In this document: piece by piece, positions 1 through 64,000 of the stretch
Numbering within the stretch: the first letter of the stretch is position 1
Layout: each line of letters opens with the position of its first letter
Assembly: GCA_029245345.1 (NCBI GenBank)
Contig: JAQWPM010000024.1
Span: forward strand, 124,001-188,000
Reading direction: 5' to 3'
From: Longimicrobiales bacterium
Lineage (GTDB): Bacteria; Gemmatimonadota; Gemmatimonadetes; Longimicrobiales; Gaopeijiaceae
Length of the DNA stretch: 64,000 bases
Notes under the pieces: generated by a model
Databases searched by the model: none
Told to the model about the DNA's origin: nothing
What the model saw: only the letters and a program-made list of their open reading frames with translations
Position numbers and translations under genes: made by a program

Positions 1-429
1 GCCTCGGTAGAGGGTTTCGAGAACGGCTATTGGATCGGCCCCTCGGTCTTCGAGGACGTGGCGCCCGACATCTCCATCGGGACCGAGGAGATCTTCGGAC
101 CGGTCGCGACCATCAATCGCGCGAAGACTGTCGACGAAGCCATCGCCATGATGCAGGCGAGCCGGTACGGTAACGCGTGTTCGCTCTTCACCAACAATGG
201 TGGCGCGGCTCGTGAATTCAGATATCAGGCCGGTATCAGTATGATCGGCATCAACATCGGTGTCGCGGCACCCATGGCCTTCTTCCCGTTTGGCGGCTCG
301 AAGGGGTCGTTTTTCGGTGACCTGAAAGCCCAAGGCCGGGACGCCATCGCGTTCTATACGGATCAGCGTGTGGTCATCTCTCGTTGGTCCAACGTCTCTG
401 CAGACCCCCATCACCCCAAAGAATCATGA
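1..429 (+). CDS. mmsA: Methylmalonate-semialdehyde dehydrogenase, C-terminal part (5' end outside window)
   Basis: The frame is open from base 1, so this is the last 142 residues of a protein of about 490. It contains the EEIFGPV block of aldehyde dehydrogenases and, near the end, FFPFGGSKGSFFGDL followed by FYTDQRVV, which is the signature ending of the CoA-acylating methylmalonate-semialdehyde dehydrogenase branch. Such enzymes turn malonate or methylmalonate semialdehyde into acetyl- or propionyl-CoA. The catalytic Cys and the NAD-binding part lie upstream of the window. Its stop overlaps the start of the omega-aminotransferase at 426 (ATGA), which would supply the semialdehyde substrate from beta-alanine or beta-aminoisobutyrate, so the pair probably forms one degradative operon. 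Confidence 0.88.
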   Translation, partial: ASVEGFENGYWIGPSVFEDVAPDISIGTEEIFGPVATINRAKTVDEAIAMMQASRYGNACSLFTNNGGAAREFRYQAGISMIGINIGVAAPMAFFPFGGSKGSFFGDLKAQGRDAIAFYTDQRVVISRWSNVSADPHHPKES

Positions 430-1742
430 CCGCACCCAGCCTCGCCGCAGGCGCCACGAGCGCCGAGATCGTCCACGGACAGCGAGAGTACCTGCTGCCA
501 TCGATGCTCCACATGTACTCCGAGCCACTCAGCCTGGTGGAGGGGAAAGGTGTTCGTGTGAAGGATGCGGAGGGGAGAGAGTACCTCGATCTCTTCGCGG
601 GCATTCTCACCACTTCCGTCGGGCATTGTAATCCCCGCGTAAATGATGCGGTGAACACGCAGATGAACCGGCTGGGCCATGTGTCGACGCTGTATTCCAC
701 GGGAATGCAGGTCGAGGCTGCCAAGAGGATTGCTGAGATTTCTCCGGGTGAACTTAGGCGCACCTTCTTCAGCAATTCAGGCACGGAGGCCATTGAGACG
801 GCGCTCATGATGGCGTGCCTGGCCACGGGCCGAAACGAGATCATCGGGCTAAGGGTTGGCTATCACGGCCGGTCGTTCATGGCCACGAGCGTCACCGCGC
901 ACTCGGGCTGGCGTCCGCTCTCTACCCCCATCGCGGGCATCAAACACGCGAAGTCTCCCAACGCATACCGGTGCCCCTACAAGCAGCCTTGTGACGATAC
1001 CTGCGTCGACAAATTTGTGGACGACCTCGAAGAGGTGATCGTGACGTCGACCAACGGACGGCCTGCCGCGTTCATTGCGGAGACGATTCAGGGTGTGGCC
1101 GGCTACGTGGTGCCCCCGCCGACTTATTTCGAGAAGGCCGCTGAGGTGATCCACAGCTACGGCGGACTCCTCATCATCGACGAAGTGCAGGCTGGTTTTG
1201 GTCGATGCGGTAAGCACTGGTTCGGCATCGATCACTGGGGAGTCGAGCCGGACATCATGGTCATGGCCAAGGGCATCGCGAACGGTGCGCCGGTGGGTGC
1301 AACGGTCACGACCGACGAGATCGCGCACGCTTGGAAGGGGAAGACGATCTCCACCTTTGGCGGAAATCCGGTTTCGATGGCTGCGCTGTGTGCGACCCAA
1401 GACGAACTGAAAGCGTGTGACGCGCCCGCGAATGCGGAGGCTCGTGGTGCGGAACTGCGTGCGGGCCTAGAGGCCATTCAGGGTCGTCACCCTTGGGTTG
1501 GCGACGTCCGGGGCATGGGCCTCATGCAGGCCATGGAAATCGTGAAGGATCCCATGACCAAAGAGCCAGACAACGACCGGACTGCTGCGTTTCTTCAGGC
1601 GACGCGCGACGAGGGCTTGTTGATTGGTGTCGGTGGCCTGAACGGAACTGTCGTGCGCATCGGACCGGCCTTGAATATCAGTTCAGAGGATATCGCGGAG
1701 GGGCTGGCGAAGCTTGGGAGGGCAGCGGATAAGGTAGGGTAG
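426..1742 (+). CDS. Class III PLP-dependent aminotransferase (AGT2 / omega-amino acid transaminase type)
   Basis: A 438-residue protein of normal class III length. I chose the ATG at 426 because it overlaps the dehydrogenase stop as ATGA; the frame is also open further upstream from 384. The PLP site is clear: FFSNSGTEAIE binds the cofactor phosphate, IIDEVQAGFGR carries the conserved Asp, and Lys282 in MAKG forms the Schiff base. The closest family by motif is alanine-glyoxylate/beta-alanine-pyruvate aminotransferase. With the preceding semialdehyde dehydrogenase it would convert beta-alanine-type amines to acyl-CoA. A 4-aminobutyrate or ornithine aminotransferase role is possible, since class III substrate range cannot be read from motifs. 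Confidence 0.88.
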   Translation: MTAPSLAAGATSAEIVHGQREYLLPSMLHMYSEPLSLVEGKGVRVKDAEGREYLDLFAGILTTSVGHCNPRVNDAVNTQMNRLGHVSTLYSTGMQVEAAKRIAEISPGELRRTFFSNSGTEAIETALMMACLATGRNEIIGLRVGYHGRSFMATSVTAHSGWRPLSTPIAGIKHAKSPNAYRCPYKQPCDDTCVDKFVDDLEEVIVTSTNGRPAAFIAETIQGVAGYVVPPPTYFEKAAEVIHSYGGLLIIDEVQAGFGRCGKHWFGIDHWGVEPDIMVMAKGIANGAPVGATVTTDEIAHAWKGKTISTFGGNPVSMAALCATQDELKACDAPANAEARGAELRAGLEAIQGRHPWVGDVRGMGLMQAMEIVKDPMTKEPDNDRTAAFLQATRDEGLLIGVGGLNGTVVRIGPALNISSEDIAEGLAKLGRAADKVG

Positions 1743-2224
1743 GACGGAGGAGTTCTTGCAACTCCCGGAGACGAGGCGCGAATTGGCACCTATGTGAGAC
1801 GGAAAATCATTCTGGAATGAGCTGAAGGAACGCTGAATTGTGCGGGTCGGGTCGGTCTGCCTACCTAACTACCAACCTATCGTCGAGGCCGGGCTCCAGG
1901 AGATGCGGCTACGAGCCACCGGTGATGCAGAGTTGGAAGCCGCCGTTGAGGCGAAGCTGCTGAACAACCAAGTGCTGGGCCGTCCGTCTCGTGTGCGGGA
2001 CTCCTACGAACAATCGGTGGAGGACCACGGCCGGGATGGGGTGACCCGGGGTACCGTTCGTGACGACCTCTGGAGGCATTGAATTGGCTAAATAGGTTCC
2101 CGGTCGTCACGGGATAAGTGGACTGCTGGCCCGAGGTGTGGACCATCTCCAGCCGGCTCGCCGAGGTGCCCGGAGATCGCGAACGTGCGATCAAGGAGTA
2201 TCGGAGTTACGTGAAGGTCCGCGC
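1743..2224. other. Gene-poor stretch with possible TPR remnant
   Basis: No intact gene is convincing here. A short plus-strand frame at 2118-2278 reads like the tail of a TPR unit (RLAEVPGDRERAIKEYRSYV), of the kind found at the end of TPR-containing protein kinases in related bacteria, but it has stops on both sides. A second plus frame at 1840-2082 has no recognisable family. The region seems to be decayed coding DNA; this is a weak inference. Confidence 0.25.
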
Positions 2225-2525
2225 TCACTCGAGGCCGGCTAGGGCAGAGATGCCGTCGAGCTGTGCGATCCAGTGAGCGGGCTTCCAGCGGCCCAGTTGG
2301 CTGCTCACACCGTTCCCACCTCCGGATACTCCGCCCCACCGGATTCCGCGGAAACTCGATTGAAAGTCCCGGCGGATGACTGACGAGCACGTCTTCCGGC
2401 CCGATGGATTGCTGTGCGACGAACAGAGGATCCGGCTCGAACGGCAGGCCCTGGCTCCATTGATCACATGAGGACAGCACGACCGTCAAAGCCATGCAAA
2501 CCGCGGGGAGGGCATTCCTTTGCAT
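2225..2525 (-). pseudogene. Possible frameshifted small lipoprotein
   Basis: On the minus strand an ATG at 2525 opens a typical lipoprotein signal: MQRNALPAV, a hydrophobic core and the lipobox LSSC followed by Asp. The same frame stays open to 2088, but its later part is Arg-rich and unlike a protein. From about 2330 the neighbouring frame reads more naturally (IRWGGVSGGGNGVSSQ, then KPAHWIAQLDG) and stops at 2225. The simplest reading is one exported lipoprotein broken by a frameshift. No family is recognised. If the first frame is intact, the product would be 145 residues ending at 2088. Confidence 0.35.
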
Positions 2526-2667
2526 TAGATGGAACGCTGAGGTTGGATGCCCTTGGTGGCACTGTTCTCGGCGCTCTCGTCGGTGTGCTGGCTCCGAGCG
2601 CACCAGTTCCGTACGATCAAGCCCGCGGGAGTGCGGGGAAGGGGTGCCACTGTCTAAGGAGTGAATG

Positions 2668-4338
2668 ATGAGTGAGATCAGTCGGAAGAATTTTCTCGGA
2701 TTGGGCAGCTTGGCTGCAGCAGGACTCGCCACCGGATGTTCGGCGGGAGCCGCCTCTGCCGGTGTCGCTGCAGACCAAATCGTCGTGAATGGTCTGGTTT
2801 TGACCCAAGACGATGCCATGCCCAACGCCACCGCGTTCGCCGTCAAAGGTGGCCGGTTCATCGCGGTCGGCTCGGACGCGGATATCCGCAACCTGGCGGC
2901 GGCTGGCACTGAGGTGGTCGATGCAGGCGGAGCCACGGTGGTGCCAGGTTTTATCGATGCGCATTCCCATCCTTCCGGCGCGGGCCTGAACGCACTCAAG
3001 AACGTCAACACGAACCTGGGGAGCGTGGCACGAATTCAAGAGGCACTGAGGGAGCGGGCCGGACAAACGCCGCCGGGCGAGTGGATCGTCGGATATATGT
3101 ACGACGATACCAAACAAGAAGAGGGGCGACCGGTGAACCGTCTTGACCTGGATGCGGTCAGCACCGACCACCCTATCGTTGTAGGGCATCGGGGCGGACA
3201 CACCGGTGTGTACAATTCGAAGGCCTTCGAAGTCGCCGGAGTGACGGTGAATACTCCGGATCCGTTCGGTGGGCACTTCTACCGCGAGAATGGCGAACTG
3301 ACCGGTAAGGTCGCGGAGCGCGCGCGCCGTGCATTCAGCGTCCCGAGTGGCTCAACCCGTGAGGACCGGTCGGCCGCGGTCAGCCTGATTTGCCAAGAGA
3401 TGAACTCGACTGGATTGACCTCTGTCCATCAGGCTGGAACGGGCCAGGAAGATTTCAGGGCCTATCAGGACGCCAAAGAGGCTGGTGGTCTAAGCCTGAG
3501 GATGTATCTGATGGCCCGAGGCGGTGCCTACCCGGCGCTCCGAGACGCAGGCGTCCGTACTGGTTTCGGCGACGACATGATTCGTGTGGGTCCCGTGAAG
3601 TTCGCTGCGGACGGATCAGCATCTGAGCGCACGATGGCTATGAGCACGCCGTACACCGGGCGCCCTGATGACTTCGGCATCCTCACCATGACCCAAGAGG
3701 AGATCCACGAAGCCGTCGAGGACGCGCACCGCAACGGGTGGCAGATCGCGATCCACGCAAATGGTGACGTGACCATCGACATGGTTTTGAACGCATACGA
3801 GCGCATGCAACGGGAATACCCCCGCGAGGACACGCGTCACAGGCTTGAGCACTGCTCATTAGTGAACCCGGAGATCTTGCAGCGCATTGCGGCCGGAGGG
3901 TTCATTCCGGCGCCCTTCTATACCTATGCGCACTACCACGGCGAAAAGTGGATCGAGTACGGTGCGGAGAAGATGGAGTGGATGTTTGCTCACAAGTCGT
4001 TCCTCGATCACGGCATCATGGTCGCTCCGGCGTCGGACCACTCACCGGGGCCGTACGAGCCGCTCATGGCCATACAGTCGATGGTGACTCGGAAAGACTT
4101 TTCGGGCCGTGAGTGGGGGCCGAGTCAGAAAATCACCGTCGATCAGGCCATGCGCATATGCACGAGACACGGTGCGTATGCCGCGTTCGAAGAACACGAA
4201 AAGGGGTCGATCACAGCTGGGAAACTGGCCGACTACGTATTCCTAGCGGAGGACCCGCACGAGACGGACCCGGATCGAATCAAGGAAATTAAGGTGCTCC
4301 GTACCGTTGTCGGCGGCCGTGCCGTCTACGAAGCCTAG
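2668..4338 (+). CDS. Exported amidohydrolase, YtcJ-like (amidohydrolase family 3)
   Basis: Metal-dependent hydrolase of 556 residues. The N terminus has a Tat-like SRKNFLGLGS motif (RK rather than RR) and a lipobox ATGC, so it is probably a Tat-exported lipoprotein. The metal site is visible: FIDAHSHP gives the HxH pair, VKFAADG, AIHANGD and RLEHCS supply further ligands, and PASDHSPG the catalytic Asp. YtcJ-like enzymes cleave N-acyl or formamide-like bonds; the true substrate is unknown. The ATG at 2668 fits the AAGGA at 2656 better than the adjacent ATG at 2665. It lies 14 bases before the penicillin-acylase-like gene, so both probably attack related amide substrates outside the cytoplasm. 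Confidence 0.85.
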   Translation: MSEISRKNFLGLGSLAAAGLATGCSAGAASAGVAADQIVVNGLVLTQDDAMPNATAFAVKGGRFIAVGSDADIRNLAAAGTEVVDAGGATVVPGFIDAHSHPSGAGLNALKNVNTNLGSVARIQEALRERAGQTPPGEWIVGYMYDDTKQEEGRPVNRLDLDAVSTDHPIVVGHRGGHTGVYNSKAFEVAGVTVNTPDPFGGHFYRENGELTGKVAERARRAFSVPSGSTREDRSAAVSLICQEMNSTGLTSVHQAGTGQEDFRAYQDAKEAGGLSLRMYLMARGGAYPALRDAGVRTGFGDDMIRVGPVKFAADGSASERTMAMSTPYTGRPDDFGILTMTQEEIHEAVEDAHRNGWQIAIHANGDVTIDMVLNAYERMQREYPREDTRHRLEHCSLVNPEILQRIAAGGFIPAPFYTYAHYHGEKWIEYGAEKMEWMFAHKSFLDHGIMVAPASDHSPGPYEPLMAIQSMVTRKDFSGREWGPSQKITVDQAMRICTRHGAYAAFEEHEKGSITAGKLADYVFLAEDPHETDPDRIKEIKVLRTVVGGRAVYEA

Positions 4339-4352
4339 GAACTCCGCCCACT

Positions 4353-6797
4353 ATGTCTCCCGAGCCGTCCGATACCATGCGCGCTATCAAGAGCAAACTG
4401 AACGTTCTTCTTTTGTCCCTCGCGTTCCTCCCGGCGTCGGCTGCGGCTCAGGAAACGACCCGCCTTGCGGCAGATGGTCTCGAACAACCCGTTGAGATTT
4501 TGGTCGACCGATGGGGTATCAGTCACATCTACGCGGAGTCGCAGCACGACCTCTTCTTTGCGCAGGGGTGGAATGCCGCGCGGGATCGCCTGTTTCAGTT
4601 GGAGCTGTGGCGCCGGCAGGCGACGGGTACGGTGTCCGAGATCCTCGGGCCACGGGAGCTCGAGCGAGACATCGGGACGCGTCTTTTCAAGTTTCGCCGT
4701 GACCTCGACCAGGAACTCAGCCACTACCACGACGACGGCATCGAGATCATTGGCGCTTACGTGGATGGGATCAATGCGTATATCGAACACACCCGGGAGA
4801 ATCCTGAACTGCTCCCCATCGAATTCGAACTGCTCGGTATAACCCCGGGCATTTGGACGACCGATGTCGTGATCTCGAGACACCAGGGACTGCTCGGCAA
4901 CATCGGGGCGGAGCTCTCTACAGGGCGGAACGTGGCTCGCCTTGGCGCAGATGTCGTGAAGAGCCTGTCATCCTTCGGCCCCGGGGATCCGATTCTCGAG
5001 CTGGACGCAGCCCTGGACGGCGAGGCCCTCTCCGAGGACATCCTCGGGCTCTACAACGCGTTCCGAGGGTCCGTGCGTTTCCGTCCAGAGGATATTGTGG
5101 ATGACCGCCGCGGTGAGCCCGATGCGTTCGTGATGTTGGAACGTGCCGCAGAAGCGTCTTCGAGAACGGTCGCATACGATCCCAAGGGAGATATCGGCTC
5201 GAACAACTGGGTGGTGAGCGGTGCACGCTCCGAAAGCGGGTACCCGATCATGGCGAACGATCCCCATCGCGTTCAGGCGGCGCCGTCACTTCGATATTGG
5301 GTGCACTTGGTCGCACCCGGTTGGGACGTCATCGGTGGAGGCGAGCCGAGCCTGCCCGGGATCTCGATTGGACACAACCAGTTCGGCGCCTGGGGCCTCA
5401 CCGTCTTCGCGACCGACGCGGAGGACCTCTACGTCTACGAGACCAACCCATCGAACCCCAACCAGTATCGATACCGCGGTGAGTGGGAAGAGATGAGCGT
5501 CATCACCGAGACCATCCCGGTGAAGGGCCAGTCGGATCACACGGTGGAGCTGAAGTACACGCGACACGGGCCTGTGGTCTTCGAAGACGATGGCCGTGAC
5601 CTGGCCTACGCAGTCCGCGCTGGGTGGATGGAGATCGGCGGATCCCCCTACCTCGCCTCCCTGCGAATGGACCAGGCGACGACGTGGGAAGAATTCGTGG
5701 AAGCGTGCACGTACTCGAACATCCCGGGTGAGAACATGATCTGGGCAGACCGCGAGGGTAACATCGGCTGGCAGGCGGTGGGTATCGCCCCGGTCCGCCG
5801 GAACTGGAGTGGCCTCGTTCCTGTACCCGGCGATGGCCGGTACGAGTGGGACGGCTACCTGCCCATCCAAGCGAAGCCCCATGTGTTCAACCCAGCCGAG
5901 GGGTACTTCGCCACCGCGAACAACGACCTGGTCCCAAGAGATTACGAGTTCATGGACGCAGTGGGCTATTCGTGGTCGGATCCGTATCGCTGGCTCCGGC
6001 TTGTAGAAGTGCTCGGGAGCGGCCGGCGTTTCTCGATGGCTGATATGATGCGCCTGCAGACCGACGAATTGTCGATCCCTGCGCGCCAACTCGTGCCCAT
6101 GCTCGAGGAGATCGCCGTTCCGGACAATCGCACGCTCCGCGCGAAGAACCTGCTTCTCGAGTGGGACTTCGTTATGGACAAGAACTCCGAGGCAGCGGGG
6201 CTCTACGCAGCGTGGGAGGCGGAGATCAGACGCGCCGTTCGGGCCGCAGCAGTTCCTGAGGGGGCGGGAATAAACCTCTCACTTCGAAAGACCATCGAGA
6301 GAGTGATGGTGCCGCCGGGCGAATTCGGAGTCGACCCCATGGCAGCGCGTGACCAACTGCTGATGGATGCGCTCGAAGCTGCAATGGCTGTGCTCACCGC
6401 GAAGCTCGGGCCAGACCAAGGTGGCTGGGTGTGGGGGCAGGAGGAGTACCACCACGCCTATCTGCGTCACCCACTCGGCACATCGGTCGATCCCGTGACG
6501 CGTTCGCTGCTCGAGGCAGGTCCGCTTCCAAGGGGTGGCTATGGCTCGACCGTGAACCAGACGACGAACGGCGACAATCAGACAAGCGGGGCGTCGTTCC
6601 GGATCATCGTCGACACAGGGGATTGGGATCGCACCGTAGGCATGAACACTCCCGGGCAGAGTGGTGATCCGGAATCACCGTTCTATCGGAATCTGTTCGA
6701 ACTTTGGGCGACGGATCAGTTCCACCCCGTCTTCTATTCGCGCGACAAAGTAGAGGCCGTTACGGCGGTCAGGATCGACCTGAGACCGGGTAACTAG
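4353..6797 (+). CDS. Penicillin acylase family Ntn hydrolase
   Basis: An 814-residue precursor of the penicillin G acylase/cephalosporin acylase/AHL acylase family, which hydrolyses amide bonds in N-acyl compounds. A signal peptide (LNVLLLSLAFLPASAAAQ) directs it to the periplasm. The autoprocessing site is Gly282-Ser283 followed by NNW; Ser283 would become the N-terminal nucleophile of the beta chain. The N-terminal block VDRWGISHIYAES and the later NPYGSTVNQ-like region (GGYGSTVNQTTNGDNQ) are family hallmarks. The start at 4353 has an AGGA 11 bases upstream; an internal ATG at 4377 would give a tidier signal peptide. Substrate could be beta-lactams, acyl-homoserine lactones or acylated peptides; the sequence does not decide. 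Confidence 0.9.
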   Translation: MSPEPSDTMRAIKSKLNVLLLSLAFLPASAAAQETTRLAADGLEQPVEILVDRWGISHIYAESQHDLFFAQGWNAARDRLFQLELWRRQATGTVSEILGPRELERDIGTRLFKFRRDLDQELSHYHDDGIEIIGAYVDGINAYIEHTRENPELLPIEFELLGITPGIWTTDVVISRHQGLLGNIGAELSTGRNVARLGADVVKSLSSFGPGDPILELDAALDGEALSEDILGLYNAFRGSVRFRPEDIVDDRRGEPDAFVMLERAAEASSRTVAYDPKGDIGSNNWVVSGARSESGYPIMANDPHRVQAAPSLRYWVHLVAPGWDVIGGGEPSLPGISIGHNQFGAWGLTVFATDAEDLYVYETNPSNPNQYRYRGEWEEMSVITETIPVKGQSDHTVELKYTRHGPVVFEDDGRDLAYAVRAGWMEIGGSPYLASLRMDQATTWEEFVEACTYSNIPGENMIWADREGNIGWQAVGIAPVRRNWSGLVPVPGDGRYEWDGYLPIQAKPHVFNPAEGYFATANNDLVPRDYEFMDAVGYSWSDPYRWLRLVEVLGSGRRFSMADMMRLQTDELSIPARQLVPMLEEIAVPDNRTLRAKNLLLEWDFVMDKNSEAAGLYAAWEAEIRRAVRAAAVPEGAGINLSLRKTIERVMVPPGEFGVDPMAARDQLLMDALEAAMAVLTAKLGPDQGGWVWGQEEYHHAYLRHPLGTSVDPVTRSLLEAGPLPRGGYGSTVNQTTNGDNQTSGASFRIIVDTGDWDRTVGMNTPGQSGDPESPFYRNLFELWATDQFHPVFYSRDKVEAVTAVRIDLRPGN

Positions 6798-7522
6798 TGC
6801 CGGGTCCTGTTCAGAAATCTACTGGGCGGCTGATCGGCGAGGGTGGAGTGGTTGTCCTCAGTATCCTGATCGCGTTCGGAGTCGATGCGTGGTGGGAGTA
6901 CCGCGGGGAGCGGGTCCGGGAGCGGGAATCGATAGAGCAGTTGGTCGATGAGTTCGTCGCAATTGATGCCGAACTGGCCCAGTTGGATTCTTTGTATACG
7001 CTGGCGAACTCGGGAGAGCAACGTCTCAAGGTGCTCATGGCTGCCATGGGAAGTCGGCAGGGTGATTTTCCTGACCTGACTCTCGACTCTCTTATCGCAG
7101 GTGCTATCGGAAATCCGAGAGCTTCCCTTCCGGAAGGCGTGCTCGCTTCCCTCTTAGCATCTGGCGATTTGTCCTTGATTCGGTCGGATCGTCTTCGGGC
7201 CGCCTTGGCTGGGTGGGCGCCGGAGCGCTCCAAGGTCGAGGACGATCTGATAGAGGCGTCCGAGTTCACGTCAGATTTCCTCATGCCCTATCTCTGGGGT
7301 GAGGTGTCGGTACGAGCCATCGATGTAAAGACCGGCTACCACGAGGAGCTGGGCCCGGGCCCCTTCGATCACGACCCGTGGCAGCTCTTGGTCGATCGCC
7401 GCTTCGAGAACCTCATCAACGAGCGATTGATTCTGGTCGAGACCAATGCCGAGCGTGCTCGGGAAGCGCGGGCGCACGCGCAGACCGTGCTGCGTCTAGC
7501 CCGAGCGGAGTTGAGTCGGTGA
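6797..7522 (+). CDS. Membrane-anchored protein of unknown function
   Basis: A 241-residue protein starting with GTG that overlaps the last base of the acylase stop. One transmembrane segment near residues 15-32 (GGVVVLSILIAFGVDAWW) is followed by a charged, helical domain rich in Arg and Glu that probably lies in the periplasm and may form a coiled coil around residues 35-80. No catalytic motif is visible and I do not recognise the family. Similar short proteins with an N-terminal anchor and a helical body are common in this kind of genome. Translational coupling to the acylase suggests they are made together. Confidence 0.6.
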   Translation: MPGPVQKSTGRLIGEGGVVVLSILIAFGVDAWWEYRGERVRERESIEQLVDEFVAIDAELAQLDSLYTLANSGEQRLKVLMAAMGSRQGDFPDLTLDSLIAGAIGNPRASLPEGVLASLLASGDLSLIRSDRLRAALAGWAPERSKVEDDLIEASEFTSDFLMPYLWGEVSVRAIDVKTGYHEELGPGPFDHDPWQLLVDRRFENLINERLILVETNAERAREARAHAQTVLRLARAELSR

Positions 7523-8070
7523 CTCGCCGGATCCGGTACTCCGTTGCTATGAGTCTGGACGGGTTCATTGCGACCGAAGACGGTGGCTACGATTGGATTC
7601 CTACGGACGACGACCTCGACTTCGCGTCATATCTCGGGAAGATCGGTACGCTGCTCATGGGCCGCGGCACGTATGAAGTCATGCTCGCCCAGGACGAACC
7701 TTGGGCGGCGTTCCCAGGCATGGATGTTGTTGTGGTTTCGACGACGCTCCGTGCAAGAGATCACCCTGACGCGACCATCATCAACGATGATGTGGTCACG
7801 GCCGTTACATCCCTGAAGAATCAGGCCGGTAAGGACATCTGGCTCTTCGGGGGCGGGGTTCTTTTCCGGAGCCTATTGGAGTCGCAGCTGGTCGATAGGG
7901 TCGAAATCGGCGTGATCCCAAAGCTCCTCGGGCAGGGCATTCCGCTGGTGCCCGGGCTCGCGAGTATCGCGAAGCTCGAGCTGCACAGCTCCGAGTCCTT
8001 CCCGAATAGTGGGATCGCTCTCTTGAAGTACGACGTGATGGACTCGGACCGGACTCTGGCCGAAGCCTGA
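7519..8070 (+). CDS. Dihydrofolate reductase-like protein (RibD C-terminal domain family)
   Basis: A 183-residue single-domain protein of the RibD_C/YyaP/YwjB type. It opens with YSVAMSLDGFIA, the standard family start, then has LMGRGTYEVM and the nucleotide-binding WLFGGGVLFRSLL. The GTG at 7519 overlaps the previous stop as GTGA. These proteins bind NADPH and reduce pteridine-, pyrimidine- or aldehyde-like compounds, but most stand-alone members have no known substrate. Its place at the end of the amidohydrolase-acylase operon is conspicuous, yet the sequence gives no direct functional link. Confidence 0.85.
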   Translation: MTRRIRYSVAMSLDGFIATEDGGYDWIPTDDDLDFASYLGKIGTLLMGRGTYEVMLAQDEPWAAFPGMDVVVVSTTLRARDHPDATIINDDVVTAVTSLKNQAGKDIWLFGGGVLFRSLLESQLVDRVEIGVIPKLLGQGIPLVPGLASIAKLELHSSESFPNSGIALLKYDVMDSDRTLAEA

Positions 8071-8081
8071 CGGCTGTTGGG

Positions 8082-9074
8082 TCAGTTCGCGCCGGATTGA
8101 GCGTCCTGCCCAGCCAACTCCACGAAGGCCAGTTCCCCAATCGATGCGTCTTGGGCGCCCACACCGGTCAGGTCGCAGATGATGGTCTCGTCGGACTCGC
8201 GACCGGGCTTCTCTTCTAAGACGATTTCTCCCAGTTCGGCGTAGACGTCGTCTACGCACATCAACCCGGCTGCGACCGCATGGTGGACCTCGCCAAGGTG
8301 GACGCACTGCGAGGTCAGGTCGGTGACGACCTTGTCAGCCCCAGCGACCACATCTGCCGCGACCTCCTGCTTCCGAGGTCCGTCGGACCCGACCGCGACG
8401 AGCGTAGCGCCCTTCTTGAGAGCACCCGAACCAATGAGTGGTGAGCGAGCGGGGGTCGCGGTGATTACGAGATCGGCCTTTGCAATCGCGAGCTCAGGGT
8501 CTTCATGAGCGATGGCGTCGGGGTGCCCAGCTTTACCAAGTTCTTCTTTCCACCTAAGGGTTCGCGACCAACTCCGAGACCACACGGACAGGTCGGCGAT
8601 GTCTCGGACCTGGGAGAGAAGGCGTAATTGCATCTGCCCCTGAATGCCCGCTCCAAGTATGGCCACGTTCAGTGGTCGTGCGTTCGTAAGGTTTTGTGCA
8701 GCGAGTGCCCCAGCAGCGGCAGTGCGAAGGTCGGTCAGGTAGCCGTTATCGGCGAGGATGCCGCGGGGGAATCCTGTCTCCGCGTCGAAAATGAGAACGA
8801 CGCCGGATCCTGTCGGGACCCCGAGGTCGACGTTCCCATAAAAGCCACTGGCGACCTTGAGGGTGAACATGGACGAACCGTGGAGATGGGCACCCTTGAT
8901 GTGCATCTCGCCGTTGACGTTGGGGAACTCCCAACCCATAGGGGGCGGCACGGTGGCGAGCCCTTTCCCAAGGGCACGAAAAGCACGCTCCGCGCTGCGG
9001 AGCGCCACACGGTCGGTGATTGCTTTTCGGATCCGCCACTCGTCGAACACCTTGATCGACGGGCGTTGATTCAT
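8082..9074 (-). CDS. Ornithine cyclodeaminase / mu-crystallin family protein (paralogue 1)
   Basis: A 330-residue NAD(P)-dependent enzyme of the OCD/mu-crystallin family, whose members include ornithine cyclodeaminase, alanine dehydrogenase, ketimine reductase and opine-type enzymes. The nucleotide site GAGIQGQMQL sits near residue 140 and the family substrate region (EMHIKGAHL, then GILADNGYLTDLRTAAA) precedes it. Its start overlaps the stop of the upstream UvrC-like gene (ATGA at 9071-9074), so it is translated from that message. A second family member lies at 24591-25574 and is clearly divergent in sequence, so the two probably use different substrates. Confidence 0.85.
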   Translation of the reverse strand: MNQRPSIKVFDEWRIRKAITDRVALRSAERAFRALGKGLATVPPPMGWEFPNVNGEMHIKGAHLHGSSMFTLKVASGFYGNVDLGVPTGSGVVLIFDAETGFPRGILADNGYLTDLRTAAAGALAAQNLTNARPLNVAILGAGIQGQMQLRLLSQVRDIADLSVWSRSWSRTLRWKEELGKAGHPDAIAHEDPELAIAKADLVITATPARSPLIGSGALKKGATLVAVGSDGPRKQEVAADVVAGADKVVTDLTSQCVHLGEVHHAVAAGLMCVDDVYAELGEIVLEEKPGRESDETIICDLTGVGAQDASIGELAFVELAGQDAQSGAN

Positions 9075-10147
9075 GCGGGTCTTTTCTCAGCGAACCACCG
9101 GTCGGGTGGCGTAGTGCGTTTGCGTTCACGAGGTCTGAGCCGAAACCACTGGGCTATCAGAAGAATCTCGGCTGCTTCTTCTGGGCGCAATCCTGCGGGG
9201 CCCATGTCCAGTTCCGCAAATGTGCTCTCGATTTGATCTGCGACCCTCGCTCTCGCTTTTGAGCTCTTTGGGTGGGGCAACGTCTTTCGGATTCGACCTC
9301 GCCGAATGATGTAAACCCGATCGTCGCCCCGAAATCCGGGAACGCGGTAAATGAACGAGAGATCCTGCACTCGTCCGCGAAACGCGACCAGCTCGTCCTG
9401 GAAACACTGGAGTCGCTCGAGCCGATCTCTCAATAGCGCAGCATATTCGAAGTCCGTGCGTGCCGCTGCTTCGGCCATCTGCTGCTGGAGGTCTCTCAGC
9501 GGAGCCTCGGCTCGCCCTTCGAGGAACCGCTTGGCGAGTTCCACTGCGGCACCGTACTCCCCGGAGGTCGGCCGCCCTGCGCACGGCGCGAGGCAAGTCG
9601 ACAGGTCGGCCCTTATGCAGCGGGGCGGACGTCTACCCCGGAAGATCTCAAATTGGTCGTTGAAGAAGACGGGCGTAGTGGCGGGGCAGTCGCGGAGCCC
9701 GAGCACATGACTGAGTTCCCTGACGGACTCGCCGAGCGCTCGGACGCGCGGGAAGGGGCCGTAGTAGGTCGCTCCGTCTTCCGCGATGCGGCTGACGGGC
9801 AGAACCCGAGGTGCGATCTCGTTCGTCACCTTCACGAACGCATAGATCTTCTTCCGCTTGTGTTGGACGTTGAAGCGCGGCTGCCATTGCTGAATCAGCT
9901 TCATCTCGTGGATGAGCGAGGCGAACTCGTTTGGGATGTACTCCCACGACACGTGCGATGCCGCACTGATCAACTCCCATGCTTTCTCGCCTTTCGTTGC
10001 CCGGAAGTAGGACAGTAGGCGAGTCCGTACATGGACTGATTTTCCCACGTAGAGCAGTTCATCGCCCGGCCCGTACATCCGGTAGACACCGGGGCGGTTC
10101 TCTGCCCGGGCCCGGATGTGCTCTCTGAGGGTCGGGTTGGGGATCAT
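9071..10147 (-). CDS. UvrC-like GIY-YIG protein lacking the C-terminal nuclease half
   Basis: A 358-residue protein matching the first half of UvrC. It has the GIY-YIG nuclease (GVY at residues 20-22, YVG at 33-35, Arg41/43, Glu in LIHEMKLIQQ), the FVKVTNE block and YYGPFPRV, the Cys-containing RCIRADLSTCLAPC segment and a UVR helix (about 235-265) that in UvrC contacts UvrB. It stops where UvrC would continue into the RNase H-like nuclease and helix-hairpin-helix domains. It is thus able in principle to make only the 3' incision, like Cho, but it keeps the UVR region. I chose the ATG at 10147; the frame is open upstream to 10345 without family similarity. Confidence 0.85.
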   Translation of the reverse strand: MIPNPTLREHIRARAENRPGVYRMYGPGDELLYVGKSVHVRTRLLSYFRATKGEKAWELISAASHVSWEYIPNEFASLIHEMKLIQQWQPRFNVQHKRKKIYAFVKVTNEIAPRVLPVSRIAEDGATYYGPFPRVRALGESVRELSHVLGLRDCPATTPVFFNDQFEIFRGRRPPRCIRADLSTCLAPCAGRPTSGEYGAAVELAKRFLEGRAEAPLRDLQQQMAEAAARTDFEYAALLRDRLERLQCFQDELVAFRGRVQDLSFIYRVPGFRGDDRVYIIRRGRIRKTLPHPKSSKARARVADQIESTFAELDMGPAGLRPEEAAEILLIAQWFRLRPRERKRTTPPDRWFAEKRPA

Positions 10148-10288
10148 CGTGGTGCGGCCGAGAGGCTTCCTAGGGAGGGGCTGGCGCTTTCGCTGTTTCT
10201 TCGGGAAAATAGGAGTGTACGCCCCGGGGCTGCAACGCCGTCCCGAAATGGCATTCTCGTTCCTCGGTGGTATCCCGATAATCAGCGT
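10148..10288. promoter_or_regulatory. Divergent promoter region
   Basis: This gap of 141 bases separates the divergent starts of the UvrC-like gene and the HD hydrolase, so both promoters must lie here or inside the genes. I could not assign -35 and -10 boxes with confidence. Confidence 0.4.
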
Positions 10289-11587
10289 ATGAGTACATCT
10301 GTCCCAGGAAAGACGATCAGGGATCCGCTCTGGAACACGATCCACCTAGACCCGACCGCGGTCCGGATCGTGGACACAGCGGAGTTCCAACGTCTTCGGT
10401 ACATCCGCCAGCTCGGTCTGGCGCACCTGGTATACCCGGGAGCAACGCACACTCGCTTCGACCATGCATTGGGCGTGTACCATCTGACGACGACCGCCCT
10501 CCGGCACCTCCACGAACGCGGTGGCGTCGAGCCTGAAGCGTGGGAGGGCGAGGAACTCGTACCGTACGCGGCGCTCCTCCATGACATCGGGCACTATCCG
10601 TTTTCGCACGCTCTAGAGGAACTCGAAAGCGACCAGGTTCCTGCTCACCACGAGGAGGTGAGCAAGAGGTTCTTCGCTTCACCCGCGCTCAGAGATGCGC
10701 TCGCGACGCTCGGACTCACGGCTCCTGAGCGGCTACATGAGTTGATCTCGGGGCAGGGCGACATCCCCCTCCGTGGCCTGGTAAGTGGGAGCCTAGATCT
10801 CGACAAGATGGAGTACCTGCGCCGGGACGCCCGCTTCTGTGGGGTGCCTTACGGCGAGGTGGACGTGTCGCGCCTTCTGCAGGGTTTGGCGCTACTGAGA
10901 GATCCTGTCACGGAGAAGTACGAGGTCGGGGTTCACGAGAAGGCCATCGCGGCGCTTGAGTCTCTGCTCTTCGCGAAGTATCAGATGTTCAGAAACGTTT
11001 ACTGGCATCATGCGGTGCGTGCTGCGACCGCACTCTACAAGCGCATCGTGGAAGAGTCTGTCCGCTCCGGCTTACTGGACCCAGAGGAGCTGATCGGTCC
11101 GACGGACGAAGAACTCCTGTACGAGATCAGTCGACGCGCGCACGAGGGGGACGGCGAAATCGCCGAGCGCATTGCCACGCGGTGGATGACTAACCTCCGT
11201 CATCGCCGGCTCCCGAAGCGGGCGCTTGAGTTGACGGCGGCTGACCTCGAGGGGCGACAGATCGAGGATTGGGCCGTGAGTGACTCACCGTGGAAGAGAG
11301 CGGTCGAGGATGACCTGGCTGCTGAGCTCGGTCTAGAGCCGGGTGAGGTCGTCATCGATTTCCCGGCGAAGCCGGCCATGTTCCAGCTCGATATGCTCGT
11401 TGAACGACGGGGCGGGGCGGTCGAGCGCCTTGGGCTCGATGGGCTCCAGGGCGTGCTGGATCTGCCGAAGCTGGCGCAGCAGCTGTATACGACGGCTCGG
11501 GTGTTGCGGGTGTTCACGTTCGAGCGGCGGGATGTTTCGGCGGAGTTGGTGTTGGATCGGATTACTCGGCCTGTGGGGTCGGCATAG
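10289..11587 (+). CDS. HD-domain phosphohydrolase (COG1078, dNTPase-like)
   Basis: A 432-residue protein with an N-terminal HD domain. Metal ligands are visible in HTRFDHALGVYHL and LLHDIGHYPFSHALE, the arrangement of the SAMHD1-related COG1078 proteins. The family hydrolyses phosphate esters of nucleotides, often dNTPs, although many bacterial members are uncharacterised. The length matches the family. The ATG at 10289 removes a low-similarity upstream extension open from 10118. It is transcribed away from the UvrC-like gene, and downstream there is only a broken phosphatase gene on the other strand. Confidence 0.85.
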   Translation: MSTSVPGKTIRDPLWNTIHLDPTAVRIVDTAEFQRLRYIRQLGLAHLVYPGATHTRFDHALGVYHLTTTALRHLHERGGVEPEAWEGEELVPYAALLHDIGHYPFSHALEELESDQVPAHHEEVSKRFFASPALRDALATLGLTAPERLHELISGQGDIPLRGLVSGSLDLDKMEYLRRDARFCGVPYGEVDVSRLLQGLALLRDPVTEKYEVGVHEKAIAALESLLFAKYQMFRNVYWHHAVRAATALYKRIVEESVRSGLLDPEELIGPTDEELLYEISRRAHEGDGEIAERIATRWMTNLRHRRLPKRALELTAADLEGRQIEDWAVSDSPWKRAVEDDLAAELGLEPGEVVIDFPAKPAMFQLDMLVERRGGAVERLGLDGLQGVLDLPKLAQQLYTTARVLRVFTFERRDVSAELVLDRITRPVGSA

Positions 11588-11751
11588 CTTTTTTTGGAGG
11601 GGCCGGCGAGGGTGTACGCCGTGTCCCGGGGGCGCTCGCCCTCGGTTGCGTTCCGTCCTTCTGGGGCTCGCTAAGCGACGCACCACTTCCGGTCGTTCGG
11701 CGTCGTCTTACTCGCTCCGCTCGTGGTGCGTCGATTCCCCGGGGCCAACTG

Positions 11752-12038
11752 CTAAATGGCTAGGATCGCCACTGTGATATTGTCCTAGCCGCCACCGTCA
11801 TTGGCGGCCGCGACCAAAGCGGATGATGCGGCCTGAGCGGCTTCTGGGGTGCTGACTTCGGCAAACCCGACGCGAAGATGCTCGGCGATCACATCGTCAT
11901 CCAGAATACCGAGCTTAAATCTGGAAACAGCGCGACGCTGTCCTCATTGCGTTTCCGGATTCGACCCATGTCGCTGAGGCCGGTGACGATAGTGTGTGTC
12001 ACGGAGCGGGACCGAGTCGTCGTTAGGGTGAAGGACAT
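11752..12038 (-). pseudogene. Broken PP2C-type Ser/Thr protein phosphatase
   Basis: Both ends of a PP2C phosphatase can be read on the minus strand, but the middle is gone. From an ATG at 12038 the frame gives GLSDMGRIRKRNEDS, the standard N-terminal PP2C motif. It runs out at ALFPD and stops. From about 11920 a different frame gives LDDDVIAEHLRV, then LVAAANDGGG, an in-frame TAG at 11785-11787, and DNITVAILAI before the stop at 11752. DNITV is the C-terminal PP2C motif. About 150 residues, including the metal-binding core, are missing, so a deletion, a frameshift and a nonsense codon have all occurred. Confidence 0.8.
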
Positions 12039-12379
12039 TGCTTAGCCGGGAAGGTGAAGGGCACCGTCACTGGCTGTAACCAATTTCCGTATTCGGCGCA
12101 CTCTGACGGACAGGAACCACTCATACGCAAAGGGTTACCAGAAAGTGCACTGGCGCGGCTCACAGTTACGCGCCACCCTCCCGGTGGAAAGTCAGGGGCA
12201 GCTCAAGATCGTAGATGGCCTGCCCGACCGGTTGAGGGTGCAAAAAGTGCTTGAATTGCTTGACACTCGGGGTCATGCTCGGCACTTTAAAGGGCTAAGG
12301 ATGCCACGAAGTTCAAGGCCCCCGACGAGCCGGAACTACCCAACTGTCCGGGGTTGAACTTGAAGGAGAATAGATAGCG
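12039..12379 (+). promoter_or_regulatory. Upstream region of rpoD
   Basis: No gene is supported in this stretch. A TTGACA hexamer at 12260-12265 is followed 20 bases later by TTTAAA (12286-12291), a possible but over-long promoter spacing. AAGGAG at 12363-12368 lies 11 bases before the rpoD ATG and is the likely ribosome binding site. Confidence 0.35.
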
Positions 12380-13285
12380 ATGGCCACTGCCAAACCAAGC
12401 CCAGCCAAGAAGCGCGGTAGAAAGGGGAATGTCCTTTCGGGCTTCGACGCGAGCGTGGAGGAGCAGAGCGCACTCGATCAGTATCTGCGTGATGTTAGCA
12501 GACATGAGTTGATCACTCCTGAGAAGGAGAAAGAACTCGGTGCTAAGGCCCAATTGGGCGATCAGGATGCGATCCAGGAGCTGGCGCGAGCCAACCTGCG
12601 TTTTGTGATTAGTGTTGCGAAGAAGTACCAGAACCGAGGCGTCTCTCTCACGGATTTGATCCAAGAGGGGAACGTTGGACTCGTCACAGCTGCGCGGAAG
12701 TTCGATCCCGAGCAGGGCGTGAAGTTCATCAGTTATGCGGTCTGGTGGATTCGCCAGGCGATTCTCGCCTCGTTGGCTAACCATGGTCGTGCGGTTCGAG
12801 TACCACTCAACCGGGCGAGCGACTTGGCGCGCATCTTCCGTGAAAAAGAGCGATTGAAGCAGGAGAAGGGACGGGAGCCGTCAACTGAAGAGTTGGCCGA
12901 GGCCACGTTCTTGACCCCTGAGTTGGTCGAGTCGCTCCAGACGCTGAACGCTTCTGAGATTCGTCTCGACGCCCCTATCGGGGATTCGGAGGATTCGCAG
13001 CTCGTCGAGCGTTTCATCACCGAAGAGGCGGCTGAGCCTGAGGTGGAAGTCGAGAGTCGACTTCTTACTGAGACGATCACCGAAGCGCTTTCAACGCTCG
13101 AGGCACGCGATGCGAAGGTTTTGCGTCTGTACTTCGGTCTCGAAGGTGAGCGCGAGCACACCCTCGAAGAGATCGGGAACATGCTAGGCGTGACCCGTGA
13201 GCGGATTCGTCAGCTCAGGGACCGCGCACTGCGACGCCTGCGCGAGGGTGGGAAAGGAACCGCTCTGGAGTCGTTCGCGGCGTGA
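12380..13285 (+). CDS. rpoD: Primary sigma-70 factor RpoD/SigA, short form
   Basis: A 301-residue group 1 sigma factor without region 1.1 or the non-conserved insert, as in Bacteroidetes-type RpoD. Region 1.2 (DQYLRDVSRHELITPEKEKE), region 2 with the core-binding and -10 helices (ARANLRFVISVAKKYQNRG, then DLIQEGNVGL and SYAVWWIRQAI), region 3 and the region 4 helix-turn-helix (TLEEIGNMLGVTRERIRQL) are all present. The basic N-terminal tail (PAKKRGRKG) is characteristic of this lineage type. It directs RNA polymerase to housekeeping promoters. A group 2 sigma factor cannot be wholly excluded because only one copy is in view. Confidence 0.88.
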   Translation: MATAKPSPAKKRGRKGNVLSGFDASVEEQSALDQYLRDVSRHELITPEKEKELGAKAQLGDQDAIQELARANLRFVISVAKKYQNRGVSLTDLIQEGNVGLVTAARKFDPEQGVKFISYAVWWIRQAILASLANHGRAVRVPLNRASDLARIFREKERLKQEKGREPSTEELAEATFLTPELVESLQTLNASEIRLDAPIGDSEDSQLVERFITEEAAEPEVEVESRLLTETITEALSTLEARDAKVLRLYFGLEGEREHTLEEIGNMLGVTRERIRQLRDRALRRLREGGKGTALESFAA

Positions 13286-13373
13286 TGTTCTGTCCGGCCG
13301 TCACTCGGTCGGTTCATGTGGCCCCCTGTCAGAGCGACTTCTGGCGGGGGGCTTCGTGTATCCAGGAGTGCCA

Positions 13374-14279
13374 TTGAACGGCGCGGTTCACGAGGCAGCC
13401 GGTGGCGTCTACCGTGTAGTCCTCGAAGACGGCACGAGTGTCGACGCCTCGCTGCGGGGCCGGCTCAAGCAGCAGCAGCGGACCGGTATGCAGGTGGTGA
13501 TCGGTGACGCGGTCACTGTTGAACAAATCGGTGACGCCTGGGCCATCAAAGATGTCGCTGAGCGACAGACGGAGCTGGTGCGCCGTGGCCGTGGTGGCCG
13601 CGCAGCCAAATTGCTCGCTGCGAATCTCGATTCAGTCCTCGCAGTCGTGTCCGCAAGGGACCCTGACGTGTCCGTCGAGTTGGTAGATCGTCTGCTTGTG
13701 GTGGGTGAGTCTAGCGGCATGCGCCCCATTCTGATCGTCAACAAAGTTGAGCTTCCCGGAGCCGCTGCGGTGGCGGCGATGCTTCAGGAGCTCTATCAGA
13801 GCGTTGGGTATCGGGTGCTTTTAGTCAGCGCGAACACAGAGACCGGCCTGGATGAGCTACACGACCTACTCTGCTCGGGGACGTCGACGCTGATGGGCCC
13901 TTCCGGAGTGGGGAAGTCATCGCTTCTCAACGCGGTTGATCCGCAGCTGGACCTCAAGATCGGAGCGTTGTCTCGTAAAACGGGGACGGGACGTCACACG
14001 ACGGTAGGCTCCCGCCTCATTGCCTTGGCATGCGGTGGTCTGGTCGCCGACACCCCGGGCTTTGGCGATGTCGGCCTGTGGGGCGTGGCACCTGAAGAGG
14101 TCGCTGCTTGCTTCCCGGAGTTCCAGGAGCACCTAGGCCACTGCCGCTTCCGAAGCTGCGCCCACGTGCACGAGCCGGACTGCGCGGTTCGCGAAGCGGT
14201 TCAAGATGGACTGATCGCCGAGTCCAGGTACGGCAGCTTCCTTACCGCTCGGTCCGAGGCTGGGGACGTAGCGGGGTAA
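13374..14279 (+). CDS. rsgA: Ribosome small subunit-dependent GTPase RsgA
   Basis: Circularly permuted GTPase that acts in late 30S subunit maturation. An N-terminal OB fold is followed by the motifs in the family order: G4 as NKVE (Glu in place of the usual Asp), G1 as GPSGVGKSS, and G3 as DTPGF. The C-terminal zinc site is CRFRSCAHVHEPDC. A TTG at 13374 with AGGAG five bases upstream gives the expected N terminus (301 residues); GTG codons at 13356 and 13368 are alternatives. It follows rpoD by under 100 bases and may share its transcript. Its end overlaps the convergent ABC ATPase gene by 38 bases. Confidence 0.92.
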   Translation: MNGAVHEAAGGVYRVVLEDGTSVDASLRGRLKQQQRTGMQVVIGDAVTVEQIGDAWAIKDVAERQTELVRRGRGGRAAKLLAANLDSVLAVVSARDPDVSVELVDRLLVVGESSGMRPILIVNKVELPGAAAVAAMLQELYQSVGYRVLLVSANTETGLDELHDLLCSGTSTLMGPSGVGKSSLLNAVDPQLDLKIGALSRKTGTGRHTTVGSRLIALACGGLVADTPGFGDVGLWGVAPEEVAACFPEFQEHLGHCRFRSCAHVHEPDCAVREAVQDGLIAESRYGSFLTARSEAGDVAG

Positions 14280-15039
14280 TTCTCGGCGCCCCTGACGCTG
14301 GATCGGGAGCAATGGCGACGGGCCACTGATAGACCTCGGTAATCGTCTCTTCTGTCATGACCTCAGCCGGTGTGCCTTCTGCAGCGACTTTGCCATCGTC
14401 CAGGAGGAGCATGCGGTCGGCGAAGCGGGCTGCGAGGTCGAGTCCGTGGGTGACCACGACAACGGTGAGTCCCGAGTCCGCCGCTTCCCGAAGAAGTTCG
14501 AGAATGCCCATCTCGTGTCGGATATCGAGACTGTTGGTCGGCTCGTCGAGTACCAACGCACGAGGCTCTTGGGCCAGGGCGCGCGCGATGCGTACTCGTT
14601 GGAGTTCCCCTCCGGAGAGGGTCATCACATCTCGGTCAGCGAACGCCGAAACGTCGCATGCCGCGAGCGCGGAATTGACCGCGGTACGATCTGAGTCGCG
14701 TTCACTCTCCAAGGGGCCGAGGTGCGGGTATCGTCCCATGGATACCATTTCGCGGACGGTCAGAGGGAAGGAAATCGTCTCCGCTTGTGATACAACACCG
14801 ACGGCCCGAGCGAGGTCTTTCCTGTCCCATTCGTGGGTCTCACGTCCGTCCAAAAAAGTCTTTCCGGCGTCGACCTTCTCTACGCCCAGGAGTGCCCGCA
14901 TGAGGGTCGACTTACCCGAGCCGTTCGGACCGAGGACCGCATACAAGCAGCCGTCGAGGGCCTCCATCGATACACCATCTAAGGCCGGCCGCTGTCCGGC
15001 ATCGTAGCTGACGACCAGATCTAGAGCTTCGATCTTCAC
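14242..15039 (-). CDS. ABC transporter ATP-binding protein, FecE/BtuD type
   Basis: A 265-residue ATPase with Walker A GPNGSGKST, signature LSGGELQRVR, Walker B LVLDEPTNSLD and the switch His in VVVTHGLDLA. It pairs with the FecCD-type permease just upstream, whose stop it overlaps as GTGA; the start is therefore the GTG at 15039. It powers import of a metal chelate such as cobalamin, heme or a siderophore. The C terminus overlaps rsgA on the other strand, which leaves no room for a terminator between the two convergent genes. Confidence 0.9.
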   Translation of the reverse strand: MKIEALDLVVSYDAGQRPALDGVSMEALDGCLYAVLGPNGSGKSTLMRALLGVEKVDAGKTFLDGRETHEWDRKDLARAVGVVSQAETISFPLTVREMVSMGRYPHLGPLESERDSDRTAVNSALAACDVSAFADRDVMTLSGGELQRVRIARALAQEPRALVLDEPTNSLDIRHEMGILELLREAADSGLTVVVVTHGLDLAARFADRMLLLDDGKVAAEGTPAEVMTEETITEVYQWPVAIAPDPASGAPRITPLRPQPRTER

Positions 15040-16028
15040 GTGGGTCCTACACTACGTCGTAGGAGCACTAAGAAGATGGGCACGCCGACGAACGCGGTGA
15101 CCACCCCGATTGGGACCTCGATGGGATCCATGACAACACGTGCCGCGAGATCGGCCAAGGTGAGGAAGACGGCTCCACCCAAGAACGAGAGCGGCAAAAG
15201 CGCTCGGTGGTCGGACCCGATCAATAGACGGACCGCGTGAGGTACCACGAGCCCGACGAAACCGATGATGCCTGCCACGGCCACCCCCGCCGCGGTGATC
15301 AGAGCCGCGATGAGTAGCGTTGTACGCTTCACCCCCTCCACGTCGGCGCCGAGGTAGTACGCGGTCTCTTCGCCGATCGACATGAGATTCAACGGCCGCG
15401 AGAGCGCTATGAGTACGCCCGCAGCGGGGAGCGTGTAGACGGCCGCGACCAGGACGCTTCCCCAACTCGCTCCCGCCAGGGAGCCCATGCTCCATTGAAC
15501 GGCCGTCTGGACGGTCCGTGCCGGAGAGATCGATAGGATAAACGCGATACATGCCGAGAAGAACGCGGCGATCACGACCCCAGCAAGAAGAAGCACTCGG
15601 ACGTCCATAGCACGCCCGGTCGCTGTCGCGACCCGGAAGACGAGCCAGATTGCCAAGAGCGCTCCGGCGAAGGCTGCGAGCGGGAGCGCCCACGAACTCG
15701 CAGACACCAGTCCGAGTGCGATCACCGACACTGCCCCAAGCGAGGCGCCACCGGAAATGCCGAGGATGTAGGGTTCGGCCAGTGGGTTCCGCAGCAAGGC
15801 TTGGAAGGTCGCACCTGCGAGTGCCAACGAGCCGCCGACCAGCATCCCCAAGAGGACCCGAGGAAGTCGGAGGTTCATCACGATGTCGCGTTGGACGTCC
15901 GTGCCCCCTCCTGAGAGTACGGACAGTACGTCGCCGGTCGGAACCGGTACGGACCCAAAGCCCACACCCAATAGAAGGCTGATCAGAAGGGCCGCGACGA
16001 GAAGCCCGCCCAACGTCGAGCGGCTCAC
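15036..16028 (-). CDS. ABC transporter permease, FecCD/BtuC family
   Basis: A 330-residue inner-membrane protein with about ten transmembrane segments. Family landmarks are LRLPRVLLGMLVGGSLALAG, ALLRNPLAEPYILGISGGA and, late in the protein, GLVVPHAVRLLIGSDHR. The GTG at 16028 overlaps the stop of the binding-protein gene (GTGA); the frame stays open upstream but has no family similarity there. The permease forms a dimer that receives substrate from the binding protein encoded next door. Motifs do not separate cobalamin from heme or siderophore transport. Confidence 0.9.
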   Translation of the reverse strand: MSRSTLGGLLVAALLISLLLGVGFGSVPVPTGDVLSVLSGGGTDVQRDIVMNLRLPRVLLGMLVGGSLALAGATFQALLRNPLAEPYILGISGGASLGAVSVIALGLVSASSWALPLAAFAGALLAIWLVFRVATATGRAMDVRVLLLAGVVIAAFFSACIAFILSISPARTVQTAVQWSMGSLAGASWGSVLVAAVYTLPAAGVLIALSRPLNLMSIGEETAYYLGADVEGVKRTTLLIAALITAAGVAVAGIIGFVGLVVPHAVRLLIGSDHRALLPLSFLGGAVFLTLADLAARVVMDPIEVPIGVVTAFVGVPIFLVLLRRSVGPT

Positions 16029-16909
16029 CGGAGCTTCGCGGCGTGGAGAAGTTCCGCCAATCTCCAGGCGGCCTCGGCGGTTCCCGGTCCTGGGATTTCG
16101 AGCGTGCCGCCGACCTCTACGATCCGAGCGCCCGGTGCCAACGCTGGATCGAAGTCCCCCGCGCTCGAAACGAGCACGACGTCGATCTCCCGGGCGCGAA
16201 TCTGTTCTGGACTCACGGACGCATAGAGGGATCCGAGGTCCGAGAAGACGTTGTCTCCACCCGAGAGCGAGAGAACATCGTCGATGTATGTCCCCGATCC
16301 TGCGACCCAAGGCGGCGTGCCTCCGAGCAGGTATACCGTGCGCAATCGGGGACGGGAAGCGACGGCACTTCGGAGCGCATCCAACTCTGCTCGAATCTCT
16401 GCCACTACTGCGTTAGCGGCTTGCTCTGACCCGGTGAGCGCACCGAGCTGAGTTATGGAGGTGTAGGCGTCTTCGAGGCGGTCCGGCCGAAGCGCGAAGT
16501 GGGTGATCCCCAGATCATCCAGTCGCGCCGGAGTCCTGGGGTCCTGCTCCCCCGCGAATCGGATGACGAGATCCGGCTGAAGAGCGACGATTTCTTCGAG
16601 ATTCGGATCGAGCCCGCCCCCGACAGATGGAAAAACCTGTACCCATGGCGCGGTGTCGAAGTCGGTCCGGCCCACCAGCCGTGACTCCACACCCAAAGCT
16701 CTCAGAGTGCTGGTGGCAGACGGGACCAAAGAAACGATGCGCTGAGCAGGTCCTCGAAGGTGACGCTCGGTCCCGGTCGCGTCGACGACCGTTATGGTCG
16801 CGGCGGACGCCTCGGGAGGTGCGTCATCGATTTGCGGCCCGCACGCGGAGACCGCGAAAAGCAGGAGAAGGTGCGTACTGCTACGAAACGGCGTCGGGTG
16901 ACGCCGCAT
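16025..16909 (-). CDS. Substrate-binding lipoprotein, BtuF-like
   Basis: A 294-residue class III periplasmic binding protein with a lipobox (VSAC) after a hydrophobic leader. The family pattern RIVSLVPSATSTLRALG, the VGRTDFD segment and LEEIVALQPDLVI are typical of BtuF-like proteins. It should capture the metal chelate and hand it to the permease at 15036-16028. Its ATG overlaps the stop of the preceding lipoprotein gene as TGATG. No cobalamin riboswitch was found upstream, so B12 as the ligand is only the best guess. Confidence 0.87.
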   Translation of the reverse strand: MRRHPTPFRSSTHLLLLFAVSACGPQIDDAPPEASAATITVVDATGTERHLRGPAQRIVSLVPSATSTLRALGVESRLVGRTDFDTAPWVQVFPSVGGGLDPNLEEIVALQPDLVIRFAGEQDPRTPARLDDLGITHFALRPDRLEDAYTSITQLGALTGSEQAANAVVAEIRAELDALRSAVASRPRLRTVYLLGGTPPWVAGSGTYIDDVLSLSGGDNVFSDLGSLYASVSPEQIRAREIDVVLVSSAGDFDPALAPGARIVEVGGTLEIPGPGTAEAAWRLAELLHAAKLR

Positions 16910-17910
16910 CAGCCGACCGGTGTCTGACCGCAGGAATCCTCAAACGCTCGCACCCAGGAACCGTTTCGTTGCGCGAGCGTCGAGAACCATCGCGACTCTG
17001 AACCGTAGACGTCCAGAAGAACCTCTTCCTTGCCGTCTCCGTTCAGGTCCAAATGGTCGTGGTAGCGCGGCGCCCCTTTCCCTTGCGAATCAGCCGGCCG
17101 GTACCACTCGAACGTCTGCTGATACAGGGTGCCCACTTGTGAACCCATCACAAAAATCGAATAGGCGCCAGCGGCGGGGGCACTCACGGAGAGCTGGTCT
17201 CGGAACAGAAAGGTCGCTGCGATCGCCTCTCCAGGTGCGTCGACAAATTGCAGCGCCTGGATGTCTTGGCGGATCGAGAGCGGCCCGTCAGGTGGGAATG
17301 CAGCGCGCACACGAGCTATCGTCGCGTTCGCCATTCCCAAGGACGCGACCCGCTGGCCGTAGTCGTGCTGATGCACCCGATAGGTGTCGTAGTCCCTCCC
17401 TCGGCCCGCATCGGCAGGAAGCCCCATAAGTCGAGTCGTGCCTGCCGCGCCCGGAACGAGTTCAACCGTGCCTGTGATCGTTGCCCGTGGTACGCAAAAA
17501 TCTTTGTTCAGAGAGACTTCGCGTGCAGTCAGGCTCCCAACTCGGACGCCCTGAGAGAACAGCGTCCATTCTGAGCCGGGAGCGAGTTGTTCTTGGACGA
17601 AGTACTCGTGGAAGCCCGGGGCGCTTTCTTCTGACGGAAGCTCGTTGATGGCGTCGCCTTGGACTTCGCCCACTACATAGAGGGTCGCCTCTGATCCAGA
17701 GCGTACTCCGGCCAGCAAGATGGGACCCTGTGGCAACTCGGGTCGAGTGTCTTGCTCCTCGAGCGCCGCAGATAATCCCGGGGCCTCGGCCACCAACTCG
17801 GTACGAGCCGGGGGCGGTTGAAGCTGCACGTCGATCCCGTCCCAGGTGACGTTGTCGCAGCCTGTAGCCACGGTTAAGATCACCGCGATCGCTAGGAGAT
17901 TCCTACGCAT
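16909..17910 (-). CDS. Lipoprotein of unknown function heading the BtuFCD-type operon
   Basis: A 333-residue protein with a short signal and lipobox ATGC, chosen start ATG 17910. The middle is beta-rich without known catalytic residues. Near the C terminus LDLNGDGKEEVLLDVYG resembles a calcium-binding FG-GAP/dockerin-type loop, a feature of secreted surface proteins. I do not recognise the family as a whole. Because its stop overlaps the start of the binding-protein gene, it is the first gene of the importer operon and may be a surface or periplasmic partner for the same ligand. Confidence 0.65.
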   Translation of the reverse strand: MRRNLLAIAVILTVATGCDNVTWDGIDVQLQPPPARTELVAEAPGLSAALEEQDTRPELPQGPILLAGVRSGSEATLYVVGEVQGDAINELPSEESAPGFHEYFVQEQLAPGSEWTLFSQGVRVGSLTAREVSLNKDFCVPRATITGTVELVPGAAGTTRLMGLPADAGRGRDYDTYRVHQHDYGQRVASLGMANATIARVRAAFPPDGPLSIRQDIQALQFVDAPGEAIAATFLFRDQLSVSAPAAGAYSIFVMGSQVGTLYQQTFEWYRPADSQGKGAPRYHDHLDLNGDGKEEVLLDVYGSESRWFSTLAQRNGSWVRAFEDSCGQTPVG

Positions 17911-18031
17911 CTGGCCTTCGGGTAGGTGGTTCAGGGCCAACAAAGCTAGTGCTGACCCCTGCGGGGGCAAGCTGAGAACGCGGACGCAGGCCGGATATGG
18001 CCAGCCGTCGCGCCTTTGTCTACGGGTAGGG

Positions 18032-18514
18032 ATGGACCAACTGGATTCGGGGATGTTTAGGGATGTGATGAGTCGGTTCCCGACCGGCGTCACCGTCGTA
18101 GCTGCCGTTACGGCCGACGGTACCCCGAGGGGACTGACTGTTAACGCGTTCACCTCGGTCTCTCTGGACCCTCCTCTCGTGCTCGTCTGTATCGATAGAA
18201 AGGCGTCGTCCCACGACCCACTCATTGCTGCGGGTGCTTTCTGTGTGACGATCTTGGCGTCGGACCAAGCCGATGTGGCCCAACGATTCGCCGGAGATCC
18301 GGCGGTGGGGCGTTTCGACAACGTGAAGTGGATGATGAGTGAGGGAGGAAATCCGGTGCTGAGTGACGGAGCTGCTTGGTTGGACTGTGTCCTCGAACGT
18401 ATTGTGGACGCGGGCGACCACTCGATTATGATCGGCCGTGTGACCGCTTCAGGAACGTCAGAACAGGAGCCGCTGCTCTTCTACGGCGGCTCGTTCGGGA
18501 TTCGGTCCGAGTGA
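18032..18514 (+). CDS. Flavin reductase-like FMN-binding protein
   Basis: A 160-residue FMN-binding split-barrel protein of the HpaC/flavin reductase type. FRDVMSRFPTGVTVV and GLTVNAFTSVSLDPPLVLVC are the diagnostic flavin-binding blocks, and the later HSIMIGRV is also standard. Such proteins reduce free flavin with NAD(P)H for a partner monooxygenase, or bind FMN or heme. The ATG at 18032 removes an unrelated upstream extension. It is followed without a gap (GTGA) by a membrane protein and then by the SbcD/SbcC-like fusion; no obvious monooxygenase partner lies nearby. Confidence 0.87.
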   Translation: MDQLDSGMFRDVMSRFPTGVTVVAAVTADGTPRGLTVNAFTSVSLDPPLVLVCIDRKASSHDPLIAAGAFCVTILASDQADVAQRFAGDPAVGRFDNVKWMMSEGGNPVLSDGAAWLDCVLERIVDAGDHSIMIGRVTASGTSEQEPLLFYGGSFGIRSE

Positions 18515-19803
18515 CCCGCCTCGACCGCATGTTGGGTTGGCTTCCGGCTCTGTTCGTCGGGGCTGCAGCCGCGGTAGCCGCTGAGGTGGCGATCGGAATC
18601 CTTCTCTATGCGGGTACGGGGCTCATGCGGTCGTTGAGCACCGTCCTCGTCACAGAGTTGGGAGCCTTCGCAGTCGGTCTTTGGGCGATGCCCAAGTACG
18701 ACCCAAAGTTGACCGATGTGCTTCGTCGTAGGTGGGTCATGGCCTTGGTCGCCTTCCTCGGAGCCGCTGTTTTCGGCACCTCATGGACTGTTCTGCAAGA
18801 GATGGGCTCGGGCGCCGTGGGGCAGAGCATCGGTCTCGCGGTATTGGCTGCGTTCCCTCTCTACACGTGTGGGGCGATCCTAGGTGGACTTTCGGTTGCC
18901 AGCACGCACGATCTGCGCGGGCCTCTCCCCGGACCCGGCGCTCCCGCCGCGTTCGGTGCGGCGATCGGGTTCGGTATCACCGGTCTGATGCTGCCTCGGG
19001 CGCCGATGCCGTCGTCGCTGCTCATTGGGTGTCTTGTGATGCTGTCTCTGAGCGGCCTCATCTACGGAGTTGTCCTTGGCGCGCGGCCCCGCGTTGTGGT
19101 TCGTGAGGAGCGGACCACACCGTTGGGAGAGGTCAGCGTCGAAGATCGAAGCACTGGAAGGCAGGGCTCTGCGCGGGTCCTCGTTGAGGGAACTCGGTTG
19201 CGCCGTTCGCTGCGCTTGGACGAGGCTGGTGCAGATCCCTGGGACGTAACGATCGCGCGTGCTGCGATGCCAGCTCAGGAGGAGGAGTGGCGTGTGCTGG
19301 CTTTGGGCGGGGGTGTGTCTTCGCTCACTCGAGCTGTCGTGCGCGAACATCCCAGGGCGGTGGTACACGTCCTTGAGCGTACGCGGGATGTCGTTGAACT
19401 CGGGAGCGCGCACCTCGACACCGACCTCGAGATCGGCGACGCCGAGCGCCGCTCGGTACGCATCGGCAATCTGGACGACCTCATCGAGAGACTGGACGGT
19501 CAGTACGACCTAGTCTTGGTGGACGGTGACGCCTTGGCGGCTTTGGGCGGGCCTGGAGGCTTATCACGTCGCTCGCGAGAGTCGCTCGTGGCTCATGTGT
19601 CACCAGCGGGTCTGTTGGCGTGGGGGCCTCATCTAGATGGCGTAAGTGAGCCCACGTCTGTGTGGGAGCACCGAACGCTGCACCGAGAGACCGCTGAAGG
19701 AGGGACGGAGCGCATCATGATTGCTTCTCGGGCGGAACTCAGTGCGCTGGATCCCGGATTCGGTGGCTTCTCTACGTCCGTTGGAGGCCCACCGGACGTA
19801 TGA
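18511..19803 (+). CDS. Membrane protein with C-terminal spermidine-synthase-like domain
   Basis: A 430-residue protein. Residues 1-200 hold about six transmembrane segments (for example LPALFVGAAAAVAAEVAIG). The cytoplasmic C-terminal part looks like a Rossmann methyltransferase or spermidine synthase: WRVLALGGGVSSLTRA is the nucleotide-binding loop, VVHVLER the acidic end of strand two, and YDLVLVDGDALA the next strand. Fusions of a membrane domain with a spermidine-synthase-like domain are known, but catalysis is rarely shown. The start overlaps the flavin reductase stop and the end overlaps the next gene, which implies co-translation of three genes. Confidence 0.65.
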   Translation: MTRLDRMLGWLPALFVGAAAAVAAEVAIGILLYAGTGLMRSLSTVLVTELGAFAVGLWAMPKYDPKLTDVLRRRWVMALVAFLGAAVFGTSWTVLQEMGSGAVGQSIGLAVLAAFPLYTCGAILGGLSVASTHDLRGPLPGPGAPAAFGAAIGFGITGLMLPRAPMPSSLLIGCLVMLSLSGLIYGVVLGARPRVVVREERTTPLGEVSVEDRSTGRQGSARVLVEGTRLRRSLRLDEAGADPWDVTIARAAMPAQEEEWRVLALGGGVSSLTRAVVREHPRAVVHVLERTRDVVELGSAHLDTDLEIGDAERRSVRIGNLDDLIERLDGQYDLVLVDGDALAALGGPGGLSRRSRESLVAHVSPAGLLAWGPHLDGVSEPTSVWEHRTLHRETAEGGTERIMIASRAELSALDPGFGGFSTSVGGPPDV

Positions 19804-22325
19804 TCGTTGCGCATCTCTCCGACCTCCACCTCGGCTTCCGTGCCTACGGACGGATCGAACGTGGTGCGGACATGCGAGAGAGAGATATAGCGGCTGCCTT
19901 CGAACGGGCCATCCAAGAAGTCGTCCGAATTGCTCCGCAGGTCATCGTGGTCGCGGGGGATGTGTTTGACCGGCCAGACCCACCTGCCAGCGCCGTCGTA
20001 GCTTTAGCCAGAGGACTGGAAGTGCTCCGGGCGTCCCTCCCTGACACGCCGGTGCTTATGGTGGCGGGCCCGAGGGACACCCCGAGGCGGCCCGGGGATC
20101 CCGGCGCTCTCGCGGTGCTGGATACGTTTCCGAACGTCGAAGCTGCTACAGGACTCACCCGGTCGATCCTCATGGAGAAGCTCGGGCTGCATGCGTGTCT
20201 GGTTCCGTATCGGGCGGCTGCACGGCACCCCCCGGCCATTCCAGAATCTGACCCACGTATGAAGTGGAACCTCCTCGTGCTCCACGGAACCGCGGAGACT
20301 TCGGGTGAGGAGGGCGTCCACGTCGACCCGGACGAGTGGAACTACGTCGCGTTGGGCGGCGCACACCGTAGAGGGTCGGTTGCGGATAATGTACGCTACT
20401 CAGGCTCGCTGGAACGGGTCGCGCTTGACCCTTGGGAGGAGGCCGCCGACGAAAAGGGCTTTCTCACGGTCGACCTAGAGACCGGTGAGACGACGTTCCG
20501 ATCGATTCCTAGTCGGCCGGTCGTTGCTTTGGCTCCAGTGAAGGTCGTCTCCGGTGATCCCAAGAACTTGCAGCGCCGGGTCAAAGAGGTGACCGACGAA
20601 GTGCCGGGCGGCATCGACGGTAAGATCGTGCGGCTGCGGCTGGCGGGTGCGTCGCCGGAAGATCTCTTGGCGCTTCAGGGCGACCAGTTGGGCGAACTTC
20701 GAAAGCGCGCACTTCACCTCACGGTAGAAGCAGGCAAAGAAGTCCGCGTGCCTTCCGCTGTCTGGCTCCCATTGGATGCTCCCGGTCTTCTGCGGGACGC
20801 GCTCGAAGCCGAGCTCGAACGGGATGGCGTCCTTGGCGAGAGCACTCGGGACGTCGTATGGAGTTTGGTCCCGAACGAACTGCGTGCGGAGATGGACTCG
20901 GAGACCATCGGGGCTCTTGATGCGCTGGACGGAGACATCGCAGGTGTTGGGCGTGTGAGCACCTCTCTGCCCACAGGACTGACTGCGGTGATCGGCGGTG
21001 GTGGACGTGCTCGAAGAGCGGTGGCAGAGCTACTTCTGCGTGAGGGAGGAGGTTGGGCTGGCGGCGCGCTCCGGCGGTTGTGGGGCGGACGGGACAGCGA
21101 GACGCTCGACGACGCGGTTCGCCTCGCCATCGAAGCGGTGGCCGTGAGCCGGGGACTCGCCGTAGTCGACGCGGCGCTCGCGCGAGGCGGAGCTCGGAGT
21201 GATGCCGATCATTTGGCCCCTAGGACGAACGGCAGCCGCGGAGAGGATCGACCGGTTCGTGGCGCGGTCCGGGTAGATCCTGAACAGGTCTCTGCGGAGT
21301 TCCGCTCCGCGGAGCGCGACCTTCAGGAGCTCCGGGCAGATGTCGTCGAGGTCGACGGGGACCTCGAGGTCGCAACCATGGACTGGCTTCGTGAAAGGCA
21401 GGATGCTGAAACCACCCTACATGCATACCGCGATCGAGCTCGTGAGCTCAGGACTCGCCTGAAACAGATGGAAGCTGCAGGCCCGGAGGCACCGTGCCTC
21501 ACTTGTGGTCGGGTTTTGGACAGCCACTACGAGGAAGTGCTTTCCGAACTCACCGACGACTGGGAGTCCGTGGTACAAGACGGAAGTTGGTGGAAGAGCC
21601 GTTGGGAGCAACTCGAAATGAAGCCGGCGTATCTCCAGGAATTAGAAGGCCGATCCCTGCGGTTGCATGCGGCGTTGGAGGGCGGATCGGAGCGCGTGGA
21701 ACTCCTCCGCGCCCGTCTTCTCGAGTTGGGTCCGGTCGACACCGTCGAGGAGCTCGGTGAGATCCAACAGGGTCCGCTTGGGGATGTCATCGCATCTCTG
21801 AAACGCATCAGAGCGGTTCGTGCGAGCAGAGCGACGGACATGTTGCTCGATCGAGCCTCACGATTTGTGTGCCGCATTTCAGGGGGACGCATTCTCGCAA
21901 TTACCCGGGTTGATGGTCGGGCGGTGCTCCAGGGAGACCGAGGAATCTTGACCCCCGTGTCAGAAGAGGACTTGGCCACTGCTCGCGTGGCCACACGACT
22001 GGCCGCTGCGTCGCTCGTTGCAGCGGGCGGGCGGGTGCTAGGTTCGTTGGTTCTCGAGGAGCCCTTCGATCGACTCGACGTGGAGGCCCGGATTCGCACG
22101 TTAGTACTCACGCAGAAGCTTCTCCGTGAGATCCCCCGGATTATCCTGTTCAGCCGGGGAGAAGCGGTCGATGCCCGCCCCGAGCTCTTCGACTCGATTC
22201 TCGAGGTTCGAGAGGAGGCGTCCGGAATGGGGCCGGCTCTGAGGCCAGCGGCTTCGGGGCCGGGACGCGTGTTGCTCCGTGCTCCGGTGAAGCCCGCCCA
22301 AGGAACTGCAACCTTTCCTTCTTAG
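19800..22325 (+). CDS. SbcD/Mre11-like and SbcC/Rad50-like fusion with degenerate motifs
   Basis: An 841-residue protein. Residues 1-240 follow SbcD: SDLHLG (7-12), GDVFDRPDPP (53-62), VADNVRYSGS (194-203). Two metal motifs are altered: the usual GNHD is GPRD (90-93), and GHxH is GGAH (186-189). Residues 390-410 hold a glycine-rich GGGGRARRA where a Walker A could have been. Residues 495-680 are probable coiled coil interrupted by CLTC (566-569), a zinc-hook-like CxxC. Residues 721-760 resemble the Rad50 signature and Walker B end, finishing LEEPFDRLD. Normal SbcC has Walker A at its N terminus; none is seen. It may be a structural or altered Mre11-Rad50-type protein. ATGA overlap links it to the membrane protein upstream. 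Confidence 0.7.
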   Translation: MIVAHLSDLHLGFRAYGRIERGADMRERDIAAAFERAIQEVVRIAPQVIVVAGDVFDRPDPPASAVVALARGLEVLRASLPDTPVLMVAGPRDTPRRPGDPGALAVLDTFPNVEAATGLTRSILMEKLGLHACLVPYRAAARHPPAIPESDPRMKWNLLVLHGTAETSGEEGVHVDPDEWNYVALGGAHRRGSVADNVRYSGSLERVALDPWEEAADEKGFLTVDLETGETTFRSIPSRPVVALAPVKVVSGDPKNLQRRVKEVTDEVPGGIDGKIVRLRLAGASPEDLLALQGDQLGELRKRALHLTVEAGKEVRVPSAVWLPLDAPGLLRDALEAELERDGVLGESTRDVVWSLVPNELRAEMDSETIGALDALDGDIAGVGRVSTSLPTGLTAVIGGGGRARRAVAELLLREGGGWAGGALRRLWGGRDSETLDDAVRLAIEAVAVSRGLAVVDAALARGGARSDADHLAPRTNGSRGEDRPVRGAVRVDPEQVSAEFRSAERDLQELRADVVEVDGDLEVATMDWLRERQDAETTLHAYRDRARELRTRLKQMEAAGPEAPCLTCGRVLDSHYEEVLSELTDDWESVVQDGSWWKSRWEQLEMKPAYLQELEGRSLRLHAALEGGSERVELLRARLLELGPVDTVEELGEIQQGPLGDVIASLKRIRAVRASRATDMLLDRASRFVCRISGGRILAITRVDGRAVLQGDRGILTPVSEEDLATARVATRLAAASLVAAGGRVLGSLVLEEPFDRLDVEARIRTLVLTQKLLREIPRIILFSRGEAVDARPELFDSILEVREEASGMGPALRPAASGPGRVLLRAPVKPAQGTATFPS

Positions 22326-22430
22326 TTCTCGGCCTAGTCCGTAGAGGAAGAGGCGCATGGGGGTACCTCGTCAGGTGGAACGAGATACGGTGTGGTGAGA
22401 TGGGTATTTGGCTTCCAGTAATGATGATGT

Positions 22431-22718
22431 CAGTCGTCGGCGGCTTCGGCCTCCGGGTCTGGTGCCGCTGCCTGGAAGCGCCGTAAGGCCGCTGTCCTGC
22501 GTCGCATCGAGGCGCCGAATTCCCATTACTCCTCGGCGGGCGTCCGAAATCTGGAGGATCGCGAGAGGTGGGGTAACATCAACCGCGTCGTACTCCATCC
22601 GCTCAATCAGGAGGAGGTCGAACGCCTCCTGGTCGTGTTGGACGTCGACGGCATTCGTGCGCTGTCAGGAAGAGATCGGCTCTTCCTCGAAAACATGACA
22701 GTGCCGCGTATGGGCTGA
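22431..22718 (+). pseudogene. Rhomboid protease C-terminal remnant
   Basis: An open frame with no ATG, GTG or TTG near its beginning and a stop codon just before it. It reads RERWGNINRVVLHPLNQEE, then VERLLVVLDVDGIRALSG and RLFLENM. This resembles the small C-terminal cytoplasmic domain (DUF6576-like, pattern VDRLLdKI..GL.SLT..ER.FL) found after the membrane part of many rhomboid-family serine proteases. The membrane domain is absent, so this is probably what remains of a deleted gene. The assignment rests on pattern memory and needs a profile search. Confidence 0.45.
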
Positions 22719-22731
22719 CCCAGCCCAATTT
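22712..22731 (+). terminator. Weak terminator-like stem-loop
   Basis: GGGCTG pairs with CAGCCC around a three-base loop, followed by AATTT. The stop codon of the rhomboid remnant lies inside the first arm. It could end transcription of the SbcD-like operon, but the T run is short. Confidence 0.3.
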
Positions 22732-22732
22732 C

Positions 22733-22948
22733 CTAATCTTCTCTGGACTTGGCTGCCCGGCGGCAGGCCTCCTGCAGCTCTGCAGGTTGATTCGCGTAGA
22801 GTTCCACGAATCCGCACGCCCCGCAGACGCTAGCGTGTAACTGCGTACTGGCCGCCTCCGGAAGGGGCGCGAGGTCCGGATGCCTGTTGACGCCTAGGCA
22901 CTCATGTCGAGTCGTTCTCCGGTATCGCGGCGATCGCCTGAATTTCAA
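22733..22948 (-). CDS. Small zinc-ribbon-like protein with incomplete first knuckle
   Basis: A 71-residue frame whose conserved part, CGACGFVELYA preceded by ASTQLHASV, matches small zinc-ribbon proteins that normally start with a CPxC knuckle. Here the first knuckle reads ECLGVNRHPDL, with one Cys instead of two. The nearest ATG in another frame (22905) leads straight to a stop, so the only in-frame start is at 22948, which makes the gene overlap ridA by 47 bases. It may be a frameshifted gene, or a ribbon using other ligands. Confidence 0.45.
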   Translation of the reverse strand: MKFRRSPRYRRTTRHECLGVNRHPDLAPLPEAASTQLHASVCGACGFVELYANQPAELQEACRRAAKSRED

Positions 22949-23294
22949 TGACGAAGTCTGACTTCAATGGGCTGATAGGGACGATCGCCCGGGCGGGTCG
23001 GTGGTCACCCATAACCTTCGCGTACGCTTCGTTCACGGTGGGCCAGAGCGTCACGTCCGTGACATAGATCGTCATTTGCAAAGTGAGGCCGAGGTGTGAA
23101 CCAGCGGCCTGGAGGACCGCATTGACGTTCGCCAACGCTTGGTGGGTCTGGCTCGTGGCGTCCCCCCTAGGGGAGTCTGGCGAGGACGGATCGATCGCGA
23201 GCTGTCCTGCGACGTAGACCAGTCCGTTGTGGGCGACTCCTTGGGAGTAGTGTCCCGCGGGCTGGGGCGCCTCCGATGTCGATATCGTCTTCAT
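22902..23294 (-). CDS. RidA family enamine/imine deaminase
   Basis: A 130-residue Rid (YjgF/YER057c) protein. RidA proteins hydrolyse reactive 2-aminoacrylate and other enamines/imines to keto acids and protect PLP enzymes. The substrate Arg is present in HRPARAIVP and the acidic partner in IEIQAIAA; the start (PQPAGHYSQGV) is also typical. It lies 43 bases downstream of the sarcosine-oxidase-like gene on the same strand, an oxidase that produces imines, which is a sensible functional pairing. The subfamily (RidA proper or Rid4-7) is not certain. Confidence 0.9.
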   Translation of the reverse strand: MKTISTSEAPQPAGHYSQGVAHNGLVYVAGQLAIDPSSPDSPRGDATSQTHQALANVNAVLQAAGSHLGLTLQMTIYVTDVTLWPTVNEAYAKVMGDHRPARAIVPISPLKSDFVIEIQAIAAIPENDST

Positions 23295-23337
23295 ATGCGT
23301 TCAGGTGGTTGAGGTTGATGGGCATTCTCGGTGCTAC

Positions 23338-24510
23338 TCAGTCTCCGGTGAATCGAGCTTCTTCAGTTCTCACCTGGCCGAGCTTTCTCCACCCAAACCG
23401 GGAGGACCGAGGATTCTCGATCCCCTCAACGGCATCCGCGATCACATCTCCAAGCACGGGGGCGAACTTGAAGCCGTGTCCACTTCCGCCCGTGGCCACT
23501 ACGAGGCCCTCTCGGTCGGGATCTGCACCTATTAAAAAGTCGCCGTCGAAGGAGTCGCAGTACATACACACCCGTCGATATACCACGGGTTGGTCGGCCA
23601 GCCGTGGGATTACACCACGTAGGAAGTCGCGAGTCCGGGCGACATGATCGTCGCTGACGGTTCCTCGCTGGTCCGGGTGAAGGCGAGTCCCGACACCGTG
23701 GTTGGCCACCTTCACGCGTCCGTCTTCGAGTGCGGGGAAGCCGTACCACCCGCTCAGCGAAATGTCCGCAGACCACGGGGAGAAATTCGGAGGACTGAAC
23801 GCAGCGGCGTCGTCGGCTTGAAAATGAAGTACCGGCTGTCCTGTCGCCCAGATTACGTCCGAGAGCCACGGCAACAATGACGGTGACCATGCTCCCGCAG
23901 CCACGACAACACGATCGGAAAAGACCCGTTCTCCGGCAGTGGTGAGTACCCCGGAGACACGGCTCTCGTCGGAGAGGAGCGCTGCCATTCCTGCCTCACG
24001 GAAGCGCACGCCTTCGGATCGTGCCAGCCCGATCAGCTGGTCGACGACTGCGCCGCTCTCAGCCCACCCCGCACGCGGATTGAAGTAACCGTCAGAATGG
24101 CTGTCGGCATCCCACTGTGACATCAGGTTGGTTGGGACGTCGGTCAGTCGAATTGGATCGTGACCCCGCTCCTTGAGGGCCGCGAAGCTGTCCGCTGAGA
24201 AGCTCCCCGCCTCCATCGCCCCCCGTGAGAGAATCAAGAAACCGTCCTCATGATAGAGAGGACGTGGCCATTCGCGATTCCACCGGTCCCATCCATCGAA
24301 CGCCTCTTCACCCAACTCCATGTAGAAGACGTCTGAGCCGTAGTCCATTCGGATCACCTTACTCACGTCTGTGGAAGAAGCATCGACGTGCGGAAGCGGT
24401 CCGGGATCGATCACGGTGACCTCCCAGCCGCGTTGCCTTAGGACGAGTGCTGACGCGGCGCCGAAGACGCCGGCGCCCACGATAGCCACCTGACGGGTTG
24501 ATTGGGTCAC
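23338..24510 (-). CDS. FAD-dependent amine oxidase, sarcosine oxidase-like (DAO family)
   Basis: A 390-residue flavoprotein. The FAD-binding GxGxxG is at residues 11-16 (VAIVGAGVFGAAS), and the late motif ATGGSGHGFKFAPVLG with a nearby VCMYCDS matches monomeric sarcosine oxidase, in which the Cys of that segment holds the flavin covalently. Such enzymes oxidise N-methyl amino acids, pipecolate or related secondary amines to imines and hydrogen peroxide. The downstream RidA could remove the imines, and a cyclodeaminase-like enzyme is encoded divergently 80 bases away. The exact substrate is not readable. Confidence 0.87.
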   Translation of the reverse strand: MTQSTRQVAIVGAGVFGAASALVLRQRGWEVTVIDPGPLPHVDASSTDVSKVIRMDYGSDVFYMELGEEAFDGWDRWNREWPRPLYHEDGFLILSRGAMEAGSFSADSFAALKERGHDPIRLTDVPTNLMSQWDADSHSDGYFNPRAGWAESGAVVDQLIGLARSEGVRFREAGMAALLSDESRVSGVLTTAGERVFSDRVVVAAGAWSPSLLPWLSDVIWATGQPVLHFQADDAAAFSPPNFSPWSADISLSGWYGFPALEDGRVKVANHGVGTRLHPDQRGTVSDDHVARTRDFLRGVIPRLADQPVVYRRVCMYCDSFDGDFLIGADPDREGLVVATGGSGHGFKFAPVLGDVIADAVEGIENPRSSRFGWRKLGQVRTEEARFTGD

Positions 24511-24590
24511 GGTTGGCGAACTCTCATGCGGTGACAGGGATTGGACGATAGAATGGTGCCGATTGGCCGTGGGTTGGCCGTTACTTTGCG

Positions 24591-25574
24591 ATGGCAGGTA
24601 CCGACATGCAAATGAGAATTCTGTCTGCGGACGACGTCAGGCACTGCGTGGATATGCCGGCAGCTATCGAAGCCACGCGAGGAGCGTTCGCCGCACTCTC
24701 CGGAGGACACGCGACCGTTCCGGTCCGCGTGGCACTGGAATCAGAGAAGGGTGTGAGCCTTTTCATGCCTGCGCATCTCACTGATGTGGACCAGGCTGGA
24801 GCCAAGGTCGTGTCGGTGAATCCCGGCAACGCCGCACTCGGTCTTCCCGCGATTCACGCGGTCGTGCTCGTCCTAGATCCGGAGACTGGCTGTCCTACAG
24901 CGCTCATGGATGGTACGTGGCTCACTGCGCTCCGAACGGGTGCTGTAGGAGGGCTCGCCGCCGATATCCTCGCGCGTGAAGAGTCCCGGACCGTGGCACT
25001 GTTCGGTGCCGGTGTGCAGGCTCGGACCCAGCTCGAAGCTGTTCGGTGCGTCCGTGACATCGAAGACGTCAGGATCTTCTCTCCCTCCGGCTCGTCTGCG
25101 GACAAGCTTGCCCGTGAGCTCGTGGATGTGACGGCCATATCTGCGAGTTCACCCAACGAGGCGTTGGACGGCGCGGACATCGTGATCGCCGCGACCAACA
25201 GCAAGACTCCAGTCTTTGACAGCACCCTGATCGAGCCCGGGACACATGTCACGGGAGTGGGATCGTTCACGCTGGACATGATCGAAGTGGACCCGGCTCT
25301 GGTTCAACGCGCCCGCGTCATCGTTGATCAGCGCGAAGCCATCATGGAGGAAGCGGGCGAGATCGTGGCGGCCATTCGCGAGGGGCTCGTGGACGAGTCC
25401 GTCATGGTCGCGGAGATCGGAGAGGTAGTGTTAGGCCGGAAGCAGGGAAGGACCTCACCCGACGAGATCACGTTCTTCAAGTCTGTCGGGAATGCGGTCC
25501 AGGATGTTGCTGTGGCGTCACTCGTGATGCAGCGTGCCGAGGCGACCAACCGCGGTGTGGTCGTCGACCTCTAG
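24591..25574 (+). CDS. Ornithine cyclodeaminase / mu-crystallin family protein (paralogue 2)
   Basis: A 327-residue NAD(P)-binding protein. The Rossmann motif is VALFGAGVQARTQLEAV and the substrate side includes GTWLTALRTGAVGG. The likely N terminus is MRILSADDV at 24612, which is the family norm, but ATGs at 24591 and 24606 are also usable; I give the longest. It is divergent from the amine oxidase and shares its 80-base promoter region. Possible reactions include proline formation from ornithine, alanine dehydrogenation or reduction of cyclic ketimines; the last would fit the oxidase and RidA neighbours. Confidence 0.85.
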   Translation: MAGTDMQMRILSADDVRHCVDMPAAIEATRGAFAALSGGHATVPVRVALESEKGVSLFMPAHLTDVDQAGAKVVSVNPGNAALGLPAIHAVVLVLDPETGCPTALMDGTWLTALRTGAVGGLAADILAREESRTVALFGAGVQARTQLEAVRCVRDIEDVRIFSPSGSSADKLARELVDVTAISASSPNEALDGADIVIAATNSKTPVFDSTLIEPGTHVTGVGSFTLDMIEVDPALVQRARVIVDQREAIMEEAGEIVAAIREGLVDESVMVAEIGEVVLGRKQGRTSPDEITFFKSVGNAVQDVAVASLVMQRAEATNRGVVVDL

Positions 25575-25583
25575 GCGGGCCGC

Positions 25584-27899
25584 TTAAGTCCCGAGTACTT
25601 GCCAAGCTTCAGCGCGCGCCTGGTATCGATCGATCGCCTCTTGGTCCGACATCTGGATTGCGGCCTGTGTGAGCGCCAGGTAGCTCCACATGTAGTAGTT
25701 CGGGATGCCGATCGTGGAGAGGTCGGGCCAGTGGGGCCAATCGTCCGGGATACCGGTTCGGTGGATGAAGACTTCGTCCAATAAGGCGGCGGTCCGCGCC
25801 ACATCGACCCAATCTCCAGTGACCGAGGTATACGAGGATTGTTGCATCTGCAGGAAGCCGGCGTTCTCCGACTCAGGCAGCGCCCCATTGTTCAAGCGGT
25901 ACGCCAGACCTTGGCGGATCAAGTAATCGTTCACGCCCAAGGCTGAGGCAGCGTTTCCGCTCGACGCGAAGTAGATAGGCCTCTCGTCGATGACGTTGTT
26001 GATGAGCGAGAGGGCGTACTGCTGCCAGGGCAGCAGGTTGGCTCCGTCTTGAATCGTCGCGATTACGTTGCCCATCTGGATTTGGCGAGTGCCTTGAATC
26101 GGGACGACGCTCTCTGAAACCTGATCGATCTGTTCGTTAGAAAGCGGGATCAGTGACTTCGTCGGTGCGCGGATTCCGCCTGGGACCAAGAGCGGCACCT
26201 TACCGCCGGCTTCCGCCTCCGCTGATACATAGGCCGCGAGCGTGTTCTCGGCTGTATAGGGCCGCTGACACTGAATTCGTGACCAGTCTGACGAAGGATC
26301 GACTCCTGGCGCGCATGGAGCGGTCAGATCACGGAGCTGTTTTGTGTACCAGTCGGTGTTGAGGTACGAAGTGACGATCACGGTCACGTCACGTCGGATA
26401 CCCTCGACTTCCTGTAGGTACCAGAGAGGGAATGTGTCGTTGTCACCGTTGGTGAACAGCACACCGTAGGGCTCGACGCTCATGAGCAGATTGTGAGCCC
26501 AGTCGCGCGCAGAGTAGTCCTCGGCGCGGTTCGCCCACGAGAAATTGAAGACGAGCGGAATGAGCGCCAGCGCCAGGATTGGAGTCGTCTTACTGAGCCC
26601 CACTTTCATTTCGTTGGCTGCTTCTCGCCACAGCGCCGTGATCCCGATTCCGGCCCACAGGCCCCACACCGAGAAGGAACCCATGAAGAAGTAGTCGCGC
26701 TCGCGGACTTCGTGCAGGTTGCGCCCGCCGGGTGACTCGAGGGAGTACCCGTATTTGAAATTCATGTAGTAGATGAGGGCGAACGACAACGTGGCGAAGA
26801 GCGTCGCCATGAAGACGAACGAGGCTTTGTCGCGACGCGCGTGTTCAATCGCGCCCCAGACGCCGAGTCCTGTGAAGAGCATGGTGAACGGCAACCGGAG
26901 GTTGGCGAACACCGGGGTCGTCCCGTCGAGAGATCGCGCCCACTGCCAGTCGAAATACTGGAGGTAATTGGCCAACTGAGAGGACAATGGCGCCAGTCGC
27001 GGAATGAGTCCCGGCTTCTGGTATTGATCTCTGTTCAGGGCCTCGGCCAACGCCTCACACCCGGCTTTCCCGTAGGTCGCAACTGCCGTCAGCGCAGACC
27101 CGATGTCTGGGCAAGTGGGTGCGGCTTCGTTGATCACCGGATCAAGTGCGGCTCTGATCGGCAGGAAGAGGTGAATTGACAAACCCGCGATCGCGGCCAC
27201 GCCGGCCATAACGTACAGCCGCCAGTTGAGCAGCGTCTTCGGATGGACGACCAAAATGAACAACCCGATGGCGGGTGCAGCCAAGAAGGCCATGAGGTGA
27301 TTCCCGACGCTGAGCGCGAGAATGAACGCCATGAGGACGAGTAGGTTGTCGTCCTTCCCTTTCCCGATGTTCTCGTGCCAGCGGACCGCGAGCCAAGAGA
27401 GCACTGCAATGGTCAGCAACGAGACGCTGTAGACCTTCTCATTGACGTTCGACTGGCTCCAAACCGTGAATGCAGTCGAGCTGACCAGCACCGCCACAGA
27501 GGCGCCGACGAGTCGGAAGATTTTGTCTTTGGAGAATGAGCGCAGCACGTGGTGCACGACCAAGAACCACATCATGTGCGCTCCAGCGCCCATGAGTGCG
27601 CTGAACAAGTTGATCCGAACCGCGACCGAGAGACCGAGGGGCGCCAACAGGACCGACCACGCACGTGCGAACACGACGAAGGTGGGGTTCCCTGGTGGAT
27701 GCGGGATCCCAAGCATGTGCCCAGTCGCGATGTACTCGCTCGTATCCCAGAAGGCGGTGGTGCGGGAGAGCGTCAGCGCATAGAGACCGAATACCAGAAT
27801 CCCGGCGATCGCTGCAGCCAAATAGGGCGGCTTTATATCGTCGTCAGACGCCGGGGGCGTCTTCAGGGGGCTCTCGAGGGTCTCGGTGTTTTCAGTCAT
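25584..27899 (-). CDS. DUF2723 (TMEM260-like) GT-C fold membrane protein
   Basis: A 771-residue integral membrane protein. The family start is plain: LYALTLSRTTAFWDTSEYI and LGIPHPPGNPTF, followed by roughly ten transmembrane segments to about residue 440, then a soluble part. GDNDTFPLWYLQEVEGIRRDV and IYFASSG are further DUF2723 blocks. The human relative TMEM260 is a protein O-mannosyltransferase, so a sugar-transferase role on exported proteins is reasonable here, but bacterial members are poorly studied. The ATG at 27899 was preferred over one at 27938 because the extra residues have no family similarity. Confidence 0.85.
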   Translation of the reverse strand: MTENTETLESPLKTPPASDDDIKPPYLAAAIAGILVFGLYALTLSRTTAFWDTSEYIATGHMLGIPHPPGNPTFVVFARAWSVLLAPLGLSVAVRINLFSALMGAGAHMMWFLVVHHVLRSFSKDKIFRLVGASVAVLVSSTAFTVWSQSNVNEKVYSVSLLTIAVLSWLAVRWHENIGKGKDDNLLVLMAFILALSVGNHLMAFLAAPAIGLFILVVHPKTLLNWRLYVMAGVAAIAGLSIHLFLPIRAALDPVINEAAPTCPDIGSALTAVATYGKAGCEALAEALNRDQYQKPGLIPRLAPLSSQLANYLQYFDWQWARSLDGTTPVFANLRLPFTMLFTGLGVWGAIEHARRDKASFVFMATLFATLSFALIYYMNFKYGYSLESPGGRNLHEVRERDYFFMGSFSVWGLWAGIGITALWREAANEMKVGLSKTTPILALALIPLVFNFSWANRAEDYSARDWAHNLLMSVEPYGVLFTNGDNDTFPLWYLQEVEGIRRDVTVIVTSYLNTDWYTKQLRDLTAPCAPGVDPSSDWSRIQCQRPYTAENTLAAYVSAEAEAGGKVPLLVPGGIRAPTKSLIPLSNEQIDQVSESVVPIQGTRQIQMGNVIATIQDGANLLPWQQYALSLINNVIDERPIYFASSGNAASALGVNDYLIRQGLAYRLNNGALPESENAGFLQMQQSSYTSVTGDWVDVARTAALLDEVFIHRTGIPDDWPHWPDLSTIGIPNYYMWSYLALTQAAIQMSDQEAIDRYQARAEAWQVLGT

Positions 27900-27977
27900 A
27901 TGTTTGTAGGTCGCGGTCAACGTGGGCAGCCGTTGCACGAACTGGAAAAGATAACGCGACTGGCTCGGCCCGCAGGG

Positions 27978-29987
27978 CTATTCGGCGGCCTGACTCAGGT
28001 GGAGGGTGCCCCATTCGTCCACGTCCACGACCCACTCCGGCGGGACCCATGTTGTGCCGCTGTATTCCTGCACAACGGCGGGACCCTCGATTCGATCTCC
28101 GCTCCGCAGGTCTCTGCGCCAGACACGAACCGCGTCCACCTCGCTTCCGCCACTCACCACGCGGCACGCTTCGGTTGCCGGCATCCCTTGCGACTCGTCG
28201 AGCCGATCGACCGCGAGTGGTGGTGGGGGTGCGGTCACCGTCGCGCGTAGTGTCACGGCCTCGACCGGCGAATCGTCGCGCCGGTAGCCGTACCGCTCCT
28301 CGTGAGCTTCATGGAAGTCGTTCGTCCACGTAGCTGCAGGCACCCGGAGTTCGAAACTCTGTCCGGCATACCGCGCGTCGATCCAGCGTTCCGTCGTCAG
28401 TGCGTCCGCCGGCGAGCCTTCGGCGAGCATCTCTTCGAGGGCGGTCGCCTCAAGCGTGTCGAGCGTCTCTGCAATCACCCGATCGATGTCGGTCATGTCC
28501 GTGGACAGGAGGACCGTTCGCGATGTTTCGCGGGTCACCGGGGAAGCGAGCATCCCGTAGGCTGAGAGGAGCCCCGGATCTGGCGGCACCAGCGCTTTCT
28601 GCGAGCCCACTCTGCTGGTCAGCTCCGCCACATGAAGGCCACCCGCGCCGCCAAAAGCGACTACGGCGAAGTCCGCCGGATCGTAGCCGCGCTCGACAGA
28701 GATGACGCGAAGGGCGCGCTCCATCGCGGTATCGGCAACGGAGAGGATCCCCTCGGCAGCTTCTTCCAGAGTCATGTCCAACGCCGTCGCGATTTCCTGG
28801 AGCGGCCCGCGGATCCCATCGCGATCCAACTCGGAGCCGCCGCCTAGAAAAGCCCCCGCTGGCAGGCGCCCCAGCCAGACATGAGCGTCCGTGACGGTGA
28901 CACCTTGGCCGCCGTGCCCATAACAGATGGGTCCGGGCTCGGCTCCGGCGCTCTGTGGCCCGACCCTGAGTGCGCCACCCGCGTCCACGCGGGCCAACGA
29001 ACCGCCCCCGGCTCCGACCGTATGGATGTCGATGACGGGAATCGATGTCGGTTGCCCGGCGATCTCGAACTCTCGGGTCCTGAGTGGCCTGCCCGGGCAA
29101 AGGGAGACGTCGGTCGACGTGCCGCCCATATCGAACGTGATCACATGATCCGTGCCGGCGCGTTTCGCCCAAGTGAGGGCGCCAATCACACCGCCGGCAG
29201 GCCCAGAAAGAACCGTGTGGACTGGCTCCCGCCGTGCTCGTTCAACTGGGAGCGCTCCGCCGTTCGATCCCATGATTGTGACGCGCTTGGCTCCCGCCTC
29301 CGCCGACAATCTCCCGAGGTACTTCTTCATGATTGGCGAGACATATGCATTCACGACAGTCGTCGATGTCCGTTCATATTCCCGGAACTCCGGTACCAAC
29401 TCGGACGAGACGGACAGGGGCAGTCCAGACTCAGTAACGGCCGCTGCGACGGCCCGCTCATGACTGTCGTCGGCATAGGAGTGCAAGAGACTGATCGCGA
29501 CCGATTCAGCGCCGGTCTCGGTGAGTCGGGCCAAGAGTTCGCCCAATTCGGCGTCATCCAAAGGCTCGATCTCTTCGCCCCGCGGCCCTAGTCGGCCGCC
29601 AATGCCGAGGCGGCTGTCTCTGTCTACGAGGGATGGGAGCCGGTGACCGACCAGTGCGTAGAGCTGCGGCCGGTTCTGTCGCCCGATCTCGATCACGTCC
29701 TCAAAACCACGATTAGTAATCAGAGCGACCTTGCTTCCACGTCGCTCCAGAAGTGCGTTCGTGGCTACCGTAGATCCGTGCAGCAGAAAGAAGTCTTCGT
29801 GGCTTTCCAGCATCTCAGCGATCCCGTCGAGCACGGCCTGTGACGGGTCGCGTGGAGTCGATGGGACCTTCAGTGTGGCGATCCGCCCTTCACGGAGAAG
29901 AACCAGATCGGTGAAAGTCCCGCCGGTGTCCACGGCGAGCAGGGCCGTTGACGGTGTGTTGGAGTGTGGGGACATTGGGGCGTCCAT
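27978..29987 (-). CDS. Hydantoinase/oxoprolinase family protein, HyuA-type subunit
   Basis: A 669-residue ATP-dependent hydrolase subunit. AVDTGGTFTDLVLL near the start is the actin-like nucleotide motif; ISLLHSYADDSHER, TTVVNAYVSPIMKKYL and ITFDMGGTSTDVSL complete the HyuA pattern. The usual partner HyuB is not in this window, so it may be encoded elsewhere or fused differently. Possible substrates are hydantoins, 5-oxoproline or a carboxylation substrate such as acetone. The first ATG at 29987 has a purine-rich AGAGGGAAG upstream; another is at 29975. Its start codon overlaps the divergent trpE start by two bases. Confidence 0.87.
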   Translation of the reverse strand: MDAPMSPHSNTPSTALLAVDTGGTFTDLVLLREGRIATLKVPSTPRDPSQAVLDGIAEMLESHEDFFLLHGSTVATNALLERRGSKVALITNRGFEDVIEIGRQNRPQLYALVGHRLPSLVDRDSRLGIGGRLGPRGEEIEPLDDAELGELLARLTETGAESVAISLLHSYADDSHERAVAAAVTESGLPLSVSSELVPEFREYERTSTTVVNAYVSPIMKKYLGRLSAEAGAKRVTIMGSNGGALPVERARREPVHTVLSGPAGGVIGALTWAKRAGTDHVITFDMGGTSTDVSLCPGRPLRTREFEIAGQPTSIPVIDIHTVGAGGGSLARVDAGGALRVGPQSAGAEPGPICYGHGGQGVTVTDAHVWLGRLPAGAFLGGGSELDRDGIRGPLQEIATALDMTLEEAAEGILSVADTAMERALRVISVERGYDPADFAVVAFGGAGGLHVAELTSRVGSQKALVPPDPGLLSAYGMLASPVTRETSRTVLLSTDMTDIDRVIAETLDTLEATALEEMLAEGSPADALTTERWIDARYAGQSFELRVPAATWTNDFHEAHEERYGYRRDDSPVEAVTLRATVTAPPPPLAVDRLDESQGMPATEACRVVSGGSEVDAVRVWRRDLRSGDRIEGPAVVQEYSGTTWVPPEWVVDVDEWGTLHLSQAAE

Positions 29988-31479
29988 GCAGATTCTTCCC
30001 TCTCTTGATCAATTCAAGGCCCACGCCCGAGCCTCGGGCCTGGTGCCCGTTTGGCGCGAGTTCCTCTTCGACGTCGACACGGCGGTCACCGCATACGCGA
30101 AGCTCGTGGAGCCACCGTTCGGCTTCCTCCTCGAGTCCGTCGTGGGAGGCGAACAATGGGCCCGATACTCCTTCGTGGGAACCCGTCCATCGAGCGCATG
30201 GAGAGTGGATCGCGGGGTGGTGTCTACTTGGACTGCGGAGGATGGTTGGTCCGAGGTGGACACGGACGATGCGCTGGCCGATCTCGATGCCAGGCTGCGC
30301 GCACGTGTGCCCGCTCAAGTCGAAGGTCTGCCACGTTTTTGGGGCGGAGCCGTGGGCTTCTTTTCCTATGATGTAGTCAGGGAGATCGAAGATCTGCCAA
30401 ACGCCCCGATCGACGACCTGGGAGTACCGGACGGGCTTTTCGTTTTCACCGACGTCGTCTTGGCCATCGACAACTTCAAGAGCCGAGCCATGGCGATCGC
30501 CGCGGTCCCGGTAGACGTCGACACGAGTGATGCCGAACTGGAGAGCCTGTACGAAGAGGCGGCGGAAAAGACGAGGCGAGTGGTGGAGCGTCTCGGTGAG
30601 GTGGATGGGCCGAAGCCGCTCAATCTTCGAGCCGAGCCGGAGGATGATCCGCCGTTCACGAGCTCTATGAAGCGAGCGAATTTCGAGAAGGGCGTGCAGC
30701 GGATTCGCGAGTATGTACGTGCAGGCGACGCGTTCCAGGTCGTCTTGAGTCAGCGTCTCAGCGTGCCCTTGCAGGCGTCTCCCTTCGAACTCTACCGGGG
30801 GTTACGAAGCCTCAATCCGTCGCCTTATCTCTATTTTTTCGAACTCGATGGGGTCAGCCTCGTCGGGAGTTCTCCTGAGGTTCTCGTTCGGGTAGAGGAC
30901 GACGTCGTCACAGTGCGCCCTATCGCTGGGACGCGTCCGCGAGGTAAGACGCCAGAGGAAGAGCGTGCGTTGGCGGACGATCTTCTCTCAGACGAAAAGG
31001 AGCTGGCTGAGCATCGCATGTTGGTCGACCTGGGGCGGAACGACGTGGGGCGGGTCGCTCAATACGGGTCCGTGACTGTCCCCGATCTGATGGTCGTGGA
31101 GAAGTACTCGCACGTTATGCACATCGTGAGCCAGGTCGAGGGCCGTCTACGAGAGGGTCTGGGCGCCATCGACGTCTTTAAGGCGTGTTTCCCGGCGGGC
31201 ACCGTATCCGGGGCCCCGAAGGTCAGGGCGATGGAGATCATTGACGAGTTGGAGACCACCCGGAGGGGCCCGTACGCGGGTGCCGTCGGCTACTTCAACT
31301 ACGGTGGGATGAGCATGGACACCGCGATCACGATTCGCACGGTGCTGGCGAAGGACGGCCGCGCTTATGTGCAAGCCGGCGCGGGGATTGTAGCTGACAG
31401 CGATCCCGACAAGGAGTACGAAGAAACCCTCAACAAGGCGCGGGCGCTGCTCAAGGCCGCCGCCATGGTGGGCCGCTAG
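29986..31479 (+). CDS. trpE: Anthranilate synthase component I
   Basis: A 497-residue chorismate-utilising enzyme that makes anthranilate, the first step of tryptophan synthesis. Landmarks are SPEVLVRV, PIAGTRPRGKT, HRMLVDLGRNDVGRV and FPAGTVSGAPKVRAMEII, with the N-terminal allosteric region containing GVVS and the LLES element. TrpG is not adjacent, so the glutaminase partner must come from elsewhere. I chose the ATG at 29986 because the encoded protein begins with the family N terminus. The open frame continues upstream into hyuA antisense, which is not coding. The gene is isolated from other trp genes. Confidence 0.92.
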   Translation: MQILPSLDQFKAHARASGLVPVWREFLFDVDTAVTAYAKLVEPPFGFLLESVVGGEQWARYSFVGTRPSSAWRVDRGVVSTWTAEDGWSEVDTDDALADLDARLRARVPAQVEGLPRFWGGAVGFFSYDVVREIEDLPNAPIDDLGVPDGLFVFTDVVLAIDNFKSRAMAIAAVPVDVDTSDAELESLYEEAAEKTRRVVERLGEVDGPKPLNLRAEPEDDPPFTSSMKRANFEKGVQRIREYVRAGDAFQVVLSQRLSVPLQASPFELYRGLRSLNPSPYLYFFELDGVSLVGSSPEVLVRVEDDVVTVRPIAGTRPRGKTPEEERALADDLLSDEKELAEHRMLVDLGRNDVGRVAQYGSVTVPDLMVVEKYSHVMHIVSQVEGRLREGLGAIDVFKACFPAGTVSGAPKVRAMEIIDELETTRRGPYAGAVGYFNYGGMSMDTAITIRTVLAKDGRAYVQAGAGIVADSDPDKEYEETLNKARALLKAAAMVGR

Positions 31480-31518
31480 CCTGCTCGGTCGGTGGGGCTC
31501 AGCGGGTCGCGTGCGAGC

Positions 31519-32883
31519 TTACGCCCCCAGGTTCTCGTAGAGACCCGCAAGAGCTCCGATGCCTTTCTCGAACGCATCAAGCGCGAACCACTCGTTCGGG
31601 GCGTGCAAGTTGCAGCCCGGCAGCCCGAATCCGACGAGTAGCGCTGAAGCTCCGAGTTGCTCCTCGAAGTCCGACACGATCGGGATCGAACCCCCCTCGC
31701 CCTGGAGTACGGCTGGAGTGCCGAAGGCAGCTTCCAAGGCGGCAGAGGCAGCGTCTACCAATTTGCCTTCCACGTTGGTGCGCCAGGGCCGCCCGCCGTG
31801 CAACTCCACGATCTCTACAGTCACGCCAGCGGGTGCCACCTTGGCGACATGGGCACGTACAAGATCAGCGACTCTTTCTGGCGTCTGGTCGGGTACGAGC
31901 CGGAAGCTGACCTTGGCCATCGCCTTGTTCGGAAGGACTGTCTTGGCTCCCTCACCGGTGTATCCGCACAGGATCCCATTCACGTCACATGTGGGTCGAA
32001 TCCATAGCCGCTCGAGTACGTGGTATTCGGCTTCTCCGCCCAGCGCGTCGACTTCGAGATCTTGCTTGTAGTCGTCGGGGCTGAAGGGAAGCGAACGGAT
32101 GCGGGCACGAGTTTCCTCATCCCACGCCAAGACATCGTCGTAGAAGCCTTCGACGGCGACTCCTCCATCTGCGTTGTGTAGCGACGCGATAATCTTGCCG
32201 ATCGCGTTCCCGGGATTGACCACAGGTCCGCCGAACTGCCCCGAGTGGAGATCGCTTCGTGCACCCTTCACATGGAGTTCCAGGTAGGCCATGCCGCGCA
32301 GGGAAAAGAGCACTGAAGGCATGTTCTCCGCGAACATGTTCGAATCCGAAATCACCACGTAGTCGCACGCGAGGTCGTCGACATTCTCCTTCACGAACGG
32401 GACGAGATTTTCAGATCCGACTTCCTCTTCCCCCTCTGCGAGTACGATCACGTTCACCGGCAGCGAGCCCGACGTCGCGAGGTGGGCCTCTAAGGCCTTC
32501 ACATGCATATAGAGCTGACCCTTGTCGTCCGCAGATCCGCGCGCGAAGACCTTTCCGTCTCGTTCGGTCGGCTCGAACGGGGGTGACAACCACTCTTCGA
32601 GTGGCTCGGGAGGCTGGACGTCGTAGTGGCCGTAGATGAGGATCGTCGGCGCCCCCTCGGGCGCTCCGCTCCAGCGACCGAGAACGATCGGATGTCCTTC
32701 GGTTGCATGGATTTCGGCTTCGAGCCCGGCATCCGTCAGGCGGTCGCGGAACCAGTCCGCCGCATCACGCATGTCACCATCGTGCTCGGATTTTGCGCTG
32801 ATGGATGGGATGCGAAGGAACTCGTAAAGCTCCTCACGGAAGCGGCCCAGATTCTGGTCGATGAAGCTCTGTGCGTCAGACAT
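31519..32883 (-). CDS. M20 family metallopeptidase (dipeptidase type)
   Basis: A 454-residue zinc peptidase. Zinc ligands and catalytic groups are visible in GHYDVQPP, ARGSADDKGQ, AEGEEEVGSE and the last ligand in NLHAPNEW. The dimerisation domain lies between about residues 190 and 310. The family includes carnosinase-like and general dipeptidases, and acyl-amino-acid hydrolases; this member has the longer dipeptidase form. The ATG at 32883 has AAAGG eight bases upstream, so the extension to 32910 is not used. It is convergent with trpE. Confidence 0.9.
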   Translation of the reverse strand: MSDAQSFIDQNLGRFREELYEFLRIPSISAKSEHDGDMRDAADWFRDRLTDAGLEAEIHATEGHPIVLGRWSGAPEGAPTILIYGHYDVQPPEPLEEWLSPPFEPTERDGKVFARGSADDKGQLYMHVKALEAHLATSGSLPVNVIVLAEGEEEVGSENLVPFVKENVDDLACDYVVISDSNMFAENMPSVLFSLRGMAYLELHVKGARSDLHSGQFGGPVVNPGNAIGKIIASLHNADGGVAVEGFYDDVLAWDEETRARIRSLPFSPDDYKQDLEVDALGGEAEYHVLERLWIRPTCDVNGILCGYTGEGAKTVLPNKAMAKVSFRLVPDQTPERVADLVRAHVAKVAPAGVTVEIVELHGGRPWRTNVEGKLVDAASAALEAAFGTPAVLQGEGGSIPIVSDFEEQLGASALLVGFGLPGCNLHAPNEWFALDAFEKGIGALAGLYENLGA

Positions 32884-33024
32884 CGCTGCAACCTTTTTCG
32901 CCAGAGCCACGTCGGATTATGTGTGGGGAGGCGGATGGGTGGATGGAGTACGGCGTAAACCACGATGCGGCGCCCGGCGTTATCCGGGCGGGGGGGCTTG
33001 GTCGCCTCCCTTCAAATAACAAAT

Positions 33025-33098
33025 GCTACGGCGAGGTGCCTCACCGTAGCAGGGTTGGGAAAGGCGCCGGTCCGCTTGCGGGCCGGCGTCACCTTTTT
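33025..33098. terminator. Two adjacent stem-loops, terminator-like
   Basis: GCTACGGCGAG pairs with CTCACCGTAGC at 33025-33050 with one mismatch. A second GC-rich hairpin at 33064-33089 is followed by CACCTTTTT on the plus strand. Read on the minus strand, the pair ends downstream of the GlsB-like gene and could terminate it. On the plus strand there is no gene upstream to end. Confidence 0.45.
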
Positions 33099-33119
33099 AC
33101 GTCAGTACGCTGGGGGCGG

Positions 33120-33398
33120 CTAGATCAGCCCGCGGATTCCCCAGCGGTACACGAACGTCATCATGACTGCGAACACTGCACCGGCTCCCATGCCGCCGGG
33201 GCTAATGGCAAGTGGCTCATAGATGTGGAAGATCCCGACCCCGAGCATCCCGCCGATAACCGCTGCGAAAGCACCCAGGGCGGCGATAACCGCTGTGTGG
33301 CCCGGCTGTTCTTCCGGACGCTTGACGACGGCCTTCATGAAGAGCCCAATGGAGGCTCCCATGACGATCCAAATCCCGATGCCGATCCAGTTCTGCAT
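33120..33398 (-). CDS. GlsB/YeaQ/YmgE family small membrane protein
   Basis: A 92-residue protein with three hydrophobic segments and many Gly residues: IGIGIWIVMGASIGLF, AALGAFAAVIGGMLGVG, and GMGAGAVFAVMMTFV. The pattern matches the transglycosylase-associated protein family, tiny membrane proteins often induced by stress. The biochemical role is unknown. The stop lies just before two stem-loops. Confidence 0.75.
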   Translation of the reverse strand: MQNWIGIGIWIVMGASIGLFMKAVVKRPEEQPGHTAVIAALGAFAAVIGGMLGVGIFHIYEPLAISPGGMGAGAVFAVMMTFVYRWGIRGLI

Positions 33399-33542
33399 AT
33401 CGTGCTACCGACCCTGTGGGTGGCTGATTCACTCATGTTCTTGGCCTGCAGAATCTATCCGAAGGCATAGCGCAGAGCCAGAGTCGTTCGGGCCCTGCGT
33501 ACGTCGTTGACTGAGGCGTCCCGGCGAGGTTCCATTCCTTGC

Positions 33543-34034
33543 ATGAGCGATGGAATTATCGACCTGACCCAATACATCTCACGTGCTCCGGAGCAGGAGG
33601 ACCCACAGCGCGGCGCGTTTGCGTTGTGGGGTGCCGACGGAGAACCGTCGAGATTCGCTCTACCGATTTGGCGCACCATTTATCTGGCTGAGGGTGAGCG
33701 AGGGTTCTTAGTCTGGCGTGATCCGGACGACGATGGTGGCCCACACCCTTTTGTGGTGCTGGACCTGGGAAGCGATCCTGCGCGGTTGGATATCGAGATG
33801 GCTGCCGTTCCCATCGCGGAAGACGGTGAGCCGCCGGTGTTACACGATCTCGAATCGGCGGGGTTGGCTGTACACCTGGGGACCCGAGAGGGCCGAGTTT
33901 GGCACTTGGTGGTCGACGGAGGAGGTCGGCGTCAATCGAGGCTGAGTGCTCGCAGCCGGGAGGAAGTTCTCTTTCTCGCGGGCGAGTGTGCCGGACTACT
34001 TTTCTTGCGTGACTTCGCGGACGAAGTGGAGTAG
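33543..34034 (+). CDS. Hypothetical protein
   Basis: A 163-residue acidic, soluble protein with no signal peptide, beginning MSDGIIDLTQY. No known domain is recognised. It contains TIYLAEGERGFLVWRD and a C-terminal helix (REEVLFLAGECAGLLFL). The ATG at 33543 is preferred over the frame opening at 33507. It is convergent with the pspA-like gene and three bases separate the two stops, so no terminator fits between them. Confidence 0.6.
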   Translation: MSDGIIDLTQYISRAPEQEDPQRGAFALWGADGEPSRFALPIWRTIYLAEGERGFLVWRDPDDDGGPHPFVVLDLGSDPARLDIEMAAVPIAEDGEPPVLHDLESAGLAVHLGTREGRVWHLVVDGGGRRQSRLSARSREEVLFLAGECAGLLFLRDFADEVE

Positions 34035-34037
34035 GAG

Positions 34038-34706
34038 CTACTCCTTCCCCATCCGACGCTTGAGTTCTTCAAGAGCGGCGTCGAAGTCGGGTTCGGCGCG
34101 CGGCGCGTCGTTCATATCGATGTGCGTGTCCGAGTCGGTGCCTCCCAAGTCGATCTCTGAGAATGCCTCCGCAGCGTCTCCCTTGGCCTTCTCCCCGTCG
34201 ATCTTGTCGGACATGCGATCGAGTTCGCTGAAAAGGTCGTCGGCGGCGGAGATCGATTCACGCGCTCCGGTGCGGCCAGCTGTAGCGGAAATCGACTCCC
34301 GTTTCGTCTTGGCTTCTTTGATTTTGGACATCATCTCTTCGATGCCCGCTTCACGGAATTCGAACTCAGCTTTGAGAGCCAGGGCCTTCTGTTCGAGTAC
34401 CGTCTGATGCTGTTCGTGCTTTTCGGCAAAACTGGCGGCGATCATTGCGGTCTCCGCATCGCCGATCTCGTTAGCCATCTGCTCGCGACGGCGGGCGGTC
34501 TGTGCCTCGCCCTTTTCCTTCTCTGACTCGATCAGAGCTTTCTTGATCTGATTCTCGAGTTCACCGAGCCCCGACTTCGCGTCCGTGATTTCGTCTATCA
34601 TGCCCTTGATGAGTTTGTCGACAGTCTCAGGGACGTGCTCTCGATTCAATTCCTTATTGAAGTTGTCGATGCCTTCACGGAAGGCGCGGCGTAGATCTTC
34701 GAACAT
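34038..34706 (-). CDS. pspA: PspA/IM30-like coiled-coil protein
   Basis: A 222-residue protein that is almost entirely helical, rich in Lys, Glu and Ala, and without a signal peptide. The long coiled coil (about residues 20-150, for example IDEITDAKSGLGELENQIKK) matches the phage shock protein A/Vipp1 family, which coats and protects the inner membrane. The acidic tail differs from PspA of enterobacteria. It is 34 bases downstream of an ECF sigma gene on the same strand, an arrangement that suggests sigma-dependent membrane stress control. Confidence 0.75.
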   Translation of the reverse strand: MFEDLRRAFREGIDNFNKELNREHVPETVDKLIKGMIDEITDAKSGLGELENQIKKALIESEKEKGEAQTARRREQMANEIGDAETAMIAASFAEKHEQHQTVLEQKALALKAEFEFREAGIEEMMSKIKEAKTKRESISATAGRTGARESISAADDLFSELDRMSDKIDGEKAKGDAAEAFSEIDLGGTDSDTHIDMNDAPRAEPDFDAALEELKRRMGKE

Positions 34707-34740
34707 GGTCGCGTTGGCTCGTGGCCGAAGGAACGGCCAG

Positions 34741-35370
34741 CTAGTTCAGGAAAGGTTCGATGCGTTGTGCGAACGAATTACGTGCACGATGCAGCCGACT
34801 CTTCACTGTGCCAAGGTTGACGCCGGTGATCTCCGAGATCTCCTCGTAGCTCTTACCCTCGAGTTCTCTCAGTCGGAAGACCAGACGGTGGTGTTCCGGG
34901 AGCGTCTTCACGGTGTCCTCGACCAAGCGCTGCAGGTAGCGCTTTCGATACAAGTCGTCCGGACGCATCGAAAAGTCCTCGAACTGGAGCGGACGGTGAT
35001 CGTCGTCCCAGTTGCCCGTGAGCTTCTGGAAGAGGACCAAGGGGCTCCGCGAGCGGTTCCGCAACTCGTTCTTCGACAGGTTCGACGCGATCGTGTAAAC
35101 CCAGGTCGAGAACTTCTTCGATGTATCGAAACGGTGGAGATGTCTCGTTACCCGAATGAACGCTTCTTGGACGAGATCTTGAGCACGATCCGAGTCGCCC
35201 GTCTTTCGTGTTATGAAGTGGATGAGCCGGTCACGATAGCGGTCGTAAAGGCGCTGAAATGCGCCTGGGCGCCCCTCAAGGTGCGCCGTTACGAGCTGCT
35301 CGTCCGACAGGTCCTCCAGGGGAGTGGCCTGCAGAAAGTGCGGCAGCTGTTCCGGGTTCGCGTTGACCAT
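34741..35370 (-). CDS. ECF sigma factor (RpoE-like)
   Basis: A 209-residue sigma-70 factor of the extracytoplasmic function group. Region 2 includes DRAQDLVQEAFIRVTRHLHRF and STWVYTIASNLSKNELRNR; region 4 is VFRLREL then YEEISEITGVNLGTVKSRLHRAR, a clear helix-turn-helix. No anti-sigma factor gene is adjacent; instead a PspA-like gene follows. A Fur-like inverted repeat lies 72 bases upstream of the start, so metal or redox control of this sigma factor is possible. Confidence 0.9.
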   Translation of the reverse strand: MVNANPEQLPHFLQATPLEDLSDEQLVTAHLEGRPGAFQRLYDRYRDRLIHFITRKTGDSDRAQDLVQEAFIRVTRHLHRFDTSKKFSTWVYTIASNLSKNELRNRSRSPLVLFQKLTGNWDDDHRPLQFEDFSMRPDDLYRKRYLQRLVEDTVKTLPEHHRLVFRLRELEGKSYEEISEITGVNLGTVKSRLHRARNSFAQRIEPFLN

Positions 35371-35441
35371 TTATATCGTCAAATCAAAAGGGGCCGCCCA
35401 CGATCAACGTGAGCCTCACCCCGAGAGTGCAATTCGCTAGT

Positions 35442-35456
35442 CGAGAATCATTCTCA
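35442..35456. promoter_or_regulatory. Fur/PerR-like 7-1-7 inverted repeat
   Basis: CGAGAATCATTCTCA is a near-perfect 7-1-7 palindrome; on the minus strand it reads TGAGAATGATTCTCG. The pattern is TGAxAAT-N-ATTxTCA, the operator type of Fur-family regulators (Fur, PerR, Zur). It lies 72 bases before the ECF sigma ATG and near the likely promoter. The binding protein is not encoded in this window. Confidence 0.6.
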
Positions 35457-35564
35457 ATTGTCTTGAAAGATGCCCGAAGCATGCATCGCGTTCAAGACCG
35501 CCCGCCGCGGCTTATCCGCGTCGAACTTCAACTTAATGGACGTGTCAACCGTTTTTGGTGGACC

Positions 35565-36683
35565 CTAAATTGGGCGAACGTCCAGCCCGTGCAGCACGCC
35601 GCCCTGTGAGAACCCGTCGTAGAGGGCCTGTTCGGGCGGCGGAATCTTATCCCGTGATTCCAATGCGTCTTCAGCCGCCTGGTTCATCTCGGCGGTTGTT
35701 TCGGCCTCAACCTTCTCGAGGACCGACTGATCGAGCCCTCGCTCCATTAGGTAAGCTTCGAAGAGCCCAACAGGATCCCGCTTGCCCCACTCGGCGAAGA
35801 GTTCGGCCGGGAAGGTGTCACGCGCTTCACGTTCATCATGTGTGGCGTGGCCACCCATTCGGAACGTGTCTGCCACGATCACGGCAGGGCCTCGCCCGGA
35901 GCGGCACCGATCTGCCGCGACCCGAGTCGCCGCATAGACGTCGAGCAGGTTGTTGCCGTCGCAGACCCAGCTTTCGATGCCGTACATCGCCGGCCAAGCG
36001 TGCAGATCTCCCGCGCCGTGTTGATCTGCGCGCGTGCCTAGGGCCACCTGGTTGTTCTGGATCACGAAGATGACTGGCAGGTTCTGGACGGCTGCGAGGT
36101 TCATCCCTTCATGACAGGCCGCGGTCTTTGTGGCGCCATCGCCCACCCATGTCATTGCGACCCGGTCCTCACCCCTGTTGCGGAAGGCCAGAGCCACGCC
36201 GGCGACGATCGTCACACTCGTTCCCATGTGACTGATGGGCTGAATGATGCCCTTCGCCATGTCTCCGATATGGAGATCCCGGCCGCGGCTGGGCGAATCC
36301 GAGGTCGCCAGGTAGCCGCGGAACATGTCGGAAAGCGGCATCCCCATCATGTGAAGGGCCCCCGCATTCCGGATCATCGGAGAAACGACGTCCCGGCCCG
36401 GATCCAGGGCCCGGACGGATCCCACGGTAACGGCCTCTTCGCCCGTCCCGAGCCATGACTTCGAAATGACCCCAGTCCGAACCCAACGTTTCAGGCCGAT
36501 GTCGTGGAGTCGAGTTCGCAGGAGGTCACGGTATAAAGAGACCAGGTCGTTGGGGGCCAGCGCGTCGACGATGGCTTGCCGCTCAGGGTCTGCGGCACAT
36601 CGCTCCCTGTACGCTGTTACGAGCGCAGGGTCGGCTTCCCAAGTGAGGTACTCGGGCGGGTCAAATGCGGGATATCGCTTCAT
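35565..36683 (-). CDS. 2-oxo acid dehydrogenase E1 component, alpha subunit
   Basis: A 372-residue thiamine-diphosphate enzyme subunit. The TPP motif runs VGDGATKTAACHEGMNLA to VIFVIQNNQ, and GTGEEAVTVGSVRAL with SPMIRNAG is typical of the branched-chain or pyruvate dehydrogenase alpha subunit. DTFRMGGHATHDE holds the phosphorylation-loop region. No E1-beta gene is next to it, so the partner lies elsewhere. The ATG at 36683 was chosen because the upstream extension is unlike the family. The branched-chain 2-oxo acid form is more likely than the pyruvate form, but this is uncertain. Confidence 0.87.
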   Translation of the reverse strand: MKRYPAFDPPEYLTWEADPALVTAYRERCAADPERQAIVDALAPNDLVSLYRDLLRTRLHDIGLKRWVRTGVISKSWLGTGEEAVTVGSVRALDPGRDVVSPMIRNAGALHMMGMPLSDMFRGYLATSDSPSRGRDLHIGDMAKGIIQPISHMGTSVTIVAGVALAFRNRGEDRVAMTWVGDGATKTAACHEGMNLAAVQNLPVIFVIQNNQVALGTRADQHGAGDLHAWPAMYGIESWVCDGNNLLDVYAATRVAADRCRSGRGPAVIVADTFRMGGHATHDEREARDTFPAELFAEWGKRDPVGLFEAYLMERGLDQSVLEKVEAETTAEMNQAAEDALESRDKIPPPEQALYDGFSQGGVLHGLDVRPI

Positions 36684-36990
36684 GGGAAAGAAGCTAGGAG
36701 AAACAGTAGGGATCCACAGCCGGGAACTCGCAAAAAGAGAGCGGGGGGGCAAAGAGTCTCCATGGCACGAAGAACCAGTCCCCCAGGGGGCGGTGAGAAC
36801 ATCTTTACACTCGCCCCGCTCTAAAGCGCCTTCAGTCAAACCCGACTGCCTGCGTCGACCCCTATATACTTCGCGCCCCGAAGCGTGTCACTCTCATATC
36901 GGTACGTTTGAGAAATTCGTGCTTTCCCTTTGTTTGCAGTGCGTTGCAGCAGGGACCCATGGGGGTGAGATTGTTGCCTCCTACTCCCCA
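36684..36990. other. Divergent intergenic region
   Basis: This stretch separates the E1-alpha and V4R gene starts and should hold both promoters. No protein-coding frame looks real. A short inverted repeat CTTCG/CGAAG occurs around 36869. I cannot assign promoter boxes confidently. Confidence 0.4.
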
Positions 36991-37704
36991 ATGTTCGAGT
37001 ACAGGTTGTCCAACTCCTCTCCCGCCGACACTCAACGCAGAGTCCAAGCCGTCGTAGCGCTCCGCGTGCTTGAGGTGATCCGCGAGCAAGACGTGCCGCT
37101 GGAGATTCTCGAGTCCGAAGACCCGGCGCAGACCATGCCGCGCAGGCTCGGCCTCAGCGCCGTGGTCGAGCGCCAGATCCGAGTCTACCGCGAGGACGTA
37201 CGAAAGAAGGTTCGGCTCACGGATAGCGAGATCAAGGATCTATTCCGACTCGTGATCCGTCGCCCCGATAGTCAAGAGGTCTTCTTCGGTGCCGGTCGCC
37301 TACTCGCGGAGAACGATAGGCCGAAGCGATGGAGCCGTGTGCTGCCTAGGCGATTCCAGTATTCGGTTGCGAGGAGTCGGGTACGGCGACGGCTGAAGAA
37401 GCTCTTTGGTCGACGGATGGGAGGGTTCGGTCGGGGCCCGTTTTACATCGAAGGGCGCTCGTTGATTTTTGTCGAGAGTGATCCGGGCGGGGAAGCGTGC
37501 CACTTCATGTCCGGCTTCTGTCAGGAGATTCTCGAGCGGACCACGGGTGGGGTCGCCGAGGTGCACCATTCATTGTGCCAAGGCAGAGGTGACCCTCAGT
37601 GCCGATGGGAGGCCTCGATCGTCGAGGAGCCCATGGAGGCCCAGAGGGCCCAAGCCGACAACGAGTCGGTCGGATCCATTGACGAGATCGGGGAAGATTC
37701 ATGA
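36991..37704 (+). CDS. V4R (4-vinyl reductase) domain protein
   Basis: A 237-residue soluble protein. The C-terminal 130 residues look like a V4R domain: FMSGFCQEILERTTGG, then EVHHSLCQGRGDPQCRWEA with the conserved E..C..G...C pattern. V4R domains bind small hydrophobic ligands or metal and occur in XylR/DmpR regulators and chlorophyll enzymes. The N-terminal part is helical and basic, possibly a DNA- or partner-binding region, but no helix-turn-helix is clear. The ATG at 36991 is the first in frame. It overlaps the next gene as ATGA, so it is made with the peroxiredoxin. Confidence 0.65.
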   Translation: MFEYRLSNSSPADTQRRVQAVVALRVLEVIREQDVPLEILESEDPAQTMPRRLGLSAVVERQIRVYREDVRKKVRLTDSEIKDLFRLVIRRPDSQEVFFGAGRLLAENDRPKRWSRVLPRRFQYSVARSRVRRRLKKLFGRRMGGFGRGPFYIEGRSLIFVESDPGGEACHFMSGFCQEILERTTGGVAEVHHSLCQGRGDPQCRWEASIVEEPMEAQRAQADNESVGSIDEIGEDS

Positions 37705-38159
37705 TCGAGATCGGTACGCCAGCTCCTGACTTCACACTCGAGACCGATTTGGGTGAGCCCGTCACACTGGCCAAGCTCCTAGGAAAGAAGGTCGTTCTCT
37801 ACTTCTATCCGAAGGACAACACACCTGGTTGTACGATCCAGGCTTGCGACTTCCGGGATGCCATGCCTCGCTTCGACGGCGTGGACGCCGTCGTCCTCGG
37901 CGTGTCACCGGATTCGGTGGAGTCACATGCCAAGTTCAGGAAGAACTTTGACCTGACCTTCCCCTTGCTCGCCGACACCGAGCATGAGGTTGCCGAGGCC
38001 TACGGTGTCTGGGGGAAGCGCAAGACGTTTGGTGTGTCCTACGAGGGGGTCGAGCGGAGCACATTTCTGATCGATGAAAACGGGATTGTGGTGAACGTCT
38101 GGCGTGAGGTGAAGGCGGCGGGCCACATGGAAATGTTGGCGGAACTGTTGGGGGCGTAG
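37701..38159 (+). CDS. bcp: Peroxiredoxin, BCP/PrxQ family
   Basis: A 152-residue atypical 2-Cys peroxiredoxin that reduces hydrogen peroxide and lipid hydroperoxides using thioredoxin. The peroxidatic Cys44 lies in NTPGCTIQACDF and the resolving Cys49 follows five residues later, the PrxQ arrangement. The thioredoxin-fold core (VVLYFYPKD, VVLGVSPDSVESH) is intact. Its start overlaps the V4R gene stop, which raises the possibility that the V4R protein senses or regulates oxidant stress. Confidence 0.95.
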   Translation: MIEIGTPAPDFTLETDLGEPVTLAKLLGKKVVLYFYPKDNTPGCTIQACDFRDAMPRFDGVDAVVLGVSPDSVESHAKFRKNFDLTFPLLADTEHEVAEAYGVWGKRKTFGVSYEGVERSTFLIDENGIVVNVWREVKAAGHMEMLAELLGA

Positions 38160-38179
38160 CCGTCCCGTCCACCGGCGAT

Positions 38180-38683
38180 TTACCGCCGCACGCTTTGCGG
38201 CGGACCCAGAGGTTCACCCTCGGCTGCCTGTAATTCCCGATGCACCTTGTAGCTGCAGAGGTTTTGTACGGCGACGAGTCCCGCATCTCTTGCCGCCGAG
38301 ATCTCCTGTTTCGCGTGGATGTCTTCTTGTAGCCAGATAGCGGGCTGTTCCCTCCGGTCGGCCGCCTGTTCGACGAAGACCCCCGCCTGTCCTGTTGGCC
38401 GGAAGATCAGGACCATATCCACGGGTTCTTTCACGTCTTCCAGAGTGCTTACCGCGTCACGTCCCAAGATCCTCTCAGCGAGCGGATTGACGGGTAGGAT
38501 GTGGTATCCTTTCGCTGCCAGATATGACGGTACGCGGCGGGCGGTCTTCATCGGATCTCGTGAAATCCCGATGACCGCGATCATCCGCATCTCGTGAAAC
38601 AGCTCGTCGAGCTCTTCCGCAGAGGGATTGCCAGGGTCGGAGCTAGCCTCCAGAAGGCGTCGCACCGGAAGAAGTCTGTGCAC
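38180..38683 (-). CDS. CoA-binding domain protein (YccU-like)
   Basis: A 167-residue Rossmann-fold protein. MIAVIGISRDPMKTARRVPSYL and GYHILPVNPLAERILGRDAVSTL are the CoA-binding domain blocks, and IWLQEDIHAKQ is a later conserved segment. Family members bind CoA; the biological role is unclear. The first available start is the GTG at 38683; the residues before about 25 are poorly conserved, so the true start could lie further in. It is convergent with the peroxiredoxin gene. The last codons form a GC-rich hairpin. Confidence 0.8.
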   Translation of the reverse strand: MHRLLPVRRLLEASSDPGNPSAEELDELFHEMRMIAVIGISRDPMKTARRVPSYLAAKGYHILPVNPLAERILGRDAVSTLEDVKEPVDMVLIFRPTGQAGVFVEQAADRREQPAIWLQEDIHAKQEISAARDAGLVAVQNLCSYKVHRELQAAEGEPLGPPQSVRR

Positions 38684-38807
38684 GGGGCGAGCATGGGGGA
38701 CTCTGGCATGGGCCGCAATGGTGTTGTTGCCCCGCCCCCCTCAACTGTGCGAACATCCCTCCCCGGCAGGTGCCGGATTTGAGACCTCTACACGAAGCGC
38801 GCACTGT

Positions 38808-39557
38808 ATGGAAATCGGTATCGGCATTGGAATCGCCATCGGGTTCGTAGTCGGAGCCCTAGTCTTCGGCCGAGGGCGGTCGGGTTCGACCAAGAGCCTT
38901 GGTGGGTCTGACGTCGACTCGCGAATCCGCGCGGCGGGTGAAGCCGAACGCCAGGTCGCTCTTCGAGAGGCCATTGGTCGTGTCAGTTCATACCTGGACT
39001 CGCGCGTGCGGGAGCCCCTGGATGTAGGGCCTGCACGCCCTCCGGTCCGGGAGTTGAGGGCGCGCATGGATCAGGCGCTCGGAGCGCTTTCAGATATCGA
39101 CTTCTTCTTGGAAGAGGCGCCATCGGAGAGACAAGGGGCCGACCTCGTGCCTCTGGTTACCCAGGTCGCGAAGGAGTTCGCAGCAGATCACAACATCGGT
39201 CTGCGCCTCGAAGTTGGATCTTCTCCTGTCCGGGCATCGGTGAATCACAACGTGCTCATGGACGCAGTGTACCTGCTCATGCACAACGCTGAGCGATTCG
39301 GCGGTGGGGCCACGATCGAGGTGGCGATCGCAGGAACAGATGGGCGCGCGACCGTTTTGATTCGGGACGGGGGCGAAGGCTTCTCTGAAGAGGCCTTCAA
39401 GCGTGCGTTCGATCCTTTCTACTCGACGTCGTCGGAAGGACTAGGACTAGGCCTTCCGCATGCTCGAGGACTCGTCGAAGGTATGGGCGGGCGGATCGCA
39501 CTGCGTAACGTGCCCGGTGGTGGCGCCGAGGTCGAGGTTTCGTTCCCGACGCTCTAG
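38808..39557 (+). CDS. Membrane-anchored histidine-kinase-like ATPase without a phospho-acceptor His
   Basis: A 249-residue protein. One transmembrane segment opens it (GIGIGIAIGFVVGALVFG). The C-terminal HATPase domain has the N box (LLMHNAERFG), a G1-like DGGEGFSEE and the G2-type GLGLGLPHARGLVEGMGG. The region where a DHp domain would be (residues 90-110) has no His. No response regulator is nearby. It may be a sensor-type pseudo-kinase, an anti-sigma-like kinase, or part of a larger complex. The start at 38808 is the first ATG giving the membrane anchor. Confidence 0.75.
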   Translation: MEIGIGIGIAIGFVVGALVFGRGRSGSTKSLGGSDVDSRIRAAGEAERQVALREAIGRVSSYLDSRVREPLDVGPARPPVRELRARMDQALGALSDIDFFLEEAPSERQGADLVPLVTQVAKEFAADHNIGLRLEVGSSPVRASVNHNVLMDAVYLLMHNAERFGGGATIEVAIAGTDGRATVLIRDGGEGFSEEAFKRAFDPFYSTSSEGLGLGLPHARGLVEGMGGRIALRNVPGGGAEVEVSFPTL

Positions 39558-40462
39558 TCGGAATCCGGCGCGGACAGCCCCACGCCGACAACGCCAGCAA
39601 CGACCAAGGCGATTCCTGCCCAGCCCAATGGATTGAGGCCTTGGCTAAGTAGGAGCGTCGCCAGGAGAGCGGCAACGACCGGTTCAATAGCGGTCGCCAG
39701 CGACGCACGACTCGCCTCGATTCGACCCAGTGCATCGAAAAACAGGAACTGGGCGAGTGCTATTGTCAGCACGCCGAAGGCGACGAGAATCCCCCACGCC
39801 TTCGGCGAAGCGGGAAGTACGACGTCGGCCCCGAATTGTGGAAGTGCGAAGAACAGGACGACACAGGCGCCCAACGTGCTGTACGTGACTGTGGCGGTCG
39901 GGCCGTAGCGAGGGGCGGCGAATCTCCCGAACAAGGTGTACGTGGCGTAGCTGAGCCCTGCGAGCACGCCCCACACCAAGCCTGCTGGGCCGAATTCGGA
40001 AGGAATGGCTCTGGCTCCCGAAACCGAGAGCCAGACCCCCACAAGGGTGACGCCCACCAATCCGACCCGGGCTCGCGTGGGCCATTCGCCGAGTAATGGT
40101 CCGGACGCGGCGATCACCACAGCGGGGGCCAGGTACAACAGGGCGACCGTCGTGGGAACGCCGACCGTCGCGGTCGACAGTTGGTAGGCCAACTGAAACA
40201 CACCGACCGCTACTCCCCCTCCCACACCCAGGACGAGAAAGCCTCTCAGGTCCACACGTAACGCCGCCGGACGAGAGATGCCGAATGCTAAGAGAAGGAC
40301 CAAGGTGCCCACTACCGGACGGAGGATGGCCACACTCTCTGGGGGCACGCCGAGCCGAAACAAGTGCACCGCGAAGATCCCGGACGACCCCCAGAGGCAT
40401 GCCGCTGCGACCGCCTCTGCATATCCGAGCCAACGTCCGTTCTTGGACGCTGCGCCGGTCAT
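39554..40462 (-). CDS. EamA/DMT family transporter
   Basis: A 302-residue membrane protein with ten predicted transmembrane segments in two repeats of five, the EamA architecture. AAACLWGSSGIFAVHLF in the first repeat and GVLAGLSYATYTLFGRFA in the second are typical. These proteins export amino acids, nucleosides or other metabolites; the substrate is unknown. It ends by overlapping the HATPase gene on the other strand by four bases. Confidence 0.87.
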   Translation of the reverse strand: MTGAASKNGRWLGYAEAVAAACLWGSSGIFAVHLFRLGVPPESVAILRPVVGTLVLLLAFGISRPAALRVDLRGFLVLGVGGGVAVGVFQLAYQLSTATVGVPTTVALLYLAPAVVIAASGPLLGEWPTRARVGLVGVTLVGVWLSVSGARAIPSEFGPAGLVWGVLAGLSYATYTLFGRFAAPRYGPTATVTYSTLGACVVLFFALPQFGADVVLPASPKAWGILVAFGVLTIALAQFLFFDALGRIEASRASLATAIEPVVAALLATLLLSQGLNPLGWAGIALVVAGVVGVGLSAPDSD

Positions 40463-40478
40463 GTCCGGGCAGGCTCCG

Positions 40479-40916
40479 TCACTTGTACCCGTAGATCTGA
40501 TAGAGAAGCAGGTAAACGGTAAGGCCGGTTACGGAGACGTAGGCCCAGATCGGGAAAGCCCATCGTGCGAGTCTGCTGTGCGCACGGAAGCGTTTCTTGC
40601 GCACTAGGTAGACGAGCCGGATCGCAAGCGGCACGAGCAGCACGGCCAAGACTATGTGCGTAAACAAGATCGTGAGGTAGGCCGTCTTCGCGGTTCCTGC
40701 GCCGGCGAACTCGTGCGTGCCCGTGATGGTGACACGCGTCACATAGAAGATCAGGAATAGGCCAGACGCGGAGAGGGCGATGATCATCGCCCGGCGGTGC
40801 TGGTGCAGTTGGCGTTTGCGGATGTAATAAAAGCCCGTAAACAACGCGACGGCGCTCGTCGCGTTAAGGCTCGCGTTGATGAGTGCGAGCACGTCTCCGA
40901 TCTGGGTGCGATCCAT
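40479..40916 (-). CDS. DUF420 family membrane protein
   Basis: A 145-residue protein with four transmembrane segments. The pattern LINASLNATSAVALFTGFYYI, KRQLHQHRRAMIIAL and the two later His-containing segments (FTHIVLAV) matches DUF420, which is frequent beside cytochrome oxidase assembly genes. Here it is six bases downstream of the heme A synthase gene on the same strand, so a role in oxidase or heme-copper maturation is likely by context. Nearby His residues could bind heme. Confidence 0.85.
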   Translation of the reverse strand: MDRTQIGDVLALINASLNATSAVALFTGFYYIRKRQLHQHRRAMIIALSASGLFLIFYVTRVTITGTHEFAGAGTAKTAYLTILFTHIVLAVLLVPLAIRLVYLVRKKRFRAHSRLARWAFPIWAYVSVTGLTVYLLLYQIYGYK

Positions 40917-40922
40917 TTGGTA

Positions 40923-41837
40923 TCAGGTTCCTGTTGGTTCGGTCGTTTTCGTTCCCGAACTTCGTGAGAGTACAGCCACATGTACCAGCGCGGCGATCAA
41001 CAAAGCAGCAACAAGTGTGTGGAGCGACACCGGGACGACAGCGAGCACGGTCAGGACGGACAGGAATCCGAGCGCGACCTGGGTCACGGCGAGTCCACCT
41101 GCGAGCACGGTCCACGTCCGAACCGCGGCGGGCAAGGCGTTTCGGGCCGCCCACACCGCGAGGCCGATGACCGTAATCAGCGCGAGAATCCCGACGACTC
41201 TATGCCCGAAGTGGATCATGATGGGCGCGTTGATGAGCGGGGGTACTACCTGTCCGAGACAGAACGGGGCATCCGGACATGCCATTCCGGCGTCCATGTG
41301 TCGCACGAGTCCTCCCAGGACGGACTGCGCGAAGACGAGGACTACGGCCATAGTCGCGTATCCGGTGCCTCGGTCCGCGAGTTCTCTGGACGCTGGGCCC
41401 ACGGACGTGGACCAACTCGTGCTAGAGGCGAGAAGCGTGGCCAGGATCAGAAAGAGAAGTGCCAACGCGAGGTGCGTTGTGGAGACCAAGTCGGGGAGCT
41501 GATAGAGCACCGTGAGGCCCCCGAACACGGACTGGATCAACAGCAGTGCCATACCGCCCAGGCACGCCTTGAAGATCCAGGGTCGGTCTTTGGTTTCTTT
41601 TCTGGCCAGCCATGTTGCGAGGCCGAACATCATCAGGAGGCCACCCGCTACGAGGCGGTGCAGGTGCTCCCAGAAGATCCCTCCCGACATTTCCGGGAGC
41701 ATCGTGCCGTAGCACGTAGGCCAGTCGGGGCAGGCTAAGCTGGATTCGGTCGCATGTACCACACTGCCCAAGTAGAGCAAGAAGAGCGTCCAGACCACCG
41801 AAACGGTGAACGCACGCCTATGTAGCATGTCTGTCAT
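40923..41837 (-). CDS. ctaA: Heme A synthase (COX15/CtaA)
   Basis: A 304-residue inner-membrane enzyme with eight transmembrane segments that oxidises heme O to heme A for aa3-type oxidases. The four conserved His sites are present: EHLHRLVAG, STTHLALA, HFGHRVVG and SLHTLVAA. A Cys pair near the first loop (SLACPDWPTCYG) and another in the middle (MACPDAPFCLG) are usual in the family. The ATG at 41837 overlaps the stop of the acyl-CoA dehydrogenase gene, and a second ATG at 41828 is possible. Confidence 0.92.
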   Translation of the reverse strand: MTDMLHRRAFTVSVVWTLFLLYLGSVVHATESSLACPDWPTCYGTMLPEMSGGIFWEHLHRLVAGGLLMMFGLATWLARKETKDRPWIFKACLGGMALLLIQSVFGGLTVLYQLPDLVSTTHLALALLFLILATLLASSTSWSTSVGPASRELADRGTGYATMAVVLVFAQSVLGGLVRHMDAGMACPDAPFCLGQVVPPLINAPIMIHFGHRVVGILALITVIGLAVWAARNALPAAVRTWTVLAGGLAVTQVALGFLSVLTVLAVVPVSLHTLVAALLIAALVHVAVLSRSSGTKTTEPTGT

Positions 41838-43768
41838 TTCGCGTGCGCGGGTTCTTGGTCTTTCGTCTTGTCGGTCTGCGTTTGGGCAGCGACGCTTGCC
41901 TCCAACTGCTGGCGGTATGTCTCGAGAGAGACGATGCCAGCCTCCAGCCATTCGAATTCGCCGTCTAGTAGACGTTCGGCGATTCCATAGGCGGCACGGT
42001 CATCATTGTTGAAGAGTACATCGAAACGGTCTCCGATGCGGCGACGCGCTTGCCGGCAGTACAGGTCTGCCAACGCCGTCGCTCCGCGTTCGTCGGTGCC
42101 GCGCTCGGCAAGGTAGTGGGCACGTACCACGCAGGCGGTCATGACGAACAGCTCCGCGCCCACGTCCACGATCCGACCGAGCACTGCCTGACGTTGCTCC
42201 AACGCTGGCCCCAACCGGACTATCGCGTGGAACGTCGATCGGGCCAGCCGGCGGGACGTCCGGCTGACGAATCTAAGGTGGTGCGCGAGGGAGCCGAATT
42301 CTCTGTATCGAGGCCACAGGCTCCAGCCGAAGAACCGCGTGGGATACCACCAGGCGTAGTGAGCGCCGGCTTTGAACAGTGTTTTAAACTTCGCGCCAAG
42401 GGACGCCTTCGGGTTCACGAGATCGCCCGCGATGCTCAGATGTGTGTCCACGGCTTCCCGGGCAATGAAGAGCCGCATGATCTCCGAGGACCCCTCGAAG
42501 ATCGTGTTGATACGCATGTCCCTGACATGCCGCTCAATCGGGTAGGGCGTGTCGCCGCGAGACAGGAGCGATTCGTGCGTTTCGTAGCCTCTGCCCCCCC
42601 GCACCTGGAGCGCGTCGTTGATGAGATCCCACCCTGTCTCGGTAGCCCACATCTTCGCGATCGCGGCCTCAAGCCGAATGTCGAAGGTCTTCGCGTCCGC
42701 CATCCCCGAAGTCAGCTCGACGACGGCTTCCATCGCGAACGTGTCGGCCGACATCTTCGCCAGCATCTGGGCGAGCGCATCGTGTCTTCCAACCGGGCGC
42801 CCCCACTGCACTCGCGAGCCTGCCCAGTCGCGACACATCTCGAGCGAAGCTTTCCCCGCTGCTGCGCAGAAGGCGGGGAGGGCGAGCCGCCCCGTGTTGA
42901 GTGTGATGAGGGCGAGCTTCAGGCCCTTGCCTTCACCCCAAAGAAGATTCTCTCGCGGGATTTTCACATTCGTGAATTTGAGCACCCCGTTGGACAGCCC
43001 TTTGAGACCCATGAACGAACATTCATGGATGGTCTCAACGCCCTCCCACTCGGTCTCGACGATGAACGCAGTGATGGGCCGTCGGCTCTTGCCCGGTGCT
43101 GCCGGCGTGCTCGCCATGACAACAATGATGTCCGCGCGCGGGCCGTTTGTGGTCCACAATTTCTCGCCGTTCAGGACCCAATGAGATCCGTCTTCGGAGA
43201 GAACGGCTGTAGTGCCCATGTTCGCAGGATCGGAGCCTACGTCCGCTTCGGTCAGCGCAAACGCCGAAAGGGATCCCTTAGCCAGCCGGGGCAGATAGCG
43301 GTCCTTCTGCTCGTCGGTTCCGAACTTTAACAGGGGGCCCGGTACACCAATGCTCTGGTGGGCGGACAAGAAAGCGCCGGTCGAGCCACACCGTGAAGCG
43401 ACGATCGCGAGGGCACGGTTGTAGGACAGCTGCGACAATTCCAGCCCGCCGTACTTGCGCGGAATCTTGATTCCGAATGCACCGAGGTCGGCCAACCCAT
43501 CGAGGACTTCCTGGGGGACCCAGCCGTCGCGGTCGATTTGGTCGCCGTCGATGTTGTCGCGTGCGAAGTCCTCGATCGCGGTTAGGAAGGGAGCTGCTCG
43601 TTCCTGTTCTTCCGGATCAGATCTCGGATGAGGATGGACGAGCCCAAGGTCGAGGCGTCCTTCAAAGAGAGAGCGGGCGAAACTGCGCTGTTCCCATTCT
43701 TGCTCTCGGGCTTGCTCTGCGACCTCCCTAGCCTCGAGTTCGGTCGCGAGGTTTTTATCGTCAGCCAT
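41834..43768 (-). CDS. Long acyl-CoA dehydrogenase with C-terminal extension (VLCAD/ACAD9-like)
   Basis: A 644-residue flavoenzyme, longer than the usual 380-400. The dehydrogenase core has ALTEADVGSD, GEKLWTTNGPRADI and the flavin/active-site segment RINTIFEGSSEIMRLFIA, in which Glu in FEGS is the likely catalytic base. After about residue 430 comes a helical extension like that of VLCAD and ACAD9, which helps bind the membrane in the mitochondrial enzymes. It introduces a double bond into long-chain acyl-CoA in beta-oxidation. Co-translation with heme A synthase ties it to aerobic respiration by position only. Confidence 0.92.
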   Translation of the reverse strand: MADDKNLATELEAREVAEQAREQEWEQRSFARSLFEGRLDLGLVHPHPRSDPEEQERAAPFLTAIEDFARDNIDGDQIDRDGWVPQEVLDGLADLGAFGIKIPRKYGGLELSQLSYNRALAIVASRCGSTGAFLSAHQSIGVPGPLLKFGTDEQKDRYLPRLAKGSLSAFALTEADVGSDPANMGTTAVLSEDGSHWVLNGEKLWTTNGPRADIIVVMASTPAAPGKSRRPITAFIVETEWEGVETIHECSFMGLKGLSNGVLKFTNVKIPRENLLWGEGKGLKLALITLNTGRLALPAFCAAAGKASLEMCRDWAGSRVQWGRPVGRHDALAQMLAKMSADTFAMEAVVELTSGMADAKTFDIRLEAAIAKMWATETGWDLINDALQVRGGRGYETHESLLSRGDTPYPIERHVRDMRINTIFEGSSEIMRLFIAREAVDTHLSIAGDLVNPKASLGAKFKTLFKAGAHYAWWYPTRFFGWSLWPRYREFGSLAHHLRFVSRTSRRLARSTFHAIVRLGPALEQRQAVLGRIVDVGAELFVMTACVVRAHYLAERGTDERGATALADLYCRQARRRIGDRFDVLFNNDDRAAYGIAERLLDGEFEWLEAGIVSLETYRQQLEASVAAQTQTDKTKDQEPAHAK

Positions 43769-43869
43769 GTCTCATCCTGCGTGCGTGAAGACCATCGATG
43801 CGTCCGTCGGCTGCGCCGGGACGACCGGGGTAAATTTAATACCCGGCTCGCGATGTGACGCTCCGAGAT

Positions 43870-45066
43870 TCACTCGTTGTCACGCAGGAATTCTGCGATG
43901 TCGTCCGCTCTCGCCGCTGCGTCTGTCTCACCGACTTCCATGAGCTTCATTAGGTAGTCGGGCTGAAAGAGGACGAAGCTGAGGAAATCCGGGCTCCGCG
44001 TTTGTTGTGTTCCGAGACCTCTCGTGAAAAACCGAAACGCCTTTGGAAGTTTTGGTTCGTATTCGTAGGCGAGTTTCCCCAGGTCTACCGACGGTCGAAG
44101 TGTCAGCAATTTGACGGGATTGAACCCCGCTCGGCGCTCAGGCGGTAGGCCGGAGAGGAGCTGGTTGAGTCGCTCGAGCCTGACTGCATCCGTGTCGAGT
44201 AAGTCGAGGAAAATCGAGTTCATGAGGACCCCCATTACCTGTGCCGGTGGCGGGTATCCCTGGATGGTGGGCTCTTCCGCTTCTGTCGCACTGCGATCGT
44301 AGCGCGTAGAGATCGCCATGATCTTCCTCGCACCGAGGTGCAGGGCTGGCGAGAGCGGTGCGGTGAGTCTCACCCCTCCGTCTCCGTACCACCCCTCACC
44401 GAGCTGCACAGCTGGAAAGAGGAGGGGTAGGGCAGACGAGGCCATGATGTGATCGACAGATATGACCGTTGATCGTGCCTTGCGCTCCGGGCGCTCCCAC
44501 TCACGGATGTCACTGCCCTGAACCCATGTGACGGACTGACCCGTCGAATAACTCGAGGTGCTAATCGCGAGGGCCTTGAGCCGGCCCCTCTCCAGGTTAT
44601 ACTGGATTCCGGTCAATTCTCCGTCTACAGCATGTAGAACTTCTGTCAGGTAACGGCGGAGCGGCGCGGTGTCGACCAGTCCTCGGACCCGGGGCGGACC
44701 GCCCAGGCCACCCGAGGCGAGTTGCTTGAGCCAACGCAATCCGTTCATGCTCAACGAACGGGTGTCGACCTTGAAGACGTCTTCGACTGTGAGGCGGCCC
44801 CAGAGTTGGCTCAGCTCGCCGACTGCTTGGATGAATGAGCCGTGGTGAGACGCGAGGAGCGCCGCGTTGATGGCGCCTGCGGAGACGCCGGTGATGTACG
44901 GAATCGTCAACTCGGGAAACTGGCGTGCGACCTGGCGCAGGAATCCGACTTGGTAGGCCGCGCGTGCGCCGCCACCGCCCATTACCAAGCCGAGGTCGCT
45001 GGGGCCGGGGGAATGAACCGCGGTTTCCAGCTCTTCGAGGGCGGTGAGTGTTGAAGGGGTCTTCAT
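43870..45066 (-). CDS. Patatin-like phospholipase
   Basis: A 398-residue serine lipase-like protein. The oxyanion motif is GGGGARAAYQVGFL, the nucleophile Ser is in GVSAGAIN, and the Asp of the dyad lies in YGDGGVRLTAPL. No signal peptide is visible, so it is probably cytoplasmic or exported by another route. Patatin-type enzymes hydrolyse acyl lipids. It sits 101 bases upstream of the acyl-CoA dehydrogenase in the same direction, so released fatty acids could feed beta-oxidation; co-regulation is not shown. Confidence 0.9.
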   Translation of the reverse strand: MKTPSTLTALEELETAVHSPGPSDLGLVMGGGGARAAYQVGFLRQVARQFPELTIPYITGVSAGAINAALLASHHGSFIQAVGELSQLWGRLTVEDVFKVDTRSLSMNGLRWLKQLASGGLGGPPRVRGLVDTAPLRRYLTEVLHAVDGELTGIQYNLERGRLKALAISTSSYSTGQSVTWVQGSDIREWERPERKARSTVISVDHIMASSALPLLFPAVQLGEGWYGDGGVRLTAPLSPALHLGARKIMAISTRYDRSATEAEEPTIQGYPPPAQVMGVLMNSIFLDLLDTDAVRLERLNQLLSGLPPERRAGFNPVKLLTLRPSVDLGKLAYEYEPKLPKAFRFFTRGLGTQQTRSPDFLSFVLFQPDYLMKLMEVGETDAAARADDIAEFLRDNE

Positions 45067-45272
45067 GGGGAGAAGCTAGTGAAGCGTGGGAGATCATACA
45101 GGCGTCTGGATTAGACTTGATTCACCCGACACATTGATGTGTGCTTGCTACGGCTTGCGAAGCGTCGTAACAGGTAGTCTCCGAAGGCGTAGATCGGATG
45201 GGACATGACGCCGGACACAAATCGTGGGCCTCAGTCGTTTGTTGCGTAGGTCCTCAACTCAGAAGACCGACA

Positions 45273-45746
45273 ATGATGACAAAGCTGCGTTCGCTACTGC
45301 TCGTTCTGACTGTCCTCTCGACGGCGTGCGTTTCCTATGTCGCCACCGACGTGTCTCAGGTGAGCCCCCAGGACAAAGTCCGGTTGGAACTCGATGCTGA
45401 ACAGGTGAATGAACTCATCACCTTCGTCGACCCGGAGAACCGTTCGATTACCGGACGAGTGGTGAATGTTGATACAGACTCCATAGCGATCGTGCTCCGG
45501 ACGCCTGCCGCGTTCACTCAGGTCTCGATCCATCGTCGCTCGATTCTAGGGGCCCATGTCGGCGTTGCTGACACGAAGAAAAACTTCATCGGGTCGTTAG
45601 TAATCGTGGGAGCAGTAGCGGCCATTGCGGTGAAGGGCTTCCAGGGGAATGGCAACAGCCGGGTCGGGGACGGGGCCGGGATCGACGAAACTCGGGTGCC
45701 GTTCTTCGGCTTCAGAATCCCGTTCAGCTTCGGGTTCGGTCGCTAG
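45273..45746 (+). CDS. Small lipoprotein of unknown function
   Basis: A 157-residue protein with a signal peptide (LRSLLLVLTVLSTAC) and lipobox STAC. Residues 30-100 are beta-rich, with LITFVDPENRSITGRVVNVD; there follows a hydrophobic stretch (LVIVGAVAAIAVKG) and a Phe/Gly-rich end (FFGFRIPFSFGFGR) that could be a beta-strand like an outer-membrane protein terminus. No family is recognised. The ATG at 45273 fits the signal peptide; the frame is open from 45198. Confidence 0.6.
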   Translation: MMTKLRSLLLVLTVLSTACVSYVATDVSQVSPQDKVRLELDAEQVNELITFVDPENRSITGRVVNVDTDSIAIVLRTPAAFTQVSIHRRSILGAHVGVADTKKNFIGSLVIVGAVAAIAVKGFQGNGNSRVGDGAGIDETRVPFFGFRIPFSFGFGR

Positions 45747-45749
45747 GGG

Positions 45750-46133
45750 CTACCCTACGATTGGGCGACCAATCGCCATGATGCCTGCCGCCACGAGGCC
45801 GAGCGCCACGACGGTTGCCACGATGTGCGGCATGTAAGTCCGCTCATTCATGGGACGCCGTTTCATGACCGCAGGGACGATGTGGGCCACGATCGCTGCC
45901 GGAAGCATCATCGCGATGTGTCCGCCCAGTTGTGCGTAGAAGGGCCGCGTCATGATCAATGCGATGCCCAGCAGCACGTTGAGGTCCACCGTCCCCGCGA
46001 ATGCCGATGCTAGAATGCGCATCTTTTTGTCGTAGGGGATCCCCTTTGCAGCTCCATATGCGGCATACCCAACAGCCATGATCCCGGACAGAAGTACCAA
46101 GTAGCGTAGGCCGGAGTGAGCGTAGAAGAGCAT
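45750..46133 (-). CDS. Small four-helix membrane protein
   Basis: A 127-residue membrane protein with about four transmembrane segments (LRYLVLLSGIMAVGYAAYG, LNVLLGIALIM, AAIVAHIVPAV, VATVVALGLVAAGIMAIG). The start MLFYAHSGLRYLVLL and the positions of several His residues resemble small cytochrome-oxidase- or DUF-type membrane proteins, but I cannot name the family. The ATG at 46133 is preferred over 46238. It is convergent with the lipoprotein gene, three bases away. Confidence 0.6.
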   Translation of the reverse strand: MLFYAHSGLRYLVLLSGIMAVGYAAYGAAKGIPYDKKMRILASAFAGTVDLNVLLGIALIMTRPFYAQLGGHIAMMLPAAIVAHIVPAVMKRRPMNERTYMPHIVATVVALGLVAAGIMAIGRPIVG

Positions 46134-46467
46134 GATCCCTCTCAGTTTGTGGTCGAAGTCACTTCGTTCTGCCAGGAATCTGGCCGTGATGGCCTCCGTT
46201 GGAACCCCCGGAAGGGAGCTTCGGGAGGAGGTCTTCATATTGTGCCTCGCCCGGGAAGAACGGGTGGTCGCAGTATATCAGTCTATCAACGGAGATCCAG
46301 GTGAAAGGATTATCCGGTCAAGCCGTACCTGAGGGGCAGCCAAGGCTATCAAGAATTTTCCTTGCATAGATGGTACGAACTATTCTAGTTTATGGCCGCT
46401 CTAGAAGGAGCCGCCCGTTGCGATGTCCGCGACGGGCTATTGTGTCATTTCATGGTAAGGAGGCAAC
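46134..46467 (+). promoter_or_regulatory. Upstream region of the SusC gene
   Basis: No gene is supported here. A candidate promoter is TTGCAT at 46362-46367 with TAGTTT at 46386-46391, 18 bases apart. The ribosome binding site is strong: AAGGAGG at 46457-46463, four bases before the ATG, as expected for an abundant outer-membrane protein. Confidence 0.4.
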
Positions 46468-49400
46468 ATGTCCCGAAGCGATGTCCGCAAAGGGATCCTC
46501 CGTTCGGCCATGCGCTCATTCGTCACTGGTGCATTTATGGTCATGCTTGCTTGGGTTCCGGCCCAAGCGCAGACCGGCACGGTTACGGGTACAGTGCGGA
46601 ACGCTACCAGCGGGCAGCCCATCGCGGGTGCCCAGGTTAGTATCCCAGCACTGAACATTGGCGCACTGGCCAACAACGTGGGTCGGTATCTCCTGCTGAA
46701 CGTTCCAGCAGGTACACACTCCGTGCAGGTCCAGTACATCGGATACGGCTCGGAATCAGTTGAAGTCACCGTGGCTGCCGGTCAGACGGCAGCTGCTGAC
46801 GCTCGACTCCGCTCCGAGGCGATCAGCCTTGACGGTGTTGTCGTTACAGGTACGGCCGGCGCAGCACGCCGGCGCGAGGTTGGTAACTCGATCTCTCAGA
46901 TCAACGAAGCTCAGATCGAGGCAGCGCCGATTTCCAACGTTGCCGACATTCTTCAGGGCCGTGCCACTGGCGCGACCGTGCTGAGCAACGGTGGGCAGGT
47001 TGGCGCCGGTAGCACGATCAAGCTGCGCGGTAACAACTCGATCTCCCAGGGCAACTCGCCGCTCGTCTACATTGACGGGATTCGTATGCGTGCGTCGGCG
47101 CTGTTCAACTCGGACGAGGCCAACCAGGGCTCGAACCCGATAGACGACATCAACCCTGACGACATCGAGCGTATCGAAGTCATCAAGGGTGCTGCGGCCA
47201 CGACGCTTTACGGCACCGAGGCTGCGGGTGGTGTGATCCAGATCTTCACGAAGCGTGGCTCGGCAGGTGCGCCGGCTTGGACGCTCAGCATGGATCAGGG
47301 CATCAACACCTTGGGGCACATTGGTCCGGATGCCGACGTAAACCCGACCGGTCTTGGATTGAACAACTGCAACTACACCGAGAACGGTGGGGACGCGATG
47401 TTCCCGGCCGACGTTTCTTGCCCGGCCTCTGGCTCGTGGCTCAAGAACGGATACTCACATAACTACAACCTCTCCGTTCGTGGTGGCGCCGAACGCATGA
47501 ACTACTTCATGTCGGCAGCCTGGGGCGACGAGCGCGGTATTTTCAATCCCGACGCTTGTGGCACTGACGGCACGGGCGCGAAGAGCTGTGGTGAGGCTGC
47601 TGGCTACACGAACCCTGCCCAGGGTGCGAACACGTGGAGCCTTCGCGGGAACTTCTCCTTCTCTCCGATGGACGAGTTGGACATTCGCTTCAACACGTTC
47701 TACAGCCACAAGAACATCGACTGGGCGCCTGACGGCAACAATGCCGAAGGTCTCCTCCTGAACGTCTTCCGCGGTGGTTCGGACTACACGAACGACACCG
47801 ATGGTAAGACGCTCACAATGGGCCTTAATCAGCTGAACGATCACTTCGTGACGGGCGTGAACATGCTCTTCAACCCGGGTAACGGGATGAGCCACCGCCT
47901 GAACGCGGGTATCGACTGGACGCGGAACACGTACCGCGAAGATCGCCCATGGGGTTTCTTCTATCGGCCCCAGGGAGAGCGTGAGGTCGATGACCGCACC
48001 TTCCGTAAGATGACACTCGACTACGCAGGTACGTGGGAAGCGGACCTCTTCGGTGCCGCGTCCTCGTTATCGTGGGGTGCCCAGCTGTACAACGACTTCA
48101 GCTCTGGTATCAACGGTTTCGGTGAGGGTTTTGCCGGCCCCGGTGATAAGGTTCTGGAGTCGGGCGCCGTCACCGAGGCTTACGAGTACAACTCGACGGT
48201 CACGAGCGGTGGGTTCTTCGTACAGCAGCAGTTCGGTCTCGGGGACAAGCTGTTCCTGACGGCCGGTCTGCGTGTTGACGGTCACTCGGCGTTCGGTTCG
48301 GACTTCGGCCTCGAGCCGTACCCGAAGGCGTCCGCCGCCTACGTCATTTCCGACGAAGGCTTCTTCCCGGAAAACTTCGGGATGCTCAAGCTGCGTGCAG
48401 CCATCGGTGAGTCCGGCAAGGCGCCGGGCCTCTTCGACGCCGCTCGCACGTGGTCGTCGGTCGCTGGTGATAACGGCCAGCCTGGCGTTTCGCCGGACAA
48501 CCTTGGTAACCCGGACCTCGGCCCCGAGCGCACGCTCGAGTGGGAGTTCGGTTTCGAGGGTTCGACGTTCAACGATCGTGTGCAGTTCGAATACACGTAC
48601 TACGATCAGACGACGTCCGACGCGCTCGTTGGCGTCCGCCAGCTGCCGTCGGGTGGTTTCGTCGGTACGCAGCTCGAAAACGTGGGTAAGGTCACCAACA
48701 GCGGCCACGAGATCTTCGTGAACGCGACTCTGGTCGCTGGGGACAACTTCTCTTGGGACCTCGGTGGACAGTACTCCACCAACAAGTCTGGTGTTGTTGA
48801 TCTCGGTGGTCTCGAGAGCATCAACGTTGGGTGGCGGAACTACATCCGTGCGCCGATCGAGTGCACGGCGGAACTCGCGAACGGTGCCGACTGGGACGGT
48901 TCCGGCTTCATCGGGCAGGGTTGTACGCCCGGTGAGATGGTCACTTTCCCGCTGCCGGCGTTCTGCCACGATCGTGTGCAGAACCCGGACGTGGTTGGGG
49001 CTCCGGTGTTCAAAGAGCAGTGCCTAGGCGCGACAACGCCGGCGCACACGTTCGGCATCAACACCTCGATCACGATCGCTTCACGTCTGACGCTGGACGT
49101 GCTCGGCGAGGGCATGGGCGGCCACGTGCTGTCCTCCGGTACTGCATACCAGAACGCGCGTCGTCGCGTGTGGCCGCTGTGCCGGTCCACGGTCGAAGCT
49201 GAAGCGGCTGGTAACGTGGCTGCAATGACGGCTGGTGAGCGCGCTCTCTGTCTGCGTAGCAACACGCGCTACGGCATGTGGACGCAGCCGGCGGACTTCT
49301 TCAAGATCCGCTCAGCCTCGCTGAGCTACCGTGTGCCCGATGGCATGCTGCCGTCGAGCATTCGTGGTGCTACGGTGCGTCTCCAGGGCCGCAACCTCTT

Positions 49401-49533
49401 CACGAAGACGGACTATGAGGGCGTTGACCCTGAGGCGTTTGAAGACGGTTCGCTCGAGGTGCTTTTCCGGCAGGAGTACTACAACCTCCCGCCAATTCGC
49501 AGCTTCCAGCTGTCGGTCAAAATTGACTTTTAA
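46468..49533 (+). CDS. SusC/RagA-type TonB-linked outer membrane protein
   Basis: A 1021-residue outer-membrane transporter. A signal peptide (MVMLAWVPAQAQ) is followed by a carboxypeptidase-regulatory-like domain (GTVRNATSGQPIAGAQVSIP), then the plug: VVVTGTAGAAR, INEAQIEAAPISNVADILQG and IYIDGIRMR-type strand (LVYIDGIRM), and a large beta-barrel ending SFQLSVKIDF, an outer-membrane terminal strand with a final Phe. With SusD it should import oligosaccharides, peptides or other large nutrients using TonB energy. Codon use leans heavily to AAC, TTC, CGT and GGT, which suggests high expression. Confidence 0.95.
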   Translation: MSRSDVRKGILRSAMRSFVTGAFMVMLAWVPAQAQTGTVTGTVRNATSGQPIAGAQVSIPALNIGALANNVGRYLLLNVPAGTHSVQVQYIGYGSESVEVTVAAGQTAAADARLRSEAISLDGVVVTGTAGAARRREVGNSISQINEAQIEAAPISNVADILQGRATGATVLSNGGQVGAGSTIKLRGNNSISQGNSPLVYIDGIRMRASALFNSDEANQGSNPIDDINPDDIERIEVIKGAAATTLYGTEAAGGVIQIFTKRGSAGAPAWTLSMDQGINTLGHIGPDADVNPTGLGLNNCNYTENGGDAMFPADVSCPASGSWLKNGYSHNYNLSVRGGAERMNYFMSAAWGDERGIFNPDACGTDGTGAKSCGEAAGYTNPAQGANTWSLRGNFSFSPMDELDIRFNTFYSHKNIDWAPDGNNAEGLLLNVFRGGSDYTNDTDGKTLTMGLNQLNDHFVTGVNMLFNPGNGMSHRLNAGIDWTRNTYREDRPWGFFYRPQGEREVDDRTFRKMTLDYAGTWEADLFGAASSLSWGAQLYNDFSSGINGFGEGFAGPGDKVLESGAVTEAYEYNSTVTSGGFFVQQQFGLGDKLFLTAGLRVDGHSAFGSDFGLEPYPKASAAYVISDEGFFPENFGMLKLRAAIGESGKAPGLFDAARTWSSVAGDNGQPGVSPDNLGNPDLGPERTLEWEFGFEGSTFNDRVQFEYTYYDQTTSDALVGVRQLPSGGFVGTQLENVGKVTNSGHEIFVNATLVAGDNFSWDLGGQYSTNKSGVVDLGGLESINVGWRNYIRAPIECTAELANGADWDGSGFIGQGCTPGEMVTFPLPAFCHDRVQNPDVVGAPVFKEQCLGATTPAHTFGINTSITIASRLTLDVLGEGMGGHVLSSGTAYQNARRRVWPLCRSTVEAEAAGNVAAMTAGERALCLRSNTRYGMWTQPADFFKIRSASLSYRVPDGMLPSSIRGATVRLQGRNLFTKTDYEGVDPEAFEDGSLEVLFRQEYYNLPPIRSFQLSVKIDF

Positions 49534-49548
49534 TAGCCAGGAGAAATC

Positions 49549-50907
49549 ATGAATTCCATGAAAAAGCGCTGGCTCCCGCTCGTAGCCCTTGTGGCGACGT
49601 TCGGAATGGCCGGCTGTAGCGACAACCTCTTCGAGGTGAAGAACCCGGGTCGGATTCTCGACGCGGATTTGAACACGGTGAAGGGCGTCAATGCACTTGT
49701 GACGGGAATGTCTTCTGACTTCTCGGCTGGGTATGACAATATGGCCTTCACAACCGCCATTCTCAGTGATGAGATGGTGGGCTCGGGCTCGTATTTTTCG
49801 ACCGGGCGTTATCGCCGGGGTCTGTTCGATTCTGAGGATTCGGACGGATTCTGGAACAGCGTGCAGCGTGCGCGCTGGGTAGCTGAGGGCGGATTGCAGC
49901 GTATGGCAGCAATCGAGGGCTTTTCCTTCGCAGGTAATGAGAGCACGGCGCGAGCCTATCTCTTTGCCGGTCTCGCGAACCGTTGGTTCGGTGAGAACTT
50001 CTGCGAGGTCGTGTTCAGCAAACCGTACACCGACGAGGCACCTGGCCCCGGTGGTGAGATCGATACAGGTCAGCCGCTTCCGCGAACCGCCGCTTTCGAG
50101 CGCGCGATTCCGGCTTTGCAGGCCGCGATGTCCAACGGTTCGGGTGATATTGTAACCGCGGCCCACGGTGGGCTGGCGTCGGCATACGTTGGGCTAGGAA
50201 ACTGGTCTTCGGCGATGAGTGAAGCTGCTCAGGTACCGACGAACTTCGTTCACTACGCGGTCTTCTCCGGGAACTCAGGTCGGGAAGAGAGTCAGATCTG
50301 GAACGAGACCCATGGTCGTGCTGAGATTTCGGCGTGGGGAACGCTTGCCGGTACGGTAGGCGAGGGTGATCCCCGCACACCATGGACGGACTGCAGCCTT
50401 GGTTCGTGCCCGTCGGCGAACGGTGCCGATGGTGAAACGATCCATTTCCGCCAGGACAAGTATCCTGAGAAGGGGTCGGACATCCCTCTCGTGAAGGGTA
50501 CGGACATGCGGCTACTCGAGGCTGAGAACGCGCTGCTGACCGGAGATCTCGGAGTGTTTACATCCAAGATCAACGAGGTGCGTGCGTTCCACGGTCTCGC
50601 GGCGATCGCAGCGGTGACATCCGCTGGTTCTCTCACTGGTGGAACGTTCGGGAAGGACGGCACTCTTGGTGGTGCCAGCGCGACGTCCATGACCGGTTGG
50701 GATGTGCTCGATCGTGAGCGCCACCTGACGATGTGGCTTGAAGGTCGCCGTCTTTGGGACCTCCATCGTTGGGATCATCCCCATCTTAACGGTGGTGGGA
50801 TTGTGTACTCGGCGACGGTTGCCCGTCGCTCGTCCTGCTTCCCGATCTCCGATCAGGAATGCCAGGTCAACGACAATGTGCCCAACTCGAAGTGCGTCAC
50901 GATGTAG
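49549..50907 (+). CDS. SusD/RagB-family surface lipoprotein
   Basis: A 452-residue lipoprotein. The signal ends in lipobox MAGC, then LFEVKNPGRILDADL and later the mostly helical body with DRERHLTMWLEGRRLWDLHRW, the standard SusD C-terminal motif. It caps the SusC barrel encoded 15 bases upstream and helps bind the substrate. The substrate is not indicated; neighbouring genes lack glycosidases, so a peptide or another ligand is as likely as a glycan. A strong terminator follows. Confidence 0.92.
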   Translation: MNSMKKRWLPLVALVATFGMAGCSDNLFEVKNPGRILDADLNTVKGVNALVTGMSSDFSAGYDNMAFTTAILSDEMVGSGSYFSTGRYRRGLFDSEDSDGFWNSVQRARWVAEGGLQRMAAIEGFSFAGNESTARAYLFAGLANRWFGENFCEVVFSKPYTDEAPGPGGEIDTGQPLPRTAAFERAIPALQAAMSNGSGDIVTAAHGGLASAYVGLGNWSSAMSEAAQVPTNFVHYAVFSGNSGREESQIWNETHGRAEISAWGTLAGTVGEGDPRTPWTDCSLGSCPSANGADGETIHFRQDKYPEKGSDIPLVKGTDMRLLEAENALLTGDLGVFTSKINEVRAFHGLAAIAAVTSAGSLTGGTFGKDGTLGGASATSMTGWDVLDRERHLTMWLEGRRLWDLHRWDHPHLNGGGIVYSATVARRSSCFPISDQECQVNDNVPNSKCVTM

Positions 50908-50930
50908 TTCGGGGCATGTAGCAGTACTGA

Positions 50931-50965
50931 CCGCCCCTTGGCTTCGGCCAAGGGGCGGTTTTTTT
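50931..50965 (+). terminator. Strong intrinsic terminator after SusCD
   Basis: CCGCCCCTTGGC pairs perfectly with GCCAAGGGGCGG around a TTCG tetraloop, followed directly by seven T. It lies 23 bases beyond the SusD stop and ends the two-gene operon. Confidence 0.95.
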
Positions 50966-51077
50966 GTTCTGTCACTCGGCCGAGCCCGTATCGTGCGATA
51001 GAAAGGCGGAGCTTTCCTTTTGAGGCTCCATCGCGCAGTGTGATATGATTGGTGATGCAGGTGTGGAGGGCAGGGGG

Positions 51078-51914
51078 ATGACCTTGATTCGAAAAGCGAC
51101 TGTTGGTGTGTTGGGTGCGGTGTTGCTCGCCGGCTTGGCTGCGCCCACCCATGCCCAGGTTCGAGTGGAGGGTGAGGTTCTCGACTCAGAGAACGGTCTC
51201 CCGGTTCAGGGCGTCATCGTTCAATTCCCGGAACTCGGCCTCGCGGCGCTCACCGACTCAATGGGGTATTTCCTCTTCGAGGCGGTTCCTCGCGGTGAAC
51301 AGGTCATCTCGACGTACCATTTTGGGTACGCGAAGCTGGAGGCGCAGACCCCGATCGTTCTGGGTGATGTCCTCGCGCTCAACCTTACGCCCCGCCCGAT
51401 CTCGCTGTCCGGCGTGGCAGTCGACGTGCGTCCGACGGAGGAGATCGAGGCACTGACCATGGGAAGAGGGTCAGACTTCATCGGACCCGAGGCCGTCGAG
51501 GAGATGGCGGGGAGGACGAATCGGGTGCTTGAGGTCATGCGTGCGAAGGCGCCGCCGCGGTTGCAGATCAGGCAGCGGGGAAATGGGAGCGGCATGAGCT
51601 TCTGTATCCAGTCGACCCGCCGAACCCCGTCGATTCAAGAGCTCAAGGACCTGGGACCCGGATGCCGCCCATCCATGTTGGTGATGGATGGTGTCGTGAT
51701 CTACGCTCCCCCGAGCACCAGCGATTTCGTCGGTGATGTGTACTCTGGGCTCCCGTCGGACGTCGCCTCCATGCTCTTGAATCAGAACCCCGATGAACTC
51801 GAGAGCATCCGGGTTCTGACCCCGCGGGACGCCTTCTTTCGCTACGGCGATGCGGGCCGATTGGGCGCGGTGGAGATCGTCACGAAACGCCCCACCAAGG
51901 TCATTCGGCGCTAG
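51078..51914 (+). CDS. CarboxypepD_reg plus plug-like protein without a beta-barrel
   Basis: A 278-residue exported protein. The signal peptide ends at THAQ; then VRVEGEVLDSENGLPVQGVIV is the same regulatory-like domain as in SusC. Residues 130-278 resemble a TonB plug: SMLVMDGVVIYAP, then LNQNPDELESIRVLTP, YGDAGRLGAVEIVTK. No barrel follows. It starts beyond the SusCD terminator, so it is separately transcribed. It might be a truncated transporter or a free plug-like protein acting in the periplasm. GGAGG lies eight bases before the ATG at 51078. Confidence 0.75.
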   Translation: MTLIRKATVGVLGAVLLAGLAAPTHAQVRVEGEVLDSENGLPVQGVIVQFPELGLAALTDSMGYFLFEAVPRGEQVISTYHFGYAKLEAQTPIVLGDVLALNLTPRPISLSGVAVDVRPTEEIEALTMGRGSDFIGPEAVEEMAGRTNRVLEVMRAKAPPRLQIRQRGNGSGMSFCIQSTRRTPSIQELKDLGPGCRPSMLVMDGVVIYAPPSTSDFVGDVYSGLPSDVASMLLNQNPDELESIRVLTPRDAFFRYGDAGRLGAVEIVTKRPTKVIRR

Positions 51915-51917
51915 GTC

Positions 51918-52571
51918 TTAACCCTGGGGCGGGAAGACGACTTCGAAGGGCGGAGGGCCGACATGGACGGATCCTCCTTGCCGGAGCGACTCGTCCGCGC
52001 TCCACACCAGGAAGTCGTAATCGCCCTCGTTCAGCTTCGTGAATGTGAAGGTGCCGTCACGGTCGGCGAATACCGAATGTGAGGCGTCTGTGATGTAGAC
52101 GAAGGCTCTCATGCCCGGGTGAGCCGCGCACGCTACATCGACCCCTCCGGATACTTCGAAAACGACGTCTACGGATTCGTCCGGATCGGCATCCCGGTCG
52201 AAAAACGGAGCCGCCTCACCGACACGTGTCAGCCGTACATTGTGGGGCAGGCTCTCGCTGTTGGTAAACGTCACCGTCGAACCTGTGGGCACGATGAGTT
52301 GGGAGGGCGAGAACTGAAGGCCGATCTGGTCGACTGTGGCTGAGCCAGGCTGAATCGCATGGCCGCCGAGTGGTGTCAGTGAGACGATAGATGGGATCCC
52401 ACCCACGGCCGGCGGAGCCTGACCATAGACGGTCTGAACGTCTATCTCCTCGGGTGAGTCCACCTCGCCAGGCGGAGCGGCGCACGCTAGAGCGTGCACC
52501 GCCACCGCGGCGAGAAGGATGTGGCGGAGCAACGGACTCGCCTTAGCGGTCCATTCCACCGCGAACTTCAT
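51918..52571 (-). CDS. Cupredoxin-like lipoprotein
   Basis: A 217-residue protein with a signal and lipobox ALAC. The central domain is a cupredoxin: FSPSQLIVPTGSTVTFTN, the first ligand in LPHNVRL and the Cys/His/Met set in CAAHPGM, a complete type 1 copper site. A beta-rich C-terminal domain (TFTFTKLNEGDYDFLVW) resembles a carboxypeptidase-regulatory or transthyretin-like fold. It could pass electrons or carry copper in the periplasm. Its start overlaps the end of the VPS10/BNR gene by 29 bases. Confidence 0.8.
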   Translation of the reverse strand: MKFAVEWTAKASPLLRHILLAAVAVHALACAAPPGEVDSPEEIDVQTVYGQAPPAVGGIPSIVSLTPLGGHAIQPGSATVDQIGLQFSPSQLIVPTGSTVTFTNSESLPHNVRLTRVGEAAPFFDRDADPDESVDVVFEVSGGVDVACAAHPGMRAFVYITDASHSVFADRDGTFTFTKLNEGDYDFLVWSADESLRQGGSVHVGPPPFEVVFPPQG

Positions 52572-55509
52572 CGAACAGCGACTTCGCCAGATGGAACTGC
52601 TGACGATGAGTGGTTGTTGGCGGGTACAGCGTGCCACCGCGTACCTGGCCGCCGTTTAGCGAGCTGTATGCCCCGCCAACTGCGCGCATCGCGGCGGTAA
52701 GCTTGCCCTGAGGGGTGTCGATTGGCGGACCGCCCCCGCGCCCGAAGCCCCGACCTCCGCCTCCGCCCATGCCGTTTTCACGCATGTAGGCCTGGATCTC
52801 GGCGGTGAGCGCTTGGGCCTCGAGCATGAAACGTTCACGAGCGTCGTACATGTCTTGCGTGATCTGCGGCATTTCGGGGTCACCGCGCACCGTGAAATGT
52901 GTCGAGTTGCTCGATCCGTTCGCGGAGACCGTCGCCGTGTACACTCCCGGCGTGACCCAAGCCCCCCGGTTCCCTATTGGGCGGGCGAGTTCAGGGTTGT
53001 CCCACGCGGCCCACGTCTCGGAACCAGAACCTGTCGAGTGACGGAGGTCCCAATTCACGCGGTGCACTCCGGAGCCGCCCGGAACACTTATCTCGCGGAT
53101 CACATCCCCGTTTGGGTGAGTGATTGCCAGGGTGGCACTGCCGCCGCTCGCGAGCTTGTACGTGATCTCGACACCGTCGACCGGGTTCTTCCCGAGGTAG
53201 TCTGCCTGTCCGCGGTACGACGTGTCCTTCTTGTAGACCATGATCGTGCCGGTCGGGACCGAGAAGACCGTAACCGGAGCGTTGGCATCGGCCCATTCGG
53301 CGATCGCGCGTGTGTCGTCGAGGATCCAGAATCCGCGACCGTGCGTACCCATCACGAGGTCTTTCTCACGTGGGTGGATCACCATGTCGTCGTAGTGCGT
53401 CGTCGGGAGGTTCGGCACCTTCGCCCAGTTTGTGCCCGCATCCGTGCTGGCGAAGACGTGGTGCTCGGTTCCGACGAAGAGCGTGTTCGGGTTGTCGGGG
53501 TGCTCTACGATGACGTTGACGACGCCCATGTCCGGTAGGGCTGCGTGGAGGGGCTCCCAACTCATACCGAAGTCTTCTGTCCGGTAGACATAAGGACTGA
53601 AGTCGCCTGCCCGGTGGTCATCGAACGTCGCGTAGGCGGTTCCGGGGGCCGTGAAGGACGCTGCAATGCGGCTGACGTAAGCACCGTCACGAATGCCTTG
53701 GACGTTTCCGGAAACTTCGCTCCAGGTCGCGCCGAAGTTCTGGCTGACCTGGAGATTGCCGTCGTCGAAGCCGACCCAGAGTACCGCAGGATCGACCGGG
53801 GACTCATCGAGTGTGACCGCTTCACCCCAACTGCTGGTACCGTCGTTTCGTGAGATCGTGATATCCGAGCCACGCACGCCCTGGATCTCCAGGTCATCGC
53901 GGTCGATTTGCCGCGACAGGTCTTCGGTGCTCGTCCACGACTCACCCTTGTTGGGTGAAGTGAAGAACCGGTTGCCTGCCACATACAGCACGTCCGGGTT
54001 GTGCTGGGAGAGCATCATCGGTGACGTCCAGTCGAACCGATAGCTCACACCGAGCGGGGCCCTCGGCGAGATGTCGAGGTTGTCGCCGGTGATGGCGTCG
54101 TACCGGAAATATGTTCCACCGTTTGAGCTGCCGTACGTGAAGCGTGCGCTCCTGGGGTCGGCCTGCCAGTACATGCCATCACCGAATCCGCTCTGCATCC
54201 AATCGTCATTCAAGATGCCAGCCCAGCGACGGGTCTCTGACGGACCGAAGAACGAGTGGTTGTCCTGGAGCCCTCCGTAGACCCAGTACGGGTCTCGCAT
54301 GTCCACGCCGAGCGCGTAGAACTGGGCGATGGGGAAGTTGTTGATTCTGCGGAAGTTCTCTCCACCGTCGTAGGACTCGTTCAGCCCTGCGTCGCCCGCG
54401 AGGTAGATGTGCTGTGTGTCGTTCGGGTCGATCCACAAGGCGTGGTGATCCGCGTGTACGCCCACATCGTACGTCGGCGCCCGCGCGATGGACGTCCAGG
54501 TGCGTCCGCCGTCGCGGCTGACGCTCGAGCGTGTTGCGAGCGTGTACACGACGTCCTCGTCCGTTGGGTCGATCCAGATGTGCGAGTAATACATAGGGCG
54601 GATGTCGAGATCGCTGACGCGCTCCCACATCAAGCCGCCATTCTCCGAGCGGTACGTCCCCTGCGTCTCACCACTCGCTGTCTCGACCAGAGCGTTGAGG
54701 ACCTGCGGGTTCGACTCTGAGATCGCGATCCCGATGCGACCCTTGTCCCCTGCGGGCAGGCCGCCCTCGAGTTCGTTCCACGTCGCGCCGCCGTCCGTTG
54801 ATTTGTGGATGCCACTGCCGGGACCACCGCCATTGAAGCCCCAGGCGGTACGCTGCCGTTGATATGTGGCGGCGTAGATCGTGTTCGGGTTGCTCATGTC
54901 CATGACCATGTCGACGACGCCCGTATATTCGTCGATATAGAGGACTTTGTCCCAGCTGCGGCCACCGTCGGTCGTCTTGAACACCCCTCGATCTTCAGAG
55001 GGCGCCCACAGGTTCCCCATTGCCGCGACGTACGCAATGTCCGGGTTGGAGGGATGCACCCTGACACGCCCGATGTGGCGGGTCTCAGCGAGGCCTAGGT
55101 GAGTCCAGCTGTCACCGCCGTCGGTCGTCTTGTAGACGCCGTTTCCGTAGGACGTGCTTTGCCGGTTCTGCTGCTCACCGGTCCCGACGTAGATGACGTC
55201 GTTGTTCGACCGCGAGATGTCGACATCACCGAAGGTGCTCACCGCCATCGTGTCAAAGACGTTCGTCCACGTCTGGCCGCGGTTGGTGGTCCTCCAAAGC
55301 CCGCCAGAGGCCGCCGCCACGAACATGGTCGACGGGTCGGACGGGAGCGCCTCTACATCGTGGATGCGACCGCCGGTCGCTGCGGGCCCGATGGAACGAG
55401 CTTCCAGGGCGCGCATGTCGTCTGTGGCGATGGCCTGTGCAGACACAGCAACAGGGATCAGCGTCGCCAGTGCGGCGAGCAAGGTCAGAGCGTTCATGGT
55501 GTGCTTCAT
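52543..55509 (-). CDS. VPS10/sortilin-type BNR-repeat exported protein
   Basis: A 988-residue protein with a signal peptide (AALATLIPVAVSAQA). Repeated Asp-box motifs (SxDGGxxW-type, for example SKDGGATWNE-like STDGGATWN and SENGGLMW, KTTDGGDSWTH) mark a ten-bladed beta-propeller of the VPS10/sortilin kind. After about residue 840 there is a Gly-rich hinge (GGGGGRGFGRGGG) and a helical end. Such proteins are abundant in marine Gram-negative bacteria and are thought to bind or process peptides or glycans; some are called glycosyl hydrolases without proof. The ATG at 55509 overlaps the exonuclease stop. Confidence 0.9.
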   Translation of the reverse strand: MKHTMNALTLLAALATLIPVAVSAQAIATDDMRALEARSIGPAATGGRIHDVEALPSDPSTMFVAAASGGLWRTTNRGQTWTNVFDTMAVSTFGDVDISRSNNDVIYVGTGEQQNRQSTSYGNGVYKTTDGGDSWTHLGLAETRHIGRVRVHPSNPDIAYVAAMGNLWAPSEDRGVFKTTDGGRSWDKVLYIDEYTGVVDMVMDMSNPNTIYAATYQRQRTAWGFNGGGPGSGIHKSTDGGATWNELEGGLPAGDKGRIGIAISESNPQVLNALVETASGETQGTYRSENGGLMWERVSDLDIRPMYYSHIWIDPTDEDVVYTLATRSSVSRDGGRTWTSIARAPTYDVGVHADHHALWIDPNDTQHIYLAGDAGLNESYDGGENFRRINNFPIAQFYALGVDMRDPYWVYGGLQDNHSFFGPSETRRWAGILNDDWMQSGFGDGMYWQADPRSARFTYGSSNGGTYFRYDAITGDNLDISPRAPLGVSYRFDWTSPMMLSQHNPDVLYVAGNRFFTSPNKGESWTSTEDLSRQIDRDDLEIQGVRGSDITISRNDGTSSWGEAVTLDESPVDPAVLWVGFDDGNLQVSQNFGATWSEVSGNVQGIRDGAYVSRIAASFTAPGTAYATFDDHRAGDFSPYVYRTEDFGMSWEPLHAALPDMGVVNVIVEHPDNPNTLFVGTEHHVFASTDAGTNWAKVPNLPTTHYDDMVIHPREKDLVMGTHGRGFWILDDTRAIAEWADANAPVTVFSVPTGTIMVYKKDTSYRGQADYLGKNPVDGVEITYKLASGGSATLAITHPNGDVIREISVPGGSGVHRVNWDLRHSTGSGSETWAAWDNPELARPIGNRGAWVTPGVYTATVSANGSSNSTHFTVRGDPEMPQITQDMYDARERFMLEAQALTAEIQAYMRENGMGGGGGRGFGRGGGPPIDTPQGKLTAAMRAVGGAYSSLNGGQVRGGTLYPPTTTHRQQFHLAKSLFDEVRGGMDR

Positions 55510-56330
55510 GGTGTGTCGCTCCCGGGTTCCGGGTCGTTGGTTGCAGGTTTTGGTAGTGCGGCTGAGTCGAGAGCCGATTTCACCACCTTGATGACGTCGT
55601 CGTCCATGTCGTCCAAGCTCGTCATCCACTTCAGGTAGTCGGGCGCTGTAGCCGCTATTGTGGCGAGCGGCTGCCCTTTGTGCTTCCCACGTCTAAAGAC
55701 ACGTCCGTCCTCGGGGCTGCTGAACCAGCGATCCACCTCCGTACGGAACGGGCGGAACGTCTGGCAGTAGTCGTGCAGACCGTCCAAGTCCTGCGGAATA
55801 TCGGGATACCGTTCGAGTTGTGCTCCAAGGACGGCCGCTGACGTGCGGATGTCGCCGAGCGCGGTATGAGCTTCTTCGTGCTCTCGGCCAAGATAGAATC
55901 GTGCTGCCGCCGAAAGATCCCTCGGCTCTTCCTTATGGAAGATGTTCTGCATGTCGAGGAGACGCCTGCCTTCGACGGAGAAGCTGATGCCGCATCGCTT
56001 GAATTCGGCGATGAGCACGTGGATATCGAAGCCCTTGATATTAAAGCCGGACAGATCGCTACCCGCGATCAGTTGGTCGTGCAGATTGCGAGCTGTGCGG
56101 CAGAACGGGAGTTCGTTCGCGACGTCTTCGTCCGTAATGCCGTGCACAGCCGTTGATTCCGCTGGAATAGGCATCTCGGGGTTGTATCTGCGCACCTTCT
56201 CGAGCACGTCCCCCTGGGGCGTGATCTTGATGAGTGCGAGTTCCACGATCCGGTCTTTCTTGACGTCGAGCCCTGTGGTCTCGAGGTCGAAGAAGATGAG
56301 CGGTCGGTCGAGTTCGAAGGGTAGTTGCAT
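55506..56330 (-). CDS. 3'-5' exonuclease, DnaQ/epsilon-like (DEDDh)
   Basis: A 274-residue nuclease. Exo I is FFDLETTGLD (Asp and Glu), Exo II is NIKGFDIHVL, and Exo III is HTALGDIRTSA, the HxAxxD pattern. An extra C-terminal segment with RRGKHKGQPLATIAA and DYLKWM resembles a small wing found in some exonuclease proteins. It trims single-stranded DNA or RNA ends, as a proofreading or maturation enzyme. The ATG at 56330 was chosen; the upstream extension is not conserved. Being in one operon with an exported propeller protein is odd. Confidence 0.88.
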   Translation of the reverse strand: MQLPFELDRPLIFFDLETTGLDVKKDRIVELALIKITPQGDVLEKVRRYNPEMPIPAESTAVHGITDEDVANELPFCRTARNLHDQLIAGSDLSGFNIKGFDIHVLIAEFKRCGISFSVEGRRLLDMQNIFHKEEPRDLSAAARFYLGREHEEAHTALGDIRTSAAVLGAQLERYPDIPQDLDGLHDYCQTFRPFRTEVDRWFSSPEDGRVFRRGKHKGQPLATIAATAPDYLKWMTSLDDMDDDVIKVVKSALDSAALPKPATNDPEPGSDTP

Positions 56331-56378
56331 GGGACGAGCAAGGTAGTGAGCGGGCGTGGAATGGACTACAGTGGGCGG

Positions 56379-57368
56379 ATGAAAACTTCCATGAAGGCAG
56401 TTGTGATTCGTGAGCCTGGAGATCCGGACGTATTGGAGCTGCAGGACGTTCCCATGCCTGAGCCGTCCCACGGCGAAGTTCTGGTGAGGGTGGCTACCTC
56501 AGGCGTGAATCGCGCCGATCTCCTGCAGAGGCGAGGCAACTACCCAGTGCCAGCCGGATATCCCGCGGATATCCTCGGGCTGGAGTATGCGGGAGTGGTG
56601 GAAGGCGTCGGCCCCGGAGTTGGTCCAGACATGGTCGGGCGAGCCGTGATGGGCATCACCGGGGGCGGCGGTTACGCGGAATATGTGACGGAAGCGGCCT
56701 CGACCGCTCTGCGTGTGCCTTCGGGCGTGGACGTGAGTGACGCGGGTGCGATTCCAGAAGCATACCTGACCGCATACGACGCTGTGTTCATGCAGGAGGG
56801 TCTCGCGGAGGGTGAGACTCTACTCGTCCATGCAGTTGGGAGTGGTGTGGGTTCTGCGGCCGTGCAAATGGCGAAGCGGGTCGGGGCCCGGGCGATTGGG
56901 ACGAGTCGGACCGCTTCGAAGCTGGAGAGGGCCTCTGGCCTTGGGCTCGATGTTTCGGTTCTGGCCGATGGGGACTGGAGTCAGGAGGTCCTCGATGCGA
57001 CCGATGCCCGGGGCGTGGATGTAATCCTCGACCTGGTGGGCGGACCGTACCTTGAGAAAAATCAGGCTGTATTGGCCAAGAGGGGGAGACACATCGTGGT
57101 CGGCGTGCCAGGCGGCCCGATGGGTGAGATCAACTTGCGCTCCTTGATGATCACTCGCGGGTCGATCAGAGGGACTGTACTTCGAGCGAGGGCGTTGGCT
57201 GAGAAGGAAGCGTTGGCGCGGGCCTTTGAGCGAGACATGCTGCCGGGGTTCGCCGCCGGGGAGCTACGGCCCGTGATCGATCGGGTCTTCGCGGCTGATC
57301 AAGCCGCCGATGCCCATCGGCACATGGAAGCCAACGCGAACTTCGGGAAGATTCTTCTGCGCTGGTAA
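56379..57368 (+). CDS. NAD(P)H quinone oxidoreductase, PIG3/zeta-crystallin family
   Basis: A 329-residue zinc-independent MDR enzyme. SGVNRADLLQRRGNYP is a family signature, the NADPH site is HAVGSGVGSAAVQMAKRVGA, and LDLVGGPYLEKN follows. It reduces quinones or enones using NADPH. An ATG at 56391 (MKAVVIREPG) is an equally good start. It is divergent from the exonuclease gene by 48 bases. Confidence 0.92.
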   Translation: MKTSMKAVVIREPGDPDVLELQDVPMPEPSHGEVLVRVATSGVNRADLLQRRGNYPVPAGYPADILGLEYAGVVEGVGPGVGPDMVGRAVMGITGGGGYAEYVTEAASTALRVPSGVDVSDAGAIPEAYLTAYDAVFMQEGLAEGETLLVHAVGSGVGSAAVQMAKRVGARAIGTSRTASKLERASGLGLDVSVLADGDWSQEVLDATDARGVDVILDLVGGPYLEKNQAVLAKRGRHIVVGVPGGPMGEINLRSLMITRGSIRGTVLRARALAEKEALARAFERDMLPGFAAGELRPVIDRVFAADQAADAHRHMEANANFGKILLRW

Positions 57369-57384
57369 GGCGCTGGACCGCGTG

Positions 57385-58956
57385 TCAGTTGCTGGCGAAG
57401 CTGGCCGTCTGGCACGTGCCCTCAAAGCCGATTTCACAGGCTCGAGCGAAGAGGCGGTCGGGGTCTCGTTCGGTGACTGGACCCTTGGCGCCGCGGATTA
57501 CGAGCGGGAGATCATCCAGTGTGGGGACCGCGGAGGTGAGCGTCCTGTTCCCGGACGACAGTCGCAGCCCGTTCTCGCACGCAGGGTCGAATCCGAGTTC
57601 GCATCCAGCCTGCAGAGCTCCCAGCGCCTCCCCGTCTCCAGAATTGCGCTGAACGAGGAGGACGGCGAGCTCATTGCAGGCCCAGCCGGAGCCCTGTATA
57701 CAGATGTCCTGCTGGAAAGAGGCGAGGTATACACATCCTCGGTCCGAGCCCTCGGAGCATGCGGTCTGCCAGAAGGGGATCCACTGGCCCGGGTGGTCGT
57801 CTCGGAATCCTCCGGCCCCATAGATGCCGGCGAAGATCGCGATCCAGATGCCGACGATGGCGAGGTTCCGGCGGATGCCGGTGGTCTGAGGAGCCACGGC
57901 GGAGAGATCGAGTTTCCGTAGCGGCCCCGAGGTCACCCATCGATCGACCATCTGAATCATCATGTTCAGAATCAAGACCGGGAGCAGCTTGTCGTAGAAC
58001 GACGGAGCTTCGAGCGCTCGCAGGACCACGACGAGGACCACGACCCCGAGGCCATACATCATGCCGTAAACGACCCGTCCGGTTTCAGTCCTGGGCGAGG
58101 TCGACGGGTCTGTCTGGAGGAGGTGCATGCCCAGGAAGACCGCAATGGGAATGTACGCTTCGTAGAAGAAGTACGTGCCCGTAATGGCGAAGAAGGCCAC
58201 CCCGAAGGCGTACACGGTGACCACGGAGGCTACGGTCATCGTGGCGACGCCGAACAGGATTTGAACCGGTATCGAGACAGCGAACAGGAATGCGTGGATG
58301 TTCGGTGGATCGAAGAGCCGTGTCGCGATGTCCACGCCGAAGGTGGTGTCGGTCGCGTTCGTGGCGATCAATCCAATGGAGAAAATGGCCAGCGGGAAGG
58401 ACGACGGATTGAAGATGTGTGTGGAGCGACCGTTCTTCTCCCAGCGAATGAACTCCTTCGTCAGGTAGCCGAGCGCGATCATCCCAAACTGCCAATAGAA
58501 CCAGTCCGGCTTGAAGAGCAGGAACAGGTTGATGCTGAAGATGATGGGGAACGGTCCGAACCCTAGTTCGAAGTGTTCCCGTCGGGACCAAGCGAGCAGC
58601 GCGCTGAATCCATATGCGAAGACCAGCTGCGCCAGAATGAGTACAGCGAATCCTCGGATCAACGGGACGTACCAACCCCAGTACAGGTAGATCGCCGCTT
58701 GTGTGCTCAGCTGGACGTAGTGCGGCTTCCGGGGGATGACCGCGAGAGTGAACGTGCGTCCCGAGGCTCGAGCGGACAGGCCTAAAGCTACGGCCCAGAT
58801 CGCGAGGAACGCTGCGGCCCCGATGGTCGACCGACCAATGACGGGGCTCGATCGGAGTGCGAACCCGATTGCCGCCAAGACCACGGCGAACGCCACGGGC
58901 AGCAGGAGAGCTCGCCCGCGGCCGAGCGGCTCTGCCTCTGTGATGGGTGCGTTCAA
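57385..58956 (-). CDS. RnfD/UnbU-like membrane protein fused to Sel1-like disulphide repeats
   Basis: A 523-residue protein. Residues 15-385 hold about ten transmembrane segments with HIFNPSSFPLAIF (180-192) and TDPSTSPRTETGRVVYG (282-298), the pattern of the RnfD/NqrB relatives called UnbU beside enediyne genes. From about 395 the chain turns into soluble repeats. Four Cys pairs, each eight residues apart (400/408, 419/427, 452/460, 507/515), resemble the CX7C Sel1-like repeats of Helicobacter Hcp proteins. The membrane part may carry electrons or flavin; the tail may bind partners outside the cell. Function is inferred only. Confidence 0.75.
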   Translation of the reverse strand: MNAPITEAEPLGRGRALLLPVAFAVVLAAIGFALRSSPVIGRSTIGAAAFLAIWAVALGLSARASGRTFTLAVIPRKPHYVQLSTQAAIYLYWGWYVPLIRGFAVLILAQLVFAYGFSALLAWSRREHFELGFGPFPIIFSINLFLLFKPDWFYWQFGMIALGYLTKEFIRWEKNGRSTHIFNPSSFPLAIFSIGLIATNATDTTFGVDIATRLFDPPNIHAFLFAVSIPVQILFGVATMTVASVVTVYAFGVAFFAITGTYFFYEAYIPIAVFLGMHLLQTDPSTSPRTETGRVVYGMMYGLGVVVLVVVLRALEAPSFYDKLLPVLILNMMIQMVDRWVTSGPLRKLDLSAVAPQTTGIRRNLAIVGIWIAIFAGIYGAGGFRDDHPGQWIPFWQTACSEGSDRGCVYLASFQQDICIQGSGWACNELAVLLVQRNSGDGEALGALQAGCELGFDPACENGLRLSSGNRTLTSAVPTLDDLPLVIRGAKGPVTERDPDRLFARACEIGFEGTCQTASFASN

Positions 58957-58976
58957 GTGGGTCCCTCCATGGGTGC

Positions 58977-61793
58977 CTATTGGGCGTCCAATCCCAGCGC
59001 CTCTAGGACCAATTCCTCTTGCTGGGCCGCGTGCCTCGTCGCCTTGCCTTCCGCGGGTGATGCCCGCTCAGGACGCGCAACGTACGTGAGTGGCACCGTC
59101 CGCGGCACTACGCTCCGTAGCCGAGGCCCGACAAAAGTCAGGGCTCCCATGTTGCGAGGCTCTTCTTGCGTCCAAACGACGTGCTTGAGGTTCGGGTAAC
59201 GGGCGAGCAGCGCTTTCAAGGCGTCGGTTGGGAAGGGGTACAACAGCTCCTGACGCGCCACGGCCGCATTTGAGGCGTCCGGTCGGCGCTCGTGCGCTTG
59301 GATGTCGTAGTAGATCTTGCCTGTGCACAAGACCAGTCGCTCGATCGCATCGGCGTCTTCCACGGTTGGGTCGTCGAGCACGTGTTGGAAGTTGCCCTCG
59401 GTCAGTTCGGAGACTGCAGAAGCGGCTGATGGGAGCCGGAGGAGGCTCTTTGGCGTCATGACGATCATAGGGCGCTCCGGTCTCCGGAGTGCTTGGCGTC
59501 TGAGCATGTGGAAGTACTGAGCAGGGGTCGTCGGGTAGGTGACCCGCATGTTCTGCTCCGCACACAACTGCAGGAAGCGTTCGAGACGCGCGCTCGAGTG
59601 CTCTGGACCTTGGCCTTCGTGCCCGTGAGGCAGGAGTAGCGTGAGGCGTGAGTACTGCCCCCACTTCATATGCCCGGACGATAAGAACTGGTCGATCATG
59701 ACCTGAGCGACGTTGACGAAGTCGCCGAACTGCGCTTCCCAGAGAACGACGTCCTCGTCCGCGGCCACCGAGTATCCGTACTCGAAGCCGATCACCGCCG
59801 TTTCGGTCAGGGGCGAGTTGTGGACCTCGAGACGTGCGTCCGACACGCTCTGGAGAGGCGTCGCGAGCGCACCCGTCTCAACATCATGAAGAACAATGTG
59901 ACGGTGGCTGAACGTGCCACGTTGAACGTCCTGGCCCGTCAAGCGGATCGGAATATTTTGGTTGAGAAGAGAACCGAAGGCGAGAGTCTCAGCGTGGCCC
60001 CAATCGATCTGCTTCTCTGGAGAGAAATCCTGCCCTCGCCGGGAGAGCTGGCGCCACAACTTGGGGTGCGGCGTGAATCCGTCTGGTATCTTAAGTGATG
60101 CCGTGTTGATCCCCGAGAGGACTTCGAAGTCGACACCTGTCGACTCGGGCACCACAGGCACTTCCCGTTCCTCGTCCGGTGTGTCGTCGCCGACCGGGTC
60201 GAACTCGCGTACGTGGTCTTGAGCGTCCCGGAGCGTGGACGACACCTCGTTTTGGATCGCTTCAGCCTCGTCCTTACTCACCACGCCTTCGTCAGCGAGG
60301 CGATCTGCGTAGATCGTACGGGCCGTTGGATGACTCGCGATCTTGGCGTTCTCCATGGGCTGCGTGTACGCTGGCTCGTCTCCCTCGTTGTGCCCGTGGC
60401 GCCGATACCCGACGAGGTCGATTACGAAATCGTCGTTGAATTGGGCGCGGTACATCATGGCCAAGCGGATCGTAGCTAGGCAGGCCTCGGCGTCGTCAGC
60501 GTTCACGTGCACGATCGGGATTCCGTATCCCTTAGCGAGATCACTCGAATACGTGGTTGAGCGGGCGTCGCGAGGGTCGGTCGTGAAGCCCACCTGGTTG
60601 TTCACGATGATGTGGACGGTGCCGCCCACGTCGTAGCCGTGGAGGCGAGACATGTTCAACGTTTCCGCGACGACTCCCTCCGCTGCGAACGCGGCGTCGC
60701 CATGCATGAGCACCGGCACGACCCGCTCGCCAGCTCTGACAGCGTCCTTGGACGAGGAGTCGAACTGGGTCGCTCGCGTCATGCCTGCGACAACGGGGTT
60801 CACGAACTCGAGATGACTCGGATTCGGGGCCAAACGGATCTGGACGGTTCCTGCACCATCGACCTCGCGCTCGCCACGGGCACCATGGTGGTACTTCACG
60901 TCTCCGGTGCCTGGGATGTCGAGCTGGCCTCCTTTGTAGGAGGGGCCCTCGAATTCCGCCAGAAGTTCGCCGTACGAGACGCCGAGCGTGTGCGTGAGCA
61001 CGTTAAGGCGTCCGCGGTGCGCCATGCCGAGCACGACCTTGTCACCGCCCGCACGTGCTGTTTCGTCGATCGTCAGGTCCAACATCGGGACTAACGCGTC
61101 ATTCCCCTCGAGAGAAAAGCGCTTCTGTCCTAGGTAGGCCCGGTGAAGGAACTGCTCGAGACCTTCGACGTTTGAGAGCTTGCGCAGGAGTCCGCGCTTT
61201 TCGTCTGCACTCATCTCGGGCATGTGGGAGTGTGACTCGACCTGATCCCACAGCCAGTCGACCTTCACATGGTCGTCGAGGTGCTCGAATTCATATCCGA
61301 TCGTTCCTGTGTAGATCTCACCGAAGTACCGGAGAGCATCTGCGACGGACTCTCCTTCTCCGTTCTCGTCCATGACCAGCGATGCTGGCAACTCGTCGAG
61401 TTCCTCCATGGATGTGCCGAAGTAGGACGGGGTCAGCTGGGGATGCCCCGGCGGTTCCGACCCTAGAGGGTCGATCCGAGCGAGGCGGTGACCGTGATCC
61501 CGGAAAGCTTGTACGAGAGCCGTGGCGCGCGAAACGACTGGGAGGGCTGCCCGAAGGCTCTCGGCGGCTTCGGAGGTCGGTGCCGGTGCGTATGCTGGGG
61601 CCGGGGCCATCGGGGCCGCCTGGGTCTCATCAATCTGATCCGGTACGAAGAGGCCTTCAGCAACGGCCTGCGAGCCTTGCTTCTCGAAAAGGGTTCGCCA
61701 CTCCGCGGGCACCGCCTCGGGATTGCGAGCGTATTCCTCGAACATCGCCTGTGCGTAGGCGGCGTTCTGGCTATCGAAGAGGTTGTCGTCCAT
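58977..61793 (-). CDS. sucA: 2-oxoglutarate dehydrogenase E1 component
   Basis: A 938-residue thiamine-diphosphate enzyme that decarboxylates 2-oxoglutarate in the TCA cycle. The start MDDNLFDSQNAAYAQAMFEEY, the middle KVVLGMAHRGRLNVL, DAAFAAEGVVAETLNMS and VDLVGYRRHGHNEGDEP are all SucA blocks. The lipoyl-transferase partner SucB is not in the window. Next to it on the same strand is the RnfD-like gene, 20 bases downstream. Confidence 0.95.
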   Translation of the reverse strand: MDDNLFDSQNAAYAQAMFEEYARNPEAVPAEWRTLFEKQGSQAVAEGLFVPDQIDETQAAPMAPAPAYAPAPTSEAAESLRAALPVVSRATALVQAFRDHGHRLARIDPLGSEPPGHPQLTPSYFGTSMEELDELPASLVMDENGEGESVADALRYFGEIYTGTIGYEFEHLDDHVKVDWLWDQVESHSHMPEMSADEKRGLLRKLSNVEGLEQFLHRAYLGQKRFSLEGNDALVPMLDLTIDETARAGGDKVVLGMAHRGRLNVLTHTLGVSYGELLAEFEGPSYKGGQLDIPGTGDVKYHHGARGEREVDGAGTVQIRLAPNPSHLEFVNPVVAGMTRATQFDSSSKDAVRAGERVVPVLMHGDAAFAAEGVVAETLNMSRLHGYDVGGTVHIIVNNQVGFTTDPRDARSTTYSSDLAKGYGIPIVHVNADDAEACLATIRLAMMYRAQFNDDFVIDLVGYRRHGHNEGDEPAYTQPMENAKIASHPTARTIYADRLADEGVVSKDEAEAIQNEVSSTLRDAQDHVREFDPVGDDTPDEEREVPVVPESTGVDFEVLSGINTASLKIPDGFTPHPKLWRQLSRRGQDFSPEKQIDWGHAETLAFGSLLNQNIPIRLTGQDVQRGTFSHRHIVLHDVETGALATPLQSVSDARLEVHNSPLTETAVIGFEYGYSVAADEDVVLWEAQFGDFVNVAQVMIDQFLSSGHMKWGQYSRLTLLLPHGHEGQGPEHSSARLERFLQLCAEQNMRVTYPTTPAQYFHMLRRQALRRPERPMIVMTPKSLLRLPSAASAVSELTEGNFQHVLDDPTVEDADAIERLVLCTGKIYYDIQAHERRPDASNAAVARQELLYPFPTDALKALLARYPNLKHVVWTQEEPRNMGALTFVGPRLRSVVPRTVPLTYVARPERASPAEGKATRHAAQQEELVLEALGLDAQ

Positions 61794-62122
61794 CTACTGC
61801 TTTATCCGGTAAGCGCCCTGGCGATGGGCGGCTCTTTTGGCGAGCCCAAAAGTATCTCAATTGGGCCGGCTGTTGGAGTGTGGGTTACCCCCATTTGTGC
61901 CTATGGATGCGCCTGGGGCAACGTCGCCGATGGCGAGAACTCGGGGTAAGGAAGACCTGCAATGGGGGCTGCACGGGTGGATCCGGTCGAGACACTGGGT
62001 TCCGAGCAGGGAAAGGCCTCCAGCCGGGAAGAAGATGCACGATCGCATCGTAGGGTCGATATTCATGCCTGCGCGGCGGACGCCTTCCCGGGGCACGCGC
62101 TTCATTCCCTCGGAGACATCAG
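61794..62122. other. Divergent intergenic region
   Basis: This region between sucA and the YbjQ gene should carry both promoters. The frames open here read as noise and I do not support any gene. TTGAGATACTTTTGGGC on the minus strand could be a promoter part, but no clear -10 box follows. Confidence 0.35.
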
Positions 62123-62437
62123 ATGCTCATCAGCAACACCCAGGAAATTCCCGGAAAGAAGATCGTCGAGTTCTACGGTGTCGTGAGCGGCAGTACGGTT
62201 CGCGCGAAGCACATCGGCCGAGACATCATGGCGGGCCTGAAGAACGTCGTGGGCGGGGAGTTGACGGGATATACGGAGCTGCTGTCCGAGGCGCGCGGTG
62301 AAGCGATCCGACGCATGAGTTACCAAGCGAAAGAAACGGGCGCGAACGCGATCGTGAACGTGCGCTTCGCCACCAGCAGTGTCGCACAGGGCGCGGCCGA
62401 GCTGTTCGCGTACGGCACCGCGGTTTCGGTGGAGTAG
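62123..62437 (+). CDS. YbjQ family heavy-metal-binding domain protein
   Basis: A 104-residue pentameric-type protein of the YbjQ/DUF74 family. VSGSTVRAKHIGRDIMAGLK, VGGELTGYTELLSEARGEAIRRM and GANAIVNVRFATSSVA are the family blocks. Members form small beta-rich oligomers of unknown biochemical role. It is followed by a related membrane-anchored copy four bases after its stop, so they form a pair. Confidence 0.9.
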   Translation: MLISNTQEIPGKKIVEFYGVVSGSTVRAKHIGRDIMAGLKNVVGGELTGYTELLSEARGEAIRRMSYQAKETGANAIVNVRFATSSVAQGAAELFAYGTAVSVE

Positions 62438-62441
62438 GCTG

Positions 62442-62906
62442 ATGGAACTGATCGGCATTCTCGTAACGCCCGTGATACTGCTGGGAGCTTGGATCACCGG
62501 CTCGATACTCGAGCGCCAGCACCTGAACAGCCTGCTGCTTCTCGAGAGTGGATCGACCGATGTCCTGGCCATCACCGTTGAGGACCTTCCGGAGGACTGG
62601 CATCCCGAGTCCAGTGACCTCGTGATGGGCAACGTCGTGATCTCGCAGGACTACTTCAAGCGGGTCGCCGCCGGAATCAAGGGAGTCTTCGGCGGGAACA
62701 TAGGCGTGTTCGAGCCACTACTGGAACGGGCCCGTCGAGAGGCGCTCTTGCGCATGAAGGCAGAGGCTCGAGCGCGTGGTCACAACACCGTCATCAACGT
62801 TCGGCTGGAGACCTCGCGAATGGCGAGCGCGGCTTCGAAGGGGAAGGGAACTGCAGGTGTCGAGATTCTGGCCTTTGGCACCGCGATCACAGTCGACAGG
62901 GGTTGA
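62442..62906 (+). CDS. Membrane-anchored YbjQ family protein
   Basis: A 154-residue paralogue of the preceding protein with an added N-terminal transmembrane segment (IGILVTPVILLGAWITGSIL). The YbjQ part has DYFKRVAAGIKGVFGGN, FEPLLERARREALLRM and NTVINVRLETSRMAS. The two proteins may form a mixed oligomer at the membrane. The ATG at 62442 is the first plausible start after the previous stop. Confidence 0.85.
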   Translation: MELIGILVTPVILLGAWITGSILERQHLNSLLLLESGSTDVLAITVEDLPEDWHPESSDLVMGNVVISQDYFKRVAAGIKGVFGGNIGVFEPLLERARREALLRMKAEARARGHNTVINVRLETSRMASAASKGKGTAGVEILAFGTAITVDRG

Positions 62907-62952
62907 GGGGATTAAGCAGAGCGTCGTTCGAGGTCTTGGGTAGCGCAGTCGC

Positions 62953-63738
62953 GTGACCTCCCTTTCCGCCGACCCCCGCCATGTCCCGGCTCTCGTTCGT
63001 GAGGTGCCGACCGAGAGACCACCGGCGCTTGTTCACTCTGAGTGGGCGGCGGTGTTTCCGTGGCTGGTGCACGGGTGCACGACCAGAGGGTCGGACGACG
63101 CGCCCTTCGATCTGGGCTTGTTCACCGAGGCCTCGCCTGCGGAGCACGTGCGCGCGTGTTGGACCGAGCTGTATACACACGCTGGGATGTCTGGGGCGGT
63201 TCACGCCAAGCAGGTGCACGAAGCCGGTGTGCGGTTTCATGCGGGGGCGGTGGACGGCCTCGTCGTCGAAGGTGAGTTCGACGGACACGTCACGGATGAG
63301 CCAGGCGTGTTACTGGGTATCTGTACCGCCGACTGTGTGCCGATCTTCATGGTCGATCCGGTGAATCGGGCGGTCGGGGTGCTGCACGCGGGATGGCGTG
63401 GAGCGGCGGCCGGGGTTCAGGAGCGCGGCTTGGCGGTGATGGCTGAACGTTTCGGGACGGTCATGGCTGACGTCCACGTCCATGTCGGGCCGTCGATCTG
63501 CGGGGCGTGCTACGAGGTAGGCCCTGAGGTGTTCGAGAGTCTCGATCAGACACTTCCGGAGGGTCCGACCCCCATCGACTTGCGACGGTTGCTTGCTGAT
63601 CGCGCCGTTGTTTCAGGAGTGCTTTGGGAGCACATCACCATTTCTGTTCACTGCACTCGGTGCACGGACAGTGGTCTATACTCGCATCGCGGTGGGGACC
63701 GCGAGCGGCAGGTGGGGTACATCGGGATCAGTCCATGA
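62953..63738 (+). CDS. pgeF: Multicopper polyphenol oxidase-like / purine nucleoside phosphorylase YfiH (PgeF)
   Basis: A 261-residue laccase-domain protein. CTADCVPIFMVDP holds the metal-binding His/Cys site, with LHAGWRGAAAG, VGPSICGACYEVG and the ending YSHRGGDRERQVGYI. These proteins act as purine nucleoside phosphorylases and are linked to peptidoglycan editing. It starts with GTG at 62953 (alternatives downstream). Its end overlaps the next small gene as ATGA. Confidence 0.92.
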   Translation: MTSLSADPRHVPALVREVPTERPPALVHSEWAAVFPWLVHGCTTRGSDDAPFDLGLFTEASPAEHVRACWTELYTHAGMSGAVHAKQVHEAGVRFHAGAVDGLVVEGEFDGHVTDEPGVLLGICTADCVPIFMVDPVNRAVGVLHAGWRGAAAGVQERGLAVMAERFGTVMADVHVHVGPSICGACYEVGPEVFESLDQTLPEGPTPIDLRRLLADRAVVSGVLWEHITISVHCTRCTDSGLYSHRGGDRERQVGYIGISP

Positions 63739-63962
63739 GGTGGGGCGGGGGATCAGCCTCCCAGATTGGGCTGTGCAAGAAGTGCGTACACCACCGCGTA
63801 ACGGGTAACCGACGTGGGTCATTCTTCCATCTTTGCGGATTGGCCAAGGAGCATTCACGTTTTCGAAAGTATCCACCGCTCCCGGTGTTGAAGTGCGAAG
63901 GCTACGAGTACGGCGGCGAAGACCCCTGGGATGCATTCAGAACGGAAGAGGAAAAGGGATGA
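63735..63962 (+). CDS. Small Cys-rich protein
   Basis: A 75-residue protein with four Cys: LCKKCVHHR, FHLCGLA and VLKCEGYE. The spacing suggests a small zinc-binding fold, with RFRKYPPLPV between. I recall similar short proteins in other bacteria but cannot name a family. Start and stop overlaps (ATGA on both sides) place it in one transcript with pgeF and the next gene. Confidence 0.65.
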   Translation: MRWGGGSASQIGLCKKCVHHRVTGNRRGSFFHLCGLAKEHSRFRKYPPLPVLKCEGYEYGGEDPWDAFRTEEEKG

Positions 63963-64000
63963 GTGAAGCGCTCTACACGGCCCGGGCTCGGGTCGAGAAG
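63959..64000 (+). CDS. Start of a gene cut by the window edge (possibly Ohr/OsmC-like)
   Basis: Fourteen codons, MSEALYTARARVEK, overlapping the previous stop as ATGA. The LYTAxAxV pattern is reminiscent of Ohr/OsmC peroxide-resistance proteins, but the fragment is too short to be sure. Confidence 0.35.
   Translation, partial: MSEALYTARARVEK

Follow-up and report, generated by a model that had tools for sequence, protein, structure and literature searches.

A single-chain Mre11-Rad50-like protein with a remodelled metal centre and lost ATPase motifs in a family of Gemmatimonadota

Fusions of Mre11 and Rad50 in one polypeptide have been known since 2011, with examples in Mimivirus (R555), on a Clostridium kluyveri plasmid, in Deferribacter, in Dictyostelium and in others (Yoshida 2011, PMC3175470). 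A preliminary description of the locus analysed here held that the two parts are separate proteins in known systems, and this statement does not survive the 2011 report. The Rad50 hook serves as a module for constitutive dimerisation (PMC6969161), and the H84Q form of Escherichia coli SbcD is a nuclease-deficient enzyme (PMC6265447). It is difficult to tell the structural role of Mre11-Rad50 from its enzymatic one, as mutants often lose both. Beyond the 2011 fusion paper, our literature search found no named non-catalytic fused Mre11-Rad50 family and no account of SbcCD in Gemmatimonadota.

The window, a 64,000-nucleotide stretch of a Longimicrobiales genome, carries on its forward strand an ATG-initiated frame of 841 codons at 19800-22325 including the stop (coding 19800-22322). 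Its product is a single-chain, short-armed Mre11-Rad50 (SbcDC), and we are highly confident of its anatomy and evolutionary history, taken together as one claim. The features of the gene are as follows.

19800..22325, +: single-chain Mre11-Rad50-like protein, 841 aa (ORF call; family homologues; dN/dS 0.03-0.19)
19800..20534, +: Mre11-type metallophosphoesterase core, aa 1-245 (profile and PDB sequence matches; VIA-align), with core motifs HLSDLHLG aa 5-12, AGDVFD aa 52-57, AGPRDTP aa 89-95, LVLHG aa 159-163 and ALGGAH aa 184-189
20067..20078, +: remodelled motif III, GPRD aa 90-93 instead of GNHD, with R92 where the catalytic His stood
20535..20909, +: Mre11 capping domain and C-terminal helix-loop-helix (Rad50-binding element), aa 246-370 (model helices 327-341 and 347-356)
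20910..21194, +: Rad50 lobe I remnant, aa 371-465, with a degenerate P-loop GGGGRARR near aa 398-406 (models; alignment)
21276..21488, +: ascending coiled coil, aa 493-563 (single model helix 494-563)
21465..21635, +: zinc-hook apex, aa 556-612, with CLTC aa 566-569 and a VQDGxWWxxRxxQLExKP motif (invariant columns)
21636..21869, +: descending coiled coil, aa 613-690 (models)
21870..22274, +: Rad50 lobe II remnant, aa 691-825, with VSEED, LVLEEPF and a degenerate H-loop (motif alignment; Rad50 sequence matches)

Folds, metal centre and hook

The preliminary description had placed SbcD-like and SbcC-like parts in one polypeptide; its reading frame is exact, and both sequence and structure matches bear it out. 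Sequence searches and two AlphaFold models concordantly give an Mre11/SbcD fold at aa 1-360 and, at aa 371-825, a Rad50 fold that includes a CxxC zinc hook (full-chain AF2 model: pLDDT 89.4, pTM 0.77). The N-terminal part matches Mre11/SbcD in NCBIfam (E 1e-13 to 1e-10), Mre11 chains in the PDB (1.5e-14) and Pfam Metallophos (5e-5, above cut-off). In VIA-align comparisons, aa 1-312 of the predicted model superpose on MjMre11 (4tug_D) with Z 27.9 over 280 residues and the alignment to 3av0_A reaches aa 360, giving an Mre11-type metallophosphoesterase fold with its capping domain. Against NCBIfam sbcd (TIGR00619), the protein scores 40.9 bits, below the cut-off of 77.65 bits, and an intact relative (L059) scores 84.7.

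A complete two-metal centre with its catalytic histidine (DxH, GD, GNHD, H, GHxH) was not found in the protein. The altered motifs GPRD (aa 90-93) and GGAH (aa 186-189) are present, as first described, and are family-wide: in the alignment, the position of the GNHD histidine holds arginine in 76 of 78 family members and histidine in 12 of 12 intact relatives, and the asparagine is lost in all 78. D8, H10, D54 and H189 are each retained in 75-77 of the 78 members (96-99%) and D93 in 77, while the second-metal ligands are free to vary. We take the assignment of ligands to metal 1 and metal 2 from P. furiosus Mre11, transferred through the PDB sequence alignment. Because a complete metal-ligand set and a new arginine are conserved at 96-99%, the nuclease site is remodelled, not simply degraded. 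A few members are further eroded; L126/G002, for example, reads NPRLG where DLHLG is expected.

It is conceivable, though rather unlikely, that the Mre11 part has been re-purposed as a one-metal phosphoesterase or as a sensor of phosphate or nucleotides. D8, H10, D54 and H189 with R92 would then bind or cleave a DNA 5' phosphate or some small phosphoester, and the hook-dimerised Rad50 rump would only serve to oligomerise this part. The contrast between conserved metal-1 ligands, R92 and D93 and variable second-metal ligands would fit such a role, as would the dN/dS of the Mre11 half, which at 0.014-0.12 is lower than that of any other large domain. However, losing the equivalents of Asn84 and His85 normally abolishes two-metal catalysis, the metal may be retained purely for folding, and the gene neighbourhood gives no pointer to a substrate.

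The C-terminal half is Rad50-like in both sequence and structure. Its sequence matches P. furiosus Rad50 chains (2e-7 over aa 586-792). Modelled alone, it has Rad50 as its best Foldseek and VIA match (3qkt_A, E 7e-8; Z 16.9, 250 residues, 4.0 A), and aa 371-818 of the full-chain predicted model match Rad50 with Z 17.3. Hence, the C half has an ABC head of the Rad50 type with a coiled coil inserted in it, P. furiosus Rad50 being its best match, and the models speak against a fold of another kind, the outcome that would have overturned the preliminary description. The Walker A motif GxxxxGK[ST] is absent from the window protein, as had been noticed, and from all 80 named loci; the P-loop remnant PTGLTAVIGGGGRARRAVAELL aligns with RPGLTGIIGPNGAGKSTILEAI of intact relatives, whose intact form is GPNGAGKS. 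The signature reads VSEED (ISGGEE in intact relatives), the Walker B motif LVLEEPF (LILDEVF) and the H-loop LFS (ITH); these three are lost in the aligned family members and intact in every aligned relative from families f2 and f3. The Rad50-type signature/Walker B end of the preliminary description lies within a Rad50 fold, but the motifs themselves are altered, and the four motifs of a Rad50/SbcC ATPase are not found in this protein. Lobes I and II are poorly conserved across the family alignment. Judged by its motifs, the ATPase is the truly decayed part of the protein, unlike the nuclease site; the earlier phrase "degraded active sites" fits the former but only half fits the latter.

The CxxC noted in the preliminary description is CLTC at aa 566-569, its cysteines occur in 80 of 80 loci, and the motif forms a predicted zinc site at the coil apex. 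The hook columns are the most conserved outside the nuclease core, and the apex motif is common to intact relatives. The distance from the P-loop position to the hook cysteines is 167 residues here versus 375 in all intact relatives measured, so that the arms are less than half the usual length.

Distribution, ancestry and gene neighbourhood

Of 121 genomes in the family, 98 carry a homologue of the gene and about a fifth do not, which rejects a stray decayed copy. The preliminary description had proposed a search for shared losses among homologues. The arginine of the GPRD type (76/78) and the absence of Walker A (0/80) are indeed common to close relatives and under purifying selection; all close relatives carry the losses, and the intact pairs found lie in other families. 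With every ATPase motif gone and a fifth of family genomes lacking the gene, a decaying relic without function might be considered. However, dN/dS (about 0.03-0.19) is far below 1, which rejects a pseudogene, frames are open across dozens of genera, and the hook and metal residues are invariant; the selection test refutes this explanation, and we regard it as virtually untenable.

Among 80 loci, 50 are fused and 28 split, one of the latter (L115/G024) being counted as split solely owing to a run of N. A local assembly or frameshift fusion is rejected, since the 50 fused loci come from many MAGs, including a single-contig genome (G022). The split loci carry the same motif losses. In the sister families tested, the orthologues are encoded by two separate genes of the usual kind, their motifs intact (intact pairs in f2, f3, f4, f5 and f9), and in a tree the 76 altered sequences group as a single clade, separate from 13 sequences of intact families (SH-aLRT 100). 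On this evidence the protein descends from an ordinary catalytic SbcCD of Gemmatimonadota, encoded by two genes. As sister families hold intact two-gene orthologues, the motif change was a single event at the base of the family, preceding fusion. Fusion came after the motif loss and more than once, and it is not the constant feature of the family, because 28 of 80 loci still have two genes with the same losses.

Two genes upstream were originally described as made together with this one.

18032..18514, +: flavin reductase, first gene of the run (PF01613, E 2.1e-43)
18505..19803, +: membrane protein with a degenerate spermidine-synthase-like domain (NCBIfam speE 1e-3; at least five hydrophobic segments)

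Both genes are real, and the stop of the membrane-protein gene and the start of Mre11-Rad50 share 4 nt (GTATGA). The membrane protein could in principle anchor the hook protein and keep DNA at the membrane. The two genes overlap by 4 nt or lie no more than 12 nt apart in 61 of 80 loci, and in one group of split loci the upstream gene is reduced to its membrane half. However, a homologue of the membrane gene also precedes intact SbcCD in f2/f3, and in several clades that have the altered protein (L104-L107, L110, L111, L113, L145, L146 and L148) we did not find the membrane gene; we consider a membrane-linked complex very improbable. The flavin reductase gene is conserved upstream in 75 loci and, like the membrane gene, precedes intact SbcCD genes in sister families. 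With both genes also in front of intact SbcCD, and the membrane gene absent from several of the clades, they belong to the ancestral neighbourhood and lend no support to a new complex. A specific partnership is rejected, as the arrangement predates the loss of catalysis.

Possible functions

Our proposal is that the protein acts as an ATP-independent, hook-dimerised DNA-binding scaffold or tether, a reading that we hold tentatively and with slightly less than even confidence; we infer dimerisation, DNA binding and tethering alike. Going by its motifs, the Rad50 part lost ATP binding and hydrolysis at the base of the family: Walker A, the signature, Walker B and the H-loop are all gone. In the Mre11 part, a conserved one-metal centre, with arginine where the catalytic histidine was, has replaced the two-metal nuclease centre. 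Purifying selection has preserved both the Mre11 and the Rad50 fold, and the zinc-hook apex most of all. Two chains may join via the zinc hook, and perhaps also via their Mre11 domains, and the remodelled Mre11 heads may bind DNA, probably at ends or at backbone phosphate. Two DNA segments would then be tethered, or presented to other enzymes such as an AddAB-type nuclease. PDDEXK_1 matches of the AddAB/RecB type are present in the same genome; a Ku gene was not found in it. Some points count against a tether: ATP-driven opening and closing is gone, leaving loading and release of DNA without a worked-out route, the short arms make long-distance bridging less likely, and a few members, such as L126/G002, have lost still more. 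It is also possible that D8, H10, D54 and H189 with R92 form an active site of another kind, so that "scaffold only" may be wrong. A bolder version, which we think unlikely, is an ATP-free Mre11-Rad50-type machine that discarded its motor family-wide, with the hook as a permanent clamp and a one-metal and arginine pocket that would recognise a particular phosphate, e.g., a DNA 5' end, or hydrolyse it slowly.

A regulatory pseudo-enzyme that pairs or competes with the cell's second, intact Mre11-Rad50-type pair, and so tunes that pair, seems to us distinctly improbable. The same genome does encode such a YhaO/YhaN-like pair (about G000:C24:205175-209226; TGNHDP, ALGHVHIR and GPNEAGKS intact), and most family genomes have both pairs. 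However, co-occurrence is not strict: the altered protein occurs without a YhaO-like gene being seen in G006, G019 and G028, and the reverse holds in G008, G016 and G033. The two pairs are also distantly related, and we saw no such hook in the YhaN-like partner.

Whatever its activity, this family has had its ATPase and two-metal nuclease motifs removed naturally, with folds and hook kept over the family's history, and intact orthologues in neighbouring families are natural controls. The role of the architecture without catalysis is thus directly testable in this Gemmatimonadota family, and the invariant Arg-for-His exchange singles out a specific remodelled pocket.

Comparison with known systems

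Archaea-specific SMC-related proteins (ASRP, PMC9389158) were rejected as relatives, the weak NCBIfam match being confined to the hook and coils (E 0.05 for the window protein, 1e-4 for a split relative). Anti-phage SMC-like systems (Wadjet/JetC, Lamassu) were likewise rejected: the sole PADLOC result was a weak match of the coiled coil to JetC2 (3.5e-4), with no defence system called and no match for the two upstream genes. The YhaO/YhaN-type pair (AAA_27 and Metallophos) in the same genome also joins Mre11-like and Rad50-like partners, but it has intact motifs, two genes and no conserved CxxC hook that we could see, and is a distant paralogue; a Pfam search found no AAA_27 match in the window protein, the true pair lying elsewhere on the contig.

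The 2011 fusions (PMC3175470) have the same order, with an Mre11-like N half, a Rad50-like C half and the capping and helix-loop-helix elements between. They are scattered, remote from canonical genes and linked to mobile elements, whereas the window protein is inherited within one family and derives from a local operonic pair. In the tree of altered and intact-family sequences, its clade adjoins the intact Gemmatimonadota pairs, with the same operon context, and is neither separate from the canonical lineage nor laterally spread. Mimivirus R555 keeps its Walker motifs and most nuclease residues, whereas the family of the window protein lacks catalytic motifs as a rule, fused or split; in the Anaerostipes and Bacillus phage fusions, one P-loop segment was likewise not seen. 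Of the new, non-catalytic architecture first proposed, the conserved loss of motifs across relatives stands; fusion as such was already known.

SbcCD/Mre11-Rad50 itself (intact Gemmatimonadota orthologues, E. coli SbcCD and archaeal Mre11-Rad50) shares the folds, domain order and zinc hook; the intact Gemmatimonadota pair also shares the hook-flanking residues and operon position. The family of the window protein differs in lacking the ATPase motifs, in the replacement of the second metal site and catalytic histidine, and in arms less than half as long, often within one chain.

Fold and motifs of the single-chain protein

The preliminary description placed SbcD-like and Rad50-like parts in one polypeptide, encoded by the following frame.

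19800-22325, plus strand: single-chain Mre11-Rad50-like open reading frame (exact frame, 841 aa)

The coordinates are exact, and profiles, PDB sequences and AlphaFold models agree on both parts. The N half is Mre11/SbcD by NCBIfam profiles (Mre11_Sulfo, 1e-13; PRK10966, 1e-10; sbcd, 2e-10), with M. jannaschii Mre11 as its PDB sequence match (1.5e-14). For the C half, the match is P. furiosus Rad50 (2e-7). Metallophos is the sole Pfam match over the cut-off. A full-length AlphaFold model, built with 42 related sequences (pTM 0.77, mean pLDDT 89.4), aligns structurally with MjMre11 over residues 1 to 312 (Z 27.9) and with the Rad50 ABC-ATPase over residues 371 to 818 (Z 17.3). When the C half was modelled separately (pLDDT 84.8), Rad50 ranked first in Foldseek and VIA, with SMC and RecF heads just below, as expected within the Rad50 superfamily.

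Each motif feature previously read from the DNA was found: GPRD at the GNHD position, GGAH at the GHxH position, a CxxC hook (CLTC) and a missing Walker A, a pattern search for GxxxxGK[ST] giving no match in the protein. The P-loop position can be located, PTGLTAVIGGGGRARRAVAELL aligning to RPGLTGIIGPNGAGKSTILEAI in intact relatives, and the signature, Walker B and H-loop are also changed. The hook cysteines lie 167 residues beyond this position, whereas all the intact relatives measured have 375, and the arms are accordingly shorter than half the intact length.

Our best reading, held tentatively and somewhat short of even, is an ATP-independent scaffold or tether. The zinc hook would dimerise the protein, by analogy with other Rad50s, in which it is a dimerisation module (PMC6969161); ATP-driven head engagement would be impossible, and the conserved head might bind DNA or a phosphate.

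Conservation across the family and the nuclease pocket

The gene is present in 98 of 121 genomes of its own family. Of 203 relatives found by scanning the species genomes of GTDB, the best 80 (L089-L168) have Gemmatimonadota, Gemmatimonadetes or Longimicrobiales-type titles, with one exception titled Gammaproteobacteria. Among these 80, 50 loci have one ORF, 28 have two (one split only through a run of N) and 2 have the C half only; where the locus is split, the two frames mostly share a few bases, at ATGA or GTGA. CxxC is kept in all 80 and Walker A was found in none.

Residues were counted over 78 N domains, the window's included. D8 is present in 77, H10 in 76, D54 in 76, H189 in 75 and the motif IV His in 48, while the Asn and His of GNHD occur in none, the His being replaced by Arg in 76. 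The sharing of changes among relatives, on which the preliminary description had made its reading depend, is thus borne out for Walker A and the GNHD His; loss of GHxH is largely common, yet its first His persists in 6 of 78. When these residues are mapped onto the usual P. furiosus ligand sets, the first metal site is complete, the second is lost and the catalytic His has become Arg: the site has been remodelled, not altered at random. The term "degraded active sites" therefore fits in part: two SbcD motifs are changed, but the first metal site is complete, with its Arg.

Mean commonest-residue frequency is 0.67 at the hook apex, 0.63 in the nuclease core, 0.47 in lobe II and 0.39 in lobe I, the lobes (the halves of the ATPase head on either side of the coiled coil) being poorly conserved in contrast to the nuclease site. 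Pairwise dN/dS (NG86) for the whole protein is 0.03-0.19 across the pairs compared and 0.05-0.19 in closer pairs with unsaturated dS; constraint is strongest in the Mre11 part (0.014-0.12) and weakest in lobe I, which reaches 0.6 in a single, very close pair. The main rival to a scaffold or tether is a one-metal site put to a new use, with chemistry of its own or a role in sensing. The complete first metal set and the loss of the second both bear on it, and we consider it unlikely.

Intact orthologues and the order of events

In the sister families of the order (f2, f3) and in three families of the class (f4, f5, f9), the orthologous locus is an ordinary gene pair: an upstream SbcD of ~400 aa with GNHD and GHYH/GHHH, and a Rad50 of ~810 aa with SGGE and CPTC. 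GPNGxGK[ST] is in all intact Rad50s except L175 and L176, where the search pattern gave no match. The intact Rad50s of f3 and the altered proteins (those without Walker A and with changed nuclease motifs) have the hook flanks WxRDRQxAxT..YRDR..ELK...CPTCxRPL...VQDGKWW..R.EQL..KP in common and are therefore orthologous. In the tree, altered sequences form a single clade separate from the intact ones (SH-aLRT 100), and the window protein sits in a clade of 28, every member fused. Parsimony requires 7 changes between the fused and the split state, and at least 3 are needed on starred branches. One altered clade with repeated changes of state means that catalysis was lost first and that fusion came later and repeatedly, with re-splitting possible.

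Several loci depart from the general pattern. An f3 member, G054, has two SbcCD-like pairs (L065, G054:C53; L088, G054:C23); in one, the D subunit carries GDRD and GHHP and the partner Rad50 has Walker A, an independent instance of nuclease-motif change. The most extreme member (L056/L126, genome G002) has also lost DxH (NPRLG), with the hook motif intact and the Rad50 part apparently beginning downstream of the P-loop region. Genome G010 has a second copy of the altered Mre11 domain, a frame of 331 aa that contains the N half only (G010:C209:11573-12547). C-terminal to CxxC, VQDGxWWxxRxxQLExKP (hook apex, window 21465-21635) is kept in intact and altered Gemmatimonadota proteins and may be a partner-binding surface at the hook.

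Gene neighbourhood and comparison with known fusions

Upstream lie two genes, one for a flavin reductase (PF01613) and one for a membrane protein.

18505-19803: membrane protein gene with spermidine-synthase-like domain; GGGDG-like motif altered to GGGVS

The membrane gene overlaps the Mre11-Rad50 start by 4 nt, or ends no more than 12 nt away, in 61 of 80 loci. The SAM-site region of its product is degenerate, and this product may be a further non-catalytic protein that has evolved in parallel. Some split loci, which form one group, have lost its soluble domain and keep the membrane half alone. Because homologues of both genes precede intact SbcCD genes in f2/f3, and some clades are without the membrane gene, the two are an inherited operon context. 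Co-production with these proteins, as earlier proposed, thus stands as to adjacency, but the arrangement also occurs with intact SbcCD. A membrane-linked complex is improbable, and ranks behind the three other readings given here.

The window protein's own genome also has a distant second Mre11-Rad50-type pair.

~G000:C24:205175-209226 (L071:2176-6227), minus strand: YhaO/YhaN-type pair (AAA_27 + Metallophos), motifs intact; outside the window, same contig

That the window protein regulates this pair is doubtful, and we rank this after the one-metal site. This genome has PDDEXK_1 matches of AddAB/RecB type, and no Ku was found in it. Canonical SbcCD (TIGR00619 over the cut-off) occurs in five genomes of the family among those first sampled, together with the altered protein in three (G022, G025, G026) and without it in two (G009, G012).

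The architecture had been proposed as new, but fusions of Mre11 with Rad50 were already reported in 2011 (PMC3175470), and by itself it is not. No form like the present one was found in the literature searched, and within that scope what is new here is a vertically inherited, family-wide, ATPase-dead form with a conserved one-metal and Arg pocket.

Follow-up and report, generated by a model that had tools for sequence, protein, structure and literature searches.

The fused gene and its surroundings

The window, by which we mean the whole stretch of 64,000 nucleotides analysed, carries on its minus strand (57385..58956) a coding sequence of 523 amino acids for an RnfD/NqrB (UnbU)-like membrane protein with an Hcp-type tail, as recognised from the open reading frame, the Pfam family PF03116 and a family profile. 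The frame is open over its full length and begins with a TTG start codon, preceded at 6 nt by GGAGGG (58963..58968, minus strand), read from the sequence as a probable ribosome-binding site. The gene for the E1 component of 2-oxoglutarate dehydrogenase (58977-61793, same strand) ends 20 bases before this start. On the basis of PF03116, hydropathy, loop charge and a model match to RnfD, the membrane domain was assigned to aa 1-383 (57808..58956, minus strand); it includes the motif TDPSTSP with D283 (aa 282-288; 58093..58113, minus strand), located by alignment with NqrB. The remaining 140 residues (aa 384-523; 57388..57807, minus strand) form a tail predicted to be extracytoplasmic and Hcp/Sel1-like from profile, charge and a model of the tail.

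In the opposite orientation, on the plus strand, lie genes for a SusC/RagA TonB-dependent receptor (46468..49533), a SusD-like lipoprotein (49549..50907; PF07980) and a secreted protein with a CarboxypepD_reg and a plug-like part and no barrel, termed C12 (51045..51914). They are 68-72%, 65-68% and 53-59% identical, respectively, to their counterparts at three loci of other genomes (L131, L133 and L135), and two cysteines of C12 are conserved in its orthologues. The SusC/SusD genes are 5.5 kb away from the fused gene with four genes between; among the genes of this interval is one for a plastocyanin/azurin-like copper protein (PF00127; 51918-52637, minus strand), flanked by the SusC/SusD genes on one side and by the gene of a sortilin-like protein (52543-55629) on the other. 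The search for RNA families found none in the 64-kb window.

The membrane domain is of the RnfD/NqrB type

The earlier note, made from the sequence alone, had described a ten-helix RnfD/UnbU-like domain. The kinship was borne out by PF03116, which matches aa 229-342 at 30.4 bits (Pfam cut-off 27.7), and by profile comparison. The family profile, built from 18 homologues (alignment A1) and searched against PDB sequences, matched RnfD and NqrB structures with aa 273-348 at E-values of 0.0077-0.02 (RnfD 7zc6, 0.0077; NqrB 9lrr, 0.01), and hhalign against E. coli RsxD gave an E-value of 1.2e-5 and a probability of 81, with a probability of 0.5 for the RsxG control. Two homologues with extended tails score below the PF03116 cut-off (19.6 and 22.9 bits), and the window protein stays far under the thresholds of the narrower equivalog/subfamily models (rnfD, 22.4 vs 207.05; nqrB, 18.1 vs 349.9). 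The C-terminal half shared with RnfD/NqrB comprises aa 272-344, including TDPxTSP..T..GR. The N-terminal half gave no significant hhalign match to the RnfD/NqrB alignment (E 0.27); by eye only, W152, K167-E168 and F182-N183-P184 follow the order of the W..AK[EQ]..FNP residues of RnfD/NqrB, and H180 stands at the expected place of NqrB N200. The overall fold also appears to be shared, as the whole-protein AlphaFold2 model, a poor one computed from five sequences (pLDDT 55), matches RnfD at Z 9.7 (rmsd 4.3, 177 residues aligned) and NqrB at Z 8.6.

Unlike RnfD/NqrB, the window protein has an extra final helix and the Hcp-type tail. Across the 18 homologues, hydropathy points to some 13 hydrophobic segments, of which the final one is the helix that bears the tail; a count of ten helices is not established. 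Positive charges are concentrated in the loops at aa 62-82, 119-136, 168-183 and 338-362 (on average 4.1, 2.2, 3.3 and 4.8 K+R over the 18 homologues), with 0-1.0 K+R in the loops between them; at 282-296 the excess of positive charge is only slight (2.1 vs 1.6). Directly before the last helix K+R outnumber D+E (4.8 vs 2.6 per sequence), while at the start of the tail the balance is reversed (1.2 vs 2.7). Under the positive-inside rule this pattern would place the loop before the last helix in the cytoplasm and the tail in the periplasm. The end of the RnfD homology near aa 345, where RsxD has its basic tail end, agrees with a periplasmic tail. The charge distribution therefore sides with the extracytoplasmic tail first proposed and against a cytoplasmic one. 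Architecture, as read from the sequences, and sidedness, as predicted from the charge rule and homology, are together very probably correct.

An Hcp-type tail with four conserved cysteine pairs

The protein contains exactly eight cysteines, all within its last 124 residues, and these make up four CX7C pairs seen in the sequence and the homologue alignment (all minus strand): C400/C408 (57733..57759), C419/C427 (57676..57702), C452/C460 (57577..57603) and C507/C515 (57412..57438). When the 139-aa tail was shuffled 200,000 times, four disjoint pairs never arose and three arose 220 times. The four pairs with partners eight residues apart, reported beforehand, are thus confirmed, and so is their conservation. 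We counted cysteines in 78 aligned open frames that score 450 bits or more and are 400 aa or longer, leaving out copies with truncations, deletions or interruptions (L016, L021/L034, L022/L041). All 78 have both cysteines of pairs 1 and 2, and 77 have those of pair 3, likewise 77 those of pair 4; the exception for pair 3 is L004, where the whole unit is deleted, and for pair 4 the fused protein L046, which retains one cysteine in the 78-row alignment and neither in A1. The spacing becomes CX8C in some rows, e.g. in L081.

The family profile recovered, with the tail region, HcpC (1ouv) at an E-value of 1.3e-9 and HcpB (1klx) at 0.0063 among PDB sequences. AlphaFold2 modelled the tail alone with a pLDDT of 81.9 and a pTM of 0.78, and Foldseek ranked HcpC and HcpB first and second for this model (probability 0.98/0.99, E 0.019/0.033), its E-values remaining above 0.001 for the tail model and the whole-protein model alike. 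By VIA the tail model reached Z 7-8.5, with Sel1 and TPR proteins tied. The Pfam Sel1 model (PF08238) found no match in the window tail at E<=10; its cut-off of 30.7 bits is exceeded by extra repeats of the homologues L117 (49.0 bits) and L147 (42.4 bits), and because it is passed only there we call the window tail Hcp-like. The nine Sel1 matches in the genome all lie in other genes. A relation to Sel1/Hcp proteins is supported by the family profile, the homologues with extra repeats and the predicted tail structure, and the Hcp-type Sel1-like tail of the first reading holds on the strength of the HcpC match and the top Foldseek ranks.

The Helicobacter pylori proteins HcpB and HcpC share with the tail the CX7C pairs and a probable Sel1-like solenoid. 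Hcp proteins are secreted and free, whereas the window tail is tethered to a membrane domain; it further differs in the short gap between pairs 1 and 2 and in the spacer of about 46 residues ahead of pair 4. The CX7C spacing is that of the structural disulfides of Hcp proteins, according to PMC3851747, and by this analogy the cysteine pairs are more likely to be structural locks than redox-active.

Spread of the fused family over two phyla

The same fusion, for which the earlier note had suggested searching, was found in many genomes of two phyla. The family is present in 13 of 39 genomes of relatives and in 73 of 395 genomes of the phylum of the window, in 71 of which a match reaches into the tail. 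Among Acidobacteriota, the phylum of the genome of L002, 29 of 396 genomes gave a match; two of these matches belong to other families, one combining ankyrin with Sel1 (G445) and the other being a true RnfD (G771), which leaves 27. The former (L149:7939-9369) looks by eye like an ankyrin-repeat protein with Sel1-like cysteine-pair units at its end. The homologues in A1 are 38-56% identical to the window protein and share many invariant residues.

A membrane-domain tree of the 78 frames resolved clade A (35 rows, SH-aLRT 84), which includes the window protein and has HxGQ before the tail, and clade B (33 rows, SH-aLRT 97), with HxGD at this position; ten rows fall outside both. What is new is a fused family present in two phyla, with neighbours that differ by clade. 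In one genome (G001, contig C70; L034:9419-10666) a second copy has an internal deletion that fuses the middle of the membrane domain to the tail, and a multihaem cytochrome c/TPR protein is encoded directly after it.

Neighbouring genes differ by clade

In L131, L133 and L135 the genes run without interruption in the order SusC-SusD-plug-like-fused gene, in L036 and L139 in the order fused gene-other plug-like-SusC-SusD, and in L042 the fused gene is followed by SusC and SusD. At two of these loci (L131 and L133, genus g36) the SusC-SusD-plug-like genes are followed by the fused gene twice in tandem. Among 41 fused-gene loci examined over a wide range, SusC-type genes (cluster c1) occur in 10 and SusD-type genes (c2) in 9, all of clade A; both clusters are absent from all ten wide loci of clade B and from most clade-A neighbourhoods (e.g. 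L034, L037, L039, L040, L138, L143). The genome of the window has three SusD (PF07980) matches over the cut-off; with three such genes and 20 kb around each in 3.79 Mb, we estimate that a SusD gene within 10 kb would be a chance event of about 2%. The four intervening genes in the window and the absence of these clusters from most clade-A loci weigh against such a link.

In clade B a gene of the sulfatase-modifying-factor (FGE/SUMF1)-like family (PF03781) adjoins the fused gene in 31 of 33 rows, compared with none of the 45 other rows. Both genes share one strand, and the partner's frame either overlaps the end of the fused gene or starts within 8 bases of it; in G004 the two form a single frame of 876 aa. 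In the two exceptions, L102 retains a 25-residue FGE-like remnant and L110 nothing. The partner, which is not encoded in the window, matches PF03781, the family of ToxD, CalU17, PorK/GldK and PvdO, at 165.8 bits; the best PDB matches of the FGE-like protein at L044:10948-11868 include ToxD and CalU17. Unlike FGE, 28 of the 31 partners have a CPxC in another loop, and in eight of them its cysteines are the only two of the open frame. The copper site of FGE consists of two cysteines, so that such a site is impossible in at least these eight partners.

Cluster c6 and DUF6152 genes surround the fused gene in Acidobacteria (L143:4184-9608, L004:5284-7523, L002:5625-7906). The c6 members scanned had no Pfam or NCBIfam match, and these genes gave no lead.

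UnbV genes and the enediyne connection

In our reading UnbU corresponds to E5 in the enediyne PKS cassette and owes its name to the UnbV-UnbU pair; to our knowledge UnbU, though part of the conserved cassette, has no known role. PMC5181780 names the cassette E10/E/E5/E4/E3. The window protein resembles UnbU as an RnfD-like membrane protein, and in two acidobacterial genomes, G663 (L117/L146) and G594 (L148), a gene with an ASPIC domain (UnbV) lies directly upstream and ends where the fused gene begins; in L001 an UnbV gene is 2.6 kb away. The genome of the window departs from the UnbU arrangement in that its 12 UnbV_ASPIC matches are all on contigs other than that of the fused gene. UnbV-type genes, which the earlier note had suggested looking for elsewhere in the genome, are present there, and in two Acidobacteria one is a direct neighbour of the fused gene. 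Ten of the 12 matches are found on contig C21 at 257-298 kb, in an array (C21:257528-298263; L050, L051) together with a TPR protein and, at L050:11964-14993, a protein resembling a TPR-multihaem cytochrome. No fused gene adjoins UnbV at the 16 UnbV loci examined with flanks of about 1.5 kb, nor in the window. A tblastn search of a plasmid collection gave no match. Our searches of the open-access literature yielded no paper describing a Sel1-type tail attached to UnbU or RnfD, none linking RnfD with enediynes, no relevant one on UnbU by name and none combining any two of UnbV, RnfD and SusD.

Flavin sites and partner subunits

The protein had been proposed to be a membrane redox carrier, and this part of the first reading stood only in part. 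ApbE flavinylation motifs for covalent FMN on Thr, of the form D..[ST].A[ST], were found in 0 of the 18 homologues. A looser pattern, [ST][GQAS]A[ST] (TGAT/TGAS), occurs in three of the 18 at no conserved place and was rejected as an FMN site. Proteins of the RnfA/RnfE/NqrD/NqrE type (PF02508) gave 0 matches in the genome of the window, which is 98.03% complete and has two ApbE genes and a single PF03116 match. RnfD/NqrB, by contrast, carry covalent FMN and riboflavin, as stated in PMC12174285, the covalent FMN motif having the form [S/T]GA[S/T] (PMC8238504). What is kept is D283, invariant in all 18 homologues and aligned with NqrB D346, which binds riboflavin according to PMC10643135. Thus the riboflavin-ligand aspartate speaks for a redox carrier, and the missing FMN motif and RnfA/RnfE-type subunits speak against it. 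Most likely the membrane domain keeps a non-covalent riboflavin, and electron transfer by it is possible, if doubtful. The redox role had been put with too much certainty; the protein itself is real and conserved.

A proposed docking module in the membrane, and its alternatives

What the sequences themselves carry is the architecture, the conservation of the cysteine pairs and the links to neighbouring genes. From these we propose that the fused protein is an orphan inner-membrane protein of RnfD/NqrB fold, UnbU type, in which the extra helix after the RnfD-like core would cross the membrane and place an Hcp-type Sel1-like solenoid on its periplasmic side. The presumed CX7C disulfides would hold the repeats rigid as in HcpB and HcpC, and because they would lock them in this way, the tail might be a docking surface and not a thiol catalyst. 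By means of this surface the membrane domain may acquire an envelope partner that differs by clade, namely the SusC/SusD uptake complex with its plug-like secreted companion in clade A, the sulfatase-modifying-factor-like protein in clade B and UnbV in some Acidobacteria. The membrane domain, with its presumed riboflavin, could then carry electrons between the quinones of the membrane and the partner docked there, or the cargo of that partner. Taken as a whole, the reading as a module in the membrane whose disulfide-locked tail docks envelope partners has in our view a probability of about 0.5, and the docking of the SusC/SusD and plug-like, FGE-like and UnbV partners in particular is an even bet.

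The loss of redox function has also to be weighed, as a close likeness of NqrB to transporters of urea and ammonium is described in PMC10643135 and PMC12174285, and a transport role is therefore a live rival. The NqrB/RnfD fold would then conduct a small solute or ion delivered by SusC/SusD, with the tail gating it or docking the partner. This likeness, the lack of a covalent FMN motif and of Rnf/Nqr subunits and the TonB-dependent uptake genes adjoining the fused gene in several genomes would all suit such a role, and UnbU of the enediyne clusters might be a transporter too. However, the invariant aspartate of TDP is the riboflavin ligand of NqrB and would be odd if flavin had been lost, clade B is tied to the FGE-like gene rather than to uptake genes, and the channel folds RhCG and Amt reached Foldseek probabilities of only 0.25 and 0.10 with the whole model. 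We regard transport as somewhat unlikely. Improbable, in our view, is a thiol-disulfide relay, DsbB/DsbD-like in effect, in which the eight tail cysteines and the clade-B CPxC would exchange electrons with the membrane domain as source or sink. The near-invariance of the tail cysteines, the CPxC of the FGE-like partners (28/31, sole cysteines in eight) and the two conserved cysteines of the plug-like partner are what it would predict, but CX7C fits the structural Hcp disulfides (PMC3851747) and not CXXC redox sites, and the losses seen, of the complete unit of pair 3 in L004 and of both cysteines of pair 4 in L046 (in A1), are of the kind expected for local structural bonds. That an RnfD-like pseudogene was accidentally joined to a repeat tail as a non-functional relic is most improbable, for although some copies are broken by stops or an internal deletion (L018/L022/L021), the same architecture recurs in 71 of the 73 genomes with a match in the phylum and in 27 acidobacterial ones, with the identity and invariant residues noted above.

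A module with a docking tail might be taken further, to an envelope system not described so far, in which an orphan riboflavin-only NqrB-like protein, with neither covalent FMN nor an Rnf/Nqr partner, would join the quinone pool through its Hcp docking tail to SusC/SusD and plug-like uptake or to a SUMF1-like CPxC protein, the enediyne UnbU/UnbV being a specialised offshoot; this we consider rather unlikely. The fused family is a large and clean set of UnbU-like proteins with named neighbours (UnbV, SusC/SusD and SUMF1-like) in free-living bacteria. It thus offers a tractable route to the role of UnbU and raises the question of whether a lone protein of the NqrB fold can run on riboflavin alone.
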